DNA from: Cheilinus undulatus
Lineage: Eukaryota > Chordata > Actinopteri > Labriformes > Labridae
Assembly: GCF_018320785.1 (NCBI RefSeq)
Contig: NC_054867.1
Coordinates: 25,609,855-25,673,854, forward strand
Direction: 5' to 3'
DNA: 64,000 nt
The translations under genes were made by a program, and so were the position numbers. Of the stretch, positions 1 to 64,000 are shown one piece after another. Under the pieces are notes generated by a model. It did no database searches. It was not told the DNA's origin and saw only the letters and a program-made list of their open reading frames with translations. Each line of letters begins with the position of its first letter. The stretch's first letter is position 1.

Positions 1-1382
1 GCATTAGCATCAGTGCTCCTAATGAAGGCAGCAGAGTGGCCTCCCTCTCCACATGTGCTCTCTTCTTTGTGTCTTTGCCTCCTCTCATCAGACTGATGTT
101 GTTGCTCTAAGAATCCACTTGTGTAACCTCTACACAGTTGTTGGTCTCAGGCCAGAGGGGTTATGGAGGGAATATCATCACTTTGAAACGTAAACAAGGT
201 CTTTTACCCCCAGCTACAGCAGGAGTCCTGCACGGTAGGTTGTGGCTGTGCTGAGAAGCTTTTCAAGTGAAGAAAATCTAGCTTTTTTCTGATGCTCAAA
301 ATGTAAAAAAAAAAAAAAATCTGGTATTAAAATCACTGCTCTCTGGCATTCTATAGACTAAAGCATTTTGGGTCAAAATACTCAGCAGAAATTTTAACCT
401 TAGTAACAAAAGGGCTGTATCAGTGAAATTTGAGCTTCTACTCTGCAACTGTACTTGGAAAAGTACTTAATATGGAGATGACCGATATTGATTTTTCCAG
501 TCCAATTCCTTTAACCAATATTTGCAGCCAATATTCAGTCAAAATTAGCCATTAGTAAGTAAAATCAAATGTAAGATTCACAACATTTAAACCTGTCATC
601 CAAAAGAACCAGGTTACTTCTTACTAATAACCATAGGTTGCTAAGAAACCCTTGCCTCCAAAGCTAGAAATAAACTACATTTGATACATCTACTTTTTGG
701 TATAGTAGGATGAATAATATCTAAACATTTGGCACATCGAGTAGGAGAAGGGGAGTTAAAAAGGGAGACCATGAAGAAAGAAGCTGATCTTAAAGCCAAA
801 CTAATCTGTAGTTAGTAAGAAAATAATGTAGCAGATCAGCTGCTAAGGAGTGAGAGTGCTTGATGATAACTTGCATATACCTTGATGTGCAACAATCAAA
901 AAGCCACAGGGATCAAAAACAGCGGCGCGTAACTAACAAATTGGCTCAAACTCTATAGATACCATAAACTTTGCAACAGAACTGGGCAACAGAAGCAGGA
1001 AAACAGGAAGAGATGGAACACGCCTACTGCGCCCATGGCACCCAGGCTTCAGTGTTGATTAGATATTAGTCATGTGACATCTAGTCCCTTGGTTCTAAAC
1101 CTGGAGTTTTCTCTGAGGTCCCATAATCAGATTGCTTATGTTAAAAAATGACCTTAACAAAGAAGTTAAACAAAGGTGTTTTGGTAGGAAAACGTGTGTT
1201 TAGGCTTATTATATTGGGATTCAATGAAAACCGCTTAAATGGATGTGAATTATGACAGCAATGTGTCATGGTTTTCTGTGTGTGGATGGGTGGGGATTCA
1301 GCTTATCCTAGACGAGACGGGGGCTCCAAGGAAAGAACATTTAGAACCCGCTGGTCTAGTCTGTCAGATGTGTTGTGACTAG

Positions 1383-2650
1383 AGTTGTTCTGATTCCGAT
1401 ATCAGTATCAGAATATACCTGATACTCTTGAAAATGCAGGTGTTGGTATCAGAAAGTACAGTAGTTTATCACCAATTCAATACAGTTTTGTTAAACTTTA
1501 TATTTTGCTTGATTTAGCTATGCTACATGTTGGCATTATATGCACAAGAGCTAGCATTTTTAGAGCAGAACGAAGAAGAACAAAACGAAGGAGAAAAAAA
1601 GGACCCACTGCAGCAGGAAAGCTTGGAGTTAGAATGGCATTCATTATTCTCTGTATTTATTTGTTAAACATTTACAGATGGGTGTTGTCATATACAACAA
1701 AAAATGACAGGTTATAAAAAGTAAAAAAAAACAAAAAAACAACTTTTTTTAAGATGATATTTTTGAGCATTTTGTCTTTATTTCATAGGACAGCAGAGTA
1801 GAGACAGGAAACATGGGGAGAGAGAATGGGGGAATGCATGCACCAAACATGTGGCACAATATCTGGAGCATTAAAGCTGAGCCTTTTGACTCATTCACAA
1901 AGCTTTAGTGCGTGCACTTTATTGTAGAGCTTTCAAACAGCATCACATCATTTGGCTACCCAGATTCTAACAGGTTTATGCAGCACTGGTGACTCAAATT
2001 GATAAATAACTGCAATTAAAGTGTGATTTCTGTCAGCAACATGTGTCACATCTTCTGTGTTATCTTGTTTAATCTAAGTATGGAGAGGTGCTTTTTCATT
2101 AAAAATTGCTCAGTCGGATCAGAGATGGTGAAGCTGCTGCATCATCATATCTGGGCGTGTCAAATCTGTTCTTTGTGGACGTTTCAACGGAGTCTAGTTG
2201 TTTTCTGACTTACCTTTTTGAAAAACTCATTCCCAGACTGGCATTTTTTTTGTAAAAGAATAGTGTAACTCCTCTTCTCCACATCATTTCTTTAGTTCCA
2301 TCATAGTAAACATCTGCTTATATTTCTGGGACCCGCTTCCACCTGCAGTGGTGTCAAAACCACCCGCTCCCAGAAGATTCATTGGGTGCCTCGGGACCTA
2401 TGGGATCCTGCTCCCAATGCAGCCCTCATTAGAGAGTCTGTGATGTGGCCCTCTGTGTCATTGTTATTTTAATATTTAGCAGTAAAACTCATAATTGCAG
2501 AAAAAATAACTTTAAATGTTACAGAGAGGCTGTACATTACGATTCTATTTGTATGTTTGGAGTTTGGAGGTCCAGAAAGTTTACACCTGTATCTGATTGG
2601 TACTCAGTAAAGGCTGATACCCAGTGGTCTGGTATTGGAATCACAGGGTG
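1383..2650. repeat. Possible old non-autonomous DNA element
   Basis: The left end reads gagttgttctgattccgat followed by 'atcagtatcag'. The right end, near 2620-2650, reads 'ctggtattggaatcacag', which is roughly its reverse complement. Similar 'gtatcgg/gttctgat' ends occur on teleost interspersed repeats. A SINE-like piece sits inside. The boundaries and the pairing of the two ends are weak. Confidence 0.3.
1768..1862 (-). repeat. Reverse-oriented tRNA-SINE tail fragment
   Basis: The segment 'tttgtctttatttcatagg' followed by 'acagcagagtagagacagg' and 'atggggagagagaatggg' matches, in reverse, the tail of the SINE at 32081-32250. That copy carries the same 'caaataaaggca' and 'ctgtcctcc' type tail. 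The tRNA-like head is not recognisable here. Confidence 0.4.
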
Positions 2651-3613
2651 AGATATTAGAGCTGAAGTAGCTGAAGTATCAGTGATTGGAAAAATCAAAT
2701 GATTATTGGTCAAGTGCTGAATATCAGCCAGGCTGATAATTAGTCGAAACCTACACTATCACTGTCAGTAGCACTGATAGTGTACGTCATCACAGAGTTA
2801 CAATATCAAGAAGGATCAGTCTAGAGTTGTTCTGAACCTTGTAACAGTATTGGAGATATTCTCTCTTTCTCTCTGAAATAAAGGATTGGGTATAAACTGG
2901 ATCACCTGCTTATATGTTATCTGGTACCATTAATCGGTGATTTAATTTCACCAGAAGTTTTGTCATCTTTGCCACACAAAACAGTATCTTGAAGAGCAAG
3001 CTGCCCAATGCTGCCCCCATTAATGTCATGACTGCCATTAGCAATAAGTGCTAAATAGTGGCAATAAAGCACTAATGGCTGGTAATTATTTTGAATAAGA
3101 GAAGCAAACAATAGTGCTAGATGAGGGAGCTATGAAATTGTTAATAAAAATGTAAAAACATTGAATAAAGCAATTTTTCATAAGAATATTCATCTATGGT
3201 AAGCTCATTAGATGACACAAGTGTGAGAAAGATTTATGCTCTGTATTCAAAAATGGTTTTCATCATCCATAGTATATAAAAGAGTAAGTTCTAAAGATTT
3301 AATTTTCATATTCTATACCTGAGCCAGGCCATATAACAATGATGGCACTCGCCCTTACACTTACAGGGTTCGTAGTATGAGCTGTAGTTTTATAGTAGTA
3401 ATAATTTTAGCACTTTTTCTTTAAACCAGCTTTAGATCTGTGCCGTCCCTTGCAGGTTCAAAAACAGAACCGTAATGTAAAAAAATTACTATGACTTCAC
3501 TGATTTAGTTACTGACCTATTTTTCCTCCTTGATTTCTTTTTAAAACATCTCCTGCCATGCCACATGTGTTCATGTGTTTGTTTTTTTATCTGCTTGTGC
3601 GTGCATGTGACAG

Positions 3614-3835
3614 TGCTGTGATCTAGGCTACCATGCCAGCCTGCACCGTGCCCTGAGGACCTACCTGTCTGCAGAGCAAAATGTGGAGGCATCCAAACAC
3701 TCTGGCCTGGAGACACTGGAGGGAGCCGCAGAGAGTCTTGAGCCCAACGGGGACAAACAGAAGCTGATGGAGACCTACAATAACGTCTTCTGCCCTCCAG
3801 CTCGCTTTGACTTTCAGTCCCACATGGGAGACACG
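3614..3835 (+). CDS. srgap2: srgap2 exon: F-BAR C-terminal part
   Basis: This exon gives 74 whole codons, phase 0 at both ends, with acceptor 'tgacag' and donor ACG|gtacac. It encodes [18 protein letters not shown] and, near its end, [14 protein letters not shown]. Both are hallmarks of the srGAP F-BAR region. Confidence 0.93.
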
Positions 3836-6800
3836 GTACACTTGTCACACTAAAGGCATTATTATGAGCTGTGTCTTGAAAAGAAATCTTTGTGAGCTGA
3901 AATCTTCCCATGGTGAAGTGCTGTATCATTTATTCTTGTTAAGTGTTTCACTTTCCTTTGTGTGTGTAAATGCGAGTGTAGATGGGTGTGATGTGTGCAC
4001 AAGAGCCGGTGGAAGTCGAGCTACTCCAGAGATGTCAGCAGCTGCAGTCCCGCCTTTCCACACTCAAAATTGAGAATGAAGAGGTCTGACATCTTTCTTG
4101 TCCTTCTGATATTTTTCACTCATCTTGTTCATTGCCTGTTTCAGCTCTCTTGTGTTTTTGTTTTAAATCTTTTTGCTCAATAATGTTTTTATTTTCAGGT
4201 GAAGAAGACCATGGAGGCCACTCTGTCCACCATCCAGGACATGGTGACGGTTGAAGACTACGACGTCTCAGATTGCTTCCATCACAGCAACAGCATGGAG
4301 TCCGTCAAGTCCACCTTCAGCGAATCATATCTCAGTAAACCCAGCCTGGCCAAACGACGAGCCAATCAGCAGGAGACAGAGCAGTTTTACTTTACGGTGA
4401 GAACGAGTTCTGGCATTCAGCAACTTTTGAGGAGCAATCCTGTGACCTGCAAAGATATGCCTAAAACTCCTTTTAGGGGCTTTTGATTTGGACTGATTTT
4501 GACGCTCCCTGTGGACAGGATGGTACCTTTCATCTGTTCATTGTTTTTTCATTTCATAGATGTAGATCTATCCTGCTTTATTAATGTTTAACATAAACAT
4601 TAATAAATGTTGCCATGGGAAATTTAACAAAGGTGATTGGAGCTTGCTGTTAACTACCTTTTCTAGGCTCATACCGGTTCACTAGTATTCATTTTAGTCT
4701 GCTTCCTGACTAGCTTGAACTCCTTACAAGAGCTATAATCTGTGCACTTCTGACTCGAGTATCGATGTACTTTGTATGTTGTAGAAGCTGAAGGAGTTTC
4801 TGGAAGGCAGGAACTTGATCACGAAACTGGAGGCCAAGCATGACTTGATCAAGAAGACACTGGGAGAAAGTAAGCGCCATGTTGTCCTTCATATGTTTGT
4901 ATGCTGTGGATCAATACCATTTCTTAGTTTAACCCCTACTCATTATTTTGAGCGCCCCTTGCCCCTTGCTACAGAGTTACAAGAAGAAGTGGTGAGATTT
5001 TTGCCTGTGAAATGGGAAAACCCTTCAAACCCCTCATACATCATCAGTAGTCGTCAGCAGCGTTATAACAGAGACATGATGGGAACCCCTGGCATTTCCT
5101 CTACAGGCAGCTTTTTTAAATGTCCTTTCGAAATCAAGCGGACCATGATCCATTTATACAATGTTAGAATATAATCTTAGATTGTTATCATAATTTTCAA
5201 ATCTTGCCCATGATTGAGAGGGGGTTGACTACAGACTGTACATTTTGAATGGCCACTCTCATTGACTGTTCATCTCAGACACAGTATATCTCAGAAAAGA
5301 AGTGCCATAATTAGCAGTAGTCTGGCAGTTACATTCATTAAACTAGAAAAGCACTCAGAGAGCACAGACCTCCGCCATTAGCCCTATCTCCCAAAAGTGA
5401 AGAATCCTTTAAAAAATTCCTGGATCCATCCCCATGTGCCCCCCACCAGGGCATTCTGCGATGACTTCCTCCCCCGGTGGGGTGGAAACACAGTGAGGCA
5501 AAGCACTGGCTTTGCTACGGGTGGACTGTCATGTCGGAAGCATTGCCTGCTGGTGCCAACAGAGGCACTGACAGTCTCACCCACGGTCTCACTGGACGAC
5601 TGGAAGTCATGTTAGAGGGTGAATATTCCTCTGTTCCTCCCAACATTGTGAGTATTCTCGCTACAATTTGCTGTCTTTCTCTCTGTTACGCTTCGACTCG
5701 TCTCCTCAACCTGGCGTGCGTATTTCAAACTCTATAAACTCCAAAACTTTGAATGGAAATACAGTCAAAATGCTGCTGGGATTAAAGTTGCTCATGTCCG
5801 CCATCTCCTGGTGTTAAGTGGTAACAGCGCAGAGCTCTGCCATTAGCCCTACCTCCTAATAGTACAGAATCCTTTAAAAAATTCCTGGATCCAGACAGTG
5901 ATCCGGATCAGTCCCAAAATCTAATCAGTTCTTCCTTATACCATTTCTGACATTTCCTGAAAATTTCATCAAAATCCGTACATAACTTTTTGAGTTATAT
6001 TGCTAACAAACTCACAAACTAACTAACTAACCCACCCGATCACATAACCTCCTTGGCAGAGGTAATAACCACATAACAAACTATACAGACTAAGATCAGG
6101 GATAAAGTTATAAAGTTATGTATCAACACTAGCTATGCATTAATGTTACTAAACAAACCAATATAGCTATAAAGTAGCTTTAGCAAAGTGAAATGTAGCA
6201 TGCCTAGCTCAAGCTAATGTGGCTACTTAGATGAAATACCTACATAGCTTACAAAGCTGCTTACTGAGTTTAGCGTTAGCTATGCTAGCTATGTAGCTAA
6301 ATTTGCTAGATAGTCGCGTTTTCTATAGGTAAGCAATGTGAGCTTTATCAAATGTAGTTAAAGCCAGCTTCGCTATGTAGCTTATGCAGCGTATGTTGCT
6401 TATGTGGCTGCTTTGTGATCTTAGCTTTAGCTTCATTAGCTATGTAGCTTTTATCATGTAAACAGACTGTTTATAACCTGACACCAGATGGATTTGTTTC
6501 AGACATCCATCTGAAAATCCTCTAATACACAGCATTTGGGATAGGAAAGAACCTTGGACAAAAAAAAACTCAAGAGTGTGGTTGGATGAACGTTCTTTCT
6601 GTAACATTTTACGGGCCAGTCAGAGCAACAAAACACGTGACGTGGCCGCTAGCGAGGTGCGCCCCTATCGAAGAGTAAGTTCCATATAGAGCTGCATAGC
6701 GCGAACCATGGCGACTATAGACATGTCAGTATACAACTTTATTGTTTTTGAAGAGAAGAAAACTCAATGCTGTTCTTTGTTCTACTTTTAACGAAGAAAT

Positions 6801-9800
6801 GTCATCAAGTTCTGATAAAACTGGCACTTTAGCAGCATCCACACTAATGTCTTCCGCCATAATTGCACCGGCCTCTTGTTGCTGCTTGCATATGTCACAA
6901 CTCCGCCGTGCCCAAAGTACTGCCCCTTCTATTGGTCCTGTCACTTTCTAACCAGGCCCAAATGGTTCAGACTGGAGCTTTGTGAGATGGATTTGTCAGT
7001 GAGAAACAAGGAAACGTGCATATTCATCTGCTTTTGCAAGGTTGGACTGTTTACTCAGCTTCTTAAATGTTTTATCAGGTTTTAACTTTTCCTAACCATT
7101 ATCATAGTCTTTTCACTAACCCTAAATGAAAGTTTAATCAGATTTTATTTTGAAAGTTTTAGCATGTATTTCTGTTCTGAGATATACGGCGACTCAGATG
7201 CTGCCAAACTGTCCTGGCGTGATTTGCAACATTCTGGAAGATTTCCTCTAACACTCAGTTTTGAGTATGCTACTGGAAAAATCCCTATTAAAAGGGCCAT
7301 GTAGCCCTAGCACCTCACCCCAACCCTCCCTTCCAACAAGCAGGGACATCCTACCTTTTGGACGTGCACATGCAAAACATAGTGGTAGAGCCAAGTGTTG
7401 TGGACAAGGGGTGTATTGGGATCTAGCCAGGGTGCATCTTGTGCGTGTTTAGAGAGGGAGAGAAATGGGTGGCCCATGCAGGGAAGCAGAATAAGGTTAA
7501 TACATAAAGCATGTGTTTATTTGTGTGTGTATAGAAGGCAAGGTCACCGTGACAATAAACACATGTGGATGCAGCTGTGTGTTACAGCGGGAGGAAGTGG
7601 TCAAATGTGTCTGCTTTTCCCAACCTGACGGGAAACGCTCTCCTTCATCGTGTGTGTGTGGCTTATGTGAGAAGTTTGTTTCTCCGTCCATCTGAAACTG
7701 CTTCCTCACGTGTTCTGTTGCTACTATAACCATCTATCTCTCTTTTTCTCCTCCCCTCCCCCTCTTCCTGTCTATCCCTCCTTTAGGTCAGAAGACTGAC
7801 TGTTGCCTTGCCAGGTAGGTGTGGTGAAGGAAGGAAATATGCTCTTGCACACGCACGCACACATATATACCATAGCAAAGTTGAAGCTTGATTTCCTGGC
7901 AGCCTGGACTATTATTTTCCCCATGACTGTTTATAGATATTCTCAACACATGTGCATATGTGTCTGTGTATACAAATAGAGCGTTACCAGAGTTGTGAGT
8001 ATAAATAGACTTTCTCCGGAGACATAATGACAGAGTGCTGTTTTACTTTCTCTCCCCTCTCTCCTCTTGGCGTAGTGGACGGAGGAACTCTTCAGTACGG
8101 AAGCAGGTAATTATCTGACATAAGTGCACGTGTTTGTCTTTGAGTGGCTATCAGCTCGTCATTAATGGCCTCAGAGCTTTGTAGTTTAACTCAAGCCATA
8201 TGTTTTCTCACAGAATCCTCAATTTTAGCTCGTAAAAGGCTGACAGAGATTTGGTTGTGATCACTAGTACTGACACTCTAATTCAAACATTTATATCTAC
8301 TGTTGAACATGTGCAGTTTGTTGTTGCACAGACATGAAGGCTAACACAACACAAAAGTGATCAAAAGAATCCCTCATTAGGGAACTCCATGATTGGAGCT
8401 CCCCCTTGTGGTCAAAGTGCAATATGACCATTTTCTCTCTTAAAAGCGTTTTCCAAATTCCTCGCTAAATTCTTGTTCATTTCTAATAAAAGCTGAAATA
8501 TAAAAAAGATGTATCTTATTTCCAACCTGTTAAAGCCTCAGCTCCACAAAGTTAAGGATGCATGTTCTCTGACATCCACTCCCTGCCATACCTCCTGGTG
8601 ATTTCTGGAAATCCCAAATAAACAAAGGAAAAGAAAAAAAAGGCACTGTCTCCTAGCAACTGCTGACTACTGCGCCCAATATCTACCCCATACACACAAA
8701 CGTGTGCTCCAGTGCATGTGTTGGGAAATCCTCTTGACAAGAAGTGTGTATTAATTTCCAGCCTCTCATGTCGTCTTCCTCTATCGGGACTAATTCTTCT
8801 CCTTCCTCTATTTTAGGACTCGGGTGAAGCCATTCCTTTGATGGTGGAGAGCTGCATCCGCTTTATCAGTCGCCATGGTGAGGGAAATGTTCCTGTGGTT
8901 TACGATTTGCTTTTTCCCTACACTGATAAGATGAAATGTAACGTGACTGGACTTGTTGACATGTATTCTAATTCTTAATATACAAAACACACAATCTCTG
9001 GAGCTTTAAAATTGTTAGTATTAATAATTGCATGTTAATCTTTGTTTAGGTTTGCAGCATGAGGGCATTTTCAGAGTTTCAGGCTCTCAGGTTGAAGTCA
9101 ATGACATCAAAAATGCTTTTGAGAGAGGTAAGACTAAGCTGAAAGGAGACAAACTTATCAAAACAAGCAAAGTTTTTCCAGCACTTTATTGTCTTTTTTC
9201 TCCCTCTCCTTCTTCCTCCCACTTCTCTGTATCTTCCTGTCCGGATGTAGGTGAGGACCCGCTGGCAGGGGACCAGAATGACCATGACATGGACTCCATC
9301 GCTGGCGTCCTAAAGCTCTACTTTAGAGGACTGGACCAAGCCCTTTTCCCTAAGGAAGTGTTCCATGATCTCATATCCTGTGTCTGTGAGTCCGTCATCC
9401 TTTTGTCTGTTTTGTGAGTGTATGTTTCTGTTCCTGACTGTGTGAGTAATCTCCTGGGTGTCATGGTTGCGTTTATTTTCCAGCGATGGAGAGTCTGCAG
9501 GAGCGAGCAGTCCACATCAAGAAAGGTCTGCAATCCCTGCCGAGCAAAACACTCATTGTTATGAGATACCTGTTTGCTTTCCTCAATCAGTGAGTAACCC
9601 TTACACATACACATGAACACAGTAAAAATCTGGTGTAAACCAGTAGATTCAGATAAAAAATATACATCTGCTTAATTTTAAAACGGTTAGTTTTGAACAA
9701 GATATTACTTCTAAGTAACAAAGTCAAGTCAGCAGTTTAACTGTAAAACAGGAGTAAACTCCCCATTGTTTAATATTTGAGTTTCACAGTACCTCAGACT

Positions 9801-12800
9801 GGAGGCAAACAGTCCAAATGTTTGTTTTTGTTTTTGTAGTTTCAGAAATTGTGAGCAAATAGACAACATATACAGTATCAGTGTAGTTTTAGTGGGCTGT
9901 GGAAATTTACAGTACCGATAAAAAGTATTCACCCCTTTGGTTGTTTTGCCCTTTTATTGATTTCATGAATCTTGGTCATTATAATTTGGCTTTTTTGGGG
10001 AAAAAAAAAAGTCTTTTATGTCAAAGGTCTGGGCTCTGGGGTTGGGGCTTTGACTCAGCCACTCCAGATCATTCACCTGTCATCTTTAAATCATCCTGTG
10101 TTGCTTTCACTGTATGCTCCAGGTCATTGTCTTGCTGGAAAATAAATCTTCTCCTAAGCTGTAGTAGTCTTGCAGACTGAATAAGATTGTCTTCTGGTAT
10201 TGTCTTGTATTTTGCCGCATTTATTTTACCCTCTACCTTTACAACCCTTTGAGGGCTGGCAGCAGAGAAGCATCCACACAGCATGATGCTGCCACTACTG
10301 TGCTTCACATTTGGGATGGTGTGTTTGTGGTGATGTGCAGTGTTTTGTGTCTGCCAAACATAGTGTCTTGTCTGATGACAAAAAGCACCATTTTGGTCTC
10401 ATCAGACCAAAGAACTTTATCCCACTTAACCATGGAGTCTCCCACATATCTTTTGGTGAACTCTCCTCCAGATTTAATACAAGTTTTCTTCAACAGTGGC
10501 TTTCTCTTTTCCACTCTCCCTTAAAGCTTTGACTGGTGAAGACCTGTGAAACAGTTGTTGTATGCAGAGTTTCCCATCTCAGCTGCTGAAGTTTGCAACT
10601 CCTTCAGAGTAGTCAAAGGTGTCAGATTTAAAAATGCACCATATTCCTTCCATTTCTGTGCCTTTGAAAATGTTTGGTATCCATCCCCTGACTTAAACTT
10701 TTTGACAATCTTTTCTCTGAGTTGCTTTAAGTGTTCTTTTGCTTTCATGATGAAATGGTAGCCAGGAATACTGTTTAACCAGTGACTGGACATTCCAGAC
10801 ACAGGTGTCTTAAGACTTCAGTCACTTGAGACACATTCACTGAACTCAAGTCATCCAAATTCCACTTAATGTGAGACGACTAGCACCGATTGGCTGGACA
10901 CCGTTTAAATTAGGTCAATCACATTAAAGGGGCTGAATATTTATGCTGTCACTTATTTTATGTTACATATTTTTTATTTGATTGGCATTACTTTGTAGAA
11001 ATCTGTTTTCACTTTAACATGAAAGAGTTTTTAATTTTTTTGTCAAAGAAAGCCAAATTATATTTATCATGATGGATTTATATAATAATTCAAAGGGTAA
11101 AACATACCCTTTTTATATGCACTGTCATAGGCTAATGTTTGAACATAGTTCCTGAACACAAGTATTCAAAGTATTCTTTTGATCAGAGACTAGAAGTACA
11201 AAAATATATTTTAAATACACTTGAATTCTGTATAAGTATGAAGAACTAAAAATGTGTTGTGAGTTTAAAGCACACTTGGGGTAACTATCCTTAAAATCAA
11301 TCACTTTATCTGTAAAGATATACCAATATTCTTTAAGTAGCCTTGCACTTAATGACAAAATAGTAGATTATACCACTAAAACAATGACTAGAAAGAGATT
11401 TTCTTTTAAATGACATTACATATGATCTTAGGAAAATCAAATGCACCTTGAAAACAACTCTCTGTATCCTCCAATGTTACCCCATAAACACCAAGTGGTT
11501 TCATAAACATCAGACTGAGGTTAAGAGCCTTTCATTTGGCCTTCTCACACCATATCTAAACACCCTGTAACCTTTGCGGGATGTCAAGTGTTTTCCCTTA
11601 TAAAAGCTCTCAGTGCAAACAGTATTTCTATTTCTTCATTACTCAGAAAACACTCTGGTGTCTCACATCCTTGAGAAATGATTCAATTTTCCACTTCAAG
11701 CTTAGTGTATTTTTATAGGTCATTATACAGACAGTTCCTCGCTAACATGAGTCACAAACCATGGCTGTGAAAGAAAACAAACAAAGATGAAGCCTTGCAA
11801 AGAGCACTGGCGGATAGGAGCTAATTTGAATAAGTGTCAGGAAAAAGAGTCAATATGGTTCATATGTCAAAAATGTTTTAGTGTAGTTTACTTTATACCA
11901 AGTTCTCATTAAACATCAGTATTGATCACATTCATATTTCTGCGTTGTGCGATTCATCTTTTGAATTTACATCAAACACTCGGTAGAGGAAGAAAGAGAG
12001 AAGGGAGAAATGAGACGTGAGAGATGTGATATTTGAGACTCCTGGGTAAAGCAAGCAGTCCCAGACAGAAGGGGAGCTTCTTCTTTACTTGAGTGATTTA
12101 TAATCTCCCCAATGCTCCTGCTTCTTCTCACGAACTGACACTGACACATCATTAAAGCGTCCATCACTGGCACCACAGTGTACAAATGATGTATGGATGC
12201 AGGACTGGGGGTTGTTTACAGTTGGATATAAATGACAAGTCCTGGTTGTTGATGTGAACTATCAGGTTGGTATATATTATGTTGTTTAGAAATAAGAGTG
12301 ATTTAATACCTTCTAAACAATTCTGCTGCCTCTCCTTTTCTCAGTCTGTCTCAGTACAGCGAGGAGAACATGATGGACCCCTACAACCTAGCCATCTGCT
12401 TCGGCCCCACCCTGATGTCTGTCCCTGAGGGCCATGACCAGGTCTCCTGCCAGGCCCACGTCAACGAGCTCATTAAAACCATCATCATCCACCATGACAC
12501 CATCTTCCCTGGACCGCAGGACCTGCAGGGCCCCATCTACACAATCCCTGGCGCTGGAGATGACTTCTGGTGAGAGCCGGGGCTGTGATAGTTCATGTAG
12601 GGGTAGAATTTAAATTGCTAAAGCTGGTAGCACAGCAGGAAAAGTCTCGTCTAATTTTCATCTAACTACAAGGGGTTTGGAGATGATGAAGAGGCCAGAG
12701 AAAGGGGTTGGGGGTGGGGGTATCAGGGGGTTGATTTAGGGGCTGCTGTGGAGTGACAGGGGGGCCCGGGTTGTCTACTCCACTCAGGGCCAGGGGGCCA

Positions 12801-15800
12801 CGAGGATCAGCTTTCCCTCCATCACACAGAGATTAAAGCACCGCCTGACCGCCTCAGCCTTGGGAGAGCACAGCGCACACAAACTCACACTCAACAATAC
12901 ACACAGGGGCCAGCTTTCAATTTTACTGTAATGACAAGCCTGGGCACCAGTTATTGTGATCACTGCCAGTCAGTGCAGTGTTTAGACTGGAGTAGTAGCT
13001 CTACGCTTCCCCTCCTAGACGGAAAATATGTCAGCTGGTCGTTTTGGTTTTATTGCTCTCTTTTTGTCTGTGCTCAATGCTGAAAGTACACATATTTAAA
13101 AAATTCTTCAGATGAACAACAACAAAAATGTATCCACAAATAGGAGAACAAAACAGCAGGACAGAGATAAAAAATATATACATATATAGCAGAACCCCAA
13201 CAGTACAAGAACCTTACCAACCAATTTATAAGACTGCTAATAATAAAATACAATTCTAAAAGGAGTTTGCAAGTTATCAAATAATTTCTGTGGTTAACCA
13301 TGATTAATCTCTGTTTTGAAATTCTACTATTTGTATATGAAACTGTATTTTATTATTGTTTTTATTTTGGATTGTTGTACTGTCTCAACCAAGGGTAATG
13401 CTCTAGGTGCTAGCATGCTTTTATTTTTAAGTAAAGGAACTGAAGATTGTGACATAAACTTAAGCACTGAAAAAAGGAACTTGTTATGGATTCAAAATAA
13501 AATAAGGAAATGATAGATAAAGTAAGTGTTTGATGCAGATTACTTTTGACTTGTCCATGGAGCTGTCTGTAAGTGTTTTTTAAGTGAAATTAGGCATTTC
13601 AAGTTGACAATGTGCAGTTGTACAACCAAAATATCAAACATGTCAGAAATCCATCCAACCAGTTGGGAGCAGCTGGCTGGGCAGTGTTCAGCCATCATGT
13701 CCTCCTGTACACTTCAAGAAAAACACTGTACAATCAGGCTGAAAGATGGCCAGACCAAAGTTATTATAGTTAAATTAACTAAATAACTAAAACAAAAATG
13801 TAAAAATCATTTTAGTGGCATACTAATTGCCATGTGCACTCAAGCCTGGAGGGTGTAAAATGGTCTGATTTCATTGGAGAAGACTTCAACCAACTAATAT
13901 TTTAGGTCTTGAGTTGTACCTAAATAACATATTTAAATGAATAAAAAGTGAAAAGTGAAGAGTAACTTTTTGAATTTATTCTACATGATTGTATAATGCT
14001 CAATTTTTATGGGGCCTTTTGGGTCTCACCCCTGAAAAGTACGTCTTATTTTTGCAAAATTAAAACAAAAAGAAAATTCCAATTTCCTAATTCTAATCTA
14101 AAAATTCATTCTAATTTTTTGAGACACTGAATTTTGGGTTTTCTTATCTGTAAGCTATAATCATCAACATTTCAAGAAATAAAGGCTTGAAATATTTCAC
14201 TCTATGTGTAACAAGTCTATATAATATATGAGTTTCACTTTCAGAAAAGAGTGACAAAAAATATTGAACTTTTTCATGGTATTCTAATTTTTTGAGACAT
14301 ACCTGTACTTTTACTCCTGAAACCAGTCAATCCTTTCCATAGCCCTGGATGCATCTAAGCTTAAGTCCAGGGGTCGTGGGTGCAAAAATCTAAAAGGGGA
14401 CTGATATCAAATTTAGCAGAAATAAATAAGTAAATAATAAAAAATAGAAGTACTGTACGAGAGGCAGGGAAAACATTGCTGTCTTGTGGTGCCTAAAGTG
14501 TGAGCCTGTGTGATTTAATAGAATATGAGGTCAGGCAGTGAGTCAAAAACATATGAAGGTGGTTCTTTGACTTGACTTTGTTTTTGTGTCCTCTAACCAT
14601 GTCTACTCTGTGTCTACTGTAGTGACAGCCCACACTGTGAGCCCCCCCTAGTGGAAGAGCCTGCACCTGACACCATCTCTGTCCGCAACAACAGTGAAGA
14701 TGGTAAGAAAAACATGCAGACATGCATGCGCACACTTCTGGTATATACATATGCCGTAATTATGCAGAACTTACAGGCCAGTGTACTCCACCAGTTTTAA
14801 GAGATCCCACCCTTCCTTTCTCACCAGTAACCTTGTTTGGCTCTAACCTTTAAACACAGCTCACATCCTGCTTCCAGTAACCTGTTTATTATGCTGCTTT
14901 TGTCACTGCTCAGCACTTTAACATTTGTGCAGTCACCATTAACCCGCTTTGCACTAATATTGCTTCCCGTCTCTACAACTTTTCTCTCCTCTGCCTCTCT
15001 GTTTCTTCTTGTGTCTGTCCACCCTCCTCTGAATCTCAGGCTCCTTGGCTGTTTCAGAGTCCGATCCCATCGAAGCCATTGCTCGGTTCGACTACTCTGG
15101 CCGGACTCCTCGAGAGCTTTCATTCAAGAAGGGGGCTTCTCTGCTTCTGTACCAGAGAGCCTCTGATGACTGGTGGGAAGGACGACACAATGGAGTGGAT
15201 GGACTTGTGCCACATCAGTACATCGTGGTCCAAGACATGTAAGATACACTACTGCATTACCACTGCTAGTTACAACCATATATGCATAAAGAACAGAAAA
15301 TAAGAGCTGCTTTTTTTCACCTACTCTCATGATCTTCGGCAATAGCAAACACCTAGACAGGACACTTTGCACTTGTTTTACAACTTTGCCAAAAGTAAAC
15401 ACACAGAAAGTCTTTCACAGGAAATCCTTCTTACCAAGGAAGCTAATCTGATAACTTATGATAGCACATCTAGCACACAGCACACAGTTTGCTTTTTAGA
15501 TAAAAGTGATATCTACACTTTTGTGCACGCAAACAACGTAAGCAAACACAAAAATAGGACTTATAAAAAAGTGAGCTCTGTCAAAGTAATCTGATTGAAC
15601 GGATAGATATTCCATAAGTGCCACAAAATCACTGTGACTTTTACAATAAACACCAACTAATGTTAATTTACAATACATTGAACAATCTTATAAATCAATC
15701 TGATGCTTCATAATCACAAAACAGACCTCAGTGTCACCAGTTTATGATAAATAAAAAGTCCCAAATAAATTTGCATAAATCTGACTAGCTTGTGGTTTGC

Positions 15801-18799
15801 CATGGATACAAACAGAGCAGCAAGACTGCAGCAGGATGTTGAGGTAGCTTGGCAACAGTCCAGTTTCACTCAAGTTGTTGAACTTGTTAGGTTGGCTGGA
15901 AAAAAGGATCTGTTGTTGATTATTACCTTTATCATAGTAGCTTGTAGATAGGGATAACATTCTTAGACCTCCTATGAAAATTTCAGTATTTCCCAAGTTT
16001 TGTTAAACATAGAAAGGAATTTTTACCATAACTTTTCCAAAAATACTAGTTGTAGTTTATTTTGGATGCTTACATTTATTTTTTGCACATAGAAACATAG
16101 CCCCCTTTAGAACTAACCTTTTGTTGAGCCATAGCACAAACCACTGCTGTGTAATGATGTTACTTAACTTTGTAATGCTCAAAGCTTTTAAAATCAAGTT
16201 AAAAATGAGGGTTATCTTCCAGTTTACACACAGTACAAGAACTTCAATAAGGGTTTGAGCTGTCACTTGAGAAAGGAATTACATAAAGATGGAAGGAATC
16301 ATTAAGATAGAAGGAATGTGTGAAGATTTTGAAAGAAAACCTCAAGCAGTCAGCAGCAAAACTGGGTCTGGGTCATCCCTTTGTCTTCCAACAACCCAAA
16401 ACATACGTCACTCCTGGTGAAGAACTCCCTCCAGAAGACCAATTTGAATGTTACTGACTGGCCTTCATAAAGCCCTGACTTGAATGCTATTGAAAATCTG
16501 TGGGGTGAACTGAAGACTAAGGTCCGTGCCAGAAGACCATCAAATCTGGAGGCATTGGAGAGATCCACCAAAAAAGAATGGACTGGGATTCCTCAGGAAA
16601 CGAATCTGAGACTTTTTGAAAACTACAACAAACAACTGCAGGCTGTTATCAAGCAAGAAGGAGACAAACTGACTGTTAGCATCAGGGGGGCTAATAATTT
16701 AAACCTTGGTCATTTTTTGGTTTTTGCAAAATAATGTTGTAATGTTTATGTGTGAAGAGTAAAATAATGTAAGCATCCAAAATTCAACTAGGATGTCTGG
16801 AAACGCTGTGTTAAAAATTCTTTGTTCTGTTTAACAGCACTTGGGAAATACTTAAAAATTGAAAATTTCATATAGGGGCTAATAATTTTGTCCTCACCTG
16901 TAACTTCAGTAAAAGTGCTGTCAGACTAAAGGTTGTGATTTTGTTATGAATATCAGCACTGCTGTCATATCTGTGGCCCTGCTATCTATGACCAAATCAC
17001 CACAATGCAGATATTTAGTACAGCATCACAGTCTTGAGTGTAAAACTATCCTAAATACATGGTGGTAGTAAATCATTTGTAATGGTTCATAAAAACGGCT
17101 GTGAGAAAGAAAGCTGTGCTCACCTGTAGTCGTAGAAGACTTAATTATAAAGGCTGACAAATGCTTGACTTCCCCTTTAAGTTACTTTTTGGGTTTAACC
17201 CTTTGTTTTCTGAATAGATAAAAACCTTTTGCTGATCAGTGTTAGCAGTAGTTTTTATCATTGCTTATGCAGCTTTACATCTCTCTACTGTGGTCTGTTT
17301 GAATATGAGTCAAAGTCTGTGCTGTTACTGCTGATAAAAAGCTAAGCTGAACTTGGGTGAAGTTTCTCTGTCAGTAGTTGTGTATCAGCATGAGACACAG
17401 TTCCTCCTCTGCTGGTTTGATGTGGGATCAAGGCTCAGCAGTGATTCAACTGCTTTTGTTTGTTTGTTTCAGGTCTGACGGAGGAAGGGGAAGTCCAAAG
17501 CCTGATATGGACAGCAGGGACCTGCTGGAGGAGAGGGTGGCGACAAGAGGCAGTGCTGCTTCACCTACTGGAGCTCATGTGGCTGACATCTACCTGGCCA
17601 ACCTGAACAAGTGAGTTCATGTTCACTAACAAACTATTTGAAGTATACTTTGTATAGCTATAGTAGATTTTCGTTTTCATCTTTAGTCTTTTTTATCACA
17701 GAAAATTGAAATGACAAAACTTTGTTGTTGACATTTCCTCTCTGTCAGGTTGAGGAAACGTCCCGAGTCCAGCGGCATCAGAAGAACTTTCCGTGGTTCT
17801 GAGAGCGAGAGCACCAGTCCGGGAACCAGCGCAGGAGGAAGTGGAGGTGTGAGAACAGCCTCTCTCCCTGTTGGAGGGGCTCTGGTTAAAGAAACAGGAG
17901 ACAAACGGCCTGTAAGTGCTCACAGCATCCTCAACTCAGTCACCCGCCATTCCTCTCTAAAGACCAAGGTATAGTAACATTTGAAATTAAAAAAAATAAA
18001 GTGAATGGATGGTTTTGTCTAGTTTAGCAAGTATTTAATTCATAATGCTGTACAAAAATACAGGTGGAGAGTCCACAGTTACGCAAAACAACTACAGCAG
18101 GGCGCTCTAAGAGCTTCAGCAACCACAGACCCCTAGACCCTGAGGTCTTCTCTCAGGTGGAGCAGAGCTCACAGGTATGACCTCACTTAACAGATTAGAC
18201 TCTCCTCCTGATACTTGAGCTGTTTTCTTTGCTAACATTATCTTTGTCTGCAGGACATGGAGGCTACTGGGCTGAGTGAGATCAGCAAGCTGGAGAGACA
18301 GGGCACCTCCAAACACACGCACACCCCTGACGTGGTCTTGGACACACTGGAGCAGCTGAAAAGCGTGGGTGGAGGAGGAGCATCAGAGCCCTCCAGCCCG
18401 CTCCACTCCCGTCTGCTGAGGGACGGCGAAGGAGGCCCCTCGCATGCCCATCCGCTTCAACGCAGCGCTTCCTCTGCCAGCGACGTGCCTTCCTCCTTCC
18501 GCCAATCAAAGAGCCAGCCGCGGAGCCCCCTGCCCTCTGCCACCTCCCCGTCCCTCTCCTCCTCCTCCCTGTCCTCCTCTGTACCTTCCTTTAGAGAGCT
18601 TCGACCCCCAGCAACAAGGCCCAAGCCGGTGGTGTTCCCAAAAGGTGGAGGAGGAAGCGGGAGCCCAGCTATGGGTTCCCCAACCTCCACGGTTCCCCCT
18701 ACACCTCCCCCTCCTCCTGCAGGCCACACACACTCTCTCCCTCACACCCCTCCACCTCCACCTCCACCCCAATCTAATGACAAATCCTGCCCTGCTTAG
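3614..18799 (+). CDS. srgap2: SLIT-ROBO Rho GTPase-activating protein 2 (3' part, 17 exons)
   Basis: SRGAP2 bends membranes through its F-BAR dimer and stimulates GTP hydrolysis by Rho-family GTPases, chiefly Rac1, downstream of Slit-Robo in migrating cells and neurons. The window holds the last 854 codons plus stop in 17 exons whose phases join without conflict: 3614-3835, 3982-4083, 4199-4396, 4785-4869, 7787-7814, 8076-8106, 8817-8877, 9050-9127, 9251-9385, 9484-9589, 12345-12569, 14623-14702, 15040-15238, 17473-17610, 17749-17968, 18064-18174, 18254-18799. Local residues 1-200 are the end of the F-BAR and helical region, about 225-410 RhoGAP with the arginine finger in GIFRVSG, and about 456-516 SH3. 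The remainder is a Ser/Pro-rich tail ending DKSCPA (human DKSCTV, from memory). The F-BAR start lies left of the window. SRGAP1 and SRGAP3 fit less well in the linker and tail. The fish tail is longer than the human one because of a poly-proline insert. Confidence 0.96.
3982..4083 (+). CDS. srgap2: srgap2 exon: F-BAR extension helix
   Basis: This exon has 34 codons in phase 0, from acceptor 'gtgtag' to donor GAG|gtctga. The peptide includes [18 protein letters not shown] and [10 protein letters not shown], a helical, coiled-coil-like stretch conserved in SRGAP2. The acceptor was chosen because it gives the same spacing (seven residues) before the CAQ motif as I recall in the mammalian protein. 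Confidence 0.9.
4199..4396 (+). CDS. srgap2: srgap2 exon: helical linker (VKKTMEATL...)
   Basis: This exon has 66 codons in phase 0, from acceptor 'tttcag' to donor ACG|gtgaga. It encodes [20 protein letters not shown], then [19 protein letters not shown], then [16 protein letters not shown], with very high similarity to vertebrate SRGAP2. Confidence 0.96.
4785..4869 (+). CDS. srgap2: srgap2 exon: [15 protein letters not shown] helix
   Basis: This exon has 28 codons plus one base and ends GAA A|gtaagc. It encodes [20 protein letters not shown] and IKKTLGE. It closes the helical region before the RhoGAP linker and hands over to the first of two very short exons about 2.9 kb downstream. Confidence 0.95.
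5363..5420. repeat. Interspersed repeat, partial first copy
   Basis: 'gccattagccctatctccc' and then 'gaatcctttaaaaaattcc' match, with few changes, the start of the copy at about 5831. The match stops at 'tcctggatcc', after which the two copies differ. Confidence 0.6.
5831..6063. repeat. Interspersed repeat with 'cataacctccttggcagagg' end
   Basis: The copy starts 'gagctctgccattagccc', runs through 'tttcatcaaaatccgtac' and 'actttttgagttatat' and a short run of 'aactaact', and ends 'ataacctccttggcagagg'. I recognise this closing motif from abundant teleost repeats but cannot assign the class. Confidence 0.6.
6140..6450. repeat. AGCTA/GCTA-rich low-complexity tract
   Basis: About 300 bp are dominated by irregularly spaced tagc, agcta and gtagct words, such as 'gctatgctagctatgtagc'. 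There is no open frame and no fixed period. Similar GCTA-rich patches are common in fish DNA. Confidence 0.6.
7787..7814 (+). CDS. srgap2: srgap2 28-bp micro-exon
   Basis: The 28 bases lie between 'cctttag' and '|gtaggt'. They complete Ser (A|GT) and encode QKTDCCLA plus two bases. The human protein reads QRTDCSLAR here, from memory. Because 28 is not a multiple of three, skipping this exon alone shifts the frame. Confidence 0.88.
8076..8106 (+). CDS. srgap2: srgap2 31-bp micro-exon
   Basis: The 31 bases lie between 'ggcgtag' and '|gtaatt'. With the two bases carried over they encode [11 protein letters not shown], ending in phase 0. The basic Arg/Ser stretch is the short linker before RhoGAP, where srGAP paralogues differ most; I recall a GRRN-type linker in SRGAP3. 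Confidence 0.86.
8817..8877 (+). CDS. srgap2: srgap2 exon: RhoGAP start
   Basis: This exon has 20 codons plus one base, from acceptor 'attttag' to donor CAT G|gtgagg. It encodes [20 protein letters not shown], the first helix of the RhoGAP fold. Confidence 0.95.
9050..9127 (+). CDS. srgap2: srgap2 exon: RhoGAP arginine finger
   Basis: With the split Gly codon it encodes [17 protein letters not shown] and then [10 protein letters not shown]. The catalytic arginine finger is the AGA codon at 9073-9075 inside GIFRVSG, so the GAP active site is intact. Confidence 0.96.
9251..9385 (+). CDS. srgap2: srgap2 exon: RhoGAP middle
   Basis: This exon has 135 bases, starts with the split Gly of FERGEDPLAG and ends GTC T|gtgagt. 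It encodes [20 protein letters not shown] and [10 protein letters not shown], including the conserved K-LYFR-L segment of the GAP fold. Confidence 0.96.
9484..9589 (+). CDS. srgap2: srgap2 exon: RhoGAP helix ([12 protein letters not shown])
   Basis: This exon runs from acceptor 'ttccag' to donor CA|gtgagt and encodes [19 protein letters not shown] and then [12 protein letters not shown]. It joins the next exon, 2.75 kb away, through a split His codon. Confidence 0.95.
9590..12344. other. srgap2 intron carrying a Tc1-like element
   Basis: There is no host exon in this 2.75-kb intron. The left half is occupied by the Tc1-like element at 9910-11124. The rest is A/T-rich with nothing I can name. 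Confidence 0.8.
9910..11124 (-). mobile_element. Tc1-like DNA transposon, inactive, minus strand
   Basis: Both ends are visible. The left arm starts 'cagtaccgataaaaag' and the right arm, reverse-complemented, starts 'cagtgcatataaaaag'; both run on to a shared 'ataatttggctt'. The left flank is the TA target; the right flank has mutated to TC. On the minus strand, pieces of a Tc1 transposase are readable in order: a start with [14 protein letters not shown] and KWKEYG (DNA-binding part, 10521-10802), [10 protein letters not shown] (10305-10514), and [11 protein letters not shown] with [14 protein letters not shown] (10069-10308, catalytic DDE region). Stops and frame changes separate the pieces, so it is a dead copy. 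Confidence 0.92.
12345..12569 (+). CDS. srgap2: srgap2 exon: RhoGAP C-terminal part
   Basis: With the split His this encodes [20 protein letters not shown], then [19 protein letters not shown] and [16 protein letters not shown]. It contains the conserved N-M-x-x-x-NLA-x-x-F-GP signature of RhoGAP domains. The donor TTC TG|gtgaga leaves two bases that form Cys with the next exon. Confidence 0.97.
12570..14622. other. srgap2 intron
   Basis: No exon is seen. A patch rich in G near 12700-12800 follows the donor. From about 13870 to 14311 there is a probable DNA-transposon end listed separately. Confidence 0.75.
13870..14311. repeat. Probable DNA-transposon remnant
   Basis: The block contains 'aagaaataaaggcttgaaat' and 'tatgagtttcactttcag' and ends 'ctaattttttgagacatacc' then 'tgta'. 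A second 'ctaattttttgagacactg' lies near 14110. I know this closing phrase from teleost interspersed repeats. No coding remnant or clear second end is visible. Confidence 0.45.
14623..14702 (+). CDS. srgap2: srgap2 exon: RhoGAP-SH3 linker
   Basis: Eighty bases lie between 'actgtag' and GAT G|gtaaga. They encode [19 protein letters not shown] and SVRNNSED, an acidic linker poorly conserved between species. The exon is supported by correct phases on both sides (2 in, 1 out) and by the CDSPH start that I recall in the human protein. Confidence 0.85.
15040..15238 (+). CDS. srgap2: srgap2 exon: SH3 domain
   Basis: The whole SH3 domain lies in this exon. It starts [20 protein letters not shown], carries the ligand-binding DDWWEG motif in [16 protein letters not shown], and ends [11 protein letters not shown] across the splice. 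The SH3 domain of srGAP proteins binds proline-rich Robo1 and WAVE-type partners. The donor is GAC AT|gtaaga. Confidence 0.97.
15239..17472. other. srgap2 intron with Tc1 fragment
   Basis: No host exon is seen. The 3' half of a Tc1-like transposon occupies about 16300-16900; the remainder is A/T-rich non-coding sequence. Confidence 0.8.
16300..16900 (+). mobile_element. Tc1-like transposon, 5'-truncated
   Basis: The plus strand keeps the C-terminal half of a Tc1 transposase: [18 protein letters not shown] near 16335-16395, a frame break, then [20 protein letters not shown] and [13 protein letters not shown] (16480-16734). The element ends 'aattttgtcctcacctg' followed by TA at about 16901. 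The 5' half and left end are missing. Confidence 0.88.
17473..17610 (+). CDS. srgap2: srgap2 exon: post-SH3 ([12 protein letters not shown])
   Basis: This exon runs from acceptor 'tttcag' to donor AA|gtgagt. The first half is divergent ([16 protein letters not shown]). The last residues, [14 protein letters not shown], match the human [14 protein letters not shown] as I recall it. Confidence 0.93.
17749..17968 (+). CDS. srgap2: srgap2 exon: disordered tail, part 1
   Basis: This exon encodes [20 protein letters not shown], a Gly/Ser-rich stretch, and then [16 protein letters not shown]. The serine-rich basic patches resemble the phosphorylation and 14-3-3-type sites expected in this tail (inference). 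It starts with a split Lys and ends in phase 0 at AAG|gtatag. Confidence 0.92.
18064..18174 (+). CDS. srgap2: srgap2 exon: disordered tail, part 2
   Basis: This exon has 37 codons in phase 0 at both ends and encodes [20 protein letters not shown] and [11 protein letters not shown]. The AGRSKSFxNHRPxDPEV block is strongly conserved with the human protein. Confidence 0.95.
18254..18799 (+). CDS. srgap2: srgap2 last coding exon, proline-rich tail
   Basis: The last 181 codons end at TAG (18797-18799). Conserved anchors are [49 protein letters not shown] and DKSCPA. Between VVFPK and DKSC there is an extra Gly/Ser stretch followed by two poly-proline runs, [15 protein letters not shown] and [11 protein letters not shown], which I do not recall in the mammalian protein. 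Confidence 0.95.
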   Translation, partial: DMEATGLSEISKLERQGTSKHTHTPDVVLDTLEQLKSVGGGGASEPSSPLHSRLLRDGEGGPSHAHPLQRSASSASDVPSSFRQSKSQPRSPLPSATSPSLSSSSLSSSVPSFRELRPPATRPKPVVFPKGGGGSGSPAMGSPTSTVPPTPPPPPAGHTHSLPHTPPPPPPPQSNDKSCPA

Positions 18800-21290
18800 G
18801 ACCTCTAATTCTGATCTGAAAGTTACAAACACTTCGATTCTTACAGCTCTTTTATCAGGTGCAGAAAGCACTTCTTTTCTTTCTAACCCACTACTCATGT
18901 GTAGCATTCACTTCTTCATTTCCAGGAGGGGTCCTAAAGATTCCCTCTCCCTTCAGACTGTCAAGAGTTACTTCTGCCCTCTCCTGGCAGCTCTGCTATT
19001 ACATGTAAACTATCAGAGGGTGTAGATCAGTGGAAACACCCTTCAAAGACTTGTTCTTTGCCACCACAGAGATTCCAGGCATCCCTGGATTTTCCAGTCT
19101 TTCGCAAGGGAACAGAACTTGGGATGAACACTTAAGAGAAAAACAACTTACATTCACTTGATTGTGATGTTTGAAATTGTATTTGAGTGGGCGTGCAAGT
19201 GTTACCTGCCTTTACACACAGATCTAAATGAGGAACAAAAAGCACTGTTTGATTTTTGTATAGTAGACATGACAGGTTTTCTTTTTTCTTTCTTTACTTT
19301 TTAATGACCCATGACTAGCGGACTGGAAGAAAGGAGCGTTTGATTCCTTGACAATAGACTGTGAAATGCTAAGCTCTCACTCTGTGTAGAAATGAAACTC
19401 ACTGACTTGCTGCTTCAGAAGTGGAATAGGATGGGAGATAAAGGTGGACTTGTGGGATGATGAAAGGAAAGAAAACTGGGCCAAATATCAGTGTAAGTCG
19501 TGATCAAGAGCTTTATTTTTCTCTCTTCTTCCAGTGTTTGATATGTTGGTGTTTTTTTAATTTTTAAATATTGCTGTTCAGTACTAGCACCACAACAGGA
19601 GCATAGCAGGAAAGTTCTCCAACACCTAACAATGCTGACAGTCATTTTAAATCCAAAAATAGCAATAAAAATAATAATAAAGGCTGATAGTTTAAGGCAT
19701 TAGGCTGCTTCTCTCCTGCAGCTCTATTACGTATGTAGAGGACCACTGAAACCCAGCATTTTTACGCTGGACTCTACTCACACATACACAAACGTCTCCT
19801 CCAAATGTATGTGTGATGGTGTTTTGTGGCAGCTAAACGCCGTTCAGGTTTTCCTTGCATGCTGGGGCCATAGACAGCAGCTAAAATGGCAAGCTTGCTG
19901 GTTGCAACAGTGTCTATATCTGCAGTATAACAAAAAAAGAACATCAAAAAGCTTGCTCCTTTAACTATACTCTTCAGACTTAACAGAAAAAAGGGTTTTA
20001 TTATTCTAATGGTGTGTATGTATGTGTAATAATCATAATGATAACTGGAAGCATGGAGCTGGAGATCCTCCAGAGTGTGTTTAAATAGAAGCACAACCAA
20101 CCACCTCATCCAATGCGTTCTTAAGCAAAGTTTGCTTTTATTTTTTGTAGTGGTTTATCAATACTCAGCATCCTTAATGGTTAAATGTCAAACTGTGTAG
20201 CTGTCGGGGTGTGTTCATGTGTGTGAGCATGCGTGGATGTTGAGTATGTGCACATTAACCCCGCCCTTTGCCACGCATCATAATAAAGGGATGCCACCCA
20301 ACAGCAACAGTAAGGAGACATACAGGAAACTTTGTACCAGCAGCTTTTGTGCTGAATAAATATGCACTGTGTAAATGTGAGCAGATAAAAACACCTGCAG
20401 GGATACGTGAAACGTCTCTTCTTTGGTCACTGCTGTAACAACACCAGTGGCAGACCAGCTTTAAGAAAAGGGGTGAGACGCTCAAATCAAAGGACTTAAA
20501 CTTTTGTCTTTCTATGAAACGTTTCGCCAAAATGTATCTTTGCAAAATTAAATCTGATGATGATTTTAGGAATATGTGAAAAGTTTTGCAAACACTGACA
20601 CATGCAGTTCAGGGTGAACTGAATAAAGCCTTTTTTAAAAATGTATTTCTTGAGTATTGAACTCATTTTATCCTCATGTGGCCCTCTACCACGCTTTGCT
20701 CCTCCGCCCAGACATAACAGCACATACTGCATTCCTTTATGCTCTCTACCAGGTAATGAATCGTAATGATTATAAAATAAATCTCTGTATACTACCGTTT
20801 GTGTACTGCCTGGTGTATTTGCGTTTGCTCTTACCTCATTTTGACAACTGGAGGGAACACATAGTATACAGATATGCAGGGGGGTTGGTTGGTGTGTTTT
20901 GTTCTGAGGAGCTGGGACCCTCAAAAATCTCAAATCAATCATTGTGCACTTGACCAACTTGGCTTGGGTGTGGACTAACTGTGTGGGGATGATATGTTGG
21001 ATTTGAATATTGTTAAATATGCATTTTTGTGTCGATTTGAAACAACAGCAGAACTAAAAAAAAGACTGTAATGTCAAATCTATTTATAGTTGTCTCTGTA
21101 TTACTGGAGAATCCTGTGTTCAGATGTACTTTGTATATACAATGTTGTACATTACAGAGGTACACTCTTTTTTTGGTACAATATTGTACAGTAATAGCAA
21201 TAGTAGTTTAATCAAATAGGCCTTATATAATTCTATGTGTAGTTCTTGTAGTAGATCTGTTTTTTAATAAACATTGCTTGCTATAAAAAT
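18800..21290 (+). other. srgap2: srgap2 3' untranslated region
   Basis: About 2.5 kb follow the stop codon without a convincing reading frame, consistent with a long SRGAP2 3' UTR. Earlier AATAAA hexamers at about 19664 and 20622 could give shorter forms. A Pumilio-type word TGTATATA lies at 21132-21139, near the 3' end. Confidence 0.7.
21266..21271 (+). terminator. srgap2 polyadenylation signal AATAAA
   Basis: AATAAA is followed within 20-35 bases by a GT-rich stretch ('cttgagtgtcttgttt'), the usual arrangement around a cleavage site. It is the last good signal before the intergenic region. Confidence 0.65.
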
Positions 21291-21291
21291 C

Positions 21292-22500
21292 TTGAGTGTC
21301 TTGTTTATAATTATGAAATATCCTATATTCTTTGAACTGATAAGTGAATATACAGATGGATGACTATAGAACATACTGAAAACTGTATGGACCAACAATA
21401 CTTAACACAAAAGCATTATCTAAGCCCAAGTTGATGCATTTTATCAACAAAGTAGCTATGTACGGAAGCCCAGAATGGCAAACCAGGAGGCAATACTAAT
21501 CCATTTTGAAGTCTTGCTTTTATTTTTACCACTGTGTATTTGCTACAGTAGCTTGTCATCAATCGTTTTACATTTGATTTGTGAAATGGTTGGGAAAAGG
21601 ATGAGACTGCATTTTTTTTTTTTTTTTTCATACAAGTGCATACATGTTGAATGTCATTTTGATCTAAAATTCACATAGATTAACCCCAAAAATGTGTATT
21701 TTTAACAGTTTTTTCCCACCTCCTTTAAAGACAATACAGGAATTTTCCTGGGAAGGTTTAAAAAAAATGGGGCACTGGTAGCCTTATAGTTGTGCCCGTG
21801 CACCCCATGTACAGAGGCTTGTTGTCCTGAAATTGGGTGGGCTCAGTAGCTACCATGTAAGCTTGGGCCGGCTGAAGTTCATTGACCACAAAATAATCTA
21901 TATCAGTGTTGCGTCTAACGGGAAAAGAGCATTTTATTTTTCTCATTTTATTTAGGGAGCTTTCTTGGGTAATGTTACGTGTTTCCCCCTCAAACGTGTT
22001 GTTTATTTTCATATATTTTTCCGCTGGCCGTTCATAAGGTGAAAGTGTGACATTTGATCCACAAGGATTTGACTTGAAAAGTTATGCTTTTGTGATTTCT
22101 TTACAGATAAGAAAAATATCAAAATATATAGGCTATTGGGGATTGCAGTTAAGTTAAACAAAATTACCCATATGTGATTTTTCTTCCATGTAGGCCAAAT
22201 TTGTCCTGTGATTGTGTGACACACTGACAACATGTTATTAAGGAGAGTACCTACACTTTTTTTTCCATTTAAAGCACTGTACACAAATGTGCACACAGGT
22301 CTGTGTACTAACACGTTTGCAAATAGTTATGCAACAATAATAGCTCCATATTGCAGCGCATTCTCTGCAGATTCGTCGGGGATGTTTAAAAAAAACCCGA
22401 CGATTCCTGTTCAGTCTTCTCTCATAATTAAATGACAGTAACAGAGTCGGAAGTTCAGACAGACAAAAGTGCCTAGTGTGCACTTTGCGTTACTTCCGTC
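21292..22500. other. Intergenic, srgap2 to ikbke
   Basis: No gene is seen. A SINE head fragment lies at 21770-21830. A long T run stands at about 21611-21629. The sequence becomes more GC-rich after 22450 as the IKBKE promoter begins. Confidence 0.7.
21770..21830 (+). repeat. tRNA-SINE head fragment
   Basis: 'ggcactggtagccttatag' and 'gcaccccatgtacagaggc' match the tRNA-like head of a teleost SINE (A-box region and the 'ccccatgtac' spacer). The spacer is shared with the copy at 32081 ('caccatgtacgc'). The B box and tail are missing. Confidence 0.5.
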
Positions 22501-22800
22501 TCTATTTATGCGCTGAGTCCGCCCCGTGTTAACTGAAACTAACACTTCCCAAAACATTCACCGCATTGTGATGCTACCGGCTGCTGCCTGCCTTTGAGAA
22601 CACCAATGGGTCCTCGATAGAAACAAGCGGAAGAAAGGAGTAACTTATTAACGAGCCTGCAGGCCCCCCTCCCTCCCTCCCCCCACTCTGGAAACAGACA
22701 GCACGCAGGTATGCTGCTGTTATTGTTGCTCACCACGGAAGAAGTTTCACATGTAGGCGTCTTTCCAGTCAAGTTACCGTAAAGCCACTCAATAACTGGA
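22500..22800 (+). promoter_or_regulatory. ikbke: ikbke promoter region with IRF-type element
   Basis: This GC-richer stretch lies just upstream of the non-coding first exon. At 22529-22540 'ttaactgaaact' contains AACTGAAACT, close to the core of IRF-binding elements (GAAANNGAAA type). Interferon or IRF control would fit a kinase of antiviral signalling, but one imperfect site is weak evidence. There is no clear TATA box. The exact start of transcription cannot be read. Confidence 0.5.
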
Positions 22801-22936
22801 GCTGTAACCTACGACAGTATCCTGTTTTGACGCCATATATCCTGGGATAGACAGCCTGTAGCGACAACACCAGAAGAGACCAGTCTTCCTGGGACAGTTG
22901 TCAGAAACAGCACGGCTAACTGAAGCTGCTACCCAG
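22800..22936 (+). other. ikbke: ikbke non-coding exon 1 (left edge approximate)
   Basis: The segment ends at a strong donor, CCCAG|gtaagc, 638 bases before the acceptor of the ATG exon. No in-frame start is used here. The left boundary is a guess; a 5' UTR exon is inferred because the ATG exon begins only one base after its acceptor. Confidence 0.55.
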
Positions 22937-23574
22937 GTAAGCTAACATTCCTGCTAAGTTTAAGCGAGTCGTTTAAACTTTATGAATATTTTAGTTTGGA
23001 CTGGTTAATGAAGAACTCACGCGAGTTTGAACTGAGGTGTTTAAGTTATACAGTTAATACAAAAGCTGTCCGTCATGAGACAACATGATGCTTACTTAAA
23101 TTAAAGCAAGCTGGCGATGTATTATTGAGTAGACGTATTGTACGGTGGCCCTGAAGTTCAAATGTTCAAATATCTCATGGAATTAAAAAAAAAAAAATCA
23201 ATTAGTGCCACAAATATTTTGCCTTCTGTAGTAAATATGTGACCTTTTTTTATTAAAACAGTTCCCCTTCTGCAAAAATATAAATTAAAGGTGACAAAAT
23301 ACTTGTTGCAGGAGGAAATAAAAATTGTTTAGGAAGTCAATGTGTTGGTTTAATAAATTATGTGTATGGCTTACCTTAAAGGTAAATATAGTATTGTTCT
23401 AGCCTTTAACTCTGTTGAGCATTCAATAGCTAACTAGTATGTTGCTCTGTTATTTTGATATTTTACTTAATAGATGTTTTAAACCTGAATCGATGTGGTC
23501 TACCTCATCACTCTCTTTTCATGTCCTTGTAACTTTTGGTCTTATAATTATTGTCCATATTACTTTCATTCAGT

Positions 23575-23673
23575 ATGTCAGGGATTACAGCCAGTACAGC
23601 AAACCACCTGTGGTCTATACAAGATGTCCTTGGTCAAGGGGCTACAGCCAGTGTCTACAAAGCACGCAACAAG
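23575..23673 (+). CDS. ikbke: ikbke exon: start codon and glycine loop
   Basis: The ATG lies one base after acceptor 'ttcag|t'. The 33 codons encode [20 protein letters not shown] and [13 protein letters not shown], the ATP-binding glycine-rich loop. The N-terminus is four residues longer than the human one. Confidence 0.95.
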
Positions 23674-26600
23674 GTGGCAAGAATATTATATGAAGCTGTT
23701 TTTTTTGTCTGTTTGCTTTCTTTGTTTTTTACTGAAAAGTTGTTTAACGTCACTGTTTCCATTACCTTAAATGTCATCCTACATTTTTACTTAAAGCAAC
23801 ACCAGGATGTGTGATAAGAAAAGGTTGTGGTTGCAGCGCTGATGACATGAAATGCTTTGATGAGTTTTGTTGATGTAAATGTGTTTGTGTGCGTGCGCAG
23901 AGATCAGGGGAACTTGTCGCTGTCAAGGTTTTTAATACGATGAGCTACAACCGTCCCCATGAGGTCCAGATGAGAGAGTTTGAGATGCTGAGAAAGCTGA
24001 ACCATAGCAATATCGTCAGGCTTTTTGCTGTGGAAGAGGTAAGACTACCATGATTGATGTGAACTCAGAAAAGGAACCCAGATAGGGACAAGGAGAAACT
24101 TAGTACAGTATAGGTACTGAAATTCTGTAGCTAAGTAAAATAGGGCAGCAGCTTTATTTCCAAATATCATGAAAAGGAGAACATTAGCGCATAAGGGGAT
24201 TACCTCAAGGTAAGTTTAGAATAAGTCTGAATCATTGATGACTGTGGTGTTAGTGATTTTCTGGCTCAGTTACCACAGAAAATTATATCACAGAGTTATC
24301 TGCTCATATAGCGAAGTGCAGTGGTGAAGTGATGCCTGGAGTAGTGGATACTCCTAATATATGTACCTTAACCATTTTTTCCCAAATCGACCTTTAGTAT
24401 TTTCATGTTGTCACTTTTTAAACTTGGGTGATGAGACAGGCTAGACACTTACATAATCATCCATTTTCATTTGAAAATTCCTAAGCACTGTTGGGGTTAA
24501 TTGTGTCAGTATATGTGTAGCTCAGATGGAGCAAACATACAGATTTATATTTGTAACTGCAGTTTTCATACTCATTACAATGGTAATGGTAGTTTTTATG
24601 GTGCAGTGTATTTAAGTTCTTAGAAAGAAATAAAATATGCTACAAAAATCAAAATATCCATATTGTTTGATAGATCAAGATCCAGTAGCTTTTATCATCA
24701 CTTTTTTAACACTCAGATCAACTCAATGGTTCTGCTGTTTTCACAAATACAGTAAGTGTTTTTGTTTCTGTCATGATTATCCGTCAGGCATTTGTTTTTC
24801 TTCGTTGCCTTGATGACGAGTAATATGTCATAATTTTTTCCTGCAGCTGTAGCACCAGCACCTCACCAAACTTTACAGGCAAAACAAACACTCTCAGTAC
24901 TCCTAAAAGACGCTGGGGTTTCTTTCTTGAAACCTAAACACTGCTGTGCTGACCTAAATCTCCTCAGTAGCATCAGGTCTGCAAAAAGTTATGTGAACTT
25001 ACACTTTATTGCCAAAAGTATTCACTCACCTGCCTTAACTTGTATATGAACTTAAGTTATAATACCACTGACAGTTGACTGGGGAATATTTAGGAGCAAG
25101 GAAATTTCATGACTGGACTTTTTACACAGGTGGCATCCTATCACAGTACCATGCTGGAATTCACTGAGCTCCTGAGAGCGACCCATTCTTTCACAAATAT
25201 TTGTAGAAACAGTCTATGCCTAGGTGAATGATTTTATCTGTGGCCATGGAAGTGATTGGAACACCTGATTTCAATTATTTGGATGGGTGAGTGAATACTT
25301 TTGGCAATATAGTGTATGTGAAAACTGATCTGACATAGCTAATGCTAGAGAGCTAACACTCATCGATCATAACTGGGATACCGAGGACAGAACAACAGAT
25401 GGTGGTATTTACCCATTAAGAATTCTGTCTTCATTGATTAATATGACAGTTTATTCATGGAGTGACTAATGGGGGTTGGCACAGATTTATAGAGGGAATT
25501 TAGAAGTGGATGCACCATGGAGACTGACAAATACATGGGCATCCTCCATATGCCTATGTATACACTGCACCACACAACTACAGATAACTGAGTGTTAACG
25601 GAATATTGATTTTACTCTTGCATCACTTAATTTGTGTAAAAAAAAAAAAAAAAAAAAAACAACTTGATGTTCTGTCTTTATGATAGGAAGCTTGAATGGT
25701 CAGTATATCTTTGATTTAGTCTCTTCTTGTTGTTTTTTAATTTAGTTTCTCTTTAGATGTCATTATCCATTAAAAAGTCATGTCACATAAAAAAAATCTG
25801 TCTTTTTTTTAAGAAATACATTGCTTAAAGGTTGTTCTCCTAAATAAGTCCGTTCCATAACTTTGGACAAAAAGCAGATGTTGTCTAGCTTTTAAGGAAG
25901 CCACAGTCTTAATGAGCCCTGCTGCCTTTATATTATTTTATTAACTACTTCAAATCAACCAACAGGAAGACATTTAATAATTTGGTGTTGCCCTTTTGGT
26001 TATGGCAACTTATATAGTCTTGTATAAGCACAGTGCAAAGTTACTGCAGGGCGTTAGAGTTACAGTTGATCAGACAAAACCTTTTTTGTTCGTGGAAATG
26101 CTGAAGTATTAAGTAAAAGTTTGCATTGATTTAAACAGGGCTAATAAAGGTTAACACAATGTTTGTTGTAAAAACAATACAATAAGCAACAACAATCCTC
26201 AATAAACACTAAATCCACAAGTACATGAATAGCACATACCAAAAAAGAACACCTACAGATGAAAACAAACAACTTTCACACACCCATATTGCACAAGATA
26301 GCCTAGACGTATTAAAAGTAATAATGTTAAACACAGTGTGGCAGTAAAAGCTCCATAAGCTTGTCTTTATGTTGTTAGAGGTACGGCTCACCTCTCTTTT
26401 TCTCCCTCTTCTCTAGATGCCCTCCAAAAATAAAGTGCTGGTGATGGAGTATTGTTCAGGAGGAAGTCTGCTCAGTCTACTGGAGGAGCCAGAAAACGCC
26501 TTTGGCCTGCCTGAAACAGAGTTTCTGACAGTTTTACAGTGTGTTGGTGGGTTTATCGCTTGATATTTCCCTGTAATCTTACCATCATAAATTCAAACAT

Positions 26601-29600
26601 ATATGTTTTTCCTCTGTTCAGTTCAAGGTATGAACCACCTGAGAGAAAATGGAGTGGTACACCGGGACATAAAACCAGGAAACATCATGCGGCAGGTTGG
26701 CGAGGATGGCAAGTCTGTTTATAAGCTGACTGACTTTGGAGCAGCGAGAGAGCTGGAAGATGATGAGAAATTTGTGTCTATCTATGGAACTGAAGAGTAT
26801 CTGGTAAGAAAACTTTTTTTGCTTTATGTAAATATGAGGATGCAAATGGCATTTTCTAAATCAAGTAACTATGAGAAGAAGTCTGCATTTTTCATATATT
26901 TTGTTTGGGGTTATGTAAATCGTATGTTTTCTTATTGTGTATCGTACCCGACTTAATAGAATTTATAAGGTATGTAGAGAAAATTGTGTTCAAAAGTGCC
27001 TTTATGTGCCACTTGAAGATTTTAAACAGTTTAAGATTCTTAACTTTTTCAAAATGTATTAGGGTACTCTTATTATAAGTCTGACTTGCTCAAAAGAAAA
27101 CAGGGCTGTATATGCCTGTTGAACTTTATGATAGAAAAGATGAAAAATGAACAAACACTATTGAATATTACATTTTCATTACCACTTAGTTGTTATAGCA
27201 TTTATTTTATGGTTATTTTCACTGAGCTGTGTTTACAAAGTTCTGTTCTGCTGTCATACTGACTGCGGTCAATGTTAAGATACCCTGTTGTATTTGAATT
27301 CCATTGCAGCACATTTGCCTTATAAAGCAGAAGTCAACTTTACGAGCAGAAAATCTTTTTACTGCCTCAGTGGAGGGGGACATGGAAAATAAGATGAGGC
27401 CAGTTAAATGTAATAGAATAAAAGTGCATCAGTAAAAAAGTATGTCCAAAGAGCCCCTTTTATGAACAGTGAAAAGATTACTGAACATTTTGTAACCTTC
27501 TCTTTTATGGCAGTTTTCCTCCAGGCTGGTTCTTCAGGCAAGGCAGCAGTGACAGAATTGCCTTCCACTTTTGAAATGAAAACTTGGAGAATGCATTATT
27601 GACGCGCTCACACTAGGTCATCCGTATTCGTACCGTGCTAAAGCCCATTTGACCCCCTCCCCTGTCCCACCTTTTGCCCGCACTCACACTGCTCAACGCA
27701 TCCAGGCCTGGGCACAGATATGTAATGCACTGACGTCATCACACGAAGCATCCACTGTTGATGAATTTATATGTGTTGATAACTCAGTATACATAAGTAT
27801 TGTTTTTCAGAGTGTAAAATAGCAACAGATTTATACGATATCTGATCTGACACCAGGGTTATTTCACCTGACCAGGGATCAGTTGGCCACATTCACTATA
27901 CAGCGCCCAGTTTTACTAGAGAGTTTTAGGAGAAAGAGAGGGAGAGATTCATAGCGGAGTTATCCCTCACTACAGCATATAATCTGGAGCCTGATCATAG
28001 TTCCAAGCACTTCTCCTGCTGAATGAAACCCTGACTTTTGAACCTGTATGAGCCTCTACAGTCATTCTTCTGCGTGTCCGTATATTATCTGAATCCTCCT
28101 GGCGTTCCTTTATGCGCCATGAACTGTGCCATCTCTGCGTAATTTTTGATACCTTTCAGTGCTGCACCAAACACGCTCTCATGTCATAGGACAATCTGTG
28201 TCCAGAGCAGGAATAAATGTTCGATTAAAATAGTTTTTACCACGACGAGAGCAATTTGAACCATCTGATGAGAGCTGGAGGTGAAAATGCCATAGGATTA
28301 ATAAACTATATGTAGTTCTCCCTCCATCTCTCAAGAAAAATCCTGCTGTCTCTATCGGCCTCTCTCTTTAGGACAGTATATCTGTTGAGCATGAAGCTGC
28401 TGCCTGCCGTGCTCCATGTGCTCTGAAGCAGGTCCTTTTGTTGTTACTTCATGTGACGTCACATTCCTGCACTAGGGCTCCTTCATTTGCATTCGTACCG
28501 TACCTAGGCCTACCTTGTCCTTCTGTGCCGGGGTCGTAAAGCGTGCAGCACCCAAGCCCGGAACAAATGTTCTGACACTGGTCAAACGTACTGGGCTTTA
28601 GGCTCAAACATGCCCAGGCACAGTAAGGATGGCCTGGTGTGAATGCGCCCTTAATGTATGCAGTTCATTAAAAAGTCAAGGATGACATCAATGTGGTTTC
28701 AATGTCTCCACTAATTCCTTTGATTTTAATACTTGAGTTTTTGCTAACCTGTTATTTTCCCTGCAATTTTTTTCCCAAACTACCTCTGCTCCAGAAGGAA
28801 GTCATCTAAACTATGAACTGAATCTCCATGTGATTCTGAAAATTGTTGTTTTTATTACCTCTCATATATTTAGATCTGCTCCAGGTAGCTATTTGTACCC
28901 AGTGTTTTTCTTGGCAAAGATGACAAAGATGTCAAACGAAATAGGTGGAAGCCAGATCTTAATACATCTAAGCAACTTTTAGCGTGGAGACTTTGTAGCC
29001 CTCTAGTGGGCAAATTTATATTAAAATACTGCAAGATTGTCCAGTTTTTAGTGGGTTGATCTACTTTGACATGACTTTCCTGTCCCTCTTGGGAAAGAAA
29101 AAACTACTTTATCTTGAAATTTGACAGTAAATGATAACTATGAATATATGATGATTATCACTCTGAGGAGATGTGCTTGTGCTCTCGTCCTACTGTGTTT
29201 AAGTGTAGCATCCAGACATGTATGAACGTGCCGTGTTGCGCAAGCCTCATCAGAAATCTTATGGAGTGAGTGTCGACCTGTGGAGTATCGGTGTTACATT
29301 TTACCATGCTGCTACTGGGAGTCTACCCTTCATACCGTATGGAGGGCCACGGAGAAACAAGCCCACCATGTAAGTCATTATATTACATCTCCAAACATTA
29401 ACCACAGAGCAAATGCTTTTAACACAAACATTTGATCTATATCTACAGCCCTGGGGATTTGGTCAGAACGTGAAAACCTATCAGGGATTTATCAGTCTGT
29501 GTTTTTATTTGCAGGTTCAAAATAACTACAGAGAAGCCTATGGGAGCCATAGCTGGAATGCAGCGTGTGGCAGATGGACCTATAGAGTGGAGCTACAACC

Positions 29601-32600
29601 TACCTCACAGCTGCCAACTCTCACAGTATGTCACATCATAAAGAGCTCTTAGTATGCATTTAAGTAACTCTTTCATGAAAATATTTGATATCTCTTCATT
29701 GATTCCATCTCTTTCCCCCCTGTTCTGACTCTTTTGTACTGTCTGCAGAGGTCTGACAGTGCAGGTGGTGCCAGTACTGGCAGGCATACTGGAGGCTGAT
29801 CAGGACAGGTGCTGGGGTTTTGATCAGTTCTTTACAGCGACCACAGACATCCTGCAGCGACAGCCGGTTCACCTCTTCTCTTTGCAGCAGGCCCAGGCAC
29901 ATTGCATCTACATACACCACTACAGCACGTAAGTATCTAGATAAGCATAACATCCCACACAAATCTAACACAAATGAAACAGAGTCATGCTTTTTCTCGC
30001 TTGGAGTGGATATCTGTAGGTTACTACAAACACAGTACACATGAAAGGTCGGCTAAAAATAATGCCAATGAAGCCTGTTTCTTGATTCGATTTTTGGGTT
30101 TTGTGTAAAATTATGTAAATTTTGGCTTTTTTCTTCTGTTTTTTGTTGTTCCAATGCACACACACTAAATGAATATATGTATACCAAAAACATTTGTAAT
30201 TGCAACAATTTCTGGGAGAAATGGTGTATTTTCTGGAAAAATTCCAGGGATGCCAATACTTTTTGTCCATGACTTTACCTATAGCCTTTATCTATGCGCA
30301 ACTCACTGTAATTCAGAGGTCTTAATTTTTTGGCTCTTTAAAATATTTCATCCAAAAATAAATAATAATTTTAAAAAAAGATGCATTATGTGTTGAATAT
30401 ATGTCTTTGTAATTCTAAAATTTATTGCCATTGTAGTAAAAATTTCAAGTCAGAATTTGCACATGAGCTAAGGTTTTCAAAACTTTCATTATTTTTGAAA
30501 CTAAAGTTTTGTCTTCTAGCTGCCAGTCTCAACTGGGCCAGCCTCAGGACCCACAACCAACTCCTTAATAGGAATTGCAACCAAAATTTCCATAAAAATT
30601 TCAACCACCCAAATTTATTAAATGAAAGCATTGCTGTTTGCACCTTGGACGGGACAAAAACATATGACTGAACAAAGAGACAGAAAAAACATGGTTAAAA
30701 AAAATGAATTGCATCATTATAAAAGCTCAAGGAGGAAATTCGTGTTTCATGTAATTGTGAGAAATGTTTAAATGTTTTTAGAGAGCTTGAGTTCTAAACA
30801 CATTATCATTGTAAAACCAAGCTTGTTATCTGAAGATAAGATAAAGTTGAAATCATGAGAAAAAAAATACTTATCATGGCAAAATGAAGTAAAACAAGAT
30901 ATATATAAGTGTATCACAGCTTTGGGCTTCCATACATCATAGACTTGTTTTTTCGCCCAGGCTCTCTTCATGACCCACTGAGACAGCTTTGCAGCCTACT
31001 CTTTGGTCCTGACCAACCAACTGAAAATCACTGCTCTAAAATCTTAGAAGACAAAGGGATGCACTGATGCATCACTTTAACATCAGTATCTGCCAATATC
31101 AGTCTAGCTGACAAATATCGGCCATCTGCAGATAATGTGGCATGAATGGATACTGGTAAGCAGTGATTGCTTCTGAATCTAATAAGGGGTTTTCTACTGG
31201 GCAGAAGAAGTCATCAGTTGAACAGACTGATCTGTTTTCATGGTCAAATGTTGCCTTTGTAGGAGGCTCACACTAAAAGAAGTAATGAAAAGACATCACT
31301 CTCAGTAATTGTCTTGTTTTTTTAGTATTAGCGAAGGCCCACATTTTCAGAATCTTTAAAAACATGTCAACATCTCCACACAAACATGTAGGAAGGTGCA
31401 AAATGTTATCTGATTGCCGCTGAAGTTGCGCTCCTTCTTGCCCTCTGTCACAGCTACAATAACACTAGCAGCTCTCAGTCACTGATTGGCAAATAAGTTT
31501 GGTAAAATCCTTTCAGAACTCAAAGATGCACTCCCTTAGTGTTAGTTTCTGTTTCAAACAGAGATAGCGGAGAAGATAAGTGAAATAATCGTTCAAATGG
31601 TGATACAAGCATGAAATTTGGTACATGTACTCTTCAAAGCCTACTTAAAAAAACAAAAACAAAAAAAACGCTGGCCACGCAAAAATCCATGGCGACCATT
31701 TTCCAAGATGGCCGACACATCACACTGAGCCCCATTGTAATGGGTTAAAAAATTGAAGGAAAAAAAACGCAATTATTGTCCAAGTCTAGGTTTTTAGATA
31801 CTAAGATGGCAAGTGAAGATAATTTTGTCCATGGCAGTTGCATATTAAACTTTAACCAAGATGGCGTCCAAGATGGCTGCTTCAAAAGACAAATTTCGCA
31901 ATATCTCAGCTACTTATAGAGATAGAAAAATGATTTTGTGTCTAATCCTATCTTTTTCAAGTCAGAGAATCTAATGGACTTGTTCCATTTGCCATAAAGG
32001 CTACCTGAACTGCTGCATCAAAAATGGCATTAAGGATGTCTGCCATCAAACATTTATTTTCATTTAAAATGTTGCTGGATGCGCCAGTAGTCGAGTGGTG
32101 AAGGTGCACACCATGTACGCGAGCAGCCCGGGTTCGAATCCGGCCTGAGGTCCTTTGCATGTCTCTCCCCCACTTTCGCCCCTGTTTCTGAGTTGATCCA
32201 CTGTCCTCCCCTATCCAAATAAAGGCACAAAAAGGCCCAAAAACAAATATATATATATAGCCTATTTTGTTTGTTCCTGCCTTCCAAAGTTATTTATCCA
32301 AAAAAGGAAAAATACACAGATGTATGCATATCCTGGCTTAAAACCCATAATTTCAAGGTTAGGTAATTCAAAGGAAAACTTTATAAAAAACTTAAAGTTT
32401 TAAATTCATTCAAAGATTTTGTCAGCTGCCATGTTAGTTCCACAAGAAGGCCAAAGTTCAGCGATGCTACACTGTTCATTTCATTGTACTTCTAATGGAT
32501 GTAAAAGTAATCAAGAATGTCTCAATCAGAACCAGCAACGATCTTTGTAGTCAAGAATGTGGCATCGATTTATCGGTTAATGTAACCCTTTACGAATAAT

Positions 32601-35600
32601 GTAGGTCCCGAGAAAAAAAAAAAACCAGAGCCCTATAATAATTCTTACTCTTTCATCGTACTTGTTATGTATGTCAAAAGTAATCAAGAATGCTTCAGTA
32701 AGAACCAGCAGTGACCTTTGTAGTCAAGAATGTTGCATTTGCATCGATTTATTGGTTAATACAACCCTTTAGGGTGATGAAATAATTTTCACGTGAATTG
32801 AATAGTGCAGGTGCCAAGGAAAAAATAATAACACAGCCATATAGTAATGATTTTTATCTTTTTTTACCATCATAAATAACTACCAAGGTATAAACTCAAA
32901 GGTACATTTTGGTACCCAATGTGCGCTGACAATAGTGACTATTACACTATGGCGTTTAAAAATAAAAGATAAATAAAAACATTTCAAAAAGATGAATAAA
33001 TAAACAAGTAATAAAAAGAGAATGAATTGAACTGACACATTTTTTTTATGTCACACTAACCCACAAAGGTCATACTGTAAATACTAAAACTTCTCGAAGT
33101 GACAGAAGTTCTTACTGATGGTGCATAGGAATGGTGCATAGGAAAAAAACACACGTGTATATATACATTCATGTTAGTACAAATAAGCACCATGATTAGA
33201 AATAAAGATAAAGAAGTTTTAAAAAGATGCCAGAGGAGTAAAGAGTCACACCTCACATTTGCAAGTGCACAGAGCTGTACAGGTGAGACCCAGCCTGTAG
33301 CACTTGCACCTGCCACGACAGCCTGATTTACAGCCGCATTTGGTCAGCTGTTGGCAGCTCTTGGCTATGGGGGAGTTGGCTGTCCAGAAGACCTGCCATT
33401 CTTCACCAACCCTCTGCCATCCCCAGTCAGCAGGACTCTCTGCTTCTGGCTGAGACCTGGTTGCCGGGCCCAAACATGGCCAGCCTGGTAGGCAGCACGC
33501 CTGGTGTGCTGGAGCAGAGCTGCTCTGGTTGGTGAAATTGCCTCGTAAGGCCTCTGCTTTCTGGCAAACATGTCAAGTCTGGCCTCGTCCACAGTGGCAG
33601 CAGTGCTGGACCTGTCATCCATCAGTATGACAAACTTCTCCAGTATCTCCAGGTCGCCATCTTCCACTGTGAGAGGGTACTGGCTCAGCTTGGAGAAGAC
33701 AGGAGAGGCCTCCGGACAAATGTCCCATGTTTGCCAGGCAGTTTTCTTGCCCCTGTTGCGGAAGGCTGTCACTTAAGTCCTGTGTGATCTGTACACCATC
33801 CGGGTAACTACATGAGCAAGTCATGTAGAGCCCCCTTACCCTTGGCTCAGCTGTCCCACGCTGGCACGCCCTGTCAGTTCAGGTGCAGCTATCTAACACC
33901 TACCTATTTAATACCTACCAACTACTGTTTACTAGCTAATTGATTTGGGGCTGTTAGCATTTGGGGCACGAAACTAAACTATACTACAACTACTAGTCTA
34001 ATACTACAGTATTAGTAAAACTAGATCAGCTGACACTGAACACCATGCTGACTTACACAGCAGCGATGTCACCAGTGTGCCCTGGTTGTTTCCTGACATT
34101 CACTCTATTGCATTTGTAAGCTCTCATCATTGACTCAGTTCTGTACTTAAAAAATGTGAAAATGGCTCCATTGGATTCTACGACCCAAAAAATGTATGTG
34201 CACACCAAAAAATCATGTATATATGTTCAGAAGTTGCCGAGGTATGAATACTTTAAATTAATGGCAGCCATCTTGGATGCCATCTTTGTAATCAAATTTT
34301 ATATTATGACAATAATAATTTTATGTTATGACAATGATTAAAAAAACTCAAACATTTTTGTCTTCAAAAAAATCATTATGCAACAGTTTAAAAAATGAAA
34401 TAAAGCAAAATGTGGTCAGGCAAGGCAGCCAGCTTGGAAAATGGTCACCATCTTGGATTTTTATGTGGCCAGCATTATTTTTGAAAAGAGTAGACCTCGA
34501 AGAGCACATGTACCAAATTTCATGCTTGTATCACTATTTGAACGATTCTTGTGAAATCTGCAATTATCCGCTGCACTAAGAGCAGAGACTCAGAGATGTC
34601 AACAGATCCTTCTGTTTTCTTTAAGTCATGACCTTCAGACTCAGACTGTTGAGTGTGCTTTTTAGACTGCTGCACAAATGCTGACACCAATAAATTGTCC
34701 TAAGTAAGAAATTTAGGTCATGTAGACAGAGAGAAAACCACTTCATAAACTTCTTTTGGATCACCAATGATGAATCAAGATGAAATATTTTAGCTTTGAT
34801 ATTCACTCTTTTTAGGGAAAATTACTACAAACACTTCAATTTTAAATAATAAAAAAACTACAGTTTTGGGTTCTGAGCTTATTTTCTGTTTTGGTGATAT
34901 TGAAACAAGATCAATGTCTGATTTTTACTAGAATCACATCAAAAGTCAAATTCTGTTATTGCGACAACTACTATTAACAGAGAGAAAACTGCAGTTGTTA
35001 AGTGAGCCAGGTAGTACGACAAAAGGTTTACATAAGCATCTATAGAGGTACACAACATGTTATTTTAGAACTTTTCCTGCAGGAACTTTTCCTGTTTTAA
35101 AATTGTTACAGGTACTGCTCCCCTCAGACTGGCTAAAACATCAGCAGGGGGCGCCAAAAATCTTTGATATTCTTAAATGTCAAGAGCTGGAGTTTATTCG
35201 AAATGAAAATGGCTTTAACTGACCTTTGACAAGTTTATTTTCTAACCTGCAGGTGCAAAACACCTCCCTAAAACATGTAGGAAAGATGAAAAGCTTTTGA
35301 TCTCCAAATTCAACCCTATTTTTTGGTTTCAATTTCAAAGGGCTTTGTGTTCATGGCTAGATGCATATACTGCTATGCAAATTGTATTCTCCTGAACTGA
35401 CCTTTAGATGAATCATGCCTGCTCAGTCTGTGTTATTGTTTACTTCACAGCATGAGTCAAGAGTAGGAGAGGTCTGAAATGAAGTGAATTTAAAGGAGGT
35501 GGTACAAAGTGGGATGTTGGTATTTAGTTGAAAATTAGGGGAGTTATACAACATGACTCACTCAGTTGATGACACATCAGGAAGCTAAAATGTGAAACAT

Positions 35601-38600
35601 AAAAAATTGGCAGAAAACAGGGTTTATTGTTTTTAAAGTGATATTGTGATACATTTCTAAAGCTGTTTAGATATCAACATGCTCTGTCTCCTTTCCATCC
35701 TCTCAGGGTGTCTGTATTCTTTGAGGAGGTGGCCTCTCAGACTGGTATCGGAGTTCAGATGCAGCATCTGCTCTACCTGGGTCACGACCTCCCTCTGGAA
35801 GGCAATATGAAGGTGGTCAACCTCCCGAGTACTTCACGAGCCCAGCCTCTGATTCTGCTCAGCTTTGGGCCTGAAGCAAACCCCAGTCTGCCCTTCAGAG
35901 AACGTAAGACAGTCAAAGACATGAATACCTTTGATATGTTTCTGTGAAGTCCTCAGGATATCTCGTCTTTGTTCTTTGCTTTTCCTGAGGGAGGCATGAA
36001 AGACTTTTGATAGAGGTGTAGTCTGGTATTAGACTGTCTCAAAAGAAATATCTTTGTGAGTCTGATTCTTTTATGCAATTCTGTTGATAGATGATTCTGT
36101 AAAACTCCCACTGTTTACTAAACTCTTTTATTTGTGGATTGTGTTTATTTTTTCTCTGCAGCAGAGACTCCAGTCATCCCATCCAAGTTTGATGTTGTGG
36201 CAGACTACAACTTCTCCAAGGTGCTGCAATGATGCTGATGTTTGCTTAATTTGTATTTTATGCATCCAGCACAATTTAAATTCCTCTTCTCTGTAGGTAA
36301 TAGTGGGAATAGTTCACCAGTACCTCAGGATTGTACAGCTTCTGCATTCACACCGAGATCTGCTACTACAGGGATACTACAGCTACATGTGAGACTCATA
36401 CTGTATTAACCAAGGATCATTTGTCTTACTGCACAGAGTAATGTGTCTATAGGTAATGATCTGTGTCAAATGTTTTCCCTGCATGCACTCCTCTCACACA
36501 CTCCTCTTGTCCCTCAGGATGAGGTTACGCAGGGAGTGTGGAGAAGCGATGAACAGTATTGCGATGATTACCGTTAGACTGCAGTCTTGCCTCAACATGG
36601 AGCACAGGCTTCACACACTGTGAGTTTATTTACCGTGACAGGTGAATTGCACAGTTAGATGTTTCTTTTATGAAATACCTTATGATATGTACCAGGTTAA
36701 AAAATTGAGCTGTATTTCTTTTTAATGATGTGTTATGGATTTTACCCCTTGTATGATTGCCTCAGCTTATGAAAAATGGTCTTTCTGGTGACTTTATTCA
36801 CTTGTATCCCTGTCTCTACTCCTATATATGTTGCGATTTCCTTTCTCAGAGGTCATCACACTTCAGAAAACCAAGGGTCAGGTGATGGCAATCAAAGGCT
36901 TCAGATGGTGAGTGACCATGCCAGGATGAAGCAGCACAGAAGAAAAATTGGCTAAGAATTGTGTCAGGATTTTGACTTTTTCTGTATTGTGGCATTTTTT
37001 TTAGTACAATTTGAAATAGTGAAGGAGTTCTGAATAAACTAATGAAACATAACTGGCTTAGAAACCATGAGCGGTGACTTGAGATTTGTTGAACAAGGTT
37101 TTAGTGTGCATGTCTTTCTTCTCTGCAGGTTCACCAGCATCTTCCTATATACACCACCGGCATCCAGGAGTTTCAGTACCGACTCGACCATCTGCATATA
37201 GAGCATGCTAAACTGGCAGAGACACTGGCCAGTGACAAGAGGTAAACTGGAATTCAAGCTTCATATCAGCCTCGTGGCTATGTGGTGTTTGACCTCTGAC
37301 ATCTTATCTTTCACAGCTGCCAAAAGATGGAGATGCTGCTGCAGAAAATAACAGCAATCCATCAGCACTATCGTAAAGACAGAATAAGTGGCAGTATGTA
37401 TTTTTCCCATCATATTGTGCGATTATAAATCTTCCTGTTTATGGATTGGTTGACAGAACTATTTTCTGATTTTCACCTCAGAGCTGGCATATAATGATGA
37501 GCAAATCCACAAGTTTGAGAAGTGAGTATGGTTTTACATAGCCGCTTTCCTGCTCACCCAGTCTGTGAAGTTGTTATTCTGAGCTCTCCTGTAATCTGAT
37601 TGTCACACTTTTTTCCCAGAATCCACCTGTCATCCCACATTAAGAGAGTGAAATCTCTCTTTAGAGAGGACTGTGTGCAGAGATACAAAGAGCTTCTCGC
37701 CTCTACCAGGACGTGGAGCAGGTCAGAACAGTATTCAAGATGCCATTCAACAAACTGGGAGTCTAATTTACAAAAGGATTGTGTGGCTGTTGTGCCCACT
37801 CAGTGCTCCTCAAACTGTTGAGCAAATAGCATATCTGTTCTCCAGTGCTATTGCATGTATATCAATGAGCCATTATGCATTCATTTAGGACAAAAACACC
37901 CTTTGCATGTCAATGCGCAACACTGCATAAAACATCTTATTCACAAGCTTTTAAAACTTATAGTGAGTTGGTGGATAAATTCAAATTAGAAGAAAAAAAT
38001 CCTCTCCTGACAGATTGTAGCAATGGTAACTAACTTTTGAGTAACTCTCTATTGTGCTGTACTTTTTTAGTGTTCTACTTGAGATGCAGACTCGGCTGCA
38101 GGACTTTAGCTCTTTTTCCACGGGCTTGTTGGCGGACCTAGAGATGAGCAATCTGCGCCAAAATAAGGTCAGCATTTCACTTTCAGATCACAGATTGTTA
38201 CATAACAGATGCTAGGTGCTGTTCCTGCTCATGATGTCATTCCTGTAGCATCTCAGCAATGTGATGATGTAACGTCTTCTTTGTCATTCTCAGGCCCTGG
38301 ACAGAATTTTGTCCAGTCTGCAGTCTAGCAGAACTTCACAACAGCCTGGAGTCTCAGCCAGAGACAAAGACCAGATGGTCTCCAGGTGTGTGTCTTTGTG
38401 TGTGCTGGAGGATAGAGACAGTTTTCCTGTTGTTGTGATAACATGTCTTTCTTTGTTTCAGGATGCACCATCTGAAGGAGGAAATGGAGATTTTGGTGCG
38501 GGAACTACAGGTTAACAACAGTGTAATTGAGAGGTTAGTATCTCCCTGCTTGTACATCTCTGGCTGGTCTTGGAATATTGTGTAGTATAGTTAGGAAAAT

Positions 38601-38698
38601 TGGATCAACAGTTGTGTTTTTTCTTGTTCTATAGTTTGGGAGCAGTGAACTCTACAGCAGCTTTGGATCCAAGCTTGGCCAGACCATCTACGCTGTGA
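23575..38698 (+). CDS. ikbke: Inhibitor of NF-kB kinase subunit epsilon
   Basis: IKK-epsilon, the relative of TBK1, phosphorylates IRF3/IRF7 and NF-kB pathway proteins in cytosolic antiviral signalling. Twenty coding exons join in frame to 721 codons plus TGA (human 716): 23575-23673, 23901-24038, 26417-26546, 26622-26803, 29209-29369, 29515-29625, 29749-29928, 35707-35903, 36162-36220, 36297-36388, 36518-36619, 36850-36907, 37129-37241, 37317-37393, 37482-37521, 37620-37721, 38071-38167, 38294-38385, 38462-38533, 38635-38698. Residues 1-300 are the kinase: GQGATASVY loop, Lys42, HRD Asp138, DFG Asp160, activation-loop Ser175 in [10 protein letters not shown] (human Ser172). About 310-390 form the ubiquitin-like domain and 405-640 the helical scaffold; the last 75 residues correspond to the adaptor-binding end. 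ATSG-type loop residues and the LWSIG motif are present, so the kinase looks active. TBK1 is excluded mainly by synteny, the [14 protein letters not shown] segment and the tail. Confidence 0.96.
23901..24038 (+). CDS. ikbke: ikbke exon: catalytic lysine
   Basis: This exon has 46 codons in phase 0. [12 protein letters not shown] carries the ATP-anchoring Lys42 (codon 23925-23927). [20 protein letters not shown] follows, with the C-helix glutamate in it. Confidence 0.96.
25002..25314. mobile_element. Tc1/mariner-type MITE, 313 bp
   Basis: The left end 'cactttattgccaaaagta' and the right end 'tacttttggcaatatagtg' are inverted copies with one mismatch in the first 19 bases. Both sides are flanked by TA, the target duplication of Tc1/mariner elements. 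No transposase remnant is inside. This end sequence is widespread in teleosts. Confidence 0.93.
25638..25660. repeat. Poly-A run in ikbke intron
   Basis: About 21 consecutive A between 'gtgtaa' and 'caacttg'. There is no SINE or LINE body immediately upstream, so the origin is unclear. Confidence 0.7.
26417..26546 (+). CDS. ikbke: ikbke exon: kinase hinge
   Basis: This exon encodes [20 protein letters not shown] and [20 protein letters not shown]. The hinge VLVMEYC and the SGGSLLS helix start match IKK-epsilon. The donor is GTT G|gtgggt. Confidence 0.95.
26622..26803 (+). CDS. ikbke: ikbke exon: catalytic and activation loops
   Basis: This exon encodes [18 protein letters not shown] (catalytic Asp at 26666-26668), [18 protein letters not shown] (Mg-binding Asp at 26732-26734) and [10 protein letters not shown]. 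The Ser codon at 26777-26779 is the activating phosphorylation site equivalent to human Ser172. Confidence 0.97.
26804..29208. other. ikbke intron with a ~1-kb non-autonomous element
   Basis: No exon is seen. About 27599-28651 is an inverted-repeat element; the rest is A/T-rich. Confidence 0.75.
27599..28651. mobile_element. Non-autonomous DNA element, ~1.05 kb
   Basis: The left end 'gacgcgctcacactaggtc' and the reverse complement of the right end, 'gggcgcattcacaccaggcc', are similar. The inner parts also pair: 'taaagcccatttgacc' on the left against 'taaagcccagtacgtttgacc' read from the right. No coding frame is seen between them. No clean target duplication is visible, so the superfamily is not assigned; 'cattcacacc' ends of this kind occur on teleost hAT- or Harbinger-like elements. 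Confidence 0.7.
29209..29369 (+). CDS. ikbke: ikbke exon: kinase C-lobe ([18 protein letters not shown])
   Basis: This exon encodes [40 protein letters not shown] and [10 protein letters not shown]. It holds the conserved D-LWS-G helix of the C-lobe. The donor AC CAT|gtaagt leaves two bases. Confidence 0.96.
29515..29625 (+). CDS. ikbke: ikbke exon: kinase C-terminal part
   Basis: With the split Met this encodes [32 protein letters not shown] and QLS, aligning with the human ITTEKPAGAIAG region. The donor CA|gtatgt is acceptable. Confidence 0.94.
29749..29928 (+). CDS. ikbke: ikbke exon: kinase end to ubiquitin-like domain
   Basis: This exon encodes [19 protein letters not shown], then [17 protein letters not shown], then [27 protein letters not shown]-x-x-T-DIL marks the kinase end, and VHLFSLQQA begins the ubiquitin-like domain. 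Confidence 0.96.
30046..30276. repeat. Tc1-like element end fragment
   Basis: The block closes 'ccagggatgccaatacttt' followed by 'ttgtccatgac', the typical right end of a teleost Tc1-like or MITE family. The matching left end is not convincing. Confidence 0.45.
32081..32250 (+). mobile_element. tRNA-derived SINE
   Basis: The head is tRNA-like with an A-box region 'tagtcgagtggt' near 32088-32099 and a perfect B box GGTTCGAATCC at 32131-32141. The tail reads 'ctgtcctcccctatccaaat', 'aaaggcacaaaaaggccc' and a short AT repeat. It is not a functional tRNA gene because the body does not fold into a full cloverleaf. It is inserted inside the long-armed element, so it is younger. Confidence 0.88.
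32479..32835. repeat. Two-copy tandem duplication, period ~172 bp
   Basis: Unit 1 (from 32479) and unit 2 (from 32651) share 'aaaagtaatcaagaatg', 'agaaccagca', 'ctttgtagtcaagaatgt', 'gcatcgattta' and 'acccttta' in the same order. They differ by scattered substitutions. A third partial start follows near 32835. Confidence 0.8.
33246..33772 (-). pseudogene. Transposon ORF with cysteine-rich C-terminus, frame-broken
   Basis: Two minus-strand frames abut. Upstream (33365-33772) reads [57 protein letters not shown], and [20 protein letters not shown]. Downstream (33246-33473) reads [16 protein letters not shown] and the Cys-rich [28 protein letters not shown]. The order W-x-WG, then paired CxC and CxxxC motifs matches a protein family I recall from fish and invertebrate mobile elements, with a CXC-like zinc-binding end. 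A frame change near 33440-33480 joins the halves. The role (DNA binding) is inferred only. Confidence 0.7.
35707..35903 (+). CDS. ikbke: ikbke exon: ubiquitin-like domain
   Basis: With the split Thr this encodes [40 protein letters not shown] and [11 protein letters not shown]. The pattern VxVFxEEV...LLYxGH matches the ubiquitin-like domain that docks on the kinase C-lobe in TBK1/IKK-epsilon. The donor is GAA C|gtaaga. Confidence 0.95.
36162..36220 (+). CDS. ikbke: ikbke exon: start of scaffold helices
   Basis: This short exon encodes [20 protein letters not shown], equivalent to the human P-K-VDLQADYNTAK segment. The donor AAG|gtgctg has only GT conserved, but phases on both sides agree. 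Confidence 0.9.
36297..36388 (+). CDS. ikbke: ikbke exon: scaffold helix
   Basis: This exon encodes [20 protein letters not shown] and [10 protein letters not shown]. It starts in phase 0 after 'tgtag' and ends AT|gtgaga. Confidence 0.92.
36518..36619 (+). CDS. ikbke: ikbke exon: scaffold helix
   Basis: With the split Met this encodes [20 protein letters not shown] and [13 protein letters not shown], a long amphipathic helix. The donor is CT|gtgagt. Confidence 0.92.
36850..36907 (+). CDS. ikbke: ikbke exon: scaffold loop
   Basis: This exon encodes [19 protein letters not shown] after a split Leu. It is a Gly/Ser/Asn-rich loop poorly conserved between species and is supported by phase and by both splice sites. 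Confidence 0.85.
37129..37241 (+). CDS. ikbke: ikbke exon: scaffold helix
   Basis: This exon encodes [20 protein letters not shown] and [17 protein letters not shown], ending AG|gtaaac. Confidence 0.92.
37317..37393 (+). CDS. ikbke: ikbke exon: scaffold helix
   Basis: This exon encodes [20 protein letters not shown] and DRISG after a split Ser, ending GGC A|gtatgt. It is helical and Gln/Lys-rich, as expected for the scaffold dimerisation region. Confidence 0.9.
37482..37521 (+). CDS. ikbke: ikbke 40-bp exon ([13 protein letters not shown])
   Basis: These 40 bases encode [12 protein letters not shown] with split Lys codons at both ends. The YNEEQIHKLDK segment of the human protein, as I recall it, matches and fixes the frame. 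Confidence 0.93.
37620..37721 (+). CDS. ikbke: ikbke exon: scaffold helix
   Basis: This exon encodes [20 protein letters not shown] and [13 protein letters not shown]; compare human FSHLAKRLLQVFQEECVQKY. It ends AG|gtcaga. Confidence 0.94.
38071..38167 (+). CDS. ikbke: ikbke exon: scaffold to C-terminal region
   Basis: This exon encodes [20 protein letters not shown] and [12 protein letters not shown] after a split Ser. It ends in phase 0 at AAG|gtcagc. Confidence 0.9.
38294..38385 (+). CDS. ikbke: ikbke exon: C-terminal region
   Basis: This exon encodes [20 protein letters not shown] and [10 protein letters not shown]. It is a polar linker before the adaptor-binding helix. Confidence 0.9.
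38462..38533 (+). CDS. ikbke: ikbke exon: adaptor-binding helix
   Basis: This exon encodes [20 protein letters not shown] and VIE. It corresponds to the C-terminal coiled-coil helix that in TBK1/IKK-epsilon contacts TANK, NAP1 and SINTBAD (family knowledge). Confidence 0.92.
38635..38698 (+). CDS. ikbke: ikbke last coding exon and stop
   Basis: After a split Ser this encodes [20 protein letters not shown] and TGA at 38696-38698. The preceding IE-S-L/RLN pattern matches the human IIERLNR end. Confidence 0.9.
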
Positions 38699-39075
38699 CA
38701 AAAGTGCAGCATCATGACATTATAAACAGAGCTGTCAGCATTGATCTTGCTGCGGTTAAGGGCCAAATTAGTGCTTTTGAATTTTTAAAACACCCTTTTG
38801 AACACACCATAGTTAAGCTACCATAGTTGAGCAGCAGCTGGATACTACTCACTGTAGTGTCTTCCTGCTCTCACAGTAATGTAAAATCAGGGCTTTGCTG
38901 GGCCTTTAAATGTCACAAAATGTCATTTATTCTGTGGTTAAATTTATGCCACCAGCAGTTCCTCATTTTCTTTCTGTATAAAAGAGAGATTTTATTCAAA
39001 CAGGAAGTTAAGCACCCTTAGCTTAAGACAGTAGTTGCTAAGTAGAGTATAATAAAGAACAGGTTCTTGTGAAAA
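38699..39075 (+). other. ikbke: ikbke 3' untranslated region
   Basis: There is no open frame of note. It ends shortly after AATAAA at 39051-39056, followed by 'aggttcttgtg'. Longer forms cannot be excluded. Confidence 0.6.
39051..39056 (+). terminator. ikbke polyadenylation signal AATAAA
   Basis: This is the first canonical hexamer after the stop codon, about 350 bases downstream, with a modest GT-rich element following. Confidence 0.55.
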
Positions 39076-40195
39076 TTTCCCATAGCTCAATTGTTAACCT
39101 AAACAGGATTTTTTACATAGAGGAAGCAACAACTGGGACTCCTAAAAGAAATGTCAATGCTGCTACTAAAGGCTGACTCAGACTACAAAATTGTTTTGGT
39201 CTTTCACAGCGGCATCATGTCAGACTATGCAATGACAAGAAGAAACACAAGAAACAGTTATGGACTCTCCCCAATGTAGTTGAGGAGGACAACATGGAAT
39301 GGCTTCCTTTTAACAGAACTTGAGATATGAATGAGATAACATGCCAAGAAAATGTGTCCAGTTAACTTCCCCAATACACTCCAGCTTCACTGTATGTATA
39401 CATAAATCCCAGACATAAATGACGATGCAAAGATAAGGAGCAAATGCTCTCCTCTTGTTAGGTGTTGACTACGAGTCAGGATGTGAAACTAAAGAATGAC
39501 GCAAGAACAATTTTAACATGCTAGTCCTGTTGAATCGTGCTCTGGGGTGTCTCTGACATGTTGTCAATTATGCCCCACAACAAGCACACAATATAAGCAT
39601 TTTTTGTTCTCAATGCTTATAATGGGGATTGACATTTAATGATGAGCTGCAATGATGCAATTGGGCCAAAGTCTGGCTTAATTTGCATAGTCTTAGGGGA
39701 TCATTGAACATCAGTGATTCATTTTGTACATGCACTGCTGTATAGCTCTTTTTAGTGTTAAACACTGTAGTTCACAAGTTGGGTTTCCATCCACCAGTTT
39801 TAATGCCAATTTTCAATTGGTACACTAAAAACCTGGGAGGAAAAATGTTGCAATTAAAAAAAAAGTCTCAAAATATTTCTTAAAAGTTTTATATATTTGG
39901 AAGAATTTGAAATGTTAGCATATCGATAAAAGGAAAAACGTTTTTGCATCATAAACAATGAATATGGATAAATTAATAATGATGAACTCTCTCTGTCATT
40001 TTAGGATTAACATGAACAAGCAAGAATCCAGGGCTCTTAATAGAACCTTTGCAAGAGCGTTGTAGGCTTAGAAAAGATTACTTTAAACTGTCCATCTCTG
40101 CAGATAGATCATTTTTTATTTATTTTTCCAGAATGCATGTAGGCCTCGTCTTCTACAGTTTTTTTTTCTTTTTAACTTTTTCTACAGTATTTTTC

Positions 40196-40341
40196 TACCT
40201 TTTGCCTTTTTTAGATAGGACAGCTAAAGAGAGACAAGAGGTATGGGGAAGGGAGTGTGGGAAGACATGCATAGAACTCAGTCCTGTGACCAGTACATTG
40301 AGGACTTTTGCCTGCTGAGCCACACCTGTGCCCCACCTGTC
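40196..40341 (-). mobile_element. tRNA-derived SINE, reverse, degraded
   Basis: Read on the minus strand, the sequence has a tRNA-like head ('ggggcacaggtgtggctcag') and a tail 'ctctctttagctgtcc' then 'aaaaaggcaaaaggt'. It belongs to the same general family as the copy at 32081-32250. The head boxes are mutated. Confidence 0.6.
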
Positions 40342-40791
40342 AATTCCTAATACTAGTATCAATAATAGTAATGGCTTAGTAATAATAGTGGATTGAAACA
40401 GGCAATTTTTATTTATTTTTTCCTTTCTTGCAAAATTTCTTAAAATTCTGTAAAATTTTACAAAGCATTTAGATGGAAACCCCACTACTTTGAAGCTCTC
40501 TCATTCCTTTAAGTGATGGTTTCAGACCACACTTGTGGAGCAGCGCTGACTAATTTGAATAACAAATCTATAAGTCTGAAATGTAAAATGCAATTCTTTG
40601 CATTCATTTCATTCCCAACTCAAGACACCGCTAAGGATTATTTAAAATTATTGATATGGACAAGAAATTAGTGCTTTAAAATACAAAATAGTTTGAACAT
40701 ATGATTGACAACATAATTAATTGTGATTAACTATTGAAATTCACTGATTTATCAAGGTTTTTAAATTGTTTGACAGACCTCATTTTAACAG

Positions 40792-41100
40792 GTGGATGTA
40801 AGTTTATCTGACAAGCCTTTAACCATCCATCAGGAACACTTAAGGACATTGTGGATCCTCTTGGACCTGCTGCAGCCAGCGCTGCATGAGGAGGAAGCGA
40901 CCAAGGACAATCAATTAAATGTGAATCTTAATTTAGACATGGCTGCACAGGACTTAGGAGCAGGAAATGCTACTAATGGATTTTTATCCAGTGCATGTTT
41001 GTGCAGCGACAAAGCAGAGCAGTTCAATATAAACCACATTAATGCTTTAAGTGTTCTTGTTTTTCTAATAGGCTGCAGCAGTGATGGACTGTCAGGATAA
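40792..41100 (+). other. Unassigned open frame, ~102 codons
   Basis: The frame opens just after 'ttttaacagg' and reads VDVSLSDKPLTIHQEHL, LWILLDLLQPALHEEEATKD and then a less ordered stretch to TAA. The first 40 residues look amphipathic and protein-like. I recognise no family, and there is no clear donor. It could be a terminal exon of an unknown gene, a pseudogene or chance. Confidence 0.25.
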
Positions 41101-42739
41101 ATGCCAAGTCAGCTGCTGTGTTTATCTGAGGCTGTGTTTCTTCTTCATCTGAAAGACGGGAAAAAAGCACTGTTAAGCTGGGCGAACTTTTAAATGATTA
41201 ATTTAACAAGGCTTGATGGCATATTTGTGTTTGTACATCTGTCTGAGGAAGTTTAAGAGTCACCTGCTGTCTTTTTGATCATGGATGATTTGATGTGACT
41301 TCATATCTAAGTTGACTTGAAGTTTATCACTGTAAATAATTATTGATTGAATCATTGATTGCAGTTTGATGTCTTTTTTTCTGCCAATGTTTAACTCTCA
41401 TGACAAGTAATTTCTTTGTTTTTTATCATAGGTTCCTCTGTAAGAAAGAGGTGACAAGCTCAGGGAAAGTCAGCAGCTGCTACAATGTCTCATTTTGAAC
41501 AAAACAATATCTCAGTTCAGTGAAAGTAAGGCAAATGAACAGCATGAGATGACACTTGCTTGTTTGGTTTAGAGTGGGGAATCCCATGGGTTTTTTTATT
41601 TGTATACAAGGGGAACACAGGTGATGGGTGAAGTTAAAAAAGAATGTTTAGTGTGGTTTGAATCTGTGTTTTCTTCTGGCCATTTCCTAGATTTCTTTCA
41701 AGATCTCAGTTTCTGCCTTAAGAAATGATATTATCGTTGCTGAAGAATTATATAATAGCAAATCCTTGAAAGTGAAAGTAAAAGCCATTTAATGTCCTCT
41801 TTTCTACCTTTACAGCACAACCCCTGACAAGACCAAACACATTCCTAAAAGTGAAAAACTTCATGCATGACTTGTATGTCAACAGCAAACTCAAAGCATT
41901 ATTCAAATCACTTTAACATTAAACTTGTGTGGGTGTGTTTGGGAACTTGAAAGGTTTCAAACAGCTCTTGAAAAGAACTGAGCTGATGTGACTGAACAAA
42001 GTACAGAAGTGAAATTTTCGCACTCAGACTGTAGGAGGGGTGTTGGTGTTCTCGGGGGCTTTCTTGGTTCAGTTTGGTGACGAATTCAGCTGCTTCAGTG
42101 GTTTTTGTCGATCATATGACGTGCTGTTAGCGAATTGGAAAATCTGTTGGTGGCCTACTCAAACCAGTGTGAAATGTTTTAGTCCCATGGTCTTTCTAAA
42201 TACATTACTTAAGTACAGCCTACATGTCCATTTCACAGGTTTAGGTTTTCAGTAATTAAATTTACTACAACAAAAGTACTTACATTGCAGCTCTACCCAG
42301 CTCACAAACAAAAGAGCAACAAAGATGTGTAGCTAATGGATGGGGCCGAGCAATGTGTTGATAACATTTGTGTTATTTCGTCTGCAGGTTTAGTTAGTAT
42401 TTAAACGATAGCTCAAGTAAAATAGGAGCCTAATCCTCGTCATTATTGGCTATTATTGGTTTCTGTGTCTTGATCCAGTCTTTAGCAGCGCCCCTAAAAT
42501 ATTTCCGGGTTGATATTAGCCTTTGTTTAAGGTAGCCTACTTTTTGTATCATACTTGTCATATAAAAGATGTTTTTGTGTACATAAATGTGATGTAAAGG
42601 TCTGTTAGAAACTGTACTAAACAAAACGGTACTACAAAAAATAAACATCAACTCAGCATGACTGTAAGAGTTGTTATTCCGAATATTAGAGTTTAATCAG
42701 TCATTAACGTCGAATCAAATCCATACTATGAAGAAGGGA

Positions 42740-42925
42740 TTAGCGCGCGGCGCGCTCCCTGTCGCTTTAAAGCAGGCGCGCTCGCGACATTTAAACCCGT
42801 CTTGCGTCACTACTACACGATGTCGCGGGCGTGAGTTGAGTTTACATTCAGGGCACGGAGTGAAAACACGCACTATTACACACTCTTAACAACCAAACAC
42901 ACACGCATTAAAGGAGGACAGGATA
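42740..42925 (+). promoter_or_regulatory. rassf5: rassf5 CpG-rich promoter and 5' UTR
   Basis: A sudden CpG-dense stretch ('gcgcgcggcgcgctccc', 'caggcgcgctcgcgacat') precedes the ATG by 100-190 bases, unlike the A/T-rich surroundings. The words 'ctttaaa' and 'atttaaa' lie within it. The 5' UTR is rich in 'acac'. The start of transcription is not fixed. Confidence 0.7.
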
Positions 42926-43745
42926 ATGGCGTCTGTGAGTGTGGTGGGGCAGCACCCGGGTCCACACAGGCTGGACTCGGAACCTCAGATGCTGCTCTTC
43001 AAGCTGCCCGGCAGAAAGAAAATCACTCTACCGAGGAAGTCGTCCTGGGAGAAGATGATGTTCAGGAGAAGCTCAGGGAACAGCGGAGAGTGTGGCTCTG
43101 TCTCTACTGAAAGGGAAGCGGGAATTCAAAGCTCGACTCCGGGGCTGGAGGGGGAAACGGCGGCAAGAGAAGGGAAGATGCCCGGTGAAGGATGCGGAGC
43201 TCCGGCCGCCCCTGCTGCGCCACGTAGCTCGGACCGGGACGGAGAGGAGGGCAGCACGGACTGTGACGGGCGGACAAGCCGAGAGAGTCGAACCGGAGAC
43301 ATCAGCACTGACTGCAACAGCAACGTCAGCTGTGACTCAAACCATAACACAGGTGGTCGCAGAGGGACCTCGCTCAAGAAGTCGTGCATCACTGTCATGC
43401 CAGCAGGATCTTGTACGAACGGACACAAAGGAGCGCACCGGCACAGAGACGCTCCACTCGGGAGACGGGACAGCGGATACCAGAGCATCTTATCCGGTGA
43501 GCTAGCACAAGAAGAGAGGAGCAGTCTCCCGCTGGAGAGGGTCACACAGGGCAAGACTGGGGTCGTCAGGCTGGCCCGTGCAGAGCCTCACCGAAGGGAG
43601 GCCTGGTCCATCTTCCCCCAGGGTTTGGACCCCAGAGTGGGGACGGAGAGAGGAGAGGGGCACCAGTTCGAGGCTAAGCCTGTTACACAGGACTGGTGTG
43701 ACGCCTGTAGCCGACAGATTACTGCACAGGCTCTCAAGTGTCAAA
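42926..43745 (+). CDS. rassf5: Ras association domain family member 5, long-form exon 1
   Basis: RASSF5 (NORE1/RAPL) is a Ras and Rap1 effector that binds MST kinases through its SARAH domain and controls lymphocyte adhesion and growth arrest. Only exon 1 is in the window: ATG at 42926 and 273 codons plus one base, ending TGT CAA A|gtaagt. The first 60 residues are basic (LPGRKKITLPRKSSWEKMM). A long Ser/Gly/Asp-rich disordered stretch follows. The exon closes with SIFPQGLDPRVGTERGEGHQ and WCDACSRQITAQALKC. The last part matches the human SIFEQPQDPRVPAERGEGH and the first half of the zinc-binding C1 domain (CxxC then C after ten residues). The rest of C1, the RA and the SARAH domains must lie beyond 64000. 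The N-terminal region is much longer than the human one. Confidence 0.9.
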
Positions 43746-46700
43746 GTAAGTCTTTGAGGTTTCCAATTAACCGATGCATCTGTCTAGAGCGTTCTTCATG
43801 CTTAGAGAAACTAAATCTAAGTAGCTGACACTATCATGCAAGTGAATCCAAAATGCCCACAAAACAGCACTCTTGTTTCAATTTTGTAATTTTGAGTAAT
43901 TCCACAAAACTGACAAGAACATGCAAGGTGATAATTGTAGGATGTGTTACTTTTTGTCTGTCTCTCTTTGATGGTGTTATTTTAGTTTATTCTAGTAAGT
44001 GGCCCAGTGATTCACTCTGCCATACTGGTGGCAGTGTGTTGCTACACAAAAGAAAATGTGCTTCTGACTTTGTGAGTAGCCAGAATGACAGAGAAGGACA
44101 TTTTCACACAGACAAGCCAAAAATCCTTTAATGGAAAGCCCATTATCTTGTCCTTCCAGCTTTGCCTCCCAGAGTTTCTCCCTCTTTGATTTGCAGCCAC
44201 TACTGAGGGAGAGAGAGATGAATTCAATGGTGCATTGAGGAAAATCTGGAAAACTCACTTGATTGTGAGTCTATAAGGAGAAATGTTAGTGCTTCAGAAT
44301 AGGAAGGAGTAATGTGTGCTAAGCGACAGTGACTGCAGTATTTTTGATTATTTATAGCGTACTTACAGCCCTTTTAATCTCTTTAGATTAATTGTACCTT
44401 GTATCCCTGGAGTCACATACCTGACTGTTCTGACTATAAATACTGGCCTGTGCTCATGACATCACTCCTACCTGCGCTGCTCTGGGACAAAGAGAGTTCA
44501 GACAAAGCCAATTTAACTTGGCAGTCAGGATATGTGTTTAATCTGGCACTCACGTTCACCAATCACACATCAGAGATTTGTGTGGTCATCAGTTTCTGCA
44601 CACATACTGTACATGCATGCCTGCTGTATTAGTGCATGTGTGTGTGTCTGTGGTGCATGCTGAGCTGGCTTTGTGTCAGCAGAACTCTGGCTCTACTGCA
44701 GAGAGGTGTGAGATAAAGCAAATGAAGAGAAGTAAGGGGCAGATAAATGGGAAAGAGAGCAAATGGGAAGTGGAAAAAGAAAGGAACTGATGAAAAGTAG
44801 TTGGATTCGAGATGGCAAATATAATGGAAAGAGCCTGAGGAGAGTGGAGAGAGGCAGTGTGATAGGAATTAAAAGAGACGGAGGGCTAGAACAAGAGCGA
44901 TGGGAAAGAGCCAGTGTGAGTGAGGGATAGGGGAGAAAAGAGCGAGAGTTTGTCCAGCACTGCAGAGCTGTCTGATTTAGTGTGCTATCAGCAAGAGCTC
45001 AATGGAGCGAGAGCAGAGATTACTGGAACACTATTCACACACACATACAGTGGAACACACGCACACCAGGTCATGAGTTTTTAAGTTTTTAGCCTCCATT
45101 ATGGATCAAGCTAATTGGCTGTGGTTTCATCCTGTCCTCTGGAAGCCTTTTCTGCTTTTCTTTCCTCTAGAAACATCAGATGATCGTGGTATGCAGGCAT
45201 GGGGGTCATTGGGACATTTATGACAAGCAATACAAATTTAGGTATGTCAGGGTATTTTTGCGGGAAGAAACAAAACCAAAACTGCCTAAATAGAAACAGC
45301 ACACACACGCACACACATGCTCTTCTTTCAACTACACCCAGCAAATGACAGGGAGTGAGAGACGGAGGCCATGCAGCCATAAACAACCATCATCCTGCGT
45401 CTTTGTCTTGCCGTATGCCTTGCTCCCTCAGTCTGTCTTTAATTTATCACCCTGTATCTGTGTTTGCTTTGTTGCAAATGAATCTTCTAGAAACAGAGAT
45501 GCAGCCCCCCCCTGGGAGGGTTGTGATGTGGCCTTGACCTACACTGGAATCTGTCAATCTTCAGCCAGAGCTCCCAGTCTCATAGTCTGCGTGTTATTGT
45601 GTAATCCTCTGAATTTATTCCCACTGCTGGCTTTTGGCCCTGCTGCTGCTTTTTCCAAAGTCTTTATTGCTTCTCATGGGAGTTTGATTTGAGGCATGTC
45701 ACTGCTAGTATACAGCAACCCCCACTCCATTTATGCATAAATACACACAGATGAGAGCAATTTGTGGATTAAGGCCCTTAATGGTGCATAAAAATAAGCA
45801 TATTAGCAACATGTCAACATGATAAGTGTCAGTCTAGAAAACTGTAATGTCTGTATGACATCTTTATTGACTAATCTGGCTTATTCAGGGAACTGTATTT
45901 CTACTGTATGCTTTCCTACGGCCAAATCCTTTTTGATGGGCGCACTGTCAACTCAGCTATTACAGACCAATATTCACAGAGAAAGTATGATAAACAAGTG
46001 TATAAAATGTTGGAAATCCAATGCATTACAGTTGTATGCATTTGTATAGTAGATCTGGGTTGCTGTTCACCTTTTCTTTTATGATCTTATTTGTCATCTC
46101 TCTGTACTCAACTGTTGGTCAGGGAATGCAAGCGAGAAGCAGGGAGTAATGGCAGCCCTCTTAATCCCAGCTCTGGGTGTCTCTGGTCTGGGATTATGTC
46201 TCGGGGATAGAGCAGTTGGGATTACAGACTAGCAGACGGAGTCAGACATCAGATTAATATTTAATTAAAGCTCTCAGGGAGTCATGCTGTTTCCAGTACC
46301 AGTGGTTCTTGTGCTCTAACACATCAGGTTCTCTTTATTCTTCATCTAATCTCTGCTAAACATGACATGAACATCTAACCGTATATAGACTAGTTTACAT
46401 TTAAAGATTAGGTGTGGGAGCTGCAGAGTAACTCAGGACACGACACAACATGATATGATAGGATTAACCCTTTTTTTGTTAGTATGTATAGAGAAGTGAA
46501 TAATTCATAACACACTATAATGTAGTTTTGAACACATTTCATACTGGATACTGGTGCTGTCCTCCAAAACTACAAAAAAACATCCACTTTTGGTTACAGC
46601 TATCATGCCATGCAATGCACCAATCTAAGACTATTTGACACAAAAAAGATTCTTGGTTAAAGGTACAAGCATGGAATTTTTGCACTGAAATGTCCGTCAT

Positions 46701-47373
46701 AATTTAATAGGAACCTTACATTACAAGACAAGTTCATCTTAATGGAAAGACATGTTTTATCTAATATGTATATTGAACAGAAATTCACTAGATGTCTGCA
46801 TTTTGAGAAAGTTTGAAATTATAAACTCACCAAGAGGCCCCCATGTTTTAGTCTGCTGGATAATGTGACATCACAGGGCTTCAGCAGTCTTCTGCCCGTA
46901 CTATTTCTATGCATCAGTCACCCATCATTTTTTTTTTATTGTGAGCATGAGTGCACCTCATCATTTCCTAACACCTTCATCTGGACTGATTCTCATCATA
47001 TCCCAATGTTTCAGTGATCACTTGAACTTTTCCTATTTTATATGCAAACATGGCACCCATTCACCATCAATAGCCTTTTAAAAAAAAGAAAAAATGGCAA
47101 GATTACGAACACGAGCAGCACATTGATTAAGTGGACCTTTACCCCCTTTTTTTATTTTTATGTATGCATAGACTCACGTCATTAAACACGATGTTAAGAA
47201 TGTAAAAACAGAACATTGATGTTGAACCAGGTAATTTTGACTAAACTGTAATACTAAAGAGATAAGCCAGGCCACGTGGAGCCTAAAAGTAAACAATATT
47301 TCTGCATTTTGTTAATGACACCATCCATAGATATTAACAGTAAGCATTTATCTTGTAGTTTTCTTTATATGTA

Positions 47374-47913
47374 CAGTGCTTAACAAATTTATTAGACCAC
47401 CCTAACCCTAACCAAAGTAAGGTTTATGCCACAGCTGCCCTAAATTAACAGCATTGGTAATTACCAAAATGATTTTTTATGTGTCTACAGTGGTTAATAC
47501 ACCAATATGTAGAAGCTTTTTAACCCAAATGTTTTTAATGCTAAAATATAATTATTATTGTTATCCATGAATTTTCAAATTTACTGATTTACAAAAAAAC
47601 TGAAAAAATAGTAAAGCACATTAATATTTCCTAAATAATATGTCAAATTATAGTTATTTACTTGCATTCCTGACCAGAAAAATGAGTTTTAGTGGTTGAA
47701 TGTTATGCTTGATTCATTCATTTCAGCCCGGTCAGCCGGCTCAAATTTGGGTATAAAAAGGTGAATTCAGTTTGAAATTCCTCATTCCTGTTCAAAATGG
47801 TAAAACGTCGAGAGCTGACTGAAAATGAAAGAGTCCGCATTAAAGCACTTCATGATGCCGGATGGTCTCTGAGACAATTATGACAGGTGGTCTAATAAAT
47901 TTGTTAAGCACTG
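47374..47913. mobile_element. Tc1-like non-autonomous element, 540 bp, with transposase start
   Basis: The ends 'cagtgcttaacaaatttatt' and 'aataaatttgttaagcactg' are perfect inverted copies and continue as 'agaccacc/ggtggtct'. Both are flanked by TA. At 47797-47883 a 28-codon frame, MVKRRELTENERVRIKALHD followed by AGWSLRQL and TGA, matches the helix-turn-helix start of a Tc1 transposase. The catalytic part is deleted. Confidence 0.93.
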
Positions 47914-49535
47914 TACATAGACTCACGAGCTAGATGCTTGCTATTGATATCTCTGGATGGCGGGAATCATACCAGTCCGTCTTTTTCAATACTGTCTCTA
48001 GATGATTAACACTGTTTTATAAGGTGAGTCTCTATACATTAAAAGAAAAACAAAACAAGAAAGAAACAGTTGATTAACACACTGCTTGTGTCTGCAGCAT
48101 GTCTGCATTATTTCCTGTCTTCAAAGGCTACTGAAGGTGAATGAGTCTCCATGTTTATTTGCATATGAAGAGAGAAAGACTTCAGGTGATCACTGAGACA
48201 TTGAGGAATGATAATGTTCAGACCAGGTGTGAACAGCAGTACTTAGAGCTGTATGGATGCTTACTGCTCACCCAGGTAGGCTCATTCTCTCCCTCTCTCT
48301 CTCAGCAGGCACTGATAAAATCAGCTCCACTAGCCATCTTTTTAACCCTTTGAGTGTTTCCACTTTGATTTACACTAAGAGTAAGGTCTTTATGATTTTC
48401 TCCTTACTAACAGTACGATTATGTTCCTAGTATAAAGATTTGATGGGTGACTAAGGCATAGAAATAGTACGGGCAGAGGACTGCTGAAGCCCTGTGACGT
48501 CACACTACCCTGAGTGCAGTGCAGACTAAAACACAGTGAGTTTAATTACATTTTTACTTTACACTTTCTCCAAATGCAGACCTATAGTGAGTTTTTTGTT
48601 CAAAATACATATGAGAGATACAAATATCTATCCCATATGGTGAATTTGTCTGATCATGTTCTTTTGAAAGAATGATTACTTCTGTGCTTTATGCGTATTT
48701 TTGTTGAGTTCTTTCATTGCCTTCATGTTATAAATTTCAGTCTACTTATCAAAGAAGATCCCCATCCAACAAGAAAAGGTAAAGCAAAAGAGTGAAATTT
48801 TAAAATGCAGTAAAAAGGGTGCGATTAATCGCAAGTAAATACAGATATCCAGAGATTAACGATGATTCAAAATGTTTATCTTTTGGCAGCCTTGTAAATA
48901 CACCATATGGAGTGCAGTTTTTATTGAACAAAGTCTTCAAAGCAAGAAACAAGCAGTGGAGGTGAACAGAGCTGAGCGGCGCATCTCTGCCATCTTTTGT
49001 TTTTGTTTGATAGAGACCACTAGCACAAGGTGGTAAACAAGACAACGCCGGCGTTTTGATAAATGCTTAAGATAACTGCCTGTCCAAACACGTTCACCTT
49101 ACCCAGAATTAAAGAAACCTGAAAAAACATTTTTGAGAGCTGACCTTTCAGTTTTCTTGTAAGTCTTTTGTTTTTGTACCTTAAGAAGTTGGATCATTCA
49201 AGTGTGCTAATATTTAGCCCTGTTTTGTACAATTACATATACCAACAGTGTGTGGATAGCAGTGTTTGACTTAAGTCAGAGCTGTCAAACTGTCAGAAAT
49301 CCCTATTATTCCATAAATAATATGCATGTTCTTTGTAACACTTTGGAGAAATAATCAGTTTTCACCAGTAATTATGTCCTGAAATAAGCCTTGGCAAAAC
49401 ATCAGCAAAAACTGCTAGCTCCATTAATATTTATTCATCACATACAAATAACAGGTCATGTCACTAAGTTTTTAATTCAATAAACACCACTAAAAGTTCT
49501 GAAATTTTTAATACCAGCATTATTATCTTTTAAAC

Positions 49536-49970
49536 CAGTGCTTCTCAACTGGTCCGACCTCAGGACCAATCGGTCTGTCTGACATCAGATTGCGACACAA
49601 GTTTCTAAACAGTTTTCAACAACACATGTTTAGTTAAATTAATATGTTGCAGTTTGGAGCAAAATACCTGATATAAAAAAAGGGACAAAACTGACAAATT
49701 ATATACCATATTTCCCCATCATTATGTGTCAATTGTTGCCAGTTTTCCAGAGAACTTGTAAAATCACTTCATTATCATGGGAAAAGTAGCCATTTATTGC
49801 AAGAAGAGGAGCTAAATTAGTTGAACTACTGCTCAAACATTTAAATTTATCCTATTTCACAGTAAAACGGTAAAATAAAAGGTATCGATGCATGTCTAAC
49901 AAGGAATTCATGACCTTTGTCACCATTTTTTTAAGACCCCTAGTCGTGTCCCACCAGTTGAGAACCACTG
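49536..49970. mobile_element. hAT-type MITE, 435 bp
   Basis: The left end 'cagtgcttctcaactggt' and the reverse complement of the right end 'cagtggttctcaactggt' differ at one base. The eight bases outside each end ('ttttaaac' and 'cttgaaac') agree at six positions, the size of a hAT target duplication. The 'cagtggttctcaac' end is typical of hAT-Charlie-like elements. Confidence 0.85.
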
Positions 49971-51949
49971 CTTGAAACAACTTAATTCATATACAAGAAG
50001 GCACTGTGTAGAGCATATTGAATTTTATTGCTTATATACGTTCTATAATTTTGTTTCCTTATTGCACTGTATTTTATTATCGGAATAGTGAACAATGTTA
50101 TTGCACACTGCGTGTTTTTTCCATACAGTGCAGGCATATGCCTTTTATATAATGAATTTATTTCATAGTAGTTCTCCTAATAGGAACTGAAAACTCAAAG
50201 TGTTAGTGAGTAAAGTATCAGTTATAATATCCTGAAACCAAAGGGGATCCCCCAGTGGGCTATTCTGTCAAAATAACCATGTTGTAAAAAAAAAGTAATA
50301 GTTCCTCAAATTTTGCATGCTGGTATAAGGAAACCCCTGACATTCTGATTGAGGAATGCTTTAAAATGTTGATGAAATAGCCAAGATATTTTATCAACTA
50401 CCCCCTGTCACCAGTTAATCACATTCAACAACTCTGCACTCTAGAGACTGTTTAAAATGGCTGTATTTGCAGAACACAAGGTGAACGCTCTGGAGACCAG
50501 AGCTCATTCAAACATGATTTCCCAACAGGAAAAGCAGCATTTTTGCATGTGAGCAACATCAGCTCTTGTAGTTCTCAGAATTTCATAAAACCCTTTTAAC
50601 AGTATTTGGGTTTAAATATTTGCACGGGGAGAGGAGCCTGCTGTTGTTGCTAGAGCGCAGATGTGGGGGTCATGTGCTGGTCACTACAGGGACGAGGAGG
50701 GATACTCACATTGACACATGGCTGCCAGGGAGCTCCCCACACACAGAGATTTACCACAGACCTTCACTTTAACCCTCCAAGTGTGGTCTTTATGCCCCAT
50801 GGCATTCCTTGTCTCTCTCTGGAGGATGTGCTTTTTCTCAAACCCCGTCTTTTCCTTATTTTACCTCCTCCCTTCATCAACACAGTGCAGACTTTGTCTC
50901 TGAAGCGCTTTCAGCCGTGTCACATTGGTGCTCTTAGAGCTTCATTCACTGTGGAAGAAGAAAACATGGACGGAGGGTTGTGTTAAATGGCTCATAACCT
51001 TCTTTTCCCGGCATACCAGAGCTGCTGCACTGCCAGCTCCTTATACTAGCCAAAACATTCCTTCAGAGCTCATATGTCTATGACTGAAAACAAATAGAAC
51101 CTGAAAACAAGGCTTCATTGAAAACTATTGAGCACATGTTAAGCACAGTACTACTCTGTTCTTTTTATGTATTTTTGTGTCGTTTCCTAGAAGAAATAAA
51201 GCGACGCCCAGTCGCCCACTAATTGAGATATTTGACCTTGAAAATGGAAGTGACAGGATAATGGTTTTCTTTTCGCTGTAGTACCTGAAGGTGTTTTTTT
51301 GGTTTTCTTCGTGCCTTTATGCCTTGATGTTCGGCTGTATGTATGGCAGAACAGTAGGGATTTTCAACCAGGCTATATTTAGGTCGCCCTTGGCGGATAG
51401 TGTTAGGAGGACTGCATTGGCAGAGGTGGCTTGAGCAGAAAGGACACCACAAAGACACCCTTAAGCATTTAAAGAAAAGGATGTAGGAATTGTTAGATAT
51501 AAAGAATACAATATGACTCTCAGTGTTGTGATGACACTAAAACAATGATATCAGAGCTGCATCATCTTATGTCATTGATTGTGATTATGTCACACTTGTG
51601 AGTAAAAATGGTGCGCACATCCTCTTCCTCCAAACTCTTCAGTTTTAGAAGTAGGGCAGAAGAACTCCCAGTAGCTCTCTTTCTCTCTGTCTCTCTCACA
51701 GTGCATATTAATAACAGCCGGACTGCGCATCACCTCAACCCACTCTTTCGAGGTGATGCAAGATATGCAACTGTTGTGAGGTTGGCTTGGATGGCTGACT
51801 CATTCCCCTAGATCGAGCTGAAGGGCTTCACACCAAGAGGGCGGAAGGGAATAAAGGGGGAGAAGAGAAGAGGCGGTAACCATCCCTGCAGCATGCTGAT
51901 GCTTCTGCTCTATTGTTGGAGATCCCACCATGTTCTCTACTAATGAATG

Positions 51950-52456
51950 AAGTGCGTACAGTCAGCCACCGAGTGAGTAAAAGAGAGGAGAGGGGGGACT
52001 AGAGGGGTCTCTGTCTCTTTAAGCTGGCTGTTTGTTACTGCAGAGTGTGTGGGTGCTGCAGTAGAAACAGAGAGAGGGAGAGAGAGGATGAGGGTGCATT
52101 GATAACAGAGAGACGTTACAGGAGGAACAAGTAGTACAGCAGAGATTCAGGGGGCTCATGTCTGCACGCTGAGGTGTGAGGAGCAGTCGTCAGAGGAGAA
52201 AAGTGTGAGGCAAGTGGAGAGGTGCGCTAGGAGTACAGGTGGAGGGGTGGCAGAGCGATCGGAGAGGGGGCTGTTTATTCGGAGCGTGGCACCGGTGGCA
52301 GAGTGGCTGCGCTGGGATGGCAGAGGGGGGAACTGGGGGGGCTGGCGCTGGAGCAGCCCTCAGAGGGAGAGGGGCAGCCGGGGGCAGGAGAGGAGGGCCA
52401 GCGAGGGCTACGCTCACAGGACAGTGCCCACTGGATGGTGCCACCATGCTCCATCC
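51950..52456 (+). promoter_or_regulatory. rassf5: Putative alternative rassf5 promoter / 5' UTR
   Basis: Composition changes here to purine-rich, then GC-rich sequence (52240-52440), leading to an ATG exon. The frame is open upstream of the ATG back to about 52205, with no other in-frame ATG. There is no TATA box. It is a plausible promoter plus 5' leader, read from composition only. Confidence 0.45.
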
Positions 52457-52742
52457 ATGGCACAGATAACACCGCTCGTCCCGGGACCGGAGGAAGCAGA
52501 GGAGGTGGCCGGGTCAGGGAGAGTTGAGGGCGTGGGGGTGGGCGGGACGTTCCTCGGTCAGGTCCAGCTGCGTCTGGAGGAGGTCAGGGGGGACTCTGAA
52601 GGGGAGGTGGGCAGTGCCTGCTTCGGACAGGTGTCACGGCGGCTGGGGCGGCTGCTGAAGAGGCTGCCCAAGTCTCGCTCCTGGAGTGACAGCCTGCGCA
52701 TTCTCAGACGATCATCCTCCAACGGATCTCTGCTCACTTCAG
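52457..52742 (+). CDS. Putative alternative first exon of rassf5
   Basis: ATG at 52457 opens 95 codons plus one base, ending TCA G|gtatgg, a good donor. It encodes MAQITPLVPGPEEAEEV, an acidic Gly-rich stretch, then a basic tail: GQVSRRLGRLLKRLPKSRSW and SDSLRILRRSSSNGSLLTS. I do not recognise it, and it is unlike the human RAPL first exon (MSSGYCSLDEE type, from memory). It is proposed as a RASSF5 start because it is on the same strand inside the presumed intron and has the same donor phase (1) as the 42926 exon. It might belong to another gene. The RS-rich end could bind 14-3-3 proteins (inference). Confidence 0.55.
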
Positions 52743-55700
52743 GTATGGAAAAGAACAGGAGATTGAAAAAAATCTGATTTGAGAAAGTGAAGTTAAACTG
52801 TTTGTCCATTATAGAGGTTTGTATTTTGGAAAGAAAGGAAAAGGTGATGAGTCGACAGGTTGAGCTGGTTTGGCCTCAAAGGTCGGCTGTGGGCCAAAAT
52901 ATTTGGGTATTGTGTGCATCAGGCCGTCTATCTGTGAACGGTGGTGCCCTCATGCCTGGTTACTCTTTGTCTATAGTGGACCCCTCCTGTCTGACTGATG
53001 ATCTATCCCTGTGGCTTTTGTTTTATGAGTCTATGTGTGTAAGACTATGAGGATACAGGCTGCAGATATGGTACAAACAACAGAATAGTCCAGTTAACAG
53101 GTCAGATTAAAGCAGCTGGATCTACAGTCCACTAAACGTAATGCTTTAGACTTATGCAGAAACAAATAAAATGTAGATCATTTCAAACAGTCTAGAAAAT
53201 TCTACCTAACTGAATTATATCATTGACTTTTTCTTTGAAGCAGACATAAGAGGTAACAATGAGCCTGCTGGAGGCTGCATGGTATTGATTTTTCCCATAT
53301 CCAAAAAGATGAATGGCTAATGCTCTATTTTTTCAGTGGAGTGATGTAAACATAATGTAACACTATCTCAAAGTGTGGCTGGGCTAAAAAAAAAAAAGCA
53401 AGACAGGGAGCAAAATGGCTGTGTGCTGCATAAGTATTGATCCATTCACAGCATTAGACTGACAGCTGAAAGAGAAAGATGTTACTTCAGCTCTTTTGTG
53501 AGCCTGTGTCTCTATGTGTGTTTCCTTCTGTGTAAGCTTGATAAGACACTGACCAAACATGACTCAGGGTGATGCTCGTCATTTACTTGGCCTTCCACCT
53601 GAGTGACGTCATGCTGCAGCCTCTTTAGAGGAAGTACCAACAGCTTGAGCCAGGGTAGGCAGAAAACGTGTATTTTTAGACGGTGCTCCCTGGAGGAAAC
53701 CCCATTTAATCTTTGTTGGATGAAACTGCCTGAAACAGATTCCCTACATCCTCTTATTTTATCTATTTTTATCCTCCTTAAAAGTCCAAATCTTGGATGA
53801 GGCTGTCTGGAAAATCCTCTAGGTTTCTCTAAAATGCCAGAAAAGGAACATGATGTCTGTCACCCTATGATTGGAAGGCATGATTCATTAAAGGGACCAT
53901 GGAGTTTATGTTTTCAGGGTCACTGTCTTGTGGTCAAAAATGACCCACCCCAATCTTAGTATGATGATATGATACAATACATTTTGTCCTCTTGTTGTCT
54001 GTGATTTCATTCTCAAGGACACAAGGTGGTTTTGAGGGAGTGTTAAAATTGGGAGATCTGTGTTTATTAGAGATGCACTGATTGTAAAAATCAGGACCTA
54101 TGATGAGACCAATGTTTCAAATGAAAATTTAGCCGCTTGCCCATGTCAATTCAGATGCTTAATTTCATTACTTCTTTTGGTCTAAGACTCCCACAATACC
54201 ACTGTTTTCTCTCTTGTTTGACCACAAAAACAGATCAGAGTTTGTCCAACAGGTCACATCTTCTGCCCAATAATAATTCTCCGACATTGGGTGTGCATGG
54301 CATCAGCATTAAATTGATACGAAAAAACAGATGCTATTGACATTTGTTATGCCCACATCATTCGTCAATGGCCAGTGTTTTTCAAAAGGGACAATATTAG
54401 CAGATACTGATACAGGTTCTTTGCAGATAATGTCACACACCAGCAGAGAACAACCACTGGGATGCAAATGTAAACATTCTTAAAAAGCTACCTTTGTGCC
54501 CTGACAGTAGTGAAATATTCTAGCAGATTGCTTTTTTTCTTAAGTTTTAAAAACCTATGGAGAAACATGGTGCGCAGGAATTTAAAAAGCCTCCTTCTAA
54601 AATCTGGTGTCACCTGGGTCTGTTTCCACATAGAGGTCCAGTTTGGTTTAGTACAGTTTTGCCATGGTTTAGCACAATAAACTATCATTTTACCTGTGTT
54701 TTTTCAGCTGATGTCTGTCTTACCAACCTCCAGCATCTCTCGTTGTGATGGGAAATCCATCTCTTTAAAGAGATCCAGATCAATTAGATCAGCTCATTGG
54801 AGCTGGTTACTTGGCTCCCAAATGGCTCTTCACTTGGTATCAGCTTCAATGAAGGATGGAGGAAAGAAAACTGGTACTCAAACTGGAGCTCACTACCATG
54901 GCTATCATAAAAGAGCTGTTTCATAGTACAGGATCATTTGTGAACGGCTCATCTCTCTGTGGCTAACCACACAAGGTTTATTTGGTTGACAGTCGATCCC
55001 TCTTTAACTTATAAGCATGTTTGTGACAAAATGATGATTTTTTATATGTGATACGGGCTCAGCAAGCCTTTTAGCTTAGTACTAGACTCCTCAAGTCTCC
55101 TCTCATCTGACTAGTCGATGCTAGACACTAGGAGGTCTGCAGGACTGAGTGGTTGTGATATTGATCGCCTCCACGCCAGGTAACTCAGTTAAACTGTGGT
55201 AAAAATCCCTTTTTTGTCATGTGTAAAGATCATACGCAATGTATGTAAAAATTTACTCATGATAATTGCAGCATAGAGGTCCATTTAGAACTTTAAGGTG
55301 CCAACTTTTCTCATTCCCATTCATTCCTTAACGCTGTCCCCCACTTCCTGACCCCCAACAGACATTCAGGATCACGTCATTGCAAACAACCTTTTGAACA
55401 AATCCATCTGTGCATGCTCTAGTGCTAAACACACAATATCATGTCTCTCAAAAACTTGTCCTTTTCCTTTAACAGAATGCAATCAGCGCTAATTTCTTCA
55501 CCTTTTTTCTGTTTTGTTTTTCAGATTTTGGGTTTAAAAGTAAAATGAACTGCCTTTTTAAGAGTTCGGTAAAGCTGGGCCATTTTTGATAAGGATAAGG
55601 TGGTATATAATATATCAAGACTACATAAAGCTTAGATAAAATAGAACTATCTTCCTGTTTAGGCGTTTTTTGTTTGTTTGTTTGTTTTATTAAAAGTAAT

Positions 55701-58310
55701 TCTCAGTCCTTAATAACAGCAGAATGTTTCAGTATTTTTTTAGTATCTGATAAAAAACAAACCCAGATGAACTTATCAGGATTTATCAGCTTGGGTGTAG
55801 CCTGAAACTTTCAATAGAGGTCTGTTAAAAATGTGGGCCACTGGGTTATAAAGAAATTAGCATTTATCAAGCATAAAGGGTCAGCTATTAGTGAGTTATT
55901 TATTTGGGTCATGGGAAATGTAATGTCTTATGTTTTTTTCTTTGCTTGACTTGTAAATTGGGACTAAGAGTGAGCTTTATGAAGCCACTGCTGCTTAGAT
56001 TTTAGCCAGGTTACTTCATGCTCCTTAAGGATTATAAGGTCGGTGCTCCCTTCGGGAAAACACTTTGTCATAATGAAGGAAGTAACTCCTTTTGTGTTTT
56101 CATCTGCTGCTTTCAGCCACATCTTTTAGCCCTCTAGATTTTCTTGGTTGTCCTAGAGATATCTGAAAGAATAAGCCTTAAAAGCCTGAAAAGAAGTCTA
56201 ACAGCCTGATTCTTCTCTTATTTGTTTGGTTAATTTAAGGAGCTTCTGGTAGCTTGACAGATGGAGGAACTGAGGGAGGGGAAGCTAGAGACACTGCGGT
56301 GATGGAGATAAACAAGATTCAGTATCAAATATGAAATTATGTTTGTGCACAAACACACACAGATGTCAAGGTGAGAAGGGACAGATTTTATTTATTTCTC
56401 TCATAGAGGTTTGTTTAGTCATGTCTTGTGTGTATCCTGGAAGCTTGCTAATTAATAGTGTTTGAGATTGTGAGAGTAGAAGTAGAATATTTTTATTTAT
56501 AATGCTGGAATAGTAGATGTAAAGCAGGACTTTGAGTGGCATCGTTAGGGTCTGCACAGTAGGAGAGGATACATAGCTGCTCTAAATGAGCTATGATGGG
56601 ATCAGACCGTCTAAAGCCCCTCAACAGACCCCAAAGCTGCTCCTAATTCCCTCATAAGACCTGCAGAGCTCTGTTTAGATTCATTAGCCAGTGTGTTAAT
56701 ATCCTCGCCCCTAATTTATAGCTACCTTAACCCTATTTACCTCCTCCCTCCCTCCTGTACCAGACAGGGAGTAAGTACAATATGCCCCTCCCTCTGTCTG
56801 TATCTGCTGCCATGCAGGCATCCTCCATGACCTGAGAAACATGGCTAATCTGTCTGTCCCACACCCACTGTCTCACAGGAAAAACAAGCACCCGCATCCC
56901 CTATCTTGCAGGAAGTTACTGGAGATGATGCAGAAAAAGGGCCAATTTTCCGGCTACTTGGTCTTCCAAGAAAGTTGGTAGTCAGAGGGTTGAGATTTTA
57001 GGAGAAACATGATCATGAATCATTGAGAGGGTGATATGAATGTCCTCTTTGAGAGCAGATTTCTCGTCCATTTAACATGCTGCGATCAAAGCTTCTTTTC
57101 TCCTCCTTTCCCTTGCTGTTATCAACCCAAGTGCAGCAGTGGAAGTTAACCCAGCCACTACATATAGATCCTTACATCTTGTATCTCTTTTCACTGTGCT
57201 AATGTATTTTCCCAGTGTTGTCTCTTCCTCCGTCTCTGTGTACATCATCATCATCGTCGTCATCCTGCTCTGTCCAGAGGCGGCGTAGGTTTAAAGCAGT
57301 CAGACTGGAATGAGGGGATGAGAGAGAAAGAGAAAGACTGCACACATCTAGCATGGTGACACATAACACCACAGCCCCTCTTCTTCATGTTGAAACAACA
57401 CACACAGACTGTAGACTCCACGGCTCTGTGCAGGAGGAACAGATACTGATGAGTGTTTATGGCTGACATTCATTACAGTTATCTTTCAGTCCTTTTCCTA
57501 CATGTTTCATGTTAGTGTGTGTTCACTGTAGTCAGGGGCAGATCCAGAGTTATTTGCCTCTGGTGACCCAACTGGGCACTGACTTATAAGGGAGTGGCAT
57601 GATGTACATGCAAATGGAAAGCATTTATTAACTCTTTGCTGGAGCAGGGGGTTCATATTTGTCGAGTTACTGTCATCCAGGCGTGTGGTTAGGGTTCATA
57701 AATACAGCCAGGAACTTTGGCAATGTTTACAAATTGTTTATTTCTCAAAGTTTGGTCAAATAAGTTTGATAAAGGGGGAGCAGGTGGCCTACCAAAACAT
57801 TTGAGAGACCTATTATGCTAATCAGTATTTTAACAGACATTGCATTGCACAATGTTGCATGCTTAAAGCGCACTGGGTCGTTAGATTCAGATCAAAAATT
57901 TTTGCATGTTAAAAAAGAAAAAACACATCATACTGTGTTGATCATGTTTTCACACTAATGCCAAAACTTTCATCTCATTATCTTTTTGCAGTCTTTTGGC
58001 ATTAGTCCAAGCTATTTTAACAGATGATTAAGGGCCCAGAGCTGCGGCTGCCGCTCCCTTCTTACTCGCTCCCCCCCTCTCCCCTGCACTAAAACGTGAT
58101 GGTGTGCCAAAATTGGTACTCATAGCTACGTAACAGAGACTGGATTCAAAAGTTGTTCTCCATCTCCCAAGTGTGTGCAGCATTTTATGAAGCATGAGCT
58201 GGGTGAAAAGGACCAACAAAAGACATGCCATTGAGCTTAACTCTCGCTACCTCCTCCCCTTTTCCAGCTCCGGGTTGTGAGTGTGACACAGCAGACCCTG
58301 TGATGAATCC

Positions 58311-58538
58311 TTAAAGGTCATATATTTTGCCCCTTTAAGACAAGTTTATATTGTTCTCAGAGGTCCCCAAAACATGCCCGTGAAGTTTGTTGCTGAAAAA
58401 ACACTCCAGTATTGGATTTTTGAGTGTCTAAAAATCTAAATTTTTCTGATTCTTGGGGGGATTGTGTACAGGCCAGGGGCACATATTTTTGCTGGAAAAG
58501 CCTGAAAAAGGGTATTTTGCATAATATGTGACCTTTAA
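58311..58538. mobile_element. MITE, 228 bp, 'ttaaaggtca' ends
   Basis: The left end 'ttaaaggtcatatattttgc' and the reverse complement of the right end 'ttaaaggtcacatattatgc' match at 18 of 20 positions. There is no coding sequence. The first bases TTAA may themselves be the target site (piggyBac-like) or part of the repeat. Confidence 0.85.
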
Positions 58539-61535
58539 CACCCTACATGCCTACAACATATGCATACGACTGCATGTTAACCCCTTGTTTTATGTAGATT
58601 CATCCTGACAAATTTGCGAGATTTGGCAAAACCTTACATCAGGTTGTATCCGAACTGCTGATTGCATTGACTCTCTGTCTACCCTCTGCCTGCCCCTAAG
58701 CAGTTAAGCCACGCCCACTAAACTCTCTCATGTGTTGATTGGCTCACTGCTCCACTACAGTTGAATTATTGTGCATAAACTAACAAATCGACGAGTAACA
58801 GATTGCGACAACCAATCAAAGAAAGGAGAGTAAAAGAGAAACCAGTTAGTGAACTGAGGGAAGGCAGGTGCGTGAGGAAAGAAAAAGATGACAAAATGGT
58901 AATCTTTGCTCCACTAACGCAACCAAGTAGAGCATGCAAATTCTCTAAGCTGGATTTGTTAAGGAGTCAATAAGTGCATGTGTCTTCAAAGTCACAATTT
59001 TAAGACCTAGAAACAAAGGGCATTTTGTTAGTGAGATGCAAAGATAGATACAGTTGACAGGTAGCTGGTCATAGTTTGGGATTTGAGGGCGGCTAATCGT
59101 AATTCAAGGATTGCCACCTGGTAATCAGAGCCTTTACTACAATTTTTGTTTTACACTAGAATATGCCTCTATGCACAAACACATCCATGTCACATTGTTC
59201 AGCTTTGATATTTTTCTGGATTTAAGTAGAACCACAATGGCATTTTGACCTGATGTTGATATGAAAAGACAGTTTCTAGTTAGGCTGACAAAGTATCTTA
59301 TTGAAATACTCTCTGAGTGCTGACAGCTACATTAGAGCCCACTTAGATCACACGTACCGTTTCAAACAGTCTAGTAAGGTTATTGAAGTTTTTCCTACTG
59401 AAATATTTCAAAGCCAAAAGGAAACCGAGTACTAATAGGCATTTTCTCTTTATAAGCGCTGACTTTGACAAATGAAGGTTTGGTTTTGTGATCATGAGGT
59501 AGTTCCCAGACTATTTGCGTGTTTAAAAAAGTGTATAAATCAATGTTTGTGCAGATTCAACTGATAGCAGCTCCTTTAACAAAAGCTGATGTTGCATTCC
59601 TTGAAGTTTCACTAAACACAATTTCTCCTAAATGTCTCAAAAAGGGGAATCAACCTCTCTGATTTAATATCAAAACAACTTCTCCATTTCTGAGACTGCA
59701 ACATTGTACTTTCCAATGACCAGTAAAAGGGAAACCCCTGCAAGTCTGAGCATAGAGGGGGTGTTTCTCTGGCATTTAATAGACCTAAAAATACAGTCAA
59801 ACAATAAAAAGGCTGCTAACTGCTGACACCCCCTGTGCTTGCTTTCTTTTTCACTCTCATCCCTCATGCGTCTCTGTGATTGTGCCTGTGTCAGCATGCC
59901 TGCATAACCTTCACAGCCCTTCGGGGTCACTGCATGACTGCTGCAGTTTCTCCTGCTGCTCATTAGCGCTCATACATGCACAGTGCAGCATCACAAGGAG
60001 GTGCATCCATATTTACAAAACAAAACAAATGTAGTTTGTTGAGCAGACTGTTTTTAGTGGCCTCATAGGCTTTCTATCAACTGAAAGCAGATCATTGTGC
60101 CTTTTATAAACACCTTGATTAAATTATAGGATCGGTTTCATTTAAATCTTAACCTTGTGCTTGTTGTTGAAGGTAAGGAACAACAAAGTATCTCAGAACT
60201 GTTTTTAAGCATGTCTGCAATTTATATGATGCTTTTTTTTTTTTTTTTTGTTTACGTGGTGAAAATGTTGAAATCCTGATCTCCCAGTGTGTGTATATAC
60301 ACAGTAGCTGCATGTGAGTGAGAGACTAAGTGTCTTATCAGTGTGGGAATAATTTGGATCTTTAAGCTGCTGACAGGGGTCTGTGTTTTTGTAGGTTTAG
60401 GCCAGGAAAAGTTTCAATCTCTGAGTGTTCCTCCCTTTTTCCTTGTTGTCCACCCGACTTACATGAGAGAGACCAGGAACAGGGTCTTCTTCCACCAACA
60501 CCCAATACAAACACTGATTTATCTTAAGCTTGAACCCATAGGAAGTTTAAATGATACATGTGGAGTTTTTCTCCACTCTGGAGCAATGAGAAGAAGGAGA
60601 ATGTCAGAAAGGATAAATCTCCTTGTGGCATCTCTGAAAGAATGTTTAACCTTTGGTTGGAGAAGCTCACTCAGTTTCTTGGTGACGTTAGGTGTAGAGA
60701 TTCATCATGTCTGCAAATAGACTGAAAATATAACCTTTTCTAGAAGTAGGATTTTGCAATTAAAATGACACGTCGCAGTGAGGAAATCCCTGTTTCCTAT
60801 TATGGCCCCCTACTAACCTACTAACCGAGTTTAAACTGCAATAACATTTTTGGTTTCCCATGATCATTAAAACAAGATAATCAAGATTAAATGATTACAG
60901 TCTCACATGCTGTGTTGCACACTTTTGTCCAATTTGTTAATACATTCAGTGTTAGTCCAACTCTGTAGAGTCAGTTGAACGAAGCACTACCATTTCAAAT
61001 CTGGGGGTCTGAGTTTTCCCATCATGTCTTTGTGCAAAGTGTTTAGATGTGTTTTAAGTGTTTTTAGATGTATATATATGTGATAAGATGTGTTTGGATG
61101 TTGTGTGTTGTACTGCTGCTGGGGTTTCTTTGCTCTTCTTTCTGATAGACTAATGTTGTTTTTGATGTTAGACACTTTTGCACTATAAGTGGAGTTATCC
61201 ACCAAGTTAGTTTGTACCTGCCTGTGGTAAGGCTTTGTTGAAAGAAAAGGATGGTGAGCTGTTCTCATCAAAGGCTGCTTTCCAACTCTGTAGTTGTCCC
61301 TTTGCTCCATCCTTACTAGTAAACACTTGACTTTGCCACAGGTGTCCAATACAAAACAGCAATGGAGGATAACACTTGTACATATACATTTCTAATGCTA
61401 CAAAGAGGTGTTGAGCTGACGCAAAAGAGTCCAATCAACACTCTGCTGGTTTTCCCAATTTAGACTCTGTAGAGGTATCAGTGTTAACTCTGACAGAGTT
61501 AATTTGACAACATAGATTTTGCTTCACATATAAAT

Positions 61536-61926
61536 CAGGGTTGCCAGGTCCACAGTTTTCCTGCAGAATTGAGTTACTTTTTACATATTGCCATGGGTTG
61601 ATTTTTTGGCTGTGGGTTGAGCTGACCCATTTTTTATGCCATGTGTATGAGTATTTAACATCCATAGCAGAACAAAGAAGTTTATTTACACTGAAATACA
61701 ACTAAATCAACCAGCAGAGAAGCAGGAAAACATGGAACATGGCACTTAGACATGCACGCCGCACACAGAGAAGCAGCATGACTGTGTGCGCACAAGCAAT
61801 ATTTGTGGTGTGGCAAAGGTTTTTACTGGCTTATTTTGAATTTCAGCATTGGGCTTGGCTTTGGGCTGGTTTGGGCTAGTTTTGATTGACCATTGGGCTG
61901 GTTGTGTCACAGACCTGGCAACCCTG
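61536..61926. mobile_element. hAT-type MITE, 391 bp
   Basis: Perfect 15-base inverted ends 'cagggttgccaggtc' and 'gacctggcaaccctg'. The eight flanking bases 'atataaat' and 'gtgtaaat' agree at six positions. The interior has a 'gggctggtttgggctagtt' direct-repeat patch and no coding frame. Confidence 0.88.
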
Positions 61927-62134
61927 GTGTAAATATAATTTTTCATATTTACAGAAAGTGGTGCATACTTCTGTACTAAATACAACATATTTTGAGAACG
62001 TAAGTGCACAGAGTGCATTCACACAGAGAAGCATACCAAGTGGAACTATGAATACTTTGCACCTTCAATGGAGGCTGTATTTGTAATGTAGTGGATTTTG
62101 TACTGTTAGCATGCTAGTGCGCTAGCTGGCACTA

Positions 62135-62178
62135 GCATCCGCTAACTAGCTAACGTTAGCATCCACTAACTAGCTAAC
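62135..62178. repeat. Direct repeat, period 24
   Basis: 'gcatccgctaactagctaac' then 'gtta' then 'gcatccactaactagctaac': two copies with one mismatch, inside a GCTA-rich patch. Confidence 0.75.
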
Positions 62179-64000
62179 ATGTCAACGGCAACAGTCAAGA
62201 CAAAGGCCTCTAAGGTCAAATAAGTATCGAGAAAATGTAGTTAACATAAAATAAAAATTCCATTAATTTAATAGTGATTGAAAATAGCCATCAAATCTCA
62301 TTTATAATGACCTAACGTCTTTACTGCATTTAAGTGTACTGTAATATAGTATAGTAACAAAAGTATGAGATTTGAGACACCCTACAAATGTGTTTTGCTA
62401 AACACTGTTAGACTAAATATAACACACTGTGCCTTTAATGTTGACCTTAATACCAACCATTTCCTACAGCAACAAAAGTGCTAATTTTATTTTCTGATGT
62501 TTTATTTAAATGTTGCCTGTTTCAAAATGTAAACCCTGTTTTCTTAAAATGGTATTAGCCTTTTTTATAGTGTTGATGTGAGGTGGCAAGACTGACTCAA
62601 ACTACAGAAAGCTATTTCAGAACTTTCCTACATACAAAAAGAGAGAGAGATGGCCGGAAATAGAAGATGAAAGCAAGTAAGCTATTAGGGCATTGTATCC
62701 CACCAGTAACATGTTAAATTTCTGCCATAGAAACTTGAAAAAGTTAAAGTCAGACCAAGGGGCTGAATGTTTGCTGAAATCATACGTTAGCACTGCTGAT
62801 CGAGCACATATGAGTTTATATTATTAAATCCTGTATAGGTACGACCCTTACTTGGTCTAAACATTTCTGTCCCTGTCTAGCCTATGGCCCCAAATTGCCC
62901 CTCAAACCAAACACAGCTGTTCTTGGGCCAACATTACCCATGAAATATCAAGGGTTTTTCTATGGATGCTATGCAGCTTTATCAGTGGTATGAATCCGCC
63001 ATTGTTTTAAATCTTTGTGCTCAGCTGAGAAAGCTTATTAGTGCTGCAGACATTAGAGGGCTATCAGTCTTCTCATCTTAATCTTGACAAACAAATCAAA
63101 GAAGTGTATTTCCACTATATCCAATATGTAATAGAGTTATGTTCATCATTGATCTGAAGGCCTGGCACATTATCTAAAAAAATGCTGTATGGATCAAATG
63201 ATGAAAAGCAGGAAAGGAAAGGAGTCTCTCTCCTCCCTTCCCCTGTGTGCTTCCTTTTTTTCTCTCTTTCTGCAGTGACCTCTAAACTGTCATCAGAGAG
63301 CATCGCTTATCTGAGCTTGACTCTTTCCTCATCACATCCCTCCTGTCAGCGAGGCACTGCAGTCCTTCCTCTCTTACCGTCCCTCTCTGCCAACCTCTCT
63401 GTGTCACACACGTAAATAGTTACGTCCATCCCTCCTCATACTGTGACCTGTAGGTGTCACAAGTTAAGTTTCCTTTATCTATTTTCCACACGTATCTCTC
63501 CTGCTAGTTAACACGGTCTTATTGTGCTTTTGTCCTTGGGAATTATGGAGCCTCATAGTTTCACAATTTGCACAAAGTATGTTTAACAAGTAATAAATTA
63601 AAATTCCTCTCTTGTTAAGATCAGTTTTAATAATTATCCCAGTATTCATAGCTTTTTTTTTATCAGTGACCTTAAGTAGAGCTTCTCTCTTTCTGCAATA
63701 ATCATCAAGAGGCTTGTTGCCATAGTTACAGTGCTGATGCTGAGGGTTGCAGCCTCTGTGGTGTCCCGCTTTGAAAGGGACACGGATTAACATCAGTAGA
63801 GAGAAAAACCACCAGTCATGAAACAAAGACATCAACACTTTTATTAATAAAATATTTAGGTTATGTGTTCTATTAAAATATCTTTAATCCATTTGATGGT
63901 GAAAGCTCTTCTGCTTTAGGAAAAACGGGGACCTGACTCCGAGTTTCCCCAAAACTGTATTCCTCTCTCTGTCCATGTGGTTTTAAAATCTTATTTTTCT

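Follow-up and report, generated by a model that had tools for sequence, protein, structure and literature searches.

The Academ superfamily of DNA transposons and its AcademX lineage are said to go back to Kapitonov and Jurka (2010) and Kojima (2020), and AcademH reportedly to Kojima (2020). The AcademX nuclease is of the XPG type. The target-site duplications of Tc1/mariner, hAT and piggyBac elements are TA, 8 bp and TTAA, respectively, and 3-bp duplications are also made by PIF/Harbinger and CACTA (EnSpm) elements, those of PIF/Harbinger being TWA and the ends of CACTA/EnSpm elements reading 5'-CACTA...TAGTG-3'. A portion of PMC10045372 gives duplications of 3 or 4 bp for AcademX and of 9 or 10 bp for AcademH, and ties this difference to the nuclease of AcademX and the helicase of AcademH. 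Academ is counted as one of 17 DDE/D superfamilies in an excerpt of PMC10294476, and an excerpt of PMC4746887 reports it in zebrafish, medaka and stickleback, three of four teleosts. AcademX itself is little described in the literature searched. Here we describe a mobile element of 3,014 bp at 31565-34578 of a 64,000-nucleotide stretch of Cheilinus undulatus DNA (the window), which is very probably an AcademX-like cut-and-paste DNA transposon, AcademX being compared by its description, and probably represents a known but little-studied transposon kind.

The limits of the element follow from the target-site duplication, which reads AGA in the window (31562..31564, directly before TAGCGG, and 34579..34581 in the duplication analysis); the 3' end had been placed at 34573 by the sequence-only reading, and the duplication moves it to 34578. 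The left inverted arm (31565..31990, plus strand) was delimited by arm alignment and by the start positions of genome copies, and the right inverted arm (34150..34578, minus strand, ending in CTGCACTA) by arm alignment, genome copies and the duplication. Diverged inverted arms had been claimed from the letters, together with a proposal to align 31565-31990 with the reverse complement of the right arm. This alignment, run against 34150-34578, confirmed the arms with 287 of 391 aligned bases identical, compared with a mean of 62% and a maximum of 67% identity in 50 shuffles, and a local alignment scored 105, where the best of 200 simple shuffles scored 19. Conservation is stronger over the outer ~150 bp of the arms, which make up the terminal inverted repeat and agree at 118 of 142 bases. 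The minus-strand, frame-broken ORF with a cysteine-rich end was likewise found, at 33246..33772 in two frames, and represents a C-terminal protein remnant comprising the end of a predicted FEN-like nuclease domain and a cysteine-rich tail. It is flanked by non-coding interior on its 3' side (32247..33245, common to other copies) and on its 5' side (33773..34149). As to the host gene, plus-strand exons of a TBK1/IKBKE-type kinase were detected near 26.7 and 29.2 kb, with all 12 listed structure matches being TBK1; a further exon at 23.9 kb was recognised by motif only, and a later one is likely at 37.1 kb, as judged by eye. The element sits between the exons at 29.2 and 37.1 kb with its ORF antisense to the kinase gene, which upholds the intronic position originally assigned to it.

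The window's own genome (G000, 1.17 Gb) was searched for the arms and the ORF. For the left arm, 40 of 125 candidates were scored and gave 42 matches, corresponding to 40 places (window included) and two small extra pieces, and the other 39 listed left arms were 81-91% identical to that of the window. In 33 of these 39 copies the match started at query position 9-11 (31564-31566), which defines the left end. The right-arm search, in which 40 of 140 candidates were scored, yielded 45 matches. For 29 of the 40 listed left arms, the right-arm list has an equally oriented partner 1,045-8,565 bp away, and 21 of these 29 pairs enclosed an ORF match, every time antisense to the left arm. These copies bear out the proposal that arms and ORF form one mobile unit. 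The sequence-only reading had pointed out that genomic arms without the ORF, or the ORF without arms, would mark the two as unrelated insertions, here nested by chance. Both are seen in part, though not to a degree that refutes the unit: eight of the 29 pairs held no listed ORF match, and 25 of 75 ORF matches had no listed arm within 9 kb. However, six of the eight ORF-less pairs were fetched and all six carry interior sequence of the element, so that we read such pairs as further deletions; of the 25 isolated ORF matches, 22 do not exceed 45% identity and the others are three short pieces of 50-74%, and we read them as other families. The remaining 50 matches, including all of the best 27, have a listed arm no more than 9 kb away, the ORF keeps a single fixed orientation within 21 of the 29 pairs, and both arms are present in a copy that bears the full-length coding region. 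Chance nesting is thus a negligible prospect, and the arms and the ORF form one mobile unit. ORF matches were also found within 9 kb of three of the 11 left arms and eight of the 11 right arms that lacked a listed partner; since the lists hold the best candidates only, these arms may have unlisted partners.

Ends were examined in the 20 copies closest to the window left arm among the 39 and in two longer ones, a sample that leans to the close kin of the window copy because it was chosen by left-arm likeness. Among these 22 fetched copies and the window, both ends were readable in 14, six lacked an end and three had a damaged right end. Copies mostly begin with TAGTGGAGCAG... and end with ...GCTGCACTA or ...CACTGCACTA. 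An exact 3-bp duplication outside TAGTG...CACTA was present in 11 of the 14 copies, with 0.62 expected from mismatched pairs, and was lacking in L011, L012 and L019. A 2-bp duplication fitted one of the 14, and one of 4 or 5 bp fitted none, so there is no longer duplication, such as the 9- or 10-bp one of AcademH. The duplicated sequences were TTA (three times) and AAA, GTA, TAA, GAA, TAT, CAG, ACA and AGA (once each). Almost every copy has TA at either end; taking TA as the duplication fails to explain the three further matching bases outside it. Tc1/mariner, hAT and piggyBac are excluded by these varied 3-bp duplications, in agreement with the earlier impression that the element does not fit Tc1, hAT or piggyBac. 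A member of PIF/Harbinger or CACTA would account for the 3-bp length, for the four of 11 duplications that are TTA or TAA and for a right end reading CACTA. This assignment is nevertheless very improbable, as the other seven (AAA, GTA, GAA, TAT, CAG, ACA and AGA) do not follow the TWA of PIF/Harbinger, the ends read 5'-TAGTG...CACTA-3', the reverse of CACTA elements, and the protein carries a predicted FEN-type nuclease.

A full-length sister copy (L032) has arms as in the window copy, measures 8,565 bp end to end and is flanked by an ACA duplication. Its pieces match all of the database protein P0237 (1,105 aa) and, in comparison with P0248, about 225 residues upstream, giving a full protein length of about 1,100-1,300 aa. 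L032 is itself frame-broken: its coding region contains several frame changes, one in-frame stop and a ~600-bp gap, possibly an intron or inserted sequence. Compared with L032, the window copy lacks about 6.27 kb, corresponding to positions 1601 to 7868 of the sister copy, and the match resumes from 7868 in the 5' non-coding interior. Because L032 has the same arms and holds the whole coding region in pieces, the window copy derives from such an element by internal deletion. It keeps about the last 175 codons, which comprise the predicted C-terminal helices of the nuclease and the cysteine tail. All eight conserved acids of the nuclease are missing from its frames, as judged by eye, and therefore it makes no working enzyme; the window copy is dead and non-autonomous. 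The deletion junction, located at 33767..33772 by comparison with L032 and other copies, shows a few bases of microhomology at most, by eye. The window and 13 of the 20 fetched copies span it, and it is absent from L031 and L032. With a junction probe, L014 matched on one side only, L018 retained about 205 bp more and five of the 20 fetched copies gave no match. Both ends were readable in 10 of the 13 junction copies, and seven of these 10 have their own 3-bp duplication and different flanks. The recurrence of the same junction in 13 of 20 copies suggests that the deleted form probably transposed by means of protein supplied in trans.

The window copy also contains a tRNA-like SINE at 32071..32246 (plus strand, approximate borders), with a box-B-like GGTTCGAATCC at 32131. 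The SINE was named from its letters alone, and Rfam and ARAGORN returned no match over 31000-35200. The window shares this filled site with nine of the 20 fetched copies, and the site is empty in seven of the 20 and in L032. The insertion is partial in L017 and interrupted in L022, and L013, L015 and L031 were uninformative. A left-arm tree (n=23), built to see whether the SINE-bearing copies form one clade and with L017 scored as bearing the SINE and L022 as lacking it, was star-like, with 17 of 20 inner branches open and a bootstrap that had yet to settle; the tree required six changes of SINE label, and 62 of 500 shuffles were equally low. The SINE-carrying form appears to have spread along with the element.

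Structure models were made for the 429-aa ORF of L031 and for the relative P0242; both match EXO1/FEN1/XPG, and clustered acidic residues are conserved in this region. As far as the models go, they show a FEN1/EXO1/XPG-type fold for the nuclease domain. Foldseek alone was weaker: TM-scores for the L031 model reached at most 0.54 among the FEN/XPG-type matches, with rmsd up to 23 Å, and for a full-length model no match reached E 0.001 (best 2.4e-3). The C-terminal tail has the cysteine spacing CxCx3Cx3CxCx6Cx3CxCxC, similar to that of Tesmin/TSO1-type CXC proteins, after which several database relatives are named. Pfam gave no match to the tail piece at E 10, a search in which the HMMER filters drop most weak matches. 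The CXC-like tail probably binds DNA. DDE transposases carry their catalytic residues in a first strand, after a later strand and in a helix. In the N-terminal half, a triad that we chose was conserved in every sequence reaching the position (D65 in 10 of 10, D236 in 49 of 49 and E458 in 67 of 67), and D68, D454 and H267 are equally conserved. In the model, the first part of which is of low confidence, D65 falls in the first strand (59-68), D236 just after a later strand (232-235) and E458 in a helix (453-465). These positions are suggestive of a DDE transposase. No transposase fold was present among the structure matches listed, which were filled by the nuclease domain and therefore carry no weight for the N-terminal half, and none of the returned relatives consisted of the N-terminal half alone.

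Relatives of the encoded protein were abundant, with 152 of 182 candidates for the tail reaching E 1 or better, 622 for the L031 ORF at E 1e-5 among 3,415, and at least 461 for the 716-aa P0168 at E 1e-5 among 7,996 scored. Names were taken from the best 120 of each listing, as labelled by the sources. Among the matches listed, long relatives (about 800-1,200 aa) came from Synaphobranchus and Labeo, Myxine, Branchiostoma, Ciona and Amphimedon, and shorter ones from other fishes, crab, cuttlefish and sea cucumber; we take Synaphobranchus and Labeo to be fishes, Myxine a hagfish, Branchiostoma an amphioxus and Amphimedon a sponge. Related loci sought by pattern comprised 37 stretches in viral contigs and 53 in genome contigs, none of which was confirmed. 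The search of the cysteine-rich ORF against profile databases, as proposed in the sequence-only reading, left the tail without a Pfam match and gave only partial DUF6589 for its relatives, in five of nine long proteins (four above the cut-off) and, below the cut-off, in one of another set of 10. Other weak Pfam matches of the ORF and its relatives were taken as chance. Pfam XPG or CXC was found in none of 28 protein scans, NCBIfam gave nothing of weight and one weak match for the nine long proteins, and sequence profiles had no significant match to solved structures (best E 0.51, and 7.6 in a second search). The label 'unassigned' holds for Pfam and NCBIfam, but not for transposon classification, in which AcademX-like is the best name for the element. 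The sparse profile matches could also fit a separate, uncatalogued superfamily that came to resemble AcademX in its XPG-type nuclease and 3-bp duplication by convergence or nuclease capture, all the more as AcademX is known to us by description, namely duplication length and 'nuclease' in a portion of PMC10045372. We regard this as unlikely, since nuclease and duplication both fit AcademX and Academ has already been reported in zebrafish, medaka and stickleback, according to the excerpt of PMC4746887.

From an AcademX-like identity, the following course can be proposed. The full-length copy (8.6 kb) would encode one large protein with a probable DDE transposase half, a FEN1/EXO1/XPG-type nuclease and a CXC-like tail. 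This protein would recognise and bind the long inverted arms, cut the element out and reinsert it elsewhere with a stagger of 3 bp. The nuclease would trim or cut 5' flaps at the element ends or the target gap. The window form would have arisen by loss of the ~6.3 kb interior and then been mobilised in trans to many sites, and the SINE-bearing form would have spread as well. The unit, its ends, the 3-bp duplication, the full-length sister, the deletion junction common to many copies and the nuclease fold of the models are observed; transposase catalysis, the nuclease and tail functions, trans-mobilisation and the joint spread of the SINE are predicted. More tentatively, we propose that one polypeptide unites a DDE transposase with a flap nuclease of FEN1 type and a DNA-binding, CXC-like tail, and that the nuclease, far from being a passenger, performs a catalytic transposition step. 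Candidate steps are non-transferred-strand cleavage, flap removal and the 3-bp gap processing that other transposons leave to host repair. We give this proposal somewhat less than an even chance.

If a transposase-like protein does include its own flap nuclease, it becomes possible to test whether a transposon can bring along an enzyme for end processing or gap repair. From the window copy and its full-length sister come exact ends, target duplications and a structure-based view of the nuclease, one missed by Pfam and NCBIfam; they also suggest an identity for several animal database proteins named 'hypothetical' or 'Tesmin/TSO1-like CXC'. The putative nuclease resembles FEN1, EXO1, XPG and GEN1 in model fold and conserved acids, but has only about 9-14% identity to them in structure alignments, forms one protein with a transposase-like half and a tail rich in cysteine, and lacks a Pfam XPG match. 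AcademH, which belongs to the same superfamily as AcademX in the portions of the literature cited above, differs in its 9-10 bp duplications, against 3 bp here, and in its helicase, for which Pfam gave no match in the nine long proteins. The element shares with AcademX the 3-bp target duplication (11 of 14 copies) and an encoded nuclease, of FEN/XPG-type fold in the model, and the window copy differs from AcademX as a non-autonomous deletion derivative.

The window's AcademX-like transposon copy (31565-34578) carries an inserted tRNA-like SINE at 32071-32246. Among the 20 fetched copies, which are those of 39 most similar to the window's left arm and thus lean toward close kin, this site was filled in nine and empty in seven. 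The non-coding interior of the element also contains two diverged tandem units (32503-32771) with a spacing of about 173 bp, which are present in other copies of the transposon as well. In four copies from the same genome (L012, L013, L016, and L029), a second internal deletion was found, and its breakpoints were nearly identical in all four, suggesting that a nested deletion lineage lies behind it.

Downstream of the element in L031, a longer copy, what look by eye to be pieces of a Tc1-like transposase ORF lie at L031:5411-6044. When the 429-aa ORF of L031 is aligned with P0142, a Labeo rohita protein labelled as a venom prothrombin activator subunit, the match covers 86% of the query and 54% of residues are identical; P0142 is probably a transposon protein under a wrong name. 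P0283, a MAG protein ascribed to Sedimenticola, shows 44% identity over 99% to P0168, a 716-aa relative of the transposon protein, and matches the animal transposon family; its source is probably animal DNA within the Sedimenticola MAG bin.
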